The notes below the pieces were generated by a model. The model was given only the letters and a program-made list of their open reading frames with translations, made no database searches and was not told the origin of the DNA. The position numbers and the translations under genes are program-made. Below are positions 1 to 40,170 of a DNA stretch of 40,170 nt, one piece after another. Numbering within the stretch: the first letter of the stretch is position 1; each line of letters starts with the position of its first letter. The DNA comes from Lentimicrobium sp. (lineage in GTDB: Bacteria; Bacteroidota; Bacteroidia; Bacteroidales; Lentimicrobiaceae), in the NCBI GenBank assembly GCA_019429275.1, contig JAHYJC010000040.1, forward strand, positions 1-40,170, written 5' to 3'.

Positions 1-120
1 TGCCGCCAGCTTCCTTCAGATTCCATCTCGCGATGGACACCCTTGCTCTTGGCTAACACTCCTTACTGTGAAGCGTGTTCGGGACTTGCACCCTATAGCT
101 GATATACATGCCTGACGCAC
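1..120 (-). mobile_element. Group IIC intron, 5' end (partial, runs off the window)
   Basis: Read on the minus strand, the segment begins at 120 with GTGCG, the classic group II 5' boundary. It continues with blocks typical of domain I of class C introns such as the Oceanobacillus iheyensis and Bacillus halodurans introns: CTATAGGGTG, AGTCCCGAAC, GCAAGGGTGTCC and GAATCTGAAGGAAGC. Only the first 120 nt are present, and the reverse-transcriptase ORF lies outside the window. The preceding bases (121-147) form a terminator hairpin with a T-run, the expected integration site of this class. The class assignment rests on remembered family sequence, not a search. Confidence 0.9.
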
Positions 121-147
121 AAAAAAAGCCACATATTACTGTGGCTT
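121..147 (-). terminator. Rho-independent terminator of the cytochrome c gene; intron insertion site
   Basis: On the minus strand a perfect 8-bp stem, AAGCCACA / TGTGGCTT, encloses a six-base loop and runs into a stretch of T residues (121-127). It lies 26 bases after the cytochrome c stop codon. The T-run abuts the first base of the group IIC intron, so this terminator is also the 5' exon of the intron. Confidence 0.9.
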
Positions 148-173
148 ATCGAGTTATATCAATCAAAGATTAA

Positions 174-1028
174 TTAGTCAGGAAAGATTGTTTCGTTGGC
201 TAATGCTTTATACAAATCTTTCATTTCAGCAAGAGTGATGTCAAATTCACCAACCATTGATGAACCAAGTTGTCCGTATTTTACCTTATGTTGCACTTCA
301 TAAGCTTTTGAACGGGTAAAATCACCGGCAGATTTTCCTCCAAGCGCAATCGTCTTACCATCTGCACCATGGCATAATTTACATTGAGCATCGTAAAAGG
401 CTTTCCCTTTGGTTTCATCACCATCACGGCCAACATTTGAAATAGCAAAACTACCGCTTGGGTATGTACCTGTGTAGGTTACGTCGTATAACTGATTCAC
501 ATCAAACATACCTTCTTTCATAAATTTAACGAGATCCCATATCTGATCATCAGATAATAACTGATTGAAATTAGGCATTTTATCTCCCTCTGTTGCATTG
601 GTAGCTGGATCATAGGTTGACAAATCGTAAGAAATATCCCTTCTGCCAGTGGTTGATTTCATGGCATCAAATAATTCCTTAGCTGTTTTTGATTGTGCTA
701 TCTGATAAATGTTGAGTGCGTTAACATTAGGTCTGGTTGTTTTTGGACCGCGATTAATGTATGATCCGCCTGCACCTAATCCATCCCATCCATGGCATTG
801 TTTACACCTGAAAAAATCAGCCTTTGCATTAATGGTTGCATAATTTGGGTCATTTTGGTCGTAACCGGATTCGGTACTCCAGAATTTATCGTAGAGTATT
901 CCTCCTTTGGCAACGGTGGCATTTTCAAAAGCAATTTCATCCGGACTTTTAGGATCATCTTTTGAACAGCTTTGGAGAATACTTGCTGCCAATACACCGG
1001 CAATTAAAAGAAAATTCAAATGTTTCAT
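174..1028 (-). CDS. Dihaem cytochrome c lipoprotein
   Basis: The 284-residue protein starts with a lipoprotein signal ending in a lipobox (LQSC, Cys21), so it is probably anchored in the periplasm or on the envelope. It has two c-type haem motifs, C75-KQ-CH79 and C216-KL-CH220, each within a cytochrome c fold of about 110 residues. Candidate axial methionines are Met151 (MPNF) and Met258. Such proteins shuttle electrons to oxidases or reductases, but no partner enzyme is visible here. A broken Rrf2-family regulator gene lies 77 bp upstream in the same direction and may once have controlled it. Transcription ends at the hairpin at 121-147. The haem protein assignment is firm; the redox partner is unknown. 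Confidence 0.92.
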   Translation of the reverse strand: MKHLNFLLIAGVLAASILQSCSKDDPKSPDEIAFENATVAKGGILYDKFWSTESGYDQNDPNYATINAKADFFRCKQCHGWDGLGAGGSYINRGPKTTRPNVNALNIYQIAQSKTAKELFDAMKSTTGRRDISYDLSTYDPATNATEGDKMPNFNQLLSDDQIWDLVKFMKEGMFDVNQLYDVTYTGTYPSGSFAISNVGRDGDETKGKAFYDAQCKLCHGADGKTIALGGKSAGDFTRSKAYEVQHKVKYGQLGSSMVGEFDITLAEMKDLYKALANETIFPD

Positions 1029-1104
1029 TGGTTTTGATTTAAGATTAAAAATAATTGTTAATTTGTGTTGGTTCTCTGATTATGATTCATATTCAAAATT
1101 TCCT

Positions 1105-1478
1105 CTAAGGTTTACTGTCCATTAATCCCTTGATTTTTGAGGTTAATTCAAACCAATAGTCCTTTGACGGACATATACTTGATCTTTGGCATTCATTGGT
1201 ATCGCATACAAAGTTTACAAGTTGAAGGTTTGGGCTGAAGCACGGTAAACATCATAAACTGTAATTTCCTTTGGTTTTCTGGCAGGAATATAGCCACAGC
1301 CTTTCCCTTCGTTGTTTACAATCAGTCCTGCATTTTTTAGTCCTGCAATAATTTAGTCAAGATAATAGTTTGATATTCCTTGACTTTCGGCTATCTCCTT
1401 TTGCAGAACAGGTCCGTTACTTTTGGCAATTTCAATAATAGCTCTCAAACCGTAACGTACATTTGTATTAATTTTCAT
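1105..1478 (-). pseudogene. Rrf2-family transcriptional regulator, inactivated by a nonsense codon and a frameshift
   Basis: Translation from ATG at 1478 gives the typical Rrf2 winged-helix start (MKINTNVRYGLRAIIEIA), then a recognition-helix region ending YYLD. A TAA at 1353-1355 follows, and the same frame continues IIAGLKNAGLI. Family members normally have Gln or His at this point, so CAA to TAA is the simplest change. Near 1217 the frame shifts by one base. The remainder reads in another frame to TAG at 1105 and contains C-x5-C-x5-C, the spacing of cysteines that bind an Fe-S cluster in many Rrf2 proteins. Two independent lesions make a functional product unlikely. The intact ancestor would have been about 125 residues. 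Confidence 0.85.
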
Positions 1479-1489
1479 AACCCAGGCAA

Positions 1490-1518
1490 TCCTATAGATT
1501 TACTAGGATGCAAAATTA
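1490..1518 (-). promoter_or_regulatory. Promoter -7 box with overlapping dyad upstream of the Rrf2 pseudogene
   Basis: On the minus strand TAATTTTG (1518-1511) matches the Bacteroidota -7 consensus TAnnTTTG. Just downstream, where transcription should begin, is an inverted repeat TCCTA-N9-TAGGA (1490-1508). This position suits autorepression by the regulator. A good -33 box is not evident. The operator role is an inference. Confidence 0.45.
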
Positions 1519-1979
1519 AAAGTATTATGAACATATACGACATTTTATACTAATTTATATTCAATATAAACAAATAGCTGAATATGTTTCTGTGATCATC
1601 TTTTTTACTTTATCTCTAACTTCCTCAGATTATTGACACTTTTTTAACACCCCTCATTTTTTATCAAAGACTCACATATTAAAATCTGACTTTTATAAAT
1701 TTTTCTTTGGTATTAAGGCGGTTGATTAAAATAGAACTGTTAGATTATAAAACTTTACAACTTGGCTAACATTCAACTCAGGTACTCATTTTGGTCAGAA
1801 TAAATTTTACTCTTAACTTTTTCTGAATGATTTGTCAGGCATCCCGGAATGCTTCAGGAGACTAATAATATGGCACCTTTCTGCCGAAAGGCAGAATTTT
1901 ACAAGCTTGAGATACTTATATAGAAAGATGTAAATCTCTAATTATAACTGAGAGAATTGGAGAATAGGTTACAATAAAA
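1519..1979. other. AT-rich gene-free stretch with one hairpin
   Basis: I see no coding frame with codon structure here. The one feature is a perfect 7-bp stem TTCTGCC / GGCAGAA with a GAAA loop (1879-1896), followed by TTTT on the plus strand. It lies about 85 bases past the stop of the frameshifted gene at 1980-2440 and may be its 3' end structure, although on the minus strand it lacks a T-run. Confidence 0.5.
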
Positions 1980-2440
1980 TCAAATCAACCCAATTCCAAG
2001 GTGGCCGGCCAACTCTTCCAGCCTAACTCTGGCTGATTCAGTGGAGCCACTTTTACTGATTTCCATGATCTCATATCCGGCGACATCGTAAAGTACAATT
2101 CTAGAATCCCTGTTTCTTATATCCAGCGCCCGATTCCCTCTGCTGTAGGATGTCAATGTAAGGTTTGATTCCTTTATGCCGAGTTTCAAGCTCTCTTCTA
2201 TCTTCATCCATTTTCCGGACTGAATAATTCCAAATAAATTGTTTAAAAATTTTATCCTTTTTTTATCGGTATCAATAACAGATCCTGATGAAGAAAAGCC
2301 AATAAAAGTACCCAGCAAAACAGGACTACTCCAAATAATAATGAATTAAAAATCACAAACAGGCCTGCTATAAATAAAATAATGCCTGCATTAGTTCCCA
2401 CAGAGCCGAAGGTTTTATCAAGTTTGTTTTTAATCAGCAT
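1980..2440 (-). pseudogene. Small membrane protein gene with a frameshift (unknown function)
   Basis: Two overlapping frames join into one protein of about 152 residues. The first frame (from ATG 2440) gives a short N-terminus and two hydrophobic segments. The second frame (to the stop at 1980) begins LLGTFIGFSSSGSVIDT and carries a soluble C-terminal domain rich in basic residues. The join falls at a run of four T on the minus strand (plus 2317-2320); one extra T restores a continuous frame. I recognise the pattern of a Bacteroidota hypothetical membrane protein but know no function for it. The gene lies 27 bp downstream of the GNAT-nitrilase gene and is probably co-transcribed with it. A homopolymer error in sequencing is a real alternative. 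Confidence 0.65.
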
Positions 2441-2467
2441 ATTTTAAGCATCACTAAATCAATTTCA

Positions 2468-4018
2468 TCATGAATTTGAAGAATCTGAAAATTTATTTAA
2501 AGAATATAAATCCATGCGTCTGTCATTCAGGTTTCGGACACTCCCGAATTGATTCAATTCTCTCAGCAAATCAATATCTACATCTGCTATCAGAATCATT
2601 TCGGTGTTTGGTGTGGCCTCAGCTTTCACACCATTGGAAGGAAATGCAAAATCACAGGGTGTAAATACCATTGACTGGGCATACTGAATGTCCATATTGT
2701 GCACTTTGGGCAGATTACCAACGCTACCTGCGATGGCCACATAGCATTCATTTTCTATCGCCCTGGCCTGCGCACAGTTCCTTATCCTCGAATATCCGTT
2801 TTGCGTATCCGTTAAAAACGGAACAAAAAGCAGATTCATGCCATCGTCTGCCAGAATCCTGCTCAATTCAGGGAATTCAACATCATAACAGATCAAAATA
2901 CCAATCTTTCCACAGTCAGTATCAAAGGTCTTAAAGGTTTTTCCACCTTGAAGTCCCCATACCCTGACCTCATCAGGTGTTACGTGAATTTTCTCAAATC
3001 TTTCAATGCCCCCATCCCTTTTACACAGATAACCGACATTATAAAGAGAATTTTCTACAATCTCAGGCATACTTCCGGTAATGATGTTGATGTTATATGA
3101 GATGGCAAGTTCGGCAAACCTTTGCACAACTTCTTTTGTATATCCGGCAAGTTCACGTATGGCTGCAGCTTCCGAAAGATGGTTGTAAGCTGCCATCAGC
3201 GGGGCGTTAAAAAACTCGGGGAACAACGCAAAATCAGACCTGTAACCCGAAACAGCATCGATAAAAAATTCGACTTGCTGCATAAGTTCATCAAGATTCT
3301 TATATAAGCGCATCTGCCATTGTATCAGTCCTAACCTGACAATGTTCTTTTTGATGGCCGCTTTCTCAGATTTCTTTTCGTAATACACATTGTTCCATTC
3401 CAGAAGCACAGCAAATTCCTCTGACTCTTTATCTCCTTCAAGATAACCACGAATAATCCTTACAGGGTGAAAATCATTTGACATTTGAAAATCCAGCACA
3501 GGATCATGAATTTCTTTCATCCTGACCTTTTCGATGTAGTCACGTGGAGTTATTTTGTCAGAATATTTGTGATAGCTGGGAATCCGACCACCGAAAACAA
3601 TGCTTTTCAGGTTCAGTTTCTCGCACAATTCTTTTCTGTAATCATATAATCGTCTTCCAAGGCGCAAACCGCGAAATCTGGGGTGGATAAATATATCTAT
3701 TCCGTATAATGTATCACCGGCCGGGGTATGCGTGTTAAAAGTATAATTGCCGGTAATTTCCCTGTAAGTATGCTTTTCGTCAAATTTCGATGAATTGACA
3801 ATGATGGATAAAGCACAGCCTGCAAGTTCATGATCTATTCTTATGCCTACCTGACCCTCCGGAAAAGCTTCAATTAGTTTTTTTAGGTGATGCGCCTTCC
3901 AGTAAGCACCCGGCATATTGGTATAAGATTCAATCATTACTTTTTTTATCTCTTCATAATCATCTGGTTTAAGAAAAAAAATCTCGATGTTTTCGATTGA
4001 ATTAATATTGACTCCCAT
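2468..4018 (-). CDS. Bifunctional GNAT acetyltransferase / carbon-nitrogen hydrolase
   Basis: Residues 1 to about 215 form a GNAT N-acetyltransferase domain with the acetyl-CoA loop RFRGLRLGRRL near 114-124. Residues about 225-505 form a nitrilase-superfamily amidohydrolase with the Glu-Lys-Cys triad visible as E268 (LFPEFF), K343 (FEKIHV) and C377 (ICYDVEFPE). The fusion is a known architecture in Bacteroidota and Proteobacteria; its substrate is unknown, plausibly an N-acylated amine or amide. No signal peptide is present, so it should be cytoplasmic. A TAACTTTG box lies about 75 bp upstream of the start. The frameshifted membrane protein gene follows after 27 bp. All catalytic residues are intact. 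Confidence 0.92.
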   Translation of the reverse strand: MGVNINSIENIEIFFLKPDDYEEIKKVMIESYTNMPGAYWKAHHLKKLIEAFPEGQVGIRIDHELAGCALSIIVNSSKFDEKHTYREITGNYTFNTHTPAGDTLYGIDIFIHPRFRGLRLGRRLYDYRKELCEKLNLKSIVFGGRIPSYHKYSDKITPRDYIEKVRMKEIHDPVLDFQMSNDFHPVRIIRGYLEGDKESEEFAVLLEWNNVYYEKKSEKAAIKKNIVRLGLIQWQMRLYKNLDELMQQVEFFIDAVSGYRSDFALFPEFFNAPLMAAYNHLSEAAAIRELAGYTKEVVQRFAELAISYNINIITGSMPEIVENSLYNVGYLCKRDGGIERFEKIHVTPDEVRVWGLQGGKTFKTFDTDCGKIGILICYDVEFPELSRILADDGMNLLFVPFLTDTQNGYSRIRNCAQARAIENECYVAIAGSVGNLPKVHNMDIQYAQSMVFTPCDFAFPSNGVKAEATPNTEMILIADVDIDLLRELNQFGSVRNLNDRRMDLYSLNKFSDSSNS

Positions 4019-4093
4019 ATTATCGATTTTTTATATCTCATCCTGAGTACACATGGTATCCGGAATCGAATTTTATTAGAATATTTAAGAATT

Positions 4094-4101
4094 CAAAGTT
4101 A
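4094..4101 (-). promoter_or_regulatory. Candidate -7 box for the GNAT-nitrilase gene
   Basis: TAACTTTG on the minus strand fits TAnnTTTG and would give a leader of roughly 70 bases. No clear -33 TTTG is seen. The rest of the 4019-4308 gap is AT-rich and holds nothing else that I can support. Confidence 0.35.
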
Positions 4102-4308
4102 GCTATTTTCAATATTTTCAGATGGAAATAAAATCACTGTAAATTTAAAACTGATTTCCCTGTTTTAAATCAGCCTGCTATGCAGTTTTCAATTTCTATT
4201 ATTACCGGCTTAATTTTCCTTTTTAGTGCTTTTAGATCCCCATCGCTACAATTAACTGATTTACTATATCAATATTTTTTCTTTCAAAATGTTGGAACGC
4301 CAGGAACT

Positions 4309-4338
4309 AACAGGCCTGTGAAATTTCACAGGCCTGTT
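4309..4338 (-). terminator. Perfect 30-nt palindrome after the gene fragment
   Basis: A perfect inverted repeat of 15+15 bases (arm AACAGGCCTGTGAAA) lies just past the stop of the duplicated sorting-domain fragment. The same structure, with one mismatch in the stem, lies at 11969-11998 after the full-length gene. It therefore travelled with the duplicated segment and is probably the transcription-terminating hairpin of that gene, although no T-run follows. Confidence 0.55.
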
Positions 4339-4908
4339 AAAGAATAATATGGACGCATTTATTCTTTGATAAATTTCTTCAGAACTGTTTGCGAACCATT
4401 GTCTGCGCCGATGTAGTAAATGCCTCCTGAAAGTTTTCCAAGGTTGATTTCTGCCTGATTCTGATCAATATCAAAATCATCAATAATTCTGCCGAAAGCA
4501 TCATAAATTTTGATATTAACTTTTGAAACCGGGCCACTCAGGCGGATATTCAGAATATCTGTCGCAGGATTCGGGTAGGCCTCTATGTTAAAGGCATTCA
4601 TCTTTTCAGCAACAGCCGGTCCGCTGCTGATCATTATAGTATAGTCTTCAACTTCTCCTTCCGGAAAGATTTCACAGGGCGTTGGGGATCCTCCATTTTT
4701 CATTGTAATCCGCATACGCGTCTGCCCTGAAAATCCTGAGGGAATTGTTAAAGTGCCGGTAGCAACGCCTTTTTTGTTATTGGCTGCAAAAACCTGTTCA
4801 CCTGAATCATCAAAGTCTCCGTCGGCATTAAAGTCAATCCAGATTCTCCAGAATTCACGCTGTGTGCAGTTTGATGGAGTGAGTATGACATTGTTTGTAG
4901 AGCCTGAC
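4309..4908 (-). repeat. 600-bp direct repeat, copy A (T9SS gene 3' end)
   Basis: This segment matches 11969-12568 in the same orientation at a constant offset of 7660 bases. I count about 15 mismatches by eye and no gaps, roughly 97-98 percent identity. Similarity begins at the palindromic hairpin and stops abruptly at about 4908, inside the second GEVED domain. Recombination between the copies would delete the 7.7 kb between them. Confidence 0.9.
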
Positions 4909-4922
4909 GTTCTCACTGGCAT
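4359..4922 (-). pseudogene. Truncated duplicate: C-terminal GEVED domain plus T9SS sorting domain
   Basis: The frame encodes the second half of a GEVED domain (ending EGEVEDYTI) and a type A T9SS sorting domain of about 80 residues ending KKFIKE. It is nearly identical to the end of the 1071-residue protein at 12019-15234. The first residues (MPVRT) lie beyond the homologous part, and there is no signal peptide, so the product could not be exported. It is best read as a 3' gene fragment left by duplication. Mostly silent or mild differences imply that the copy is fairly recent. Confidence 0.88.
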
Positions 4923-5009
4923 CCGAAGTTTTTTGCGCTGTTTTCTATAGCAGCATGCTGTCTGGTTGATCTTTGGTAGGCCTTAGGTTGTTTTGCAGGC
5001 TAATTCTGG

Positions 5010-5861
5010 CTATAATCCAAACTTCCATTCCAGGGAATAGCTGGCGTTACCATTCGACTTTCTGGGAGGGTTGAATGGTTGTTCCATTCCATGAACAGTC
5101 ATATCTGAAACTTTAATGCCGAAAGTGGGAGGAAATACCCCGTCACAGTCAGCGTCCCATTGTTCTTTACCACTCATATCACCGGATTTGGGTAATTCCA
5201 TCTGGATACCGATATTAAAACCCGGAAATCTTTTATCCACTTCTTCGAAACTGCAATCACTTTTTCGTCTTATCCCCTGTACTTTTATCTCCCGGGGAGA
5301 TGTTTCCATTACATTTCCGCCTCCAACGGAGAATTGGTAATAATCCGGCATGATGAATTGCATCCCGCTTGTTTTTTCATAAATCTCCTTTTCTTTAGGG
5401 GGGAGATTTTCTATTGATGACTGTATAGCTGAACTAAAATTATTGATTGTAAGCGTAGGTCCGGTTTTTATGGTTTGAACCGTTTTGCCCTGGTAGCGTG
5501 TTACCAGTGGATCAGTGCAACTTTTGTAATCCTGTAAATCAAGCCACTCTTCATCGTAATTCATAGTCACTGTTAAAAAATCGCAGTCATACGTCTCCAC
5601 AGGCATCACCATTGTATTCCCCTTGCTTGTTACCGGACTGTTTTTGTTGTTAAATTTCAGCAATCCGTCAATCATGATGGAGTATGAGCCGGAGATTTTC
5701 ATGAGGTGGACTCCTTTACTATTTTTTGTTATCTCCTCCCATTTTACATCGGCAGTAATGGTTACCGGCAGTCTTTCCAAATTGTCAGTCTGGGCATTCA
5801 AACTAAGCGTGAATATTGTTAAAGCAAAGGCAAACTGCAAAAAATGTATTTCAGATTTCAT
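5010..5861 (-). CDS. Secreted protein of unknown function
   Basis: I do not recognise the family. ATG at 5861 gives a clean signal peptide (MKSEIHFLQFAFALTIF, cleavage after LNA), so this start is preferred over the ATG eight codons upstream. The mature part, about 257 residues, is polar and beta-rich in appearance. It contains four scattered cysteines that could form disulfides. The end (YSLEWKFGL) resembles a terminal beta strand. It lies 174 bp downstream of the FISUMP lipoprotein gene, as the last complete gene of the surface block. It is probably periplasmic or surface exposed. Confidence 0.75.
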   Translation of the reverse strand: MKSEIHFLQFAFALTIFTLSLNAQTDNLERLPVTITADVKWEEITKNSKGVHLMKISGSYSIMIDGLLKFNNKNSPVTSKGNTMVMPVETYDCDFLTVTMNYDEEWLDLQDYKSCTDPLVTRYQGKTVQTIKTGPTLTINNFSSAIQSSIENLPPKEKEIYEKTSGMQFIMPDYYQFSVGGGNVMETSPREIKVQGIRRKSDCSFEEVDKRFPGFNIGIQMELPKSGDMSGKEQWDADCDGVFPPTFGIKVSDMTVHGMEQPFNPPRKSNGNASYSLEWKFGL

Positions 5862-6035
5862 TTTGATGATATTTAGTTGGTTCATAAAATCCTGCTGTTT
5901 CGCTCAATAATTGGCTTTTTTCGGAATAAAATGGCTAAAAATTCACCTGTTCAAAGTGGGTTCAGATAACCACCAGACAGGGATTGAGAATTTATATATT
6001 GATCACATAAGCGTTAGCTGCTTTGATTTACAGGC

Positions 6036-6779
6036 TTAATTTTTGACACACCTGACTGAATAGCCGTATTTTTTGAGGCTTGCATCTCCCCGGCCTACCA
6101 GTGCGCCGGAATAATATAAGGAACGATCCAATGCCCTGGTGGAAGAGATTTCATCACTCCACCATTTGCAGTCGCGACCGAGGCCTGAGGTTGTTCCGTT
6201 GTATAAGAAGCCTGCAGGCAGACCCAAAAAACCACTTTTGCCAAAGGCTGCGTTGTTTTTCAGACTACCGGTATTCCACAGCAGGGAATTTCCTGCCAGC
6301 TGACTTCCTTCGTCTGTTCCCCTGTATCCGATCTTATCTGCTTCCTCCTGACTCATCCCCAAAAACGTTTCCATTACTTTCCAATCTGCATCAGCAGGCA
6401 GATGCCAGCCTGCAGGACAAGCTGCCGCAGCGGCAGGCCAGTTATACAAAACTCCGTATTTTGTATAATTATCAGCACTTTTCGCTTCTGCTATGATTGT
6501 TCCGTCGTAACCGTAAACATAGTAACATGGTTCTGTCATCGATTCTTCCGAAAGCGCATTGACTGATGGCAGATACGCCAGATTTTCAGCCATCCAGACC
6601 TGCCCTCCGATTTGGACCCATTTATATTGTTTGCCATCGCGGCTGTCAATAAATATGTTTTCTTCTTCCAGTTCCTCTTCCTGTTCCGGCTCATCCTGAT
6701 CAGACTTCTCACAGCTGGTTGAGAGAGCAAAAAGCAATAAAGAGCATAGTACCCATGAAATTGTTTTTGTAATTTTCAT
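6036..6779 (-). CDS. FISUMP-domain lipoprotein
   Basis: The 247-residue protein has a lipoprotein signal (lipobox around STSC) and a Glu-rich linker. The rest is a Fibrobacter succinogenes major paralogous (FISUMP) domain: DGKQYKWVQIGGQVWMAENL, then YGVLYNWPAA, CPAGWHLP and a final YSVRCVKN. FISUMP proteins are surface proteins related to formylglycine/C-type-lectin-like folds; their ligands are mostly unknown. The ATG overlaps the ancestral TGA of the ankyrin gene (ATGA at 6776-6779), so the two were translationally coupled. Surface attachment is inferred from the lipobox. Confidence 0.9.
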   Translation of the reverse strand: MKITKTISWVLCSLLLFALSTSCEKSDQDEPEQEEELEEENIFIDSRDGKQYKWVQIGGQVWMAENLAYLPSVNALSEESMTEPCYYVYGYDGTIIAEAKSADNYTKYGVLYNWPAAAAACPAGWHLPADADWKVMETFLGMSQEEADKIGYRGTDEGSQLAGNSLLWNTGSLKNNAAFGKSGFLGLPAGFLYNGTTSGLGRDCKWWSDEISSTRALDRSLYYSGALVGRGDASLKKYGYSVRCVKN

Positions 6780-7282
6780 AACAATGTTTTTTTGGTTTGT
6801 TCTTCTTTGAAGTGCCTTTCACCGACGGCTTTTAATATTTTTACTATTTCGGTGTATCTGGCTTCTTCTGGTATATTGCAGTGCAACGCCATCATTAGAG
6901 GAGTTTACCCGGTTCTAATGTTCCGGAGGTTTATGTGGGCGCCTGCATTGATCAGCACCTTCATCATGAGTTTGTCCCACGCCAGCTCCAGCACAGTATA
7001 TTCCATTATATCATCACTAATCTGGTTCACATCTGCACCGGCTCTTATGAACGCTATAAGGGCTTCTATGTCATTATCTCTTACTTTGCTGAACAGTTCC
7101 GGCTCCTGGGAGAATAAATCTGCTGAAAGAAACAGCCCGATTCCTGTTGCAAGGGTTATAATAATTCTGCTTTTGTTTCGCTTGAACCGAACCGGCCTCC
7201 TGTTTTCCTGCTTTCCATTAATGAGATTATTTAATTTCATTGAACAAGCGGTTAAAGTGGTTAAAGAGGTATTTCCATTCAC
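6776..7282 (-). pseudogene. Ankyrin-repeat protein gene with an internal stop codon
   Basis: The frame opens with a hydrophobic segment (IIITLATGIGLFL) and then two ankyrin units (NDIEALIAFIRAGADVN; MMKVLINAGAHINLRN). A TAA at 6905-6907 interrupts a third repeat. The same frame then reads TPLMMALHCN, a canonical ankyrin TPL start, and continues for about 40 codons to a TGA at 6776 that overlaps the ATG of the FISUMP gene. The overlap and the repeat consensus show that the gene once ran through. As it stands it would yield a 125-residue truncated product, which could still be made. The start may be at 7282 or at a later ATG at 7240. Confidence 0.8.
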
Positions 7283-7341
7283 GGTTTGTTAAAGGGTATA
7301 AGTTCAGGCTGGCACAGCAGAGTGACCCTGTTTATTGCGGT

Positions 7342-7911
7342 TTACATCTTTGGCATCTCCATAACCTGATATCCATCTGGTATTTCAAAGCTATCTATTC
7401 CGGGTGTCCAGAGTTCTATTTCTTTCAGCTCCATAGCCTCATCATCTGATCCGCTGATATGATTGATAATTTTTACCGGCATGTTGTACTCGTCGGAAGA
7501 CCAGACTGTGAACATTTTCTGGTCAGGATTTTCCTTATTCCAGAGGCCGGAGCGGGTGCAAGGAATACCGTTTAAAGTCTCCTTTCCTTCCACTTTCATC
7601 ATACCCTTATTCTGATGATATTTTAAGACAGCCAGCGGGTCATTGCCCATGCTCATCGGATCGGCGGCGGAGCTTTTCATCGCCATCTTTTGTTGTGGCA
7701 TTAGGATGATTACCTCGTTGGAACCCTGTTTAACGATGATCACTCCCGCTTGTCCGTGCTCATTGAATTCATAGCGGTAACCGACATCAGCCGAGTAAAT
7801 CGTAAAGACATGGTTCTGGCCCATACTGGAAAAATGCATTTTGGCTGTGAACTGGGCTGACAGGGAAGTAACTGTAAGACTGGTAACAAGAAGAATTATT
7901 AGTTTTTTCAT
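7342..7911 (-). CDS. Secreted protein, DUF4412-like
   Basis: ATG at 7911 begins a standard signal peptide (MKKLIILLVTSLTV, cleavage near SLSAQ); the frame is open further upstream but lacks a signal there. The mature 170 residues are Met-rich and read like the DUF4412 proteins of Bacteroidota: a short lipocalin-like strand pattern with a segment naming the query property (VIILMPQQKMAMK) and a late cysteine (GIPCTRSG). The function of the family is unknown. It follows the lipoprotein gene by 17 bp and is probably in the same operon. Confidence 0.65.
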   Translation of the reverse strand: MKKLIILLVTSLTVTSLSAQFTAKMHFSSMGQNHVFTIYSADVGYRYEFNEHGQAGVIIVKQGSNEVIILMPQQKMAMKSSAADPMSMGNDPLAVLKYHQNKGMMKVEGKETLNGIPCTRSGLWNKENPDQKMFTVWSSDEYNMPVKIINHISGSDDEAMELKEIELWTPGIDSFEIPDGYQVMEMPKM

Positions 7912-7928
7912 AATAACAGGTTTTATAA

Positions 7929-8513
7929 TTAAGGTGTTAAGGGTGTGACAGCCGGCAAAAGATAAAGAGTCCATGTTACTTCACCTGTCCCGTCACTGAC
8001 ACCTGTCTCTGTTGCGCCGGGGCTGAGAATTGCCTCTTCAAAGGAGAAAGTCACTGCTCCACCTGAAGGTCCGTTGTAAACAGCTTCAGAGACCTTAACC
8101 CAGTTGCCGGAATTGTCCCTGGCATAAATAGTTGTAATGTCATTCTGCACATTGATTCTCGGCTCTATAACAATGTAAGTTTGCCCTCCACCTTTTTCAA
8201 TGCGTCCTTCAGGTGCCAGGCCCCAGTTTCCGGAGCGGGTGATTTTGGAATCTCCGTCTTCCAGGACATATTCACCTGAATAGCTGATAATGCCCGTTGA
8301 AATTACTACCTTGCCTGTCCTGAATATTGATATTTCCATATCAGTTGAGGTGGTCCAGTCAGGAAAGGTATTGATATATTCAACAGTGAGCAATCCGTCA
8401 TAATCTTCTTCAAACATTTGTTCCTCCTCTTTTGATTTTGAGCATCCTGATGCCAGGAGACAGAAGATAAGCAGGTTAAAACCTGTAATTCTAATTATGC
8501 CTTTCATTTTCAT
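7929..8513 (-). CDS. Lipoprotein of unknown function
   Basis: The preferred start at 8513 (MKMKGIIRI) gives a lipoprotein signal with lipobox LASGC; the open frame extends to 8558 without adding a signal. The mature protein, about 170 residues, has an acidic stretch (EEEQMFEEDYD) after the anchor, a common spacing tag in Bacteroidota surface lipoproteins. A single beta-rich domain follows. I do not recognise a family. It lies between the OmpA-like gene (91 bp gap) and the DUF4412-like gene (17 bp gap). Confidence 0.75.
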   Translation of the reverse strand: MKMKGIIRITGFNLLIFCLLASGCSKSKEEEQMFEEDYDGLLTVEYINTFPDWTTSTDMEISIFRTGKVVISTGIISYSGEYVLEDGDSKITRSGNWGLAPEGRIEKGGGQTYIVIEPRINVQNDITTIYARDNSGNWVKVSEAVYNGPSGGAVTFSFEEAILSPGATETGVSDGTGEVTWTLYLLPAVTPLTP

Positions 8514-8604
8514 TTTATTTACCGGGTTATTTACATTTTTTAAAAATTTGCTTCGCACATTTGTTCAGGTGCTCGGCATAACTCAGGCAAGTTTGGCTCA
8601 GCAC

Positions 8605-9861
8605 TCACTGTTTCACAAACTCCACCCTGCGGTTGTTGGCTTTTCCTTCGGCTGTGCTGTTGGTATCGAGGGGTTTGCTTTCGCCCCAGCCGGTATAAGT
8701 GAGGCGCCCGCTGTCAATTCCAAGGTTAACAAGTGTGCTGACAACGGTGGCAGCCCGCTGTTCTGAAAGTGTTTGGTTGTATATGTCGCTCCCGTCACTG
8801 TCTGTATGTCCTTCCACGCTGAAACTAATGCCGGGATTTTTTTTCATTAGGTCGGCTATCTCATTGATGATGCCCATTGACTCGGGCTTAAGCGTGGCTT
8901 TGTTTACGTTAAAGCGTATGCCATTGGAAATGATCTTTCCATCCTGCATTAATTTGTCGTAAAGTTTTTGACCTCCTGCGGCAATGCGGATGTTTTTAAT
9001 GTAAAAGTTAAGGGGTTTGGTATTGAGGATTTCTACGGTAAACCCCGTTGGATTGAACCCGAGATTTGGAATATTCAGCATGCGCTCAGCGTCGTAGTAG
9101 ACCTTTAATGCCCGAATATTAAACCCAATGGAGATGTGCCGCCAGAAAGGTTTGTCATGATTGTACCAGAGTTGTTTGCCGGGAATGATTTTTTCACTTT
9201 TCATTCCGGAAATCCCTCCCGGAAAAAGACTGATTTTATTTAAAGGCGATCCTTTCTGATTTTTCAGATCGTACAAGTGCACAAAATATTTTGCTGAATG
9301 TGGCTCTTTATCATAATAAACATCAAATTCAATGGTGAAAATATCCGGCAGATAGTCTTTGTCAGGATCTTTTATATAAGGAATAATGCTGCTTGCGCCA
9401 TCTCTGAACATGATAACTTTTTCCTCCCCGAATTCAGCAATTTCTACATTGCCTTTAACCAGATCCCACCGCGAAGGGAACTCTCCGTTTTCCTCATCAG
9501 CCAGGTTGTCTTCAAATATTACCCTGTCACCCGGAATAAAATCATATTTAGACCAATACAGGGTGGGCCCTTCGGCTGGCTTGTCCTGCGATCCTTCCGT
9601 ATGCTCATCTCCCGGTTGCGATTGCCCTGATTCTTCTGCCTGGCTTTTATTTCTGTTTTTCTTTTTGCGGAAAATATCACCAAGTCCCTCTTCCACTTTG
9701 TCAAGACTTTTATCTATCGCCTGATCTGTTTTTTTGTTTGCCCTTTGGTTTACCTTTCTTTCTACCTTTTTTTCCACGTCCACTTTTACCTGCGATTTTG
9801 CAGGAGTTTCCGCCAACAGCAACACTACGGTCGTCAGCAAAAGGGAAGCTAATATTTTCAT
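8605..9861 (-). CDS. OmpA-family cell-wall-binding protein
   Basis: A signal peptide (cleavage near AKSQ) is followed by a highly charged Lys/Glu/Gln-rich segment (residues about 25-95), probably helical. A jelly-roll-like beta domain comes next (about 95-300). The end is a C-terminal OmpA domain (about 307-418) with the peptidoglycan-binding motif: VEGHTDSDGSDIYNQTLSEQ, then the arginines of NNRRVEF. It should anchor the outer membrane or a surface complex to the cell wall. The gene overlaps the upstream HTH gene by ATGA, so the regulator and this protein are translationally coupled. The length of 418 residues is typical for OmpA proteins with an added N-terminal domain. Confidence 0.9.
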   Translation of the reverse strand: MKILASLLLTTVVLLLAETPAKSQVKVDVEKKVERKVNQRANKKTDQAIDKSLDKVEEGLGDIFRKKKNRNKSQAEESGQSQPGDEHTEGSQDKPAEGPTLYWSKYDFIPGDRVIFEDNLADEENGEFPSRWDLVKGNVEIAEFGEEKVIMFRDGASSIIPYIKDPDKDYLPDIFTIEFDVYYDKEPHSAKYFVHLYDLKNQKGSPLNKISLFPGGISGMKSEKIIPGKQLWYNHDKPFWRHISIGFNIRALKVYYDAERMLNIPNLGFNPTGFTVEILNTKPLNFYIKNIRIAAGGQKLYDKLMQDGKIISNGIRFNVNKATLKPESMGIINEIADLMKKNPGISFSVEGHTDSDGSDIYNQTLSEQRAATVVSTLVNLGIDSGRLTYTGWGESKPLDTNSTAEGKANNRRVEFVKQ

Positions 9862-10073
9862 GATTGTTTGTTTTTGATTTTTTTATTGAAATTATTGATG
9901 GCTTCAATACGGTTTCTTGCATGAAGTTTTTTGTATATCTTTTTCAGGTGATATTTAACGGTATTTACCGAAATGCCTGTTGCTTCGGAAATGGCCTGAT
10001 TCGAATTTCCACCTTGAAGAAGACAAAGAATCTGTTCTTCCAAAGCTGAAATTGAAGAGATGGTTTCCAACAC
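9858..10073 (-). CDS. Short stand-alone LuxR-type HTH protein
   Basis: The product has only 71 residues, nearly all of it a GerE/LuxR DNA-binding domain: SNQAISEATGISVNTVKYHL, then KKIYKKLHARNRIEAI. It has no sensor or receiver domain. It closely resembles the C-terminal HTH of the TPR regulator encoded just upstream (NTVKFHIKNIYIKL). Its stop overlaps the ATG of the OmpA-like gene. It may regulate this surface operon, alone or as a modulator of the larger regulator; that is inference. A truncated paralogue is the alternative. Confidence 0.8.
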   Translation of the reverse strand: MLETISSISALEEQILCLLQGGNSNQAISEATGISVNTVKYHLKKIYKKLHARNRIEAINNFNKKIKNKQS

Positions 10074-10119
10074 TTTTTTCTATTTTCCGACTAATTTCGG
10101 TAATAAAATGGCAGGATGT

Positions 10120-10137
10120 ACTACCCGAAAGGGTAGT
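10120..10137. other. Hairpin between the two LuxR-type regulator genes
   Basis: A perfect 7-bp stem ACTACCC / GGGTAGT closes a GAAA loop (plus-strand reading). It lies just after the stop of the TPR regulator and 47 bases before the short HTH gene. It could end part of the transcription of the first gene or protect an mRNA end. There is no T-run on the minus strand. Confidence 0.4.
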
Positions 10138-10144
10138 TTTGGGA

Positions 10145-11674
10145 TTAATTATCAGGAGGGGTTTTGTTTTCGTTACAGAGTAACAGTGCCTCCATGCGGT
10201 TTTTTACGTTCAGCTTGATGTAGATATTTTTAATATGGAATTTTACGGTATTTTCTGATATAAAGAGTTTTTCTGCAATTTTTGCATAGGGGCAACCCAG
10301 TCCGAGGTGATACAATATTTCGCTTTCACGGGTAGTTAGCCCCCATTTATCAGTATATGTTTCCTGTGGCGGCTGATTTAGATCGTCTTCTTTTTTTTCA
10401 ATCAGCAGAAAATGCTGCAGTTCTGTTCTCATCTGCTTGAGATTCTGGTTTTTATTCCGCATTGCCGACCAGCCTGTAATTGAAATGAGCAGACCCGAAA
10501 GCACAAGCATTCCAATGATGAGCCATTGCAAGCGCAACCTGTTATCCTTCAATTGATTGGCCTGCCTTAACAGGAGAATCTGTTGTTCCTTTTTTTCTGC
10601 TTCGTATTGTGTTAACAGATTCATTACTGTTTCCCGGCTTTTGTCTTCATTGATGCGGTTCTGCAATTCAATATGCTTCTCAAAATGCCTGAGTGCTTCG
10701 CCGGAATTGCCTGACATTTTAAAAAGCTGATAGTAGGTTCTGTAGATCCCCGATAAATCGCTGATCCAGCCGGTATCACATAATGCATATGCCTTGTCAG
10801 TCAGCTGAATTCCCTTTGTTGGATTTTTCATCAGGGCATAGGTTTCAGCCATGCCGCGGTAGGAATTCATCATACCATAGGTGTCGCCAATCTGCCGGTC
10901 AATCTCCAGCCCCTTCATTTTTAATTCCAATGCTTCGTTGTACCTGTTTTGTTTTTCGAGTACCGAAGCCATATTTGAATAACCAACAGATTCACCTTTG
11001 TTGTAGCTGTTTTCTTTTGAAAGATCAATCAAATGCTGGTAAAAGAAGGCTGCAGAATCAAGATTTCCGGAGAGCTCAAAAAGATAAGCTGTTTCATTGT
11101 ATATATTTGCAATGATTTTGTAATCGGCTATTCCCGGAATGAGCCGGATTGCACGGCGACAATACTGCCGTGCTTCATCGAAACGCCTGAGCACACGTAG
11201 CAGCTGCGCCATATTTCTTGCGCCGCGTGCTCGCCGGAGCGTATCCATAGTTTCCTCAACAAGCATAAAGGCTTCCAGATAGAAGTAAAAGGCGGAATCT
11301 CGTTTCCCGGTATATTCATAGGTTTTTCCCATACCAGTCAGAGCGTCGCTTTTCAGCTCTTTTTCTGCTGTTTCTTTTAAAGTTTTCCTGAACCAGGGCC
11401 GGGCCTGCCTGTATTTGCCGGAATGCATAAGGCTGTTGCCGGTTTTGTAATGGAGGCGGTTCTTATCATCCTGCTCCAGACGCTCCCTTGAATCATGCAA
11501 AATTTTTTGATAAAGTGACACGGCATCGTCGTGTTTCTCAATCAGGGCAAGTGAATCTGCTATTATTTCAGTGTTCTGATAAGAAACAGGCAGGCTTTGT
11601 GCGTTGGCTCTATGGGCGCAATTCCATCCTGAAAGAACTAATAGAAAAGAGGTTATATGCCTGAGAATCCACAT
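10145..11674 (-). CDS. TPR sensor protein with C-terminal LuxR-type HTH
   Basis: The preferred start is ATG 11674 (MWILRHITSFLLVLSG, signal cleavage near ANAQ). A promoter at 11708-11739 lies inside the longer open frame and would make the upstream ATG untranslated. The mature protein has about eight tetratricopeptide units (residues 30-350), a coiled-coil, one membrane helix (WLIIGMLVLSGLLISITGW, near 385-405) and a LuxR-type HTH at the end (about 445-508, ISENTVKFHIKNIY). This is the common one-component TPR-LuxR architecture of Bacteroidota: periplasmic TPRs sense something and the cytoplasmic HTH binds DNA. The signal is unknown. The adjacent surface operon is its likely target. Confidence 0.88.
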   Translation of the reverse strand: MWILRHITSFLLVLSGWNCAHRANAQSLPVSYQNTEIIADSLALIEKHDDAVSLYQKILHDSRERLEQDDKNRLHYKTGNSLMHSGKYRQARPWFRKTLKETAEKELKSDALTGMGKTYEYTGKRDSAFYFYLEAFMLVEETMDTLRRARGARNMAQLLRVLRRFDEARQYCRRAIRLIPGIADYKIIANIYNETAYLFELSGNLDSAAFFYQHLIDLSKENSYNKGESVGYSNMASVLEKQNRYNEALELKMKGLEIDRQIGDTYGMMNSYRGMAETYALMKNPTKGIQLTDKAYALCDTGWISDLSGIYRTYYQLFKMSGNSGEALRHFEKHIELQNRINEDKSRETVMNLLTQYEAEKKEQQILLLRQANQLKDNRLRLQWLIIGMLVLSGLLISITGWSAMRNKNQNLKQMRTELQHFLLIEKKEDDLNQPPQETYTDKWGLTTRESEILYHLGLGCPYAKIAEKLFISENTVKFHIKNIYIKLNVKNRMEALLLCNENKTPPDN

Positions 11675-11707
11675 AGAAATAAGATGGGAATAAGCCGGGT
11701 TGTTTTT

Positions 11708-11739
11708 CAAAATTAATAAATGAGTTTGCAAAAAGCAAA
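11708..11739 (-). promoter_or_regulatory. Promoter of the TPR-LuxR regulator
   Basis: On the minus strand TTTG (11739-11736) is followed after 20 bases by TAATTTTG (11715-11708), close to the Bacteroidota consensus TTTG-N19-TAnnTTTG. Transcription would begin near 11702, about 28 bases before ATG 11674. The rest of the gap up to 11968 is AT-rich with no other feature that I can support. Confidence 0.65.
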
Positions 11740-11968
11740 CTTTCAGCAAGTGGCCTGCACAGATATTCCTGTTTATCCCTTCCAGAGTTTATTTTTAAAT
11801 TGTGATTTAGTACATATCCAGAATTTAAACAAATTGATTATGAGTATAATATACCAATAACTAAGTTTCATCTATCGCCAAAAAAAATATAGCTTATTAT
11901 AACACTCGTACCTTAAATGAAAAAGTACCAGTTTGCCAGTAAGAATCATTCAGTGGCATCTTAAAATA

Positions 11969-12568
11969 AACAGGCCCGTGAAATTTCACAGGCCTGTTAA
12001 AGAAAAATATGCACGCATTTATTCTTTGATAAATTTCTTCAGAACTGTTTGCGAACCATTGTCTGCGCCGATGTAGTAGATGCCTCCTGAAAGTTTTCCA
12101 AGGTTGATTTCTGCCTGATTCTGATCAATATCAAAATCATCAAAAATTCTGCCGAAAGCATCATAAATTTTGATATTAACTTTTGAAACCGGGCCACTCA
12201 GGCGGATATTCAGAATATCTGTCACAGGATTCGGGTAGGCCTCTATGTTAAAGGCATTCATCTTTTCAGCAACAGCCGGTCCGCTGCTGATCATTATAGT
12301 ATAGTCTTCAACTTCTCCTTCCGGAAAGATTTCACAGGGCGTTGGGGATCCTCCATTTTTCATTGTAATCCGCATACGCGTCTGCCCTGAAAATCCTGAG
12401 GGAATTGTTAAAGTGCCGGTAACAACGCCTTTTTTGTTATTGGCGGTAAAAACCTGCTCACCTGAATCATCAAAGTCTCCGTCGGCATTAAAGTCAATCC
12501 AGATTCTCCAAAATTCACGCTGTGTGCTGTTTGATGGAGTGAGTATGACATTGTTTGTTGAACCTGAT
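11969..12568 (-). repeat. 600-bp direct repeat, copy B (within the full-length T9SS gene)
   Basis: This is the parent of copy A at 4309-4908. It comprises the imperfect palindromic hairpin at 11969-11998 (one stem mismatch), the sorting domain and half of the last GEVED domain. The hairpin lies 20 bases past the stop codon and is the likely terminator of the large gene. Confidence 0.9.
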
Positions 12569-15234
12569 GCCAGCCCGGCTGTTAAATTTGTGAAATCAGA
12601 ATAGAGTGATGCCCCGGATGGGTTTGAAAATGAGGAAATGGCCACACCGGAGATCCACCCGGCAGCATTGCTGCTGCTCTGCGAGACGCAATATTCTCCG
12701 GTTCCGCCCCCGGCTGTCACGGTGATATATCCGCTGATGGTTTTGGTATCTGAACCGGAATTATTGAGAACAGTGAGTGTAACAGTATAGCTGCCTTCGG
12801 TTTCGTAAAGTACTGCCGGATTTTGAACAGTACTGCTTGGCGGGGTTCCCCCTTCAAATGTCCATGCCCATGAAACCGGGTTATTTGTTGAAAGGTCGGT
12901 AAACTGCACGCTTCCTCCTGCAGCCAATGTAGTAGGTGTACCAGTGAAGTTAGCAACCGGAGGTTGAGGAACAGGCGTTTCAAACACCAGAATATAATCT
13001 TCCACCTCTCCATAAGTGAATTGCTCACATGACGCAGGTATCGCGTTGTATTTCATGGCAACCCGCATTCTGGCTTCTCCGGTCAATCCTGCAGGAATGG
13101 CAATAGTGCCTGTTACACTTCCTTTTCTGCGATCGGCTGAAAAGGCAGTTTCTCCACTATCATTAAAATCACCGTCCATATTATAATCGATCCAGACCCG
13201 CCAGTATTCGCTTCTTAATCTGCCAATGTATCCCAGGCCCAGCGCAAGGTCATAGGTCTGGCCGCTTTCCAATGCGAACGGCGTATTGGTGAAATCGCCA
13301 TACCCACTGTTATTTCCCGAAGTTATTGTGTTTGATCCGAGGCTGACACTGTTGATCCATTCCAGTGAAGTATTGCTTCCAGCAGAGCTACAATAGGTAA
13401 TTACAAACGGAGTTACAGTAATATAACCTGATTTTGTAATGGCGTCAGTGCCCGCGCTGTTTGAAACAATCAGGCTGACATCATAGGTACCAATACCGGG
13501 GTATGTGACAACAGGATTTCTTTCACTGCTGGATGAAGGGGTTCCACCCGGGAATGTCCAGTCCCAGCTTGTGGGATTGTTTGATGACTGATCGATAAAA
13601 CTAACCGTCTGTCCTTCCATAATTGAAACCGGACTTCCTGAGAAATTGGCTACCGGAGCAACCACTACCGGAGGCGCGAAAGTGAATGATGCAATTCTCG
13701 TTACCCAGTTCCACCCCCCGTTTGAGTATTCTGTGGTGTACCAGAAAGTGGCATCATCAGAAGGGTCGATCGACATCATCGAGTAGTCGCCCCAGCGATT
13801 TACACCGGTTTGTGATTTGGTTCCGCCAACAATGCTTGTTTCGCTTACGTCAAGGATCCCTGTTCCCGAATTGGCCGCTGTTTGTCCGGCGAAACGTATG
13901 GAAGGATAAGTAGAGGTTCCTGAAACCGAATAGCCTACCCCAATGTCTCCGTTTCCGTTCATGGCTATACTGCCCATCCATCGGTTGTTTCCGTCGGCCG
14001 GGGCAAAAGTCCCCTGCTGGTAGATACTCCACCCGCTGCCGTAATTCCGCAGCTCGTACCAGCGGACACCTGCACGGCCTGTGCCATTGGCATTGACGCT
14101 GTGGTTGGTAAGCATTACTTCATAACTGCCAAAGTTGCGGTACTGTAACCGGTACATCAGGCGTGAGTCCAGCGGGTCAAGGGTTTGAGAGGTGCCTGGC
14201 TGGTTGATAACTATGCCGCTGTATGAGAAGGATTGGGTGGTGAGTGTTTTTACAAGGGAGACCGATGAATTTCCGGTATTGGCCCAGTCAATATCGGCTT
14301 CCCAGATGCGCAGTGTGTTGGCGCCAATGTTGGCCAGGTAGTTGGGCTTGCCGGTTGGCTGAGTGGGCCCGTCGGCATCGGCAGGAAGAAGACTCCCGTA
14401 ACTTGTCCCCAGGTTAAAGAAAAGCATCTGTGCATTGGCGTTACCACTGATCATGGCTGAGCGGTCAAGCACACAAACCCCGGCTCCCGCAAAGCTTAGA
14501 CTGCGTGGGGCAAACTGGTTGATGGTGAAATAATAGCCATCGGGCCAAACGCCGAATTTAGGATAGTCGGGCATGTTGGCGAATTCATAAGCATATCGGT
14601 ACCAGGCGCCGGTCGGGTCTCCTGTCTGCGAAACGGCCACCAGCTCGTAAAAGGGGCCGCTGGGATAATTGGGCAAAGAAAACTGCGAAGCAATCCAGCG
14701 GTCGGCATATTCATCATATAAAACGATGGGATCTCCGTTGTTGGTTCCGGTCCAGGGGCCGGTAAAACCACTCCAGAGTGTACTGCTCAAGGCTGGGCCA
14801 TAAAGTGAATTGCCGTTTTTGTCCCATATCCGGAATGAAAGGTTTACCATTTGCATATAATGGTTTGGCCCGACATCTCCCTGTGTATCGGGAGGAGCCA
14901 CACCACTGCTGTTCGACAGCCCGCTGAAATTCTTTCCGATGGTGGCTGTTGACCTGTCACCGGATGAGTAATCCTGCAGCACTGGGTCTGGACCGGTCCA
15001 GGCAGACTCAGTTTTAAATTCTTCCAGAAAACCGTCTTTATTTGGAATTACTTTTTCTTTCCAGGTTCTGTCAACATAACCTGGTGGTATGGGAGCAATC
15101 TCACTGAGCCTGGGAGAAATGTCAAATCCGATTGGCGTAATGGACTTTTCAGGCCTGACGGTTTGCGCAGTTGTTGTGACGGCCCAGATAAAAAGAACTG
15201 AAGCCAGCATTGTAATGTAGAATTTTACCCTCAT
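12019..15234 (-). CDS. T9SS-secreted multidomain surface protein (PKD and GEVED domains)
   Basis: The 1071-residue protein has a signal peptide (cleavage near TTTAQ). A large N-terminal domain (about 60-520) has Trp/Gly-rich strands that look like a beta-propeller (DPIVLYDEYADRW, PDYPKFGVWPDGYY). It is followed by PKD (about 528-610), GEVED (612-752), PKD (760-843) and GEVED (848-985) domains, and a type A T9SS sorting domain (about 990-1071) ending KKFIKE. It should be exported by the type IX system and attached to or released from the surface. The role is probably adhesion or binding of a polymer; no catalytic motif is obvious. Its 3' 600 bp are duplicated at 4309-4908. Confidence 0.9.
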   Translation of the reverse strand: MRVKFYITMLASVLFIWAVTTTAQTVRPEKSITPIGFDISPRLSEIAPIPPGYVDRTWKEKVIPNKDGFLEEFKTESAWTGPDPVLQDYSSGDRSTATIGKNFSGLSNSSGVAPPDTQGDVGPNHYMQMVNLSFRIWDKNGNSLYGPALSSTLWSGFTGPWTGTNNGDPIVLYDEYADRWIASQFSLPNYPSGPFYELVAVSQTGDPTGAWYRYAYEFANMPDYPKFGVWPDGYYFTINQFAPRSLSFAGAGVCVLDRSAMISGNANAQMLFFNLGTSYGSLLPADADGPTQPTGKPNYLANIGANTLRIWEADIDWANTGNSSVSLVKTLTTQSFSYSGIVINQPGTSQTLDPLDSRLMYRLQYRNFGSYEVMLTNHSVNANGTGRAGVRWYELRNYGSGWSIYQQGTFAPADGNNRWMGSIAMNGNGDIGVGYSVSGTSTYPSIRFAGQTAANSGTGILDVSETSIVGGTKSQTGVNRWGDYSMMSIDPSDDATFWYTTEYSNGGWNWVTRIASFTFAPPVVVAPVANFSGSPVSIMEGQTVSFIDQSSNNPTSWDWTFPGGTPSSSSERNPVVTYPGIGTYDVSLIVSNSAGTDAITKSGYITVTPFVITYCSSAGSNTSLEWINSVSLGSNTITSGNNSGYGDFTNTPFALESGQTYDLALGLGYIGRLRSEYWRVWIDYNMDGDFNDSGETAFSADRRKGSVTGTIAIPAGLTGEARMRVAMKYNAIPASCEQFTYGEVEDYILVFETPVPQPPVANFTGTPTTLAAGGSVQFTDLSTNNPVSWAWTFEGGTPPSSTVQNPAVLYETEGSYTVTLTVLNNSGSDTKTISGYITVTAGGGTGEYCVSQSSSNAAGWISGVAISSFSNPSGASLYSDFTNLTAGLASGSTNNVILTPSNSTQREFWRIWIDFNADGDFDDSGEQVFTANNKKGVVTGTLTIPSGFSGQTRMRITMKNGGSPTPCEIFPEGEVEDYTIMISSGPAVAEKMNAFNIEAYPNPVTDILNIRLSGPVSKVNIKIYDAFGRIFDDFDIDQNQAEINLGKLSGGIYYIGADNGSQTVLKKFIKE

Positions 15235-15812
15235 ATTGAATTGAATTAGTGAAAAAAAAATAATCTATCCCGTCTCTTCTTCTCTTTTACCTTCCAGGTA
15301 ATTTACCACCAACAGTGGTGGTTTAAAAATAAGTGATTTCAATTCTGATGTTCCGTCAGATGTATGTAGTTCGCTTTTGTTGAACGTTGTCTCTTGTCGA
15401 AAACTTTAGCCATATTTCAATCGCGCAGTAAGCCGCTTTATTTGCAACCCGTTTCCTCTGCCGTTTTAACCCTTTATCTGAATTAAGTGTAGGATGCAAG
15501 TCACTATCAGAGTCCGATGCAGATCAAAGTCTAAGCATCTAGATCGATACTGTTAACTGTACAAATTTAAGTTAATATTACGCTGAAAGCAATAGCCTGC
15601 TAAAAATACCTGATTTTTTTGAAATCATCGGAACCAAATCCATTACAAACCGTTTTATCAGGCAATAAACTCCAGACAGCCGAAAAAGCTGGCCGAAACA
15701 GTAAAAACCGAAGGCCACACATACAAACCCTGCCTGCAATGCGAAGCAGGGTTTGTGTTTTTGTAAAATAAGTTGAATTTAGTGTAGTTGGATAAAATTC
15801 TTTTTCCGGCAA
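15235..15812. other. Long intergenic region before the T9SS gene
   Basis: No credible gene is seen; a 70-codon minus-strand frame at 15600-15812 has no family features. A 7-bp hairpin ACCACCA / TGGTGGT with a 4-base loop lies at 15305-15322 in what would be the leader of the T9SS gene. TAAATTTG (15569-15562) fits the -7 consensus but would imply a leader of about 320 bases. A long leader with a hairpin could be regulatory, without further support. Confidence 0.4.
15723..15756. terminator. Strong hairpin, probable terminator after the photolyase-like gene
   Basis: An 11-bp perfect stem ACAAACCCTGC / GCAGGGTTTGT encloses 12 bases. It is followed by GTTTTTG on the plus strand, while on the minus strand a T-run appears only about 15 bases later. 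It lies 57 bases past the stop at 15813 and is the only strong terminator-like structure between the stress block and the T9SS gene. Confidence 0.6.
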
Positions 15813-17288
15813 TTACAGGCTCTCCAAAAAATCTTCTGCTGTTTTTAAATGCGCTTCCCGCTTCTCAGCATTCATTTTATCGAAGGTGCGAACCAGCATG
15901 TTTAGCCTTGGATTTTTGCTGAAAAAATCGCGGTGAACATGCAAAAACCTCCAGAACAAAGCATCCCATATTTTTTGCCAGTCGCCTTTCTCAAAATCGC
16001 TCATTTTCATCAGGTAGTTACTGCCGCTGATGTAGGGTTTGGTGGCCATGAGTCCGCCATCGGCAAACTGGCTCATACCGTAAACATTAGGTACCATCAC
16101 CCAGTCGTAAGCATCGATAAACATCTCCATAAACCAGCGGTGCACCTCATCGGGATCGAACTCGCAGAGTACCATAAAGTTTCCCAAGACCATTAACCGC
16201 TCAATGTGATGGGCATAAGAGGTTTCCAAAACTTTTTGAATGGTCTCATCAATGGGCTCTATGCCCGTTTTACCTGTCCAGAAGGATTCTGGAATTTTAC
16301 GCTCAAACCCCCAGAAATTCCGGGTACGCTCCTCACTTCCTTTCCATTCGTAAACACCCCTGACAAATTCCCGCCAGCCTATAATTTGTCTGACAAAACC
16401 CTCCAAAGAATTAAGCGGAATTTCATTTTGGCTGGCAAAATTGAAAGTTACCTCGAGAACTTGTTTTGGGGTGAGTAAGCCAATATTTAAAAGCGGAGAC
16501 AATAGGCTGTGATTCAGAATATTCTCCTGCCTGACTATGGCATCTTCATATTTCCCAAAATCGTAAAACCGCTTTTCAAGAAACTGATCCAACCACGTTA
16601 GGGCTTCATTAAAAGTAGTCGGGTAAACAAAACCAGCGTCAATTGAACCGTAATTTTCAGGATAATTTTCACTTATCGAATTGCGTGCTTCTCGAAGGAA
16701 TTTATTCTCTTGAGGAAAATAAATGACAGGAGGCCTTTCGGTTTTAGGGTACTTCACCCGGTTTTCTGTATCAAAACTCCATTTTCCACCAACAGGTTTA
16801 CCGGCCACATCGAGTAATATCTGATGTAATTTCCGCTGATGGATGTAGAAATCGTTATGAAAATACTTTTTGCGGTTTCCAAACCATTCATTCAGGTCCT
16901 GCTTTGTATTGAGAAACGTGGGTGAATCAAACCTTGTAAGTTCAATTCTGTTTTCTTCGGCTGATTTTTGCAAACGTTTATCAAGCCAATAGTCAACAAC
17001 ATCAGTGTAAAAAATTTGAGAAACTCCTTCTTTTCTGATTTTTGGAATTAATTTTCTGATGTCTGACAACTCATGCTGAGCATAGATGTATTCCACTTCA
17101 AATGACTTTTTTTGAAGAAATTCCTCATAAAATTTCATCGAAGCCCGGTGAAAAACAAGTTTCTGTTTATGAAATCTGTACTGATTGAAAAAGAGAAATT
17201 CTTCAACCAAAACTACTTTTCTGTCCTTGCTCAGGCAAAGATTATTCTCAAACAGCTGATGCGGAAAAACAATACTTACAGCAGTCAT
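15813..17288 (-). CDS. Cryptochrome/photolyase-related flavoprotein lacking the Fe-S cysteines
   Basis: ATG 17288 is preferred because AGGAG lies 8 bases upstream and the protein then begins MTAVSIVFPHQLF, typical of the bacterial 6-4 photolyase/CryPro family. About 491 residues match the full length of the family. The conserved FAD-binding core is present (FADGGLMATKPY, WVMVPNVYGMSQ). In Fe-S members such as PhrB, a cysteine cluster follows the segment corresponding to SGSNYLMKMSD. Here that stretch reads FEKGDWQKIWDALFW, with no cysteine. It should bind FAD and possibly an antenna pigment and repair UV lesions or act as a photoreceptor. It ends an operon with two SDR-type genes. Confidence 0.85.
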   Translation of the reverse strand: MTAVSIVFPHQLFENNLCLSKDRKVVLVEEFLFFNQYRFHKQKLVFHRASMKFYEEFLQKKSFEVEYIYAQHELSDIRKLIPKIRKEGVSQIFYTDVVDYWLDKRLQKSAEENRIELTRFDSPTFLNTKQDLNEWFGNRKKYFHNDFYIHQRKLHQILLDVAGKPVGGKWSFDTENRVKYPKTERPPVIYFPQENKFLREARNSISENYPENYGSIDAGFVYPTTFNEALTWLDQFLEKRFYDFGKYEDAIVRQENILNHSLLSPLLNIGLLTPKQVLEVTFNFASQNEIPLNSLEGFVRQIIGWREFVRGVYEWKGSEERTRNFWGFERKIPESFWTGKTGIEPIDETIQKVLETSYAHHIERLMVLGNFMVLCEFDPDEVHRWFMEMFIDAYDWVMVPNVYGMSQFADGGLMATKPYISGSNYLMKMSDFEKGDWQKIWDALFWRFLHVHRDFFSKNPRLNMLVRTFDKMNAEKREAHLKTAEDFLESL

Positions 17289-17301
17289 AAAATTCTCCTG
17301 A

Positions 17302-18720
17302 CTATTTAGCAATATTCCGGATCATTCCTTTAAAAATCAGACCATGAAATGGCAGAATCGAGTACCAGTAAAGTCTTCCCCATAATCCGCGGGGGCGAAA
17401 AGTTGCAGTCTGATAAAGTGTATTTTCTTTTATATTGAATTCGAGCCAGGCTTCGCCCGGAAGTTTCATTTCGGCATACAGAAGCAGACGTTTTTCAGCC
17501 CGGTTGGCATAAATTACCCGCCAAAAATCAAGTGAATCGCCAGCATGGATCTGGGTGGCATTTTTGCGTCCACGACGCAGGCCAACTCCTCCGGCCAGTT
17601 TATCCATAAAACCACGCATTGCCCAGAGCCAGTTGGCATAGTACCAACCACGGTCGCCACCGATAGACCATATTTTCTCCAGGGATTGTTCTTCATTTTG
17701 CACAAACTGTTCTCTTTTATCTTTGTAACAGCCGAAAGTTGGAACTTCGATCAGTCTGGAAATACCGCTCTGTAAAACATTGCTTGACAAGGCATCGGTC
17801 CAGCTCGAAAGCACCTCTTGCTGGGCAATCCGATTGAAGGCAAGTTTTACCGCTTCTTCATAGGAAAGCAGTTTGATTCCCAAAAGTTTATTTAAATCGT
17901 TTTCGCGTGCTATCACTTCCACTTTCATGCTGTTAACCAGGTTTACAGCCAGTTTATAGGATGTTGAAGTTACAAAGTAGAGCCAGTATGATGAGAGTTT
18001 CGGTGTCATTACCGGAACGTGAAGAATTGCCAATCGCACCTTTCTGACCTTGGCAAATTTTTGAAGCATTTCGCTGTAAGTGAGCACTTCCGGCCCGCCA
18101 ATATCATAACTTTTACCAAAAGTTTCTTCGCGCATCAGCACGCCCTGCAGGAATTCAATCACATTGTTGATGGCAATGGGTTGCGATTTCGTTTTCAGCC
18201 AACGCGGTCCAATCATAACAGGCAACTTTTCAACCAGATCGCGGATAATCTCAAAAGAAGCGCTGCCTGATCCCACCACGATTCCTGCGCGGAGCGTAGT
18301 TAATTGATAGCTGCCTGAAGCCAGTATTTCTTCTACTTTTTTACGGGAACGAAGATGTTTTGAAAGTTTTGCTTCGTTAACGATTCCACTGAGGTATATT
18401 ACCTGTTTCAAACTGGTTTGCTGAATGCGGTTTTTGAAGTTTTGGGCAGATTGCGCTTCCATTTCCTGAAAATCGCCGGTGGGCGCCGACATGGAGTGTA
18501 TAAGGTAATAAGCAGCGTCAATATCAGCTGGTATGTTTTGAAGAGTTTCCTCTTTCAGGAAATCGACTTCAACCACTTCGATTCTGGCAGCGTCGTATTT
18601 CGAAACATCAAAACGTTGCTTATCTCGAACGCAGCATACAACCTGATGATCTTCTTGAAGCAAAACAGGCAGCAGCCGCTGACCAATGTATCCGGTTGCA
18701 CCGGTTAGCAGAATTTTCAT
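17302..18720 (-). CDS. NAD(P)-binding SDR-type protein with C-terminal DUF2867 domain
   Basis: The N-terminal 300 residues are an atypical/extended SDR or NmrA-like Rossmann domain with the dinucleotide loop TGATGYIGQRLLP. A short C-terminal DUF2867 domain (about 320-472) ends in a Trp-rich helix (LWGRLYWYSILPFHGLIFKG). Proteins of this build commonly neighbour photolyases and pigment or lipid genes in Bacteroidota, and their substrate is unknown. Start and spacing are tight: the ATG is 3 bp after the upstream SDR stop, and the photolyase-like gene starts 13 bp downstream. It is probably cytoplasmic or peripheral to the membrane. Confidence 0.85.
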   Translation of the reverse strand: MKILLTGATGYIGQRLLPVLLQEDHQVVCCVRDKQRFDVSKYDAARIEVVEVDFLKEETLQNIPADIDAAYYLIHSMSAPTGDFQEMEAQSAQNFKNRIQQTSLKQVIYLSGIVNEAKLSKHLRSRKKVEEILASGSYQLTTLRAGIVVGSGSASFEIIRDLVEKLPVMIGPRWLKTKSQPIAINNVIEFLQGVLMREETFGKSYDIGGPEVLTYSEMLQKFAKVRKVRLAILHVPVMTPKLSSYWLYFVTSTSYKLAVNLVNSMKVEVIARENDLNKLLGIKLLSYEEAVKLAFNRIAQQEVLSSWTDALSSNVLQSGISRLIEVPTFGCYKDKREQFVQNEEQSLEKIWSIGGDRGWYYANWLWAMRGFMDKLAGGVGLRRGRKNATQIHAGDSLDFWRVIYANRAEKRLLLYAEMKLPGEAWLEFNIKENTLYQTATFRPRGLWGRLYWYSILPFHGLIFKGMIRNIAK

Positions 18721-18723
18721 TTC

Positions 18724-19422
18724 TTAAACTTTGAGTTTTGAGATTCCGCCATCAACATGCAGTACCTGACCGGTTATCCATGAAGATTTTTCTGACAAAA
18801 GGAATTCAACGGCATCAGCCAAATCAGAAGGACTACCAATTCGTTTCAGTGGATGACGTTGTTCATTCAAAGCCCGCTTTTCAGCAGTATTGATAAGGTT
18901 TTGCGTCAAAGGGGTATCGGTAAGCGAAGGTGCCACACAATTTACCCTTATTTTTGGCGCAAATTCAGCGGCCAGTGCACGCATTAAACCTTCAATAGCT
19001 CCTTTTGAAGAGGCTACCTGCGAATGAAAATTAAAACCACTCTGTACAGCTACAGTTGAAAAAAGTACAATAGACGGATTTTGAGACTGACGTAAACGGG
19101 GCAATGCAGCCTGTATGATTTTCACTGCGCCAGCTACCTGCAATTCGTAATCGTTTAAAAATTCTTCGGGCTTTATCCGGTGAAAGGGTTTCAGGTTTAC
19201 ACTGCCCGGGCAATAAACCAAACCTTCGAGCTGTTCGGGCAGAAAATCAAAATTAATTTCCTTATCAAGTACATTCAGCTTGTGGTACGTTAAGTTATTT
19301 CTTTCGCTGTTGACTATCGTCTTGTTGTATGTGGCAATCACGTAGTAGCCATGTTCAGCCAGGTTGTGTGATAACGCATACCCTATTCCGGATGATCCTC
19401 CTATAACTAGAATTGTGGACAT
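18724..19422 (-). CDS. SDR-family protein without the catalytic tyrosine
   Basis: ATG 19422 opens directly into the Rossmann fold (MSTILVIGGSSGIGYALS), so the upstream ATG at 19455 is not needed. The SDR landmarks are clear: GGSSGIG, the serine of LFSTVAVQSG, VNCVAPSLTDTP and a final HVDGG. At the YxxxK site the sequence reads VASSK, so the lysine remains but the usual tyrosine is valine. This variant looks like a recognised divergent SDR subfamily rather than a random mutation, since the flanks are well conserved. The product may bind NAD(P)H without standard dehydrogenase chemistry. It is the first gene of the photolyase operon. Confidence 0.85.
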   Translation of the reverse strand: MSTILVIGGSSGIGYALSHNLAEHGYYVIATYNKTIVNSERNNLTYHKLNVLDKEINFDFLPEQLEGLVYCPGSVNLKPFHRIKPEEFLNDYELQVAGAVKIIQAALPRLRQSQNPSIVLFSTVAVQSGFNFHSQVASSKGAIEGLMRALAAEFAPKIRVNCVAPSLTDTPLTQNLINTAEKRALNEQRHPLKRIGSPSDLADAVEFLLSEKSSWITGQVLHVDGGISKLKV

Positions 19423-19582
19423 TATTTGTTCTTTAAAACTCCTATCAAACAACACTCAACAGGAAAAGTTCAGGAAAAGAAAAAAGGACTAACGTTCAAT
19501 TAAGCACATGAGTCCCTTCATGACAAAACTGTGACTCTTCTTATGCATTATAAACAAAAACAGTTGAGTCGGCTTTAACAGA

Positions 19583-19777
19583 CTATTTTGACTTATTAAA
19601 TGGCTTTCCGGTGAAGAAACCGATGAGAAATACAATTATAATTAAGATTACCAATGGCAGTTGAAATCCAAATACCAAAAATTTAACTCTTACTACTTCC
19701 AGGTTTTGCAGTATAAAAAGGAGCAAAAGACCAATTAATGAAATGATTACAATCTGACGTGTGCTTAATTTTTTCAT
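19583..19777 (-). CDS. Small membrane protein, LapA/DUF1049-like
   Basis: The 64-residue protein has two hydrophobic helices (IVIISLIGLLLLFILQN and PLVILIIIVFLIGFF) joined by VVRVKFLVF. It ends in a basic tail after a Gly-Lys turn, the pattern of LapA-domain (DUF1049) inner-membrane proteins. In Proteobacteria, LapA helps control lipopolysaccharide synthesis; in Bacteroidota the role is unclear. It lies 5 bp after the lipoprotein gene and is probably co-transcribed. Confidence 0.75.
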   Translation of the reverse strand: MKKLSTRQIVIISLIGLLLLFILQNLEVVRVKFLVFGFQLPLVILIIIVFLIGFFTGKPFNKSK

Positions 19778-19782
19778 TGGGA

Positions 19783-20175
19783 TTATTTTTTGAGTTCTAA
19801 AATTTGAATTTTGTCAGAACCATCGGTTGATTTCCACTTTTGCGACTTCTTTTTATTTTCCATTACTATCCATGTTTTGGATAATTCAGAGCCTTCACTA
19901 ACAATGGTAATATATTTTCCATCGCCACCTTTCCACTCAAATGGAATCTGATCATCATAGGTTACTCCAAAAATTGAATAGTTCAGATTTTTTTCTCCGG
20001 AACCATCATTGTAGAACTGCATGGTGCCAATATTGCTTAACACTACACCCTGCTGATCGGGAGTAATGGTTTCGTAGCGTTGAACAGTCCAATTCCCAAC
20101 CATTCGCGGAGAGCATGAAGTTAAAAAAGACATAGCTGTAACAACTGTCAGAATTTTAATTGATTTTACGAACAT
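19783..20175 (-). CDS. Small lipocalin-like lipoprotein
   Basis: The 130-residue product has a lipoprotein signal (lipobox LTSC, Cys21). It begins its mature part with MVGNWTVQRYE, the GxW start typical of lipocalin-like lipoproteins of Bacteroidota, followed by a beta-rich domain. Its ligand is unknown. TATCTTTG at 20210-20203 would start transcription a few bases before the ATG region. It pairs with the small LapA-like gene 5 bp downstream. Confidence 0.75.
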   Translation of the reverse strand: MFVKSIKILTVVTAMSFLTSCSPRMVGNWTVQRYETITPDQQGVVLSNIGTMQFYNDGSGEKNLNYSIFGVTYDDQIPFEWKGGDGKYITIVSEGSELSKTWIVMENKKKSQKWKSTDGSDKIQILELKK

Positions 20176-20202
20176 TTTATTGATCTTAAGATTATTGCTT
20201 TA

Positions 20203-20210
20203 CAAAGATA
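20203..20210 (-). promoter_or_regulatory. Candidate -7 box for the lipocalin-like lipoprotein gene
   Basis: TATCTTTG on the minus strand fits TAnnTTTG and lies 28 bases upstream of ATG 20175. A matching -33 box is not clear. Confidence 0.4.
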
Positions 20211-20272
20211 ATGTTTTTTTTATTTTCTCATTGTTTATCAATGTTATAGCAAAAGTTTATTACCACTTCAGG

Positions 20273-21880
20273 TTAAGCTTTGATAGCTTTGTCGGCTGCA
20301 AGCTTGCCCGTAACAATTGACATTGGGAAACCCGAGGGGCTATACGTCCACTGCCCCGCCTGAAACACCCCTGGCAAAATGGTCTTAACCGAGTCATTTA
20401 CTTTCAGCATCTGATTTACTGCCGGTACAACAGGATTGGTAAATGCCCAGCCAGTTATGGCTCCATGAGTATTACCGGTTAACCTCTCAATGGTTAACGG
20501 CGACGAAGATAAGCGGTCAGTAATCTTATCTTTTATTCCAGGGAAAATGGTTCCGTTTAATATTTCAATGGTAAGGTTTTCCATATACTCCTTCATCTCA
20601 CTGGCCCATCCATACTCATCAATCCTTTTATCCATATCATAATCAAGAAACAGGCTCACTTCAAGACCCACCTTTCCCTCGGGAGCCAGATTGGGATCGC
20701 GCAAAACGGGAATGGCAATTTCAAAAGTATTCAGCAAGAAATACTCCCTGAAATATTGTTTTATCCTGTTTTTTAAAAGATTGTCGTCGGGATTGATTTC
20801 TTTCAAATTCAAAAAATCTTCGATCACATTCAATGATAAAGATGACAATCCTCTTTTGTCAGGGGTAAAGAAAAAATGCCCAGTACAAATTTTTTCGAAA
20901 TAATCTTTTTTCTCATTCACTGTAAGATATACAGTAAAAACAGAATCGCCTCCTTTTAAAGGCTTGAGTTCTGTTTGTTTTTGCTCAATTTTTTTTACTA
21001 AATCGTTGTTTTTAAGCTCCTTAATCGGAATAATATTGTATAGCTGCTTGAGATCGCAGGCCCAAACCAGGGTTGAGTAGTGAATGCGGTTCCCCTTGCT
21101 GTCAATAATAAACTTTTGTTCAGGATTTAAACTTGTTACTGAAACTCCGGTATGGATTACTCCTCCCCTTTCGAGAATAAATTTTGTTACTCCATGAATT
21201 AAAGTTGCAGTACCTCCTTTTGGATAGTGATAATCAAGATAAAGACTAAAATAACTCAGGGCGAAAGAGGTTGGTGTGCTTTTGAAGAAATGCTGGGCAA
21301 TGATATCAATGAGTGCCTGATTGCTGGTAAACTTTTTCAGGTACTCTTCAACCGGCTCGTTTAGCTTATTGATTCGCCGCAAGGTAAACAAAAACCGAAA
21401 GAGCCAGGGAAGCAGTTCCCTGAAAAGGTACTTCTTATTTTTTGCAAAATCCATTAAGGCCGGATTATCAATACCATAAAGAACATCCATATATCCCATT
21501 ATCCTTTTAATCTCCCTGATGATGACTGAAATATCACTGATATTATCGGGGAAATGGGATTTCAAAAAAGCTTCATAACCGGCAATACTCTTTTTGTCGG
21601 TTACCTTAATTACCTGATTTTCAATACCAACAGAAACAACAGATTTTGTAAATTCAATATCAATGCCCAACTGCTTAAGCATGGGAAAAACAATACCCGA
21701 ATTTTCAATGGAACGCAAACCTGTATCAAAATAGACTTTATTACGTTGAAAGGTTTGAACTAAACCACCTGTAACGGGTTGCTTTTCGAACAGAGCAACC
21801 GACCGTCCCGCTCTGGCAATATAGGCTGCAGCTGTTAAACCTGCAATGCCTCCACCTACAACTACTGTATCATATTTCAT
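20273..21880 (-). CDS. CrtI-like FAD-dependent oxidoreductase (copy 1)
   Basis: The 535-residue protein has an N-terminal FAD-binding Rossmann motif (VVVGGGIAGLTAAAYIARAG), then GGLVQTF. The C-terminal FAD site is VFQAGQWTYSPSGFPMS. This is the phytoene desaturase / all-trans-retinol 13,14-reductase superfamily. The reaction is probably a desaturation or saturation of a lipid-soluble polyene, but the substrate cannot be read. It lies 12 bp downstream of a paralogue of identical length with the same motif order, so the pair arose by tandem duplication, although the sequences have diverged. With the SDR and NTF2-like genes upstream it forms a likely four-gene operon. Confidence 0.88.
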   Translation of the reverse strand: MKYDTVVVGGGIAGLTAAAYIARAGRSVALFEKQPVTGGLVQTFQRNKVYFDTGLRSIENSGIVFPMLKQLGIDIEFTKSVVSVGIENQVIKVTDKKSIAGYEAFLKSHFPDNISDISVIIREIKRIMGYMDVLYGIDNPALMDFAKNKKYLFRELLPWLFRFLFTLRRINKLNEPVEEYLKKFTSNQALIDIIAQHFFKSTPTSFALSYFSLYLDYHYPKGGTATLIHGVTKFILERGGVIHTGVSVTSLNPEQKFIIDSKGNRIHYSTLVWACDLKQLYNIIPIKELKNNDLVKKIEQKQTELKPLKGGDSVFTVYLTVNEKKDYFEKICTGHFFFTPDKRGLSSLSLNVIEDFLNLKEINPDDNLLKNRIKQYFREYFLLNTFEIAIPVLRDPNLAPEGKVGLEVSLFLDYDMDKRIDEYGWASEMKEYMENLTIEILNGTIFPGIKDKITDRLSSSPLTIERLTGNTHGAITGWAFTNPVVPAVNQMLKVNDSVKTILPGVFQAGQWTYSPSGFPMSIVTGKLAADKAIKA

Positions 21881-21892
21881 TGAAAGAAAAGA

Positions 21893-23500
21893 TTATTGTT
21901 TTTTTAATGATTTTATAATTCTGTTTGCCGCCAGTTTGCCGGTTAGTATCGACATAGGAACGCCTGCCGGACTGTAAGCCCATTGTCCAGCCTGATAAAT
22001 TGAAGGCAAAGGTGTGAATACAGAACGATCTGCAATCTGAATTTTGTTAATTACAGGCATTTTTTTGTGAAATTCCCAACCTACTATTGCTCCTCCGGAG
22101 CTGGCTATTCTGTTCTGAATGCTCAGGGGTGAAAAAGAAAAACGATTTATTACTTTATCACTCAACATAGGAAAGACTGTTTCCGAGATTATTTTTATAA
22201 CACGATTCTCAATTCCTGAATTAAATTCCTCAAGCCAACCCAATTCCTGAATTTTTTTAAACAACTCATATTCAGCAAGAAAACTTATTATTATGCCGGT
22301 TTTACCAGGAGGTGCCAACTCTTTTTGCTTGAGCCCGGGAATTGATATTTCGAAAGTATTCAGGAATAAAAACTTATCGAGCCACGCATAGACTTCTTCT
22401 TTTCTTATATTGGAAAAATTGCTTAAAAGTTTGCTAAGTTCCTTCCGGTGAGTTTCGCCTAAGCCTTGTCGCGATGGAGTATAGAAAAAGTGGCTTTTGG
22501 CAATCTTTCCAAAACTATCAAGGGGTTCGTCAACCTGAAGAAAAAGTGAAAAAACGGACTCTCCTCCCTTATGGCCAAAGATTTTGATTTTTTCAATTTC
22601 AAATTTTTCTTTGATCTCAACAGGCAGATCTTCAGTTTCGGCTATTCTGTATAATGTTTTCAGATCAGCTGCCCAGATGAGATTTTTGTAATTATAAATA
22701 TTTCCTTCCTCATCTGAAACAAGGTTTTTATCGGGTATTACCCGGTTAACAGTTGTACCAGTTTTGATCACACCACCCAGTTCAACTACCTTATTTTGCA
22801 TAGCCTCCGCAAGTTTGCCAACGCCTCCTTTTGGGTAAAAGTAGTCGAGGTAAAGCGAAAAATAACTTAACGCAAAAAAAGTTGGAGTATTTTTAAAGAA
22901 ATGCTGGGATATAATATCACGAAGCGATGGATTTTTTGTGACAGACTCAAGATAGACCTCCACGGGAAGTTGCAATCGGTTTATTTTAGCAATTGTAAAC
23001 AAAAAGCGGGGCATCCAGGGTAAAAGCTTTTTAAAGATAAAAGATGTGTCGCGCTTTAAATCCTTAAAAAGAGGGTTCTCGATGCCATAAAGCACATCCA
23101 TATGCTTCATTACCTTTCGTATGGTTTTCACCACAACATCAATATCCCTGGAATTATCAGGGTAGAATTTTTTCAGTAAATCACTGTAAGCCGATAAACT
23201 GGCAAGATTTTCAATATGCAATATTTCATTTTCAATACCCAGCGAAACGGGACTTTTTACAATATCGAGTTTAATATTTAAATCCTTTAGCATAGGAAGA
23301 ATAATGCCGGCATCTTCCAGCGCCCTCACTCCTGCATCGAAATGAAAACCATTAACAGAAAATGAATTAACCAGTCCTCCGGGTTCTTTGTTCTTTTCTA
23401 TCAGAAGAACTTTTTGTCCCTCGCGCGCCAGACATGCAGTGGCAGTTAATCCGGCAACTCCTCCTCCAACAATAATTGTATCGTAATTGTTCCCTTGCAT
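21893..23500 (-). CDS. CrtI-like FAD-dependent oxidoreductase (copy 2)
   Basis: This is the paralogue of the next gene, also 535 residues, with IIVGGGVAGLTATACLAREG at the N-terminus, GGLVNSFS after it, and IYQAGQWAYSPAGVPMS at the C-terminus. Conserved middle blocks (ISQHFFKNTPTFFALSYFSL) are shared with copy 1, which shows common descent. Divergence elsewhere suggests different substrates or successive steps. The gene lies 39 bp after the SDR gene. A carotenoid, retinoid or other isoprenoid-lipid substrate is an inference from the family; no phytoene synthase or other carotenoid gene is in the window. Confidence 0.88.
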   Translation of the reverse strand: MQGNNYDTIIVGGGVAGLTATACLAREGQKVLLIEKNKEPGGLVNSFSVNGFHFDAGVRALEDAGIILPMLKDLNIKLDIVKSPVSLGIENEILHIENLASLSAYSDLLKKFYPDNSRDIDVVVKTIRKVMKHMDVLYGIENPLFKDLKRDTSFIFKKLLPWMPRFLFTIAKINRLQLPVEVYLESVTKNPSLRDIISQHFFKNTPTFFALSYFSLYLDYFYPKGGVGKLAEAMQNKVVELGGVIKTGTTVNRVIPDKNLVSDEEGNIYNYKNLIWAADLKTLYRIAETEDLPVEIKEKFEIEKIKIFGHKGGESVFSLFLQVDEPLDSFGKIAKSHFFYTPSRQGLGETHRKELSKLLSNFSNIRKEEVYAWLDKFLFLNTFEISIPGLKQKELAPPGKTGIIISFLAEYELFKKIQELGWLEEFNSGIENRVIKIISETVFPMLSDKVINRFSFSPLSIQNRIASSGGAIVGWEFHKKMPVINKIQIADRSVFTPLPSIYQAGQWAYSPAGVPMSILTGKLAANRIIKSLKKQ

Positions 23501-23539
23501 AGTTATTATTGATGTAAAAACCGAATCGTCAACGATTTG

Positions 23540-24499
23540 TCAAATGTGTTCCTTAACTCCAGTCATTTTCAGCGTTTCAGCCCAGAGTGCATAGGCAACT
23601 TCCTTATCCATTGCAGGGGGTGCAGGCTCTTCTAAGGTGGTCAAGTTAAAAAAAAATTCACTAAAACCGTCCACCTCTCTTGAAACACCCAAATAATATA
23701 AAGCTTCAGCCGAAATATCAGGAGATTTTAATGTTTTATCAAAGAAATGCTTTTTAAACCAGCGATAAACGGGACCGTTTTCCTGTCCCGTTTCAGTTTT
23801 TACTGCCCCTGGGTGCATTGTATTTATGGTAACCCCGGAATTTTTGAAGTGATCATTAAAAACCATCATTGAAAGCAACTGAGCCATTTTGGCCGAGCCA
23901 TAACTTTTCAACCCTGAATATTTTCGTTTTTCCCAATTAAGATCATCGAGCCTAAGCCCCCAGGCTGCAAACCTATGTCCTTCGGAGCCCACCATAATAA
24001 TACGTGCCTTTTCCTGCGCTTTCAATTTGTCCATTAAAAAGTAATTCATCAGGAATGATGAAAGGTAGTGCACCATGAAAACCTTTTCAAAGCCATCGGG
24101 CGTTAGCTCTCTTTTTGTAAGATAAACTCCTGCATTATGAATAAGCACATCAATATTTTCATCCAGTTGCGCTAATTCATCCGATACACGAAAAATATCA
24201 TCCAGATTGCTCAAATCGGCAATCTTATAATCGCATTTAACACCATAAACACGCTCAATTTCACTTTTCAGATTCTCAGATTTCTCAGAATTTCGGTTGA
24301 TACACAAAAGATTTGCACCTTTTGATGCGTATTTCCGGGCTGTAATGTTTCCAATGCCTGAAGTGGCACCGGTAATAACAACAAGTTTACCCTTAAAATC
24401 ATCGTGACATATTTTGGGATCTTTGCGATTATTACTAATCATTGCAAAAATGTTAGACCATTTATACTCGCGAATATATTGTACCGTTTTCTTTTTCAT
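23540..24499 (-). CDS. Retinol-dehydrogenase-like SDR
   Basis: ATG 24499 (MKKKTVQYIREYKW) is preferred to the TTG at 24508. The classic SDR elements are intact: TGATSGIG, NAGVY, catalytic Ser in IIMVGSEGH, Tyr-Lys in SYGSAK, and HPGAVKTE. The sequence resembles eukaryotic-type retinol dehydrogenase/WWOX-like SDRs, which act on lipophilic alcohols or ketones with NADP(H). Adjacent CrtI-like flavoproteins fit a pathway on a hydrophobic polyene or sterol-like compound. It begins 9 bp after the NTF2-like gene. The N-terminal 35 residues are an amphipathic extension that may bind the membrane. Confidence 0.9.
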   Translation of the reverse strand: MKKKTVQYIREYKWSNIFAMISNNRKDPKICHDDFKGKLVVITGATSGIGNITARKYASKGANLLCINRNSEKSENLKSEIERVYGVKCDYKIADLSNLDDIFRVSDELAQLDENIDVLIHNAGVYLTKRELTPDGFEKVFMVHYLSSFLMNYFLMDKLKAQEKARIIMVGSEGHRFAAWGLRLDDLNWEKRKYSGLKSYGSAKMAQLLSMMVFNDHFKNSGVTINTMHPGAVKTETGQENGPVYRWFKKHFFDKTLKSPDISAEALYYLGVSREVDGFSEFFFNLTTLEEPAPPAMDKEVAYALWAETLKMTGVKEHI

Positions 24500-24508
24500 A
24501 GAATTCAA

Positions 24509-24985
24509 TTAACCAAATTTTCTGATCAGGAACCTACGGTACATTTTACCAAAACGAGGAATGTTATTGAAAATATCGCCCCACAAATCGTAATAATCCC
24601 GCTGTTCTTTTATTAAACCATCCTCACTAAGCACCAACTTTGTGGCACCATACATAGGTGTATTCGGGTATTTCTTGAACATCATGGTCATAACCCAGTC
24701 GAACATAATCACATTATCGTTTTGAGTTATGGCAAGAATTTCCATTTTTAGCTGCGTGGTGCGCCTGGTAAGCCGGTTACACATGGCAATAAAATTGTCG
24801 ATTCCTTCAATGCGTTGTATTGTATCCTGAAAAACAATATTCCTGTGATAGTAAGGGAAAATATGCGACCAATCGGGCTTCCCTTCATGGTTGTATGTTT
24901 TCGACCACAAATCTTTGATTGTGTCAATATTTAAAGCAAGCCTTTCTTCCTTCTTATTGAAGAATTGCTGATCATGATGAATCAT
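24509..24985 (-). CDS. NTF2-like (SnoaL-type) protein
   Basis: The 158-residue protein has the SnoaL-like NTF2 pattern: an N-terminal helix with the conserved W (LWSKTYNHEGKPDW), H and Y residues in the pocket (YYHRNIVFQDTI), and central beta strands (VIMFDWVMTMMF). Family members are small isomerases, cyclases or ligand-binding proteins. It is the first gene of the cluster with the SDR and two flavoproteins and may handle the same compound. No signal peptide is seen. A candidate -7 box (TACTTTTG) lies about 90 bp upstream. Confidence 0.8.
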   Translation of the reverse strand: MIHHDQQFFNKKEERLALNIDTIKDLWSKTYNHEGKPDWSHIFPYYHRNIVFQDTIQRIEGIDNFIAMCNRLTRRTTQLKMEILAITQNDNVIMFDWVMTMMFKKYPNTPMYGATKLVLSEDGLIKEQRDYYDLWGDIFNNIPRFGKMYRRFLIRKFG

Positions 24986-25328
24986 TTATTTAGTTTTTGG
25001 ATAAAAATATTTTGTTTAAACATGATTTGTTTTGTTTGAAAAACCGGAATTGGTTATTCAACCAAAAATCGTTCAAAAGTAATAAGAGGATGATTATAAA
25101 ATTGATTTCTTCCTTAAAAATTACTTAAACATTGTTATATAGAAACAATAATTAAGAAATAACCACCTGTATGTAAAAAGCTATCCTTTTCTTTACCAAT
25201 CATTTGGTTGGGCTTTCAGAAAAAGATATTAGAGCTAAAAATTCTAAGTTGATGGTCCATAAAAATGATTCTATCGGTTTAAAGATCAGCGCTTTATTAA
25301 TATATTTTTTTTGCTTATTATATTATTT
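24986..25328. other. AT-rich gene-free stretch with a candidate promoter
   Basis: TACTTTTG on the minus strand (25081-25074) fits the -7 consensus for the NTF2-like operon and would give a leader of about 85 bases. I see no other feature. There is no convincing terminator after the outer-membrane protein gene, whose stop is at 25329. Confidence 0.4.
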
Positions 25329-26081
25329 TTACTTATTTTGAAAAGTATAAGTTATGCCGGCAGAAGCATAGTGGAACAAGGAAAAATTGTAAACTTCATC
25401 ATTATCAGCTCCTCCTTCTAGAATCCGGTACCCAGTTCTGATATCAATGTTATCAGATAATTTCCAGGTTACAGCAAAATGAACATCTTCAGCCCTTCCC
25501 TGGGGAGCGGCAAGTGCATCACCTTCGGCAAGGAGACCAAACCTATCATCAATCTTCCACCCAAGCCTGAAATTAATAATAGGTACAAATCCTACATTTG
25601 TCTTTTTAGCAGTCAGTTCCGGCGAAGTAAGACCAATAGCTGCATCTCTGATTTTTGCCGTGAACCCGATACCAAAGACAAACCCGGGCTTATTTACAAA
25701 ATCATAACGGTAGGTTAACCTGTAGGAATTAAATTTATAAGTTCCATTAAGCAGCGTATTGGCTGGAAACAAAGCTCCTTCAAAAAAAACATCATTTGCC
25801 ACCCGGCCTTCTGACCTGGTTTCAAAAGGTGCATACAAAAGTGAAAGTGTGTGCCTGAGTTGGATGGTATAACCCGCTCTCAACCGATAAAATATTTTTG
25901 GTTTTGATATTACATCATCTTTCAAAGAAAAAAGTGTACCCTGATCGCCAGGAATGCGAACATTGTTATAACCCGTAAAAACCGTTCCGGTTTCAAGGTC
26001 AAGGAAAACCTGAGCAGTAGCTGGTTTATTTATAAATAAAGTCAGAGAAAAGATGAAGATTGAATGCAGTAAGGTTCGCAT
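25329..26081 (-). CDS. Outer-membrane beta-barrel protein of unknown function
   Basis: ATG 26081 gives a signal peptide (MRTLLHSIFIFSLTLF, cleavage near ATAQ). The longer frame to 26180 overlaps a promoter box and is unlikely to be translated. The mature protein, about 227 residues, alternates polar and aromatic residues in strands such as YRLTYRYDF and FRLGWKIDD. It ends in an amphipathic strand with a terminal aromatic (GITYTFQNK), as outer-membrane barrels do. Strand number suggests 8 to 10. The function is unknown. Confidence 0.8.
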   Translation of the reverse strand: MRTLLHSIFIFSLTLFINKPATAQVFLDLETGTVFTGYNNVRIPGDQGTLFSLKDDVISKPKIFYRLRAGYTIQLRHTLSLLYAPFETRSEGRVANDVFFEGALFPANTLLNGTYKFNSYRLTYRYDFVNKPGFVFGIGFTAKIRDAAIGLTSPELTAKKTNVGFVPIINFRLGWKIDDRFGLLAEGDALAAPQGRAEDVHFAVTWKLSDNIDIRTGYRILEGGADNDEVYNFSLFHYASAGITYTFQNK

Positions 26082-26177
26082 TTTTAGTACTTTTAGTTTA
26101 TACATTTTCAGATAACCGGAATTCAGATTTTTTTTTACCGCATACTTATGGGGTGAACTTATTGCGTTGTTACTTAA

Positions 26178-26185
26178 CAAATGTA
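26178..26185 (-). promoter_or_regulatory. Candidate -7 box for the beta-barrel gene
   Basis: TACATTTG on the minus strand fits TAnnTTTG, about 97 bases upstream of ATG 26081. It overlaps the extended reading frame, which argues for the later start. The rest of the divergent gap to 26405 holds nothing else that I can support. Confidence 0.35.
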
Positions 26186-26405
26186 CGAAAAACCTTAACT
26201 TTACGAGAAATAAACAAAGGAACAGCGAAGCAGCAGCTCAGATGATGCAAACAATACAGGGCCATTCAGGCGTTACATAGAATATGAAAAATTAAAACAG
26301 AATTAGAATTTTAAATCCTAATAGCTGAACTTTAATCCAACACCAGATATTTGAAAACAATCCGGAAAAATAATCGCAGTCTATAACAGTAATTTCAAAA
26401 CTTTA

Positions 26406-27107
26406 ATGTCATTTCGGTTCAAACAATTTTCAGTTGATGACTCAGAGTGCCCGATGAAAGTCGGCACCGATTCAGTTTTGCTTGGCGCATGGGCCAATCT
26501 TCCCGAAAACGGGCATATTCTGGATATAGGAACTGGTTGTGGTTTGCTTGCCCTGATGGCTGCACAGCGAAGTATGGCTCAAATTACTGCCATCGACATT
26601 AACTCACAATCCGTTGATCAGGCAAAAGAAAATTTTATCAGCTCTCCATGGAGCAATCGACTGAGGGCACTTTCAGAAAGTCTGCAGGATTTTGCAATGA
26701 CTACCGCAACAACTTTCAACCACATCATCAGCAATCCGCCCTATTTTGTCAACTCTGTAAAAGCACCCGACAAATCAAGAAGCGGAGCCAGGCACAACGA
26801 TGAACTGCCTTTTCAGGTGCTTGCTAGTCTCAGCAGTAAACTACTCAATTCTAATGGCAGATTTAGCCTCATTCTTCCAAAAACTCAAGCAGATTTGTTT
26901 GTGAAAATAGCTTTTGGTGAAAATTTGTTTCTTGAAAGGCAACTGATCATTAGTCCTTTTCAAAATCGGGCAGCAAACAGGATACTACTTGAATTTTCAA
27001 AAAAAATTCATGAAAATGTAACAATTGATACACTTTTCATTCGCAGCAACAACAGCTATGCAGATGCTTATAAGCAACTTACCCGAGACTTTTATCTGAA
27101 TTTTTAA
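26406..27107 (+). CDS. trmN6: tRNA1(Val) (adenine-37-N6)-methyltransferase
   Basis: The 233-residue protein begins MSFRFKQFSVDDSECPMKVG, the TrmN6/YfiC hallmark. It has the SAM-binding loop DIGTGCGLLALMAAQ and the acidic ribose-binding residue in ITAIDIN. The N6-adenine catalytic motif NPPYF is present. It methylates A37 of tRNA-Val1 in the cytoplasm. Length and motif order are normal for the family. It is divergent from the beta-barrel gene and is followed after 38 bp by a small repeat protein gene that may share its transcript. Confidence 0.93.
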   Translation: MSFRFKQFSVDDSECPMKVGTDSVLLGAWANLPENGHILDIGTGCGLLALMAAQRSMAQITAIDINSQSVDQAKENFISSPWSNRLRALSESLQDFAMTTATTFNHIISNPPYFVNSVKAPDKSRSGARHNDELPFQVLASLSSKLLNSNGRFSLILPKTQADLFVKIAFGENLFLERQLIISPFQNRAANRILLEFSKKIHENVTIDTLFIRSNNSYADAYKQLTRDFYLNF

Positions 27108-27145
27108 ACCTCAGGGCATAATTGTTGTGTTGGTATAAATAAATC

Positions 27146-27487
27146 ATGATCATGAAGAATTGGTTCTTATTACTTGTTTTTTTCTTTTTTGCATCAGAAA
27201 TTGTTACTGCACAAAAGGTGTTTTCATGCGAGAATCGTTATGATGCAGATTTCAAGGTTTACGTGGTATCAAACCGATATGACGCCGATTTACTGGTGTA
27301 TAAGGTTCAGAACAGATATGACACAGACAATGACGGGCGTTGGTTCTTCGTTGAAAACCGTTATGATGCCGATAAAAAAATATGGTTTGCCGGAAACCGG
27401 TACGATGCCGATTTGCTGATTTTTTTTGTTTCAAACCGGTATGATGCAGGCTGGAAAAACAGGAGCAAAATGCACCTTGTGTATTAG
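27146..27487 (+). CDS. Small secreted repeat protein, DUF6150-like
   Basis: After a signal peptide (cleavage near VTAQ) the 113-residue protein consists of six short units of 13 to 16 residues. Each begins NRYDAD or a close variant (for example NRYDADLLVYKV) and alternates aromatic and aliphatic strands. The ending GWKNRSKMHLVY and the overall layout match the DUF6150 family, whose units normally carry a Y-x-S-x-A-D core; here the core is NRYDAD. The function is unknown. The underlying DNA is also repetitive. The start is at 27146 or at the next ATG, 27152. Confidence 0.75.
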   Translation: MIMKNWFLLLVFFFFASEIVTAQKVFSCENRYDADFKVYVVSNRYDADLLVYKVQNRYDTDNDGRWFFVENRYDADKKIWFAGNRYDADLLIFFVSNRYDAGWKNRSKMHLVY

Positions 27488-27517
27488 TGAACTCGCAATA
27501 ATTTAAAAGAATTCAGG

Positions 27518-28060
27518 CTATTTTGTAGTTTTCATCCCCAAGGCGGTAAAAACGCTGTCAACAGGTTCCCACAATTCAATCTTATTCCCTTCGGCATCCA
27601 TAATGTGAACAAATTGCCCGTAGTCGTAGGTCTCAATTTCGTCGACTACCATCACTCCGTTTGCCTTTAATTTTTTCACAAGTCCTTCAATATTGTTCAC
27701 CCTGTAATTGATCATGAACTCGCGTTTTGAAGGTGCAAAATATTCACTTCCGGTTTTGAAAGGGCTCCATTGAAGATAATTGATCTCTTCGGGATAATTC
27801 GCATTTCTGAATTCAAAGCTTGAACCCCATTCATTGACCTCAAGTCCCAGATTTTCGGCGTACCACTGCCGGGTTTCCTCCGGATTATCAGAAAAAAAGA
27901 AAATGCCACCAATTCCGGTTACCCTGGGCATGGTATCTTCGGTATATACTTCGTTATCTGAAGCTTGTGAATTATTTTTCATGTCTTTTAAATTGTTGTT
28001 CTTCGAATTACATCCTGTGAGAATTGCAAGAATAATGAAAGCACTCAATAATTTTCTCAT
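27518..28060 (-). CDS. VOC-family (glyoxalase-like) lipoprotein
   Basis: The 180-residue product has a lipoprotein signal with lipobox LTGC (Cys17) and a linker rich in Asn and Asp. A single vicinal-oxygen-chelate domain follows (about 45-165): GIGGIFFFSDNPEETRQWYA near its start and GNKIELWEP at its end, where the metal-ligand Glu normally lies. VOC domains are usually cytoplasmic, so a lipid-anchored one is uncommon. An unusually strong Shine-Dalgarno (GGAGG) lies 7 bases before ATG 28060, rare in this phylum. Confidence 0.85.
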   Translation of the reverse strand: MRKLLSAFIILAILTGCNSKNNNLKDMKNNSQASDNEVYTEDTMPRVTGIGGIFFFSDNPEETRQWYAENLGLEVNEWGSSFEFRNANYPEEINYLQWSPFKTGSEYFAPSKREFMINYRVNNIEGLVKKLKANGVMVVDEIETYDYGQFVHIMDAEGNKIELWEPVDSVFTALGMKTTK

Positions 28061-28083
28061 GTTAACCTCCGGCCAGTTCTTTT

Positions 28084-28091
28084 CAAATCTA
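28084..28091 (-). promoter_or_regulatory. Candidate -7 box for the VOC lipoprotein gene
   Basis: TAGATTTG on the minus strand fits TAnnTTTG and lies 24 bases upstream of the start codon. No good -33 box is seen. Confidence 0.4.
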
Positions 28092-28199
28092 ATGAATTAA
28101 AAGTCACTGTATGTATTCAGTTCCTTAATTAGAAACCAAAATTAATCTTTTCAGCTTACAGTAATTGAATTAAATATCGACCTTCTCCCCTGTTTCTAC

Positions 28200-28207
28200 T
28201 AACTTTG
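28200..28207 (+). promoter_or_regulatory. Candidate -7 box for lolD
   Basis: TAACTTTG fits TAnnTTTG, 25 bases before ATG 28232. It overlaps a TTG at 28205 that would otherwise extend the frame, and so decides in favour of the ATG start. Confidence 0.45.
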
Positions 28208-28231
28208 CAGGCGCATCATTCAAAAGATTCA

Positions 28232-28894
28232 ATGATTAAAGCAGAAAATATCGTCAAATCATATGGCAGCCTTAAAGTATTGAAAGGCGTTTCCGTTCAG
28301 ATACAAAGTGGAGAAATCGTCTCCATCACAGGAGCATCAGGAGCCGGAAAATCAACCCTTCTGCACATCATCAGCACACTTGACAAGGCAGATAGCGGCG
28401 AAGTTCTGGTTGATGGAATCAACATAAATAGCCTGAACGACAGCAAATTGGCCGAATTCAGGAATCGAAAAATTGGTTTTGTATTTCAGTTTCACCATTT
28501 GCTGCCTGAATTCACTGCGCTCGAAAATATCTGCATTCCAGCTTATATTGCCCGAAAAACAAAAAAGGAAGCTGAAAAAAGTGCTCTTGAGCTAATGGAA
28601 TTTCTGAACCTTACCAGCAGGGCCACACACAAGCCTTCAGAACTTTCGGGTGGTGAACAACAACGTGTTGCGGTTGCGCGGGCACTGATAAACAGGCCTT
28701 CGGTGCTCATGGCTGATGAACCCTCAGGAAACCTTGACTCGGAAAATGCGGCACAACTTCACAAGCTTTTTTTCGAACTCAGAGACAAGTTCGGACAAAC
28801 CATTGTAATTGTAACACATAACGAAGAACTGGCTTCCATGTCAGACCGCAGGCTCTTTATGCGCGATGGCCTGATCTTTGATCATAAAGTCTGA
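28232..28894 (+). CDS. lolD: ABC transporter ATPase, LolD type
   Basis: The 220-residue ATPase has Walker A (GASGAGKST), Q-loop ([12 protein letters not shown]), signature ([15 protein letters not shown]), Walker B ([12 protein letters not shown]) and switch His (VTHNEEL). LFMRDGLIF at the end is typical of LolD. LolD powers the LolCDE complex that releases lipoproteins from the inner membrane, fitting a window rich in lipoproteins. The partner membrane subunit genes are not adjacent, which is common in Bacteroidota. Assignment to LolD rather than the MacB or FtsE branch is from general resemblance. Confidence 0.85.
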
Positions 28895-28972
28895 ATTGAT
28901 CAGCTTAAAATCAAAATAATTTTCAGAATAATTCGTTTCGATTTTACTGACTTTTTAAAAGCCGGTTAACCC

Positions 28973-31900
28973 ATGAACAGAAATGTACCAATGACCAAAA
29001 TACGCCCTTTTTTCTATCTTATCGTTAGTTTTTTTATTACTTCAGTTTTTTTGATGAGTCCTCAGCCATCTGTTGCCCAGACCCTGAGTATGGATAAGCT
29101 GCAGCAGTTTGAAGAAGCCATTCTCCGAGGTGAAGATTTTCTTCAGGCAAAGGAATATGCCAAAGCCAAAGCTGAATATCAGAAAGCCCTCAGCATTGAC
29201 CCTTCGGCTAAATATCCAAAAGACAAGTTGACACAAATCAGGAAATTTTATATTGATCCTGCCGATGAAGCCGCTTTCGCGGATGCAATGAACAGGGCAA
29301 ACAACCTGATGCAATCCCGGTCATACGCAGCCGCCCGCGATCAGTTTTCCATTGCTCTCAACATCAAGCCCGAAAATAAAGCTGCACGGGATAAAATGGC
29401 TGAAGCTGAAAGGCTCGCCAAAGCACAGCAGGAAATTCAGAAGCAATACACCCAACAAATTGCTGAAGCCGATAAATTATACGCTTCAGGCAACATGTCG
29501 GGAGCACGTGAAGCCTATCATCAGGCTTCAGAAACCAATCCCACTGAAGGCTATCCAAAGCAACGCATCAGCGAAATAGATTCAAAAGCAGCTTCCGAAA
29601 AGGCGCTGAAAGACTCCTACGAAAAAATACTTTCTGAAGGTGATGATGCCTACATGGACCGCGATTTTAACAAAGCCCGTTTAAAATATGAGCAGGCACT
29701 TAAAATAAAGCCGGGCGAAAATTACCCAAAAAGTATGCTTGAACGCGTTTCGGAAGGCATGGCACAAATGAAAGATGCACAACAGAACTATCAATCAGCC
29801 ATAGCATCGGCCGATAGGTTATTCGGTGAAAAAGATTACGAAACTGCCATGTCTGCCTACCAGAATGCTTCAAAGATACTTCCAGGGGAAAAATATCCGT
29901 CGGAGCAAATGGATAAAATTCGTGGACTCCTTGATCAGAAATTCAAACTTGAAGAAGACTACAACAAAGCTATTACAGACGGCGACCAGCTATTAGCAGA
30001 TGCAAAATATACCGAAGCCCGGAGTGAATTTCAGAAGGCCAATAATTTAAAGCCCGGAGAATTATATCCCAAACAAAAAATTGAAGAAATTGCACTTCAG
30101 CTGCTTGAAATTAAAGAGGCTGAACGCAACAAAGCCTATCAGGAAACCATTGCCAAAGCCGATAATCATTTCGATGAAAATAACTTTGCTGATGCATTAA
30201 AAACCTACGACGAAGCAGCTAAAATAAAGCCGGAAGAAACATGGCCTGCTGAGCGTATCTCAATCATTAACAAATCGCTTCAAGCGCAAAAATCGGCTCT
30301 GGAGGCATACCACCAGGCCATAGCAGAAGCTGACCGACTGTTTGCAGCCAACAATTATGAACAGGCAAAAAGCGAATATACAAGAGCTCAGGGACTTAAT
30401 CAGGAAGAAACTTATCCGGGTACTCAAATTGAAAAAATTGAGAATCTCATTGCAGAACAAAAGCAAAAAGAAGCTAATTACTTAAAAGCTATCGCAGAAG
30501 CCGATCAACTTTTTGCTGCCGAAAAGTTTAATGAGGCTCAGATTAACTACAACAGCGCATTAACCATAAAACCTGACAATCAGTATCCAAAAGATCAGAT
30601 TGCTCTCATCCAGGCTACCCTCAACGAGCAGCGCTCAAAAGAGGACCAATATGCAGGTTTAATCGGAGAAGCTGATCAGATGTTTGCCTCAGGCAATCTT
30701 GAAAGTGCTTCAAACTCTTATAACAAAGCCCTGCAAATCAAACCGGGAGAAAAATATCCTGAAGAAAAAATCGCTCTCATTCTGAAAACTTTAGAAGAAC
30801 AGCGCATTCAGCGAGAAAATTATACGAAAACCATTGAAAATGCTGATAACCTGTTTAATGCAGGCAAATATGATCAGGCTTTGGCAGCCTACAATCAGGC
30901 TAATTTGATTTTGCCGTCAGAAGCCTATCCCAACGAGCGCATTACACAGATAACTAAGATTCTTGAAGACCTGAAATCACTTGAAGAGAATTATACCCGC
31001 TATGTGGCTGAAGGCGATAAAGCTTTCAAAGAAAAGCAATATCAGCAGGCACGATCTGCCTATACACAGTCACTCAATTTAAAGCCTGGTGAAAAATACC
31101 CAACCAGTCAGATTGCCCTGGCCGACAAAGCCCTTGAAGCAGAAATGGCGCTAATGGGCAGTTATCGGAAAGGCATTGCTGAAGCCGATGCTTTATTTGC
31201 CTCAGGAAAACTTAACGAAGCATCCTCAGCATACGCTGAATTTCTTAAGCTTAAGCCCGAAGAAAAATATCCTTCAGAACAGATTGAAAAAATAAAATCA
31301 ATGCTGGCTGAGCAAAAAGAAAATGAACAGAACTATAATAAGGCCATCAATGAAGGAGACCGTTTGTTGGCTGCCAAAGATTACCGGACAGCGCAAACAA
31401 AATATAATGAAGCCCTTTCTATAAAACCCGGAGAACAATATCCATCAGAAAAAATTACTGAAATCAGAAAGATATTGGGTGAGCAGGAGCAAATGGAGCA
31501 GCAATATAATGCTGCCATCGCGCTGGGTGACGAAAAATTCAGCCAAAACCTTTTGGATGAAGCCGAGGCTGCTTACAACCAGGCTAACAAACTTAATCCT
31601 GCGGAGAAGTATCCGGCCAATCAACTGAAACTGATTTCGGAAAAACGGGAAACAGAAAAAGTACTGGCAGCAAATTTCTCAAATTCCATTGCAGAAGGTG
31701 ATGTATCATTTAATGCAAAAGAATACGCATCAGCACTCGTTTCTTATCAAAAAGCCCTGGGATACAGGCCGGGAGCCGAACATCCGACCAACAGAATTTC
31801 TGAAATAAACAATATTTTGTTTGAGCAGAAACAGCTGGCCGACAAAGGCTACTATGAAGCCATTGATCAGGCCGACAGGCTATTTGCCGACAAGGATTAC

Positions 31901-32521
31901 AACAGTGCTGTAAGATTTTATGAGAATGCCTCTGCTTTGAAACCATCTGAAAATTATCCAAAAGAAAAAATACTAAGCATTCGCACCATACTCCAGGAGC
32001 GCGCCCGAAACCAGATGGAAGCTTATAACAAACTAATCATGAATGCCGACAGATTGTATCAGGACAAGGTGTTTGATCAGGCAATAGATGCTTATAACGA
32101 AGCCTCGAATGCCAAGCCTGACGAGGTATATCCGGGTGAAATGATCCTTAAAATAAGGAAATATCTTGAAGACCATTCCATTGTTGACCTGGTCAGCAGT
32201 GCAACATCTATTGAGATAGACACAGAAAAAAGATTCAACTTTACTCCGATTGAAATGCGTTTGCGCAAAAACAATTACATTTCCATAAAAGCCCGTAAAA
32301 CAAGCGAAACAGATCCAAAAGTCTATGTGAACTACGGAAAAGGCAGCCAGAAAAACGGAGGAATTGTGCTTCGAAGTGTAACTTCCGATGAAAACGGTGA
32401 TTTCCTTGTACGTGTAAGTATACAGGACCGCTGGTACCGTGAAGACAACAATTGGATAGGCATTTATACCGAAGGTGGAAGCATTGAAATATCGAAAATG
32501 CAGATTGCACAGGGAGATTAA
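28973..32521 (+). CDS. Large periplasmic TPR-like repeat protein
   Basis: The 1182-residue protein has a signal sequence (cleavage near SVAQ). About 18 tandem repeats of some 57 residues follow. Each reads roughly ADxLFxxxxYxxAxxxYxxAxxLKPxExYP, then xxQIxxIxxxLxEQ; the KP-x-E-x-YP block is the most constant. The units are TPR-like helical hairpins with a long linker helix, so the whole should form an extended solenoid. The last 105 residues form a separate beta-rich domain (FNFTPIEMRLRKNNY to ISKMQIAQGD) conserved in similar Bacteroidota proteins. It probably acts as an envelope scaffold. It follows lolD by 78 bp; cotranscription is possible. Confidence 0.85.
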   Translation: MNRNVPMTKIRPFFYLIVSFFITSVFLMSPQPSVAQTLSMDKLQQFEEAILRGEDFLQAKEYAKAKAEYQKALSIDPSAKYPKDKLTQIRKFYIDPADEAAFADAMNRANNLMQSRSYAAARDQFSIALNIKPENKAARDKMAEAERLAKAQQEIQKQYTQQIAEADKLYASGNMSGAREAYHQASETNPTEGYPKQRISEIDSKAASEKALKDSYEKILSEGDDAYMDRDFNKARLKYEQALKIKPGENYPKSMLERVSEGMAQMKDAQQNYQSAIASADRLFGEKDYETAMSAYQNASKILPGEKYPSEQMDKIRGLLDQKFKLEEDYNKAITDGDQLLADAKYTEARSEFQKANNLKPGELYPKQKIEEIALQLLEIKEAERNKAYQETIAKADNHFDENNFADALKTYDEAAKIKPEETWPAERISIINKSLQAQKSALEAYHQAIAEADRLFAANNYEQAKSEYTRAQGLNQEETYPGTQIEKIENLIAEQKQKEANYLKAIAEADQLFAAEKFNEAQINYNSALTIKPDNQYPKDQIALIQATLNEQRSKEDQYAGLIGEADQMFASGNLESASNSYNKALQIKPGEKYPEEKIALILKTLEEQRIQRENYTKTIENADNLFNAGKYDQALAAYNQANLILPSEAYPNERITQITKILEDLKSLEENYTRYVAEGDKAFKEKQYQQARSAYTQSLNLKPGEKYPTSQIALADKALEAEMALMGSYRKGIAEADALFASGKLNEASSAYAEFLKLKPEEKYPSEQIEKIKSMLAEQKENEQNYNKAINEGDRLLAAKDYRTAQTKYNEALSIKPGEQYPSEKITEIRKILGEQEQMEQQYNAAIALGDEKFSQNLLDEAEAAYNQANKLNPAEKYPANQLKLISEKRETEKVLAANFSNSIAEGDVSFNAKEYASALVSYQKALGYRPGAEHPTNRISEINNILFEQKQLADKGYYEAIDQADRLFADKDYNSAVRFYENASALKPSENYPKEKILSIRTILQERARNQMEAYNKLIMNADRLYQDKVFDQAIDAYNEASNAKPDEVYPGEMILKIRKYLEDHSIVDLVSSATSIEIDTEKRFNFTPIEMRLRKNNYISIKARKTSETDPKVYVNYGKGSQKNGGIVLRSVTSDENGDFLVRVSIQDRWYREDNNWIGIYTEGGSIEISKMQIAQGD

Positions 32522-32734
32522 AATGAATTTCGGATTGCGGAGACCTGATAAGTCTTCTTCCTGCTTGTTGGCTCTTTTTAGATTGCCGCGGATTTCGGAT
32601 TTCCAATTTCAGGTCCTGATCTCTTTATTCTTACTTCCCCTTTTTAAAATTTTACATTTAGTTTTTCTTCAATGATTACAGTACAAAAAAAATACTGACA
32701 TTTGCAGCAGTCTGGTTTCATCCTAAACTGATGT

Positions 32735-34195
32735 ATGGAAAACTACTTCGAACAATTCAGAATCAATACTATTGGCCACAAACTTGAATATGAAACACCT
32801 TATGGCCGGCAGAAACTGATTTATGCCGACTGGATTGCCAGCGGAAGACTTTACAAACCCATCGAAGACCGCTTGACCAATGATATAGGCCCTTTTATTG
32901 GAAATACCCACACAGAGACCAGCGAAACAGGTACATCCATGACAAAGGCATATCATGAAGCACACAGCCGCATAAAAAAACATGTCAACGCAGGACCCGA
33001 TGATGTGATTATTACAGCAGGCTTTGGAATGACCGGTGTAATTGTAAAGTTTCAGCGCATGATGGGCTTGAAAATGTGTGGACAACTTACTGACAGCAAG
33101 TGCTTTAAAGACAAGGAAAGACCTGTTGTTTTTGTAACTCATATGGAACATCACAGCAATCAGACATCCTGGTTTGAAACCATGAGTGATGTGGTTGTAC
33201 TGAATCCTGATAAAGATCTGCTTGTAGATGTTGAAGAACTGCGCCGCCAACTTGAAATTTACAAAGACCGGCCTTTAAAAATTGGTGCATTTACCGCCTG
33301 TTCCAATGTAACCGGAGTTTGGACACCCTATCACCAATTGGCCAGGGTGATGCATGAAGCCGGAGGTGTTTGTTTTATTGATTTCGCTGCATCAGCCCCT
33401 TATGCAAAAATTAATATGCATCCCGCTGACCCTATGGAAAAACTGGATGCAGTTTTGTTCTCTCCTCACAAATTTCTGGGAGGACCTGGTTCATCCGGCG
33501 TTTTGATTTTTGACCGTTCCATGTATAAAAGCCGGACTCCCGATCAGCCGGGTGGAGGCACGGTTGACTGGACAAATCCATGGGGAGAATACAAATATGT
33601 GGATGACATTGAATTGCGCGAAGATGGTGGTACTCCGGGGTTTATGCAAGCCATCAGAACTGCACTTTGCATCGAACTCAAAGAAAAAATGGGAGTTACA
33701 AATATTGCCCGCCGCGAAGAAGAACTTCTTGAAAGTGCCTTTGCAGGAATGGATAAAATTCCGACATTGAAGATCCTTGCCGAAAAACAACGCCAAAGGC
33801 TTGGTGTGATCTCTTTTTATTTTACTGATATTCACTACAACCTGGTGGTCAAGATGCTCAGCGATAGGTTCGGAGTGCAGGTAAGAGGTGGCTGCGCCTG
33901 TGCAGGAACCTACGGACATTTCCTGCTCGATGTTAGTTATGAACATTCCAGATCTATTACTGAACTTATCAATCATGGTGATTTATCACAAAAGCCCGGC
34001 TGGGTAAGGCTTTCACTCCATCCCACCATGACCAATGCTGAACTTAAATACATCATCATGGCACTGGAAGAAATCAGTATTAATCATAAGGATTGGGCAA
34101 AAGATTATATGTACAACAAGCGCACCAATGAATTCAGACACATCAACGACGATTGTCACATCAAAGACAGGGTGAATGAATGGTATAAGCTTTAG
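32735..34195 (+). CDS. Class V aminotransferase / cysteine-desulfurase-like PLP enzyme
   Basis: The 486-residue protein is a fold-type I PLP enzyme. The Schiff-base lysine is K246 in FSPHKFLGGPG, with the preceding FIDFAASAPY supplying the cofactor aspartate. The C-terminal loop has GGCACAGTYGH, where a cysteine-desulfurase would place its catalytic Cys. It is longer than IscS or SufS (about 400 residues) by N- and C-terminal extensions. It may transfer sulfur from cysteine or act on a related substrate; no sufBCD or iscU genes are near. It is convergent with the metallophosphoesterase gene. Confidence 0.85.
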   Translation: MENYFEQFRINTIGHKLEYETPYGRQKLIYADWIASGRLYKPIEDRLTNDIGPFIGNTHTETSETGTSMTKAYHEAHSRIKKHVNAGPDDVIITAGFGMTGVIVKFQRMMGLKMCGQLTDSKCFKDKERPVVFVTHMEHHSNQTSWFETMSDVVVLNPDKDLLVDVEELRRQLEIYKDRPLKIGAFTACSNVTGVWTPYHQLARVMHEAGGVCFIDFAASAPYAKINMHPADPMEKLDAVLFSPHKFLGGPGSSGVLIFDRSMYKSRTPDQPGGGTVDWTNPWGEYKYVDDIELREDGGTPGFMQAIRTALCIELKEKMGVTNIARREEELLESAFAGMDKIPTLKILAEKQRQRLGVISFYFTDIHYNLVVKMLSDRFGVQVRGGCACAGTYGHFLLDVSYEHSRSITELINHGDLSQKPGWVRLSLHPTMTNAELKYIIMALEEISINHKDWAKDYMYNKRTNEFRHINDDCHIKDRVNEWYKL

Positions 34196-34266
34196 GGTAC
34201 GAAAGTGTCAGAAACAAAGGGCAAAAAAGTTCTTCAACTCAGCAAATAGTCAATAAATCCGATAAA

Positions 34267-35613
34267 CTAATTTGCCTTTTTCAGAGTTATCAGCGATATT
34301 TCGGGTAAAATTCCTATCCTTCCGGGATAAGCGATGTGGCCGAGGCCCCGATTTACATAAAGATAGCTTTTCCGGTTATCCGGAAGATTTACAGAGGTTA
34401 GGCCGGCCCAGTTTTCATAAAGGTAACGTGCAGGACTCCATTTCAATCCAAAAGCTTCAATACCCATTTGCATGCCGTGTGTGTGGCCAGAAAGGGTAAG
34501 ATCAAAGACAGGGTAATTCTTTGAGACTTCAGTTTCCCAATGCGTAGGGTCATGTGATAGCAGCAGGTTCACATCGCCATAGGTTACACCACTTATGGTC
34601 TTTTCCATGTCGCCATACTTCCTGAAACGGGCAGTGGCACTCCAGTTCTCAACACCGGCAATTAAAATGGAACCTCCTTCCTTCTCAACAAGTGTGCTAG
34701 AGTTTCTCAACAGTTTCCACCCCAGTGAGTCGTAAAAACTTATCAGCTGCTGAAGATTTTTTTCTTTCTCCTCAGGTGAATTCCATGAAACATAATCCCC
34801 ATAATCATGGTTACCCAGAATGGCATATATGCCCAGGGGTGCCGTGAGTTTAGCCAGCGCTTTTTCAAAACCCCGCACCTCCATTGTGCTGTAATTTACC
34901 AAATCGCCGGTAAAGACAATAATATCAGGATTTAACGCATTAACTTGATCTACTGCTTTCTGCAAAGGTTTATCCGAGAGCCAGCTACCAAGATGGATAT
35001 CTGACAACTGCACAATGCGGAGTCCCTCAAGACCTGAAGGCAAATTATTAATATTTAACTCAAAACGGTGTGTTTTGAACTTATACACCCATACCGTACT
35101 TCCCACCAACAATCCGGCGAACGCAAGGCTTCCAAAAAGAATTCCCATTTGTTTGAAAAATTTAATTCCGGCTGATAAATCCTTTCTTCGTGTTAATCCG
35201 GCAAAACCAGAATGAAACATCGATATTACAAAAGAAGGCATCAAAAAGAAAAATAAAACTGTTTTAGATAAATAGAATATTAAAGCGAACCCAGGGAGAT
35301 AAATCCGGAGTGTTTTATCCATCAGATTCAATGGAATAGCAGCAGATCCAAATAGAAAGAAAAATAGCACTGCCACAGGTAGCCACCACAAAAAACCAAA
35401 AATCAGTCGCCAGATTCTCCGAAAGTTTATCCAGAGAGGGTTGATGTAGCGGAATACAAAGTAATCGAGCACCAAAAGAAGCCCCAGAAATGGAACCCTG
35501 GCGGCATACTTAGGCAAAGCAGTCAGGAGAAGCAAGTACAGTGAAACAATTAAAAGACTGGCCCCAAGTATTATATATAACCTGTTGTACAGTGATTTAT
35601 GCTTATTATTCAT
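34267..35613 (-). CDS. Membrane-anchored metallophosphoesterase
   Basis: The first 190 residues contain four or five hydrophobic helices. The C-terminal 250 form a calcineurin-like phosphoesterase with all metal-binding motifs: LSDIHLG, FTGDLVN, LGNHDYGD, LLSHDP and SGHTHGMQMG. This is the YkuE/YaeI type, often active on UDP-2,3-diacylglucosamine-like or other phosphoesters; the true substrate is unknown. Length and domain order are typical of Bacteroidota homologues. The gene stands alone between two convergent or tandem neighbours. Confidence 0.9.
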   Translation of the reverse strand: MNNKHKSLYNRLYIILGASLLIVSLYLLLLTALPKYAARVPFLGLLLVLDYFVFRYINPLWINFRRIWRLIFGFLWWLPVAVLFFFLFGSAAIPLNLMDKTLRIYLPGFALIFYLSKTVLFFFLMPSFVISMFHSGFAGLTRRKDLSAGIKFFKQMGILFGSLAFAGLLVGSTVWVYKFKTHRFELNINNLPSGLEGLRIVQLSDIHLGSWLSDKPLQKAVDQVNALNPDIIVFTGDLVNYSTMEVRGFEKALAKLTAPLGIYAILGNHDYGDYVSWNSPEEKEKNLQQLISFYDSLGWKLLRNSSTLVEKEGGSILIAGVENWSATARFRKYGDMEKTISGVTYGDVNLLLSHDPTHWETEVSKNYPVFDLTLSGHTHGMQMGIEAFGLKWSPARYLYENWAGLTSVNLPDNRKSYLYVNRGLGHIAYPGRIGILPEISLITLKKAN

Positions 35614-35757
35614 GCATTATTGTGATCGGAGAAAAAATTGAAGGCAAAGAAAATTCCCTGGTTTTCAGGCCGGCAAAAGTAATCATAAACAAAACAGGTT
35701 TGACTGTTTACAAAAACAGATCAAACCATTATCAAAAAATTCCAGCGATTAATTCAG

Positions 35758-36801
35758 TTATTCTTCCATTTGCTGATTTAATCGTTCCTGTTCCTGAATT
35801 CTGTATTTCAGTAATTCAGCATATTGACGGGCTTTTTTCAGTCCATCCTGCTGCCATGCCCTATGTGCCCATTCCTTTGCCAATGAAAGATTTCCTTCAA
35901 CTTCGCTGGCAAGCGCCATATTATATTTGGCACGGCCTGCTATTTTAGAATCTGAGTTCACCGTATTTTTCTGCCAAATTGCAATGGCATCGTTCCAGTT
36001 TTTTCTCTTTACAAACTTTGAAGCCTTTTTAAAATCATCGTTGGCTTTTCGGAAATAAGTTCTGTTTTCGGTTATCCAGGTGGGTGAAATACGGATGGCA
36101 TACTGCCTGCCTGAAAAATGTGCCGATTCATTGATTGCCCTTCGCTTTGAAGGCAATTTACTCATGACATGCTCCGGTGAATTTCCACTTTCGTTCCACC
36201 TCATTTCATCGTTAAAGGCATTCCGGTCAACAATTTGTTGCTTTTGAGGGCCGTAAACAGTCCACCCCGATCTGACATTCATTCTTAAATCGGCGTAATA
36301 TTCTTTAACAACTACTTTTTTCTTATCTATGATTCTTTCAACATCAGCCGTTCTTTGTCTCAGGTTTATATCCGAATCAAACGTTTCGAGGGCTACAATG
36401 GCATCCACCCTGAATCTGTTGCAAAGCTCATCCACCTGATGCCAGTCAAGAAATTCGGGCCACTGTCGGGTGCCAGTACCTCGCAGGTCAACACCCTCAA
36501 TCACCACTGCCGTAAACCTTGGGTTTGTATTTAGCCCTGCAGCAAGTCCGCGCATACATTCTTGTGATGCCTCACGATCGGCTCCAATGGATTCACCAGT
36601 TATGAAACCTTCAAGAATATTGGCAAACCCCGAACCTTTTGCAGGTAATGAACGATTGATGACACCCAGTTGTTTGATTTCTTTCGGAAAAGTAATGGTT
36701 GCAGGCTTCAGAATCTGCACCTGGTGAGATGCAGTGCGACATGAAGCAAAAAAAACAGGTAAAATCAGAATCAATAAATGTCTGGATAAAATGACTTTCA
36801 T
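35758..36801 (-). CDS. Lipoprotein, DUF6340-like, with a C-terminal TPR pair
   Basis: The 347-residue product has a lipobox (FASC, Cys21). The following segment (ILKPATITFPKEIKQLGVINRS) and DAIVALETFDSDI match what I remember of DUF6340 proteins of Bacteroidota. The last 100 residues are helical with TPR character (NWNDAIAIWQKN, AGRAKYNMALASEVEGNL). The function is unknown; it is probably an outer-membrane lipoprotein facing the periplasm. A -7 box TATTTTTG lies at 36858-36851, 50 bases upstream. Confidence 0.8.
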   Translation of the reverse strand: MKVILSRHLLILILPVFFASCRTASHQVQILKPATITFPKEIKQLGVINRSLPAKGSGFANILEGFITGESIGADREASQECMRGLAAGLNTNPRFTAVVIEGVDLRGTGTRQWPEFLDWHQVDELCNRFRVDAIVALETFDSDINLRQRTADVERIIDKKKVVVKEYYADLRMNVRSGWTVYGPQKQQIVDRNAFNDEMRWNESGNSPEHVMSKLPSKRRAINESAHFSGRQYAIRISPTWITENRTYFRKANDDFKKASKFVKRKNWNDAIAIWQKNTVNSDSKIAGRAKYNMALASEVEGNLSLAKEWAHRAWQQDGLKKARQYAELLKYRIQEQERLNQQMEE

Positions 36802-36850
36802 AATACAGAATTTAAGTGTTGAAGTAAATCTGGATCAGCAATTATTAAAC

Positions 36851-36858
36851 CAAAAATA
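36851..36858 (-). promoter_or_regulatory. Candidate -7 box for the DUF6340-like gene
   Basis: TATTTTTG on the minus strand fits TAnnTTTG, about 50 bases upstream of the start. It is divergent from the tRNA promoter about 70 bases away. Confidence 0.35.
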
Positions 36859-36923
36859 ATTCATTCGCATTCTGGATGGATTTTTTTGTTATAAAACTAT
36901 TTTTTTCGGAAATGAAAATAAAA

Positions 36924-36954
36924 TTTGCGAATGTTAAATCAATTTGTACTTTTG
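36924..36954 (+). promoter_or_regulatory. Promoter of the tRNA-Ser/tRNA-Pro operon
   Basis: TTTG (36924-36927), exactly 19 bases, then TACTTTTG (36947-36954): a full match to the Bacteroidota housekeeping promoter. Transcription would start a few bases before the tRNA-Ser 5' end at 36966. Confidence 0.8.
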
Positions 36955-36965
36955 CACTCCCATTT

Positions 36966-37052
36966 GGTGAGGTGGGTGAGTGGCTGAAACCAACAGTTTG
37001 CTAAACTGTCGTACTGGAAACGGTACCGGGGGTTCGAATCCCCCCTTCACCG
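36966..37052 (+). tRNA. tRNA-Ser (GCT)
   Basis: An 87-nt cloverleaf. The acceptor GGTGAGG pairs with CTTCACC (one G-T pair). The anticodon stem is ACAGT / ACTGT around TTGCTAA, giving anticodon GCT. A long variable arm (GTACTGG...CGGTAC) marks the serine type, and the T arm GGGGGTTCGAATCCCCC is canonical. CCA is not encoded. Confidence 0.97.
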
Positions 37053-37090
37053 CAGGGAGGATAAAAATCCTCTTTAGTTATAAAAAGATT

Positions 37091-37163
37091 CGGGGTGTAG
37101 TACAGTTGGTAGTATGCTTGGTTTGGGACCAAGAGGTCGTCGGTTCGAGTCCGGCCACCCCGA
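37091..37163 (+). tRNA. tRNA-Pro (TGG)
   Basis: The acceptor CGGGGTG pairs perfectly with CACCCCG. The anticodon stem CTTGG / CCAAG encloses TTTGGGA, anticodon TGG. The T arm is CGGTTCGAGTCCGG. The gene is 38 bp after tRNA-Ser and under the same promoter. Its 3' half is repeated downstream, around the GIY-YIG gene. Confidence 0.97.
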
Positions 37164-37166
37164 CAG

Positions 37167-37192
37167 AAAGAGAGCCAGCAATGGTTCTCTTT
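37167..37192 (+). terminator. Terminator of the tRNA operon
   Basis: AAAGAGAGCC pairs with GGTTCTCTTT (one G-T wobble) across a six-base loop, followed by more T residues. It begins 4 bases after tRNA-Pro. An identical hairpin lies at 37642-37667 in the second repeat copy. Confidence 0.85.
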
Positions 37193-37210
37193 TTTTATTT
37201 ACTCTTTCTA

Positions 37211-37268
37211 CTGGGTATGAATGGTTTGGTCCTGCCAAGGCTGGGGTAGGTTTGGGTACCGGCCACAC
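37211..37268 (+). other. Degenerate tRNA-Pro 3' fragment, copy a
   Basis: The stretch runs GTATGAATGGTTTGG, then GGTTTGGGTACCGGCCACACC. It lines up with the anticodon arm to 3' end of the upstream tRNA-Pro (GTATGCTTGGTTTGG, then GGTTCGAGTCCGGCCACCCC), with some change in between. It lacks D arm and acceptor 5' strand, so it cannot be a tRNA. It lies between the tRNA terminator and the GIY-YIG gene. Confidence 0.65.
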
Positions 37269-37324
37269 CTAAAAAATTCCAATTGCGAAAGCAGATAGTT
37301 TTTTTATTCCATGAGCTTTTTGTT

Positions 37325-37576
37325 ATGGCACACTTCGTTTATATCATAAAGAGTCTAAAGGATCAGAAGTTCTACATTGGTGAAACTACTGATCTGAACA
37401 GAAGATTATTTGAGCATAACCAAGGTTGGGTCAAATCTACCAGGTACAGAGTGCCATTTGTACTTGTCCATTCTGAAGAAGTTGAATCAAGAGAAATTGC
37501 CCTTAAAAGGGAAAAGCAGATTAAAAGTTTTAAAGGTGGACAGGCGTTTAAAAAACTACTTAACCTCGCGGATTAA
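37325..37576 (+). CDS. GIY-YIG family nuclease (small, UPF0213-like)
   Basis: ATG 37325 gives an 83-residue protein that is a bare GIY-YIG domain: VYIIKS (the GIY strand), KFYIGETTDLNRRLFEHN (the YIG strand and catalytic Arg), later a Glu-Ser-Arg-Glu helix and KREKQIKSFKGG. These single-domain nucleases are common in Bacteroidota, often several per genome and beside tRNA genes; their role is unknown. The upstream open frame from a TTG has no similarity and is ignored. The gene lies between two tRNA-Pro-derived fragments within a tandem duplication, and the second unit has only the first codons of it. Confidence 0.9.
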   Translation: MAHFVYIIKSLKDQKFYIGETTDLNRRLFEHNQGWVKSTRYRVPFVLVHSEEVESREIALKREKQIKSFKGGQAFKKLLNLAD

Positions 37577-37579
37577 TTC

Positions 37580-37639
37580 CGGTATGACTGGTTTGGCCCC
37601 GCCAACGGCGGGAGTCGGTTCGAGTCCGGCCACCCCGAC
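37580..37639 (+). other. tRNA-Pro 3' fragment, copy b (with intact T arm and 3' acceptor strand)
   Basis: It starts 4 bases after the GIY-YIG stop with GGTATGACTGGTTTGG, has an altered middle with a CCCGCC / GGCGGG pair, and ends with 24 bases identical to the tRNA-Pro T arm and 3' acceptor strand (37614-37638). It has no 5' half. Confidence 0.75.
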
Positions 37640-37822
37640 AGAAAGAGAGCCAGCAATGGTTCTCTTTTTTTATTTACTCTTTCTACTGGGTATGAATGGT
37701 TTGGTCCCGCCAAGGCTGGGGTAGGTTTGGGTACCGGCCACACCTAAAAAATTCCAATTGCGAAAGCAGATAGTTTTTTTATTCCATGAGCTTTTTGTTA
37801 TGGCGCACTTCGTGTGTATCAT
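37614..37822 (+). repeat. About 200-bp direct repeat, copy 2
   Basis: This is the second copy of 37139-37347. It holds the tRNA-Pro 3' end, a terminator hairpin (37642-37667), a third tRNA-like fragment (about 37686-37743) and the first codons of a GIY-YIG gene. Near-identity implies a recent duplication or ongoing gene conversion. Confidence 0.92.
37642..37667 (+). terminator. Duplicate of the tRNA-operon terminator
   Basis: The sequence is identical to the hairpin at 37167-37192. Here it follows the tRNA-Pro fragment and would end transcription of the GIY-YIG gene. Confidence 0.75.
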
Positions 37823-37862
37823 TAGCTCTGTTATAAACAATTGTAAAAAGCAAAACCCTTAA
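37800..37862 (+). pseudogene. GIY-YIG gene remnant (5' end only)
   Basis: ATG 37800 begins MAHFVCII, matching MAHFVYII of the intact gene. After eight codons the sequence is unrelated and ends at a stop 12 codons later. It marks the place where a second GIY-YIG gene was deleted or where the duplication ended. Confidence 0.75.
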
Positions 37863-37879
37863 ACATTTGTCTAAGGGTT
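37854..37879 (-). terminator. Terminator of the channel-nuclease operon
   Basis: On the minus strand AACCCTTA pairs with TAAGGGTT across 10 bases and is followed by TTGCTTTTT. It lies 23 bases after the nuclease stop at 37903. Confidence 0.8.
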
Positions 37880-37902
37880 GGAATCAAGATTTTGAAAAAT
37901 GT

Positions 37903-38865
37903 CTACTTATCGTACAACTCAATTATTTTAAAGAGTGCAGAGGAATATTGATAGATGTCATCAAGTGATTGAATCTCAGTCTTGACTTCCTTCTTTTGCT
38001 CATCGTAAAGCCCAATATATTTTTTAGTGCCATCCAGATAGAATTTGCAGATTGGTTTTCTAATGGTATCATCAAGCAATACTGAAAAGTAAGATTGGAA
38101 ATCTCTGTTAAAGATTCTTGCTACAGGTATCTTCTCACGAAGAATTGATTTGACAATCATAGATGCTTCAATCTCTTCATCTGTTGTAACAACCTTACTT
38201 ACTGGTTCAGAAGTTCCGTCAGTTGTATTAACATCCTTTTCCGCTTCATTCTCCTTATTAAGAGCAGATTTTAGTCTGTCGGTAATTAAATCGCTGATTA
38301 CTTGCTGAAAAGACTTCTTTGTAAGATTTGTAAATTGCTCCAAAACCTTTGCTGTTATGACACTTGGATAAACCTGTCTTGAAAAATGTTTAACAAGCTC
38401 TGGAGTGGGATTATTAAGCTCTTGAAGAAACAACGACTTCAATTCCATTGTGTACTTTAGCTCAGCAGCAGTATTTACAATGCTGTCAATGTCAAAGTAA
38501 GATTTGTGGAATTTCTTTAACTCCTCTACTTGAGTGTCCTTTAACTCAGTGATATTAAACTCCAAGAAGGGTTTTTCATCCATCTTGTTAGGAGCAACTA
38601 AGTCTGTGTAAAAGCGATAAATTATTCCATTAGTAAGCAGTCCAAACCTTGCTTTAGTAACGTGAAAGTATCTTAACAGTTGACCATCGCGTATACTCAA
38701 ATTTTGATTCCAGTGTTTACATTCAATTAAAATTGTCGGTTTGCCTTCTTTGAAAATCGCATAATCAATTTTCTCACCTTTCTTCAGTCCACTGTCTGAA
38801 ATAAATTCCGGAACTACTTCAAAGGGATTGAATACATCGTAACCTAATGCCTGTAAAAATGGCAT
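37903..38865 (-). CDS. Restriction-type nuclease (HsdR N-terminal-like), 5' end interrupted
   Basis: The 320-residue frame carries a PD-(D/E)xK nuclease of the HsdR_N kind: D34 (KIDYAIF), E48-C-K50 (LIECKHW), and then RYFHVTKARFGLLTNGIIYRFY. The rest is a helical domain and a C-terminal segment with no helicase motor, so it is not a full type I R subunit. The same frame continues upstream through a TAA at 38944-38946 to ATG 38970, encoding the usual leader (ERVAKLKDQIQTEEATKNAF). The ancestral start is therefore 38970 and a CAA-to-TAA change is likely. Re-initiation at 38865 would leave the nuclease core intact. The ancestral ATG is 2 bp after the ion-channel stop. Confidence 0.8.
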   Translation of the reverse strand: MPFLQALGYDVFNPFEVVPEFISDSGLKKGEKIDYAIFKEGKPTILIECKHWNQNLSIRDGQLLRYFHVTKARFGLLTNGIIYRFYTDLVAPNKMDEKPFLEFNITELKDTQVEELKKFHKSYFDIDSIVNTAAELKYTMELKSLFLQELNNPTPELVKHFSRQVYPSVITAKVLEQFTNLTKKSFQQVISDLITDRLKSALNKENEAEKDVNTTDGTSEPVSKVVTTDEEIEASMIVKSILREKIPVARIFNRDFQSYFSVLLDDTIRKPICKFYLDGTKKYIGLYDEQKKEVKTEIQSLDDIYQYSSALFKIIELYDK

Positions 38866-38972
38866 TATAAATGCGTTCTTTGTCGCTTCTTCAGTTTGAA
38901 TTTGGTCTTTGAGTTTTGCAACCCTTTCGCCTAAAATCTGAATTTAATCCTTAAAGTCCATATTTTGCATTT

Positions 38973-39767
38973 TTAATTATTTTGATTGTCACTTAACTTA
39001 TTTATACTATTGTTGAGAGCCTCTATTTTCTTGCTTAGTCGTGATACCTCATTCTGCAAATCATCATTATTATCACTAACCATTGCATCAACAAATATTG
39101 AGTTTACCAAAGAAAGGCCAATAATTCCGCCACCAAGCAGTAAAATTACAAAATACAACTTAGAAACAAAGGCAATAAATGGAGAAGTTCGGGATGCAAT
39201 CAAATCAGGAATCTCATACCACCCTTCAATTGAAAAGATTCTAAAGGTTGAATACAAAGCATTTAGTGGATTATTAAAGTATTCTGGTGCAATATTCTTA
39301 TATAATGTGCAGGTTATAAGAGAAACGATGAAAACTAATAGGAAAAACCCTGCAATTACAATATATGATGCTTTTAACGCACGTTGAATGGACGAAATCA
39401 TATCTGATGCGTTGGGAAAGAAACGAATAAGTCTGAAGAACTTAAACACCCTTAATACACGCAGCGTAAGTAAAACATTCAATTGGATGATATTTCCTGA
39501 AGAAAAGATTGCTATGAGTGAAGGTACTGAAATTAATATCAGAATAAAGTCAAAACGATTCCAACCATTCGCTATGTATTTAGAAAATCCATATTCATTA
39601 ATTTTAATCATCATCTCAATAATGAACAGAATGGTAAAAATGGATTCGAGATTATCTAGAACTAGAATTTGTACTTCAAACTCTTGAATAAAAATCAAAA
39701 GAGCATTTGCAATTATCAGTGATAGAATACAGCAATCGTTAAGAAAGCAATTTTTTATCCTTTTCAT
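38973..39767 (-). CDS. Single-domain voltage-gated ion channel
   Basis: The 264-residue protein has six membrane helices. S4 carries five positive residues at every third position (R103, R106, K109, R112, R115). The pore loop holds the filter SIEGW (179-183), comparable to LESW in bacterial sodium channels. After S6 (about 205-228) comes a C-terminal coiled coil (about 233-262) that should join four subunits. It is an Ion_trans family tetrameric cation channel; Na+ or Ca2+ selectivity cannot be decided from sequence. It is transcribed with the nuclease gene downstream (2 bp from its ancestral start). A -7 box TATTTTTG lies 35 bases upstream. Confidence 0.9.
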   Translation of the reverse strand: MKRIKNCFLNDCCILSLIIANALLIFIQEFEVQILVLDNLESIFTILFIIEMMIKINEYGFSKYIANGWNRFDFILILISVPSLIAIFSSGNIIQLNVLLTLRVLRVFKFFRLIRFFPNASDMISSIQRALKASYIVIAGFFLLVFIVSLITCTLYKNIAPEYFNNPLNALYSTFRIFSIEGWYEIPDLIASRTSPFIAFVSKLYFVILLLGGGIIGLSLVNSIFVDAMVSDNNDDLQNEVSRLSKKIEALNNSINKLSDNQNN

Positions 39768-40045
39768 ATCTTCGTTTCTTGATCTTCAGAACTGTAATTA
39801 TCAAAAATAAGTCAGTGCAACAAAAGCAAGATTTTACTTTGAACAAATGTATCAAAAATCTATTCTAGACAATGCAGATATATTTTTTTCTTTATCTCTC
39901 ATTTTAAGGCTTTGCCCAGCTTGATTTTGCTGTTTGCCTAACAGTATTCACCACATGCAAATTTTCCGACCATTCTTTTGCTTGGCAACTAATAAATTTT
40001 TTCAACACGATTATTAAATGAGCCTGGTGAACTTATTTTACAATA
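39768..40045. other. Gene-free stretch with a candidate promoter
   Basis: TATTTTTG on the minus strand (39809-39802) fits the -7 consensus for the channel operon. The rest, up to the group II intron end at 40046, shows no frame or RNA that I can support. Confidence 0.4.
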
Positions 40046-40170
40046 ATCGAGTAGGAGGAAAATAAAACAGTTTTCCTCCTGTTTTATTTTCCGACCTCTC
40101 ACACCACCGTACGTACCGTTCGGTATACGGCGGTTTGTTAGAAAAGTGTTAACTGGTATTCTGTTTTCCA
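40046..40170 (-). mobile_element. Group IIC intron, 3' end (domains V and VI; partial)
   Basis: On the minus strand the segment contains the domain V hairpin ACCGCCGTATACCGAACGG, then TACGTACGGTGGT (about 40134-40103), matching the Oceanobacillus iheyensis class C intron as I remember it. GTGAGAGG follows. Domain VI is a perfect 14-bp stem (GGAAAATAAAACAG / CTGTTTTATTTTCC). The end CCTCCTACTCGAT (last base 40046) is a typical group II 3' boundary. Upstream of domain V a frame ends in TAA after TLF, possibly the last codons of the intron reverse transcriptase. The remainder is outside the window. Confidence 0.9.

Follow-up and report, generated by a model that had tools for sequence, protein, structure and literature searches.

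Small GIY-YIG nuclease genes beside tRNA genes as candidate tRNA-restoring homing-type cassettes

We report that small GIY-YIG nuclease genes lying beside tRNA genes are best read as parts of a self-contained, tRNA-restoring homing-type cassette, a reading to which we assign a probability of about 0.6. The unit probably consists of a free-standing GIY-YIG gene encoding about 80 amino acids, a stretch of the host tRNA gene and usually a palindrome within the broken tRNA copy, and measures roughly 300–480 bp. Comparison of sequences between loci shows such units as insertions at or in a tRNA gene, which is completed by an element-borne part: the 5′ part of the tRNA in one arrangement (type II), whereas in the other (type I) the 3′ part is duplicated. 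By the same comparison, the displaced or duplicated tRNA part persists as a decaying remnant beyond the nuclease gene, and the units multiply in tandem. Cleavage by the nuclease, homing of the cassette and the part played by the palindromes are inferred.

The tRNA-Pro module of the window and other loci of its genome

The window is a 40,170-nt stretch of Lentimicrobium sp. DNA that forms contig 76 of the 108 into which a 4.19-Mb genome is assembled, and the features of its tRNA-Pro module are given in Table 1. Rfam at gathering score reports tRNA-Ser and tRNA-Pro as the only tRNAs in the window. A first-pass annotation, made from the sequence alone, had described near-identical repeats starting in the tRNA T arm, and the direct repeat indeed spans 209 nt at 98% identity with a spacing of 475, beginning at tRNA-Pro base 49 in the T arm; a repeat of this length and identity is far beyond chance. 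The tRNA-Pro 3′ fragment that it had placed behind the nuclease gene is present and is longer than described, covering tRNA bases 22–74 with the anticodon arm replaced, and its two ‘tRNA-like fragments’ are also present and can now be identified as older, more decayed copies of this remnant. What it had called a GIY-YIG remnant does retain the gene start, but only about the first 23 bases are homologous, after which the frame differs and stops after 20 codons. That palindromes mark the broken tRNA copies was absent from it. The window holds a type I unit at tRNA-Pro and a partial second unit. Chance and assembly artefact are ruled out as explanations of the module, the same anatomy being present in 160 loci of many assemblies.

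Table 1. Features of the tRNA-Pro module and its upstream neighbour (window positions)
Feature	Position	Strand	Evidence
tRNA-Ser(GCT), upstream neighbour, outside the cassette	36966..37053	+	ARAGORN, Rfam
tRNA-Pro(TGG), intact, host gene of the cassette	37091..37164	+	ARAGORN, Rfam
209-nt direct repeat, copy 1, spanning tRNA T arm through start of GIY gene	37139..37347	+	
Terminator hairpin 1	37165..37194	+	fold −16.9 kcal/mol, z −5.1
tRNA-Pro remnant, old, decayed, palindrome worn	37214..37272	+	alignment to 37581–37639
GIY-YIG nuclease gene, 83 aa, intact	37325..37576	+	PF01541, 55 bits; structure model
tRNA-Pro remnant, tRNA bases 22–74, anticodon arm replaced	37581..37639	+	alignment
Palindrome CCCGCCAACGGCGGG replacing anticodon arm	37598..37612	+	alignment, fold
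209-nt direct repeat, copy 2	37614..37822	+	
Terminator hairpin 2	37640..37669	+	alignment, fold
Old decayed tRNA-Pro remnant, copy 2	37689..37747	+	alignment
Truncated GIY-YIG gene start	37800..37862	+	homology stops near 37822

Further 3′, the window encodes an HSDR_N-domain protein (37903–38865, − strand) and an Ion_trans channel-like protein (38973–39767, − strand). Pieces of group II introns lie at both contig ends (1–37 and 40046–40135, both − strand; Rfam RF02001 and RF00029) and are the likely cause of the contig breaks.

The PF01541 domain of the 83-residue protein spans residues 3–68, and Y6, Y17, G19, R27, H31, N32, E63 and K67 are invariant across 20 sequences; these include the active-site residues of the GIY-YIG domain. 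The predicted structure is a confident GIY-YIG fold (pLDDT 92.4, pTM 0.79), and by both sequence and fold comparison the closest solved structures are UPF0213 and then SLX1, with I-TevI weaker. No NCBIfam model scored above its cut-off for this protein, and its matches to homing endonucleases were weak only; so were its PADLOC matches, and a defence system was set aside. A marker of tRNA-linked proteins based on the residue after the conserved His was likewise dropped, the protein tree being used instead. The GIY protein is, judging from its substitutions, under purifying selection, dN/dS being 0.07–0.12 in those pairs, 6/21, for which dS is unsaturated; some of these have dS >2. Within the genus, the GIY genes at tRNA-Pro appear old, with dS about 2, which may reflect long vertical retention. 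Besides the catalytic domain the protein has no separate DNA-binding part, an addition that is typical, though not strictly defining, of GIY-YIG homing enzymes. With cutting a prediction and no such DNA-binding part, the cassette is a candidate, not a proven, member of the homing class.

The window protein has seven matching genes in its own genome. A tRNA gene is present at six of these loci (Asn, Leu, Arg, Pro, and one Asp common to two), and the seventh (L002) holds tRNA-Asn fragments only. As a control we looked for partial tRNA copies at 30 of the 41 tRNA loci of this genome, 26 of them GIY-less rows of which two are the same tRNA-Lys: partial copies (E ≤ 0.01) lay near 4/4 GIY-linked tRNAs, tRNA-Asn just barely, against 1/25 distinct GIY-less tRNAs. 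This single case is tRNA-Thr(CGT) on contig 23 (L232, 821–2457), on whose 3′ side 135-bp units are repeated in tandem, in 11.9 copies (TRF, the tRNA’s own 3′ part counted). Every unit of this array combines a tRNA-Thr remnant, a palindrome and a terminator, and the 12-kb stretch inspected contained no recognisable GIY gene.

Unit anatomy and palindromes

Two orders recur. In type I an intact tRNA is followed, usually after a terminator, by the GIY gene and a remnant of the tRNA 3′ part; in type II the tRNA 5′ part is followed by a palindrome, some more tRNA bases, the GIY gene and the intact tRNA, and the gap from the end of the GIY domain to the tRNA start has a median of 21 nt. The type II 5′ copy stops at bases 20–24 in 49/63 cases, one row of the 63 (L078) being based on a mis-called tRNA, and at base 26 in four more. 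The type II junction lies in the D-loop at base 21/22, often as GGATA/GAG or GGATA/GAA. The start of the type I remnant on the tRNA is diffuse, falling at bases 17–24 in 15/69. The tRNA 3′ end, put forward in the first-pass annotation as the attachment sequence, is not a conserved attachment block under either pattern.

The GIY gene is an open frame outside protein genes, in neither an intron nor an intein; no intron family covered the units at gathering score in six sources, including L413, L353, L107, L020 and the window locus. Apart from a single GIY gene the units contain no long frame; no site-specific recombinase was found in them and no Y1 transposase gene was seen. In one genome of the genus (G010; L043, 2358–2927) an ORF that by eye resembles a Y1/RAYT-type transposase adjoins the tRNA-Pro remnants on their 3′ side.

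A perfect stem of at least 6 bp directly follows the type II junction in 53/63 cases compared with 15.7% of shuffles, and such a stem is present in 57/70 type I remnant blocks compared with 22.5% of shuffles and with 22/70 corresponding parts of the intact tRNAs. Palindrome sequences vary between tRNA families, and in type II the exact 20-mer CCTGCCTGCCGGCAGGCAGG was found in 22/72. In the window genome this 20-mer has 14 sites (≤2 mismatches), four of the five best lying in the tRNA-Arg locus, and the palindrome TCTCGTCA..TGACGAGA has two sites, one within a remnant; such concentration speaks against a genome repeat that hits remnants at random. The other TCTCGTCA..TGACGAGA copy lies, by eye, in a putative group II intron maturase gene (contig 65, L242, about 1500–1520). 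Elsewhere CCTGCCTGCCGGCAGGCAGG is dispersed: among the matches listed, 17/20 stretches from three genomes fell outside tRNA/GIY loci, the hosts including some Sphingobacterium, Terrimonas and Ferruginibacter genomes; twice the palindrome lay within longer frames. At L048–L050 (G001, G005, G014) a tRNA-Pro remnant carries a CCCCGCC-type hairpin derived from the tRNA-Pro variant of the species concerned, and a GIY gene is absent.

These palindromes allow a different, unlikely reading, in which the putative SLX1-like nuclease would spare the intact tRNA and cut a cruciform formed by the palindrome of the remnant. Once cut, the donor would recombine with intact tRNAs, and palindrome plus tRNA piece would be the end of the element. 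It would draw on the kinship, after UPF0213, with the structure-specific SLX1 nucleases, on the palindromes at both types of unit and on the GIY-less palindrome–tRNA-Thr array, and it would explain why intact tRNAs survive. It has to contend with the same palindrome at 16, 14 and 12 other sites in three genomes (among the matches listed), which would also be cut, and with how unlike the palindromes of different tRNA families are.

Linkage to tRNA genes and site occupancy

Three collections of small GIY-YIG loci were made. A search of 60 relatives with the window protein alone gave 33/64 loci linked to a tRNA; a second collection came from 296 genomes of the phylum with profile A1, and a third from 84,980 species with profile A2. 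Matches to the GIY-YIG profile at E ≤ 1e-8 occurred in 190/296 sampled genomes among the matches listed, and single genomes reached at least 18, which is the number of candidates scored per genome. Among the best 80 of 541 matches in the third collection a tRNA lay ≤700 bp away in 76 and a partial copy of that tRNA was present in 67, linkage rates in this and the phylum set being upper-side estimates since A1 and A2 were built mainly of tRNA-linked members. The collections were pooled into 226 non-redundant loci, with eight duplicates removed (L106, L108, L115, L118, L119, L122, L131 and L286) and overlapping loci replaced by larger refetched stretches.

In this pooled set a tRNA gene lies within 500 bp at 179/226 loci, on the same strand in 179/179. 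The first-pass annotation had suspected a mini-element tied to the tRNA and carrying a GIY-YIG nuclease, and had proposed to look for tRNA fragments around relatives; a partial copy of the linked tRNA is indeed nearby at 160/226 loci, across a GIY gene from it in 146. Two to five GIY matches, some partial, occur at 42/204 loci. Small GIY-YIG genes are common in Bacteroidota, and most of those examined can now be tied to tRNA genes. In Sphingobacterium a tRNA gene accompanies 17/20 further GIY loci. Linked loci beyond Bacteroidota, as named in records from bins that can be mixed, belong to Uhrbacteria, Daviesbacteria, Yanofskybacteria, Paceibacterota, Scalindua, Planctomycetes and Chlorobiota; those of Yanofskybacteria and Paceibacterota had no partial tRNA copy. 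A search for carriers of the cassette returned 9 plasmid and 20 phage records, all below 60% identity and one uncultured, none of them named as being from Bacteroidota.

A protein tree of 224 members contains one clade of 22, picked after linkage had been seen, that is not tRNA-linked (0/18 with enough flank). Outside this clade 155/169 members with enough flank are linked and 142/169 have a partial copy. The tree tracks the amino acid of the tRNA, needing 33 changes where none of 200 shuffles gave fewer than 89 (n = 175; 15 amino acids); nuclease lineages, as this comparison shows, remain with one tRNA, and vertical descent at fixed loci contributes to the agreement.

Occupancy differs between related genomes, as looking for empty sites, also proposed in the first-pass annotation, bears out at tRNA-Pro, tRNA-Val and tRNA-Arg(CCT). 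In Sphingobacterium lumbrici (G361) tRNA-Arg(CCT) is interrupted after base 21 by two units spaced about 310 bp. The upstream flank is 86–88% identical over about 880 bp to that of L432 and L433; it joins a 5′ remnant with one substitution in G361 and an intact tRNA in L432 and L433. DNA has therefore entered the gene behind base 21, and in G361 the functional tRNA now starts with element-borne bases. Displaced and inserted tRNA parts are near identical, the one substitution being in the displaced copy. All 29 other Sphingobacterium tRNA-Arg(CCT) loci fetched, from 79 genomes with a match, lack a GIY gene.

At tRNA-Val in the window’s genus a GIY gene is present in 2/16 loci shown. The downstream flank is conserved and starts at 856–858 in the occupied G001 compared with 157–160 in G004 and G012, the occupied locus being longer by 698–699 bp, with a 348-bp unit in two copies. 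Multiplication in tandem, as the first reading had proposed, is borne out. In the sisters G005 and G014 (L354, L355) tRNA-Val is followed by an ORF that by eye resembles the start of a tyrosine integrase. At tRNA-Pro, four of 16 genomes of the genus have a GIY gene and remnant, three a remnant only and nine neither in the 460 bp shown, one of the nine (G018) having a short partial match about 2 kb off. At tRNA-Asp a GIY gene is present in 6/11 loci shown; G005, sister of the occupied G014, retains what by eye appear to be a few bases of the GIY gene start and seems to have lost the cassette. The tRNA-Pro(TGG) of the window’s clade (G000, G006, G010, G012, G013) has a D arm and T arm strongly unlike those found elsewhere in the genus. 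In G378 several contigs carry equal copies; these are contig ends and give no proof of intragenomic movement.

It is doubtful that the locus instead serves a host RNA function, the GIY protein acting on tRNA or tRNA-like transcripts (processing, decoy or toxin–antitoxin-like) and the hairpin remnants being regulatory RNAs. Purifying selection, the shared strand, the fidelity of nuclease lineages to one tRNA and the position of type II genes within the tRNA transcription unit (≤40 nt from GIY domain to tRNA in 71/85) would fit it, but occurrence is sporadic (1/30 Sphingobacterium tRNA-Arg(CCT) loci; an A2-type gene in 15/80 Sphingobacterium genomes), the remnants decay and, to our knowledge, the GIY-YIG enzymes characterised so far are DNases. 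Ordinary tandem duplication of tRNA regions via unequal exchange, with the GIY gene as passenger, is largely refuted and very improbable: it would account for near-identical repeats (98% in the window), multi-unit arrays, the GIY-less array and a locus (L003) with promoter and tRNA 5′ part duplicated, but the gene between copies nearly always belongs to the tRNA-linked family and not to its unlinked sister clade, partial copies are rare at GIY-less tRNAs, the type II junction is fixed, and at the occupied site the tRNA contains additional DNA, including a gene, that empty sites lack.

Proposed mechanism and comparison with known systems

In the homing-type cassette that we favour, the nuclease would cut its own tRNA gene where the allele is unoccupied (for type II, close to D-loop base 21/22), and the break would be repaired from an occupied copy with both flanking tRNA pieces serving as homology arms. 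A functional tRNA would result only from repairs that bring in the whole cassette. The remnant is probably made unfit by its palindrome both as a target and as a recombination partner, and tandem copies could come from repeated cutting or unequal exchange. The rebuilt tRNA is identical to empty alleles at tRNA-Asp, tRNA-Val and tRNA-Arg(CCT), and because of this equality self-protection is the hardest problem for the homing reading. It might be achieved by recognition spanning tRNA and flank, by very low expression, or by the palindrome, not the tRNA, being the target. Recoding of the tRNA as a general form of self-protection was rejected, since the empty G013 is also recoded and tRNA-Asp is the same in several occupied and empty genomes.

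With most of the genes examined tied to tRNAs and a junction named for type II (D-loop, typically GGATA/GAG), function is directly testable. If the reading is true, a selfish gene can inhabit tRNA genes yet keep them whole, the orphan fragments that lie next to tRNAs are explained, as perhaps are some palindromes, and a family of nucleases of about 80 amino acids possibly holds many tRNA-directed specificities. More tentatively, the family might represent perhaps the smallest autonomous bacterial mobile elements, of about 0.3 kb and widespread in Bacteroidota and, by record names, in Chlorobiota, Planctomycetota and candidate-phyla bacteria. An SLX1-like GIY-YIG nuclease of about 80 amino acids, a palindrome and a tRNA piece would then suffice, with the tRNA acting simultaneously as target, as homology arm and as repaired gene, the palindromes as working ends, and the GIY-less palindrome–tRNA arrays as non-autonomous offspring.

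No description of this tRNA-linked GIY-YIG family was found among the open-licence, non-preprint papers of PMC. Islands with tyrosine integrases likewise sit in tRNA genes and restore them by bases brought with the element; the cassette differs in having no recombinase, a type II junction in the D-loop and a unit of about 0.3 kb. From group I and group II introns in tRNA genes it is distinguished by having no ribozyme match at gathering score. UPF0213 and SLX1 share its fold and are its nearest sequence relatives with solved structures, but as far as known they lie outside such cassettes, as do the 22 members of the unlinked sister clade.

REP palindromes, which are moved by RAYT Y1 transposases (PMC6006769), resemble the cassette palindromes in being short and present in many copies; no Y1 gene was seen in the cassette unit, and in type II its palindromes sit at fixed tRNA positions. 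The 20-mer is dispersed in some cassette hosts.

SegB of phages T4 and T6 is a GIY-YIG homing endonuclease whose free-standing gene lies in a cluster of tRNAs (PMC13096335, PMC2988022); it cuts within tRNA genes and drives tandem amplification of tRNA and its own gene (PMC13096335). The portions of these papers used here thus present a GIY-YIG gene beside tRNAs and a tandem amplification of tRNA and nuclease gene, as in the cassette, but they concern a phage gene between two whole tRNAs and describe there no displaced tRNA half and no palindrome, whereas the cassette resides in bacterial genomes, encodes about 80 amino acids, is associated with many tRNAs and rebuilds the tRNA itself.

In fungal mitochondria, mobile ORFs with carboxy-terminal gene duplication occur in Allomyces atp6 and in Glomus atp6, atp9, cox2 and nad3; they replace gene ends, the native end stays downstream, and the atp9 case is GIY-YIG (PMC3630166). 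According to the part of this source drawn on, the likeness lies in an endonuclease ORF in an essential gene that carries its own gene end and displaces the native part. The differences are that these are mitochondrial protein genes, mostly with LAGLIDADG enzymes and with no palindrome mark in that part, and that the inserted end differs from the native end whereas the tRNA copies of the cassette are near identical. By analogy, the cassette would work like a gene-end-replacing homing element.
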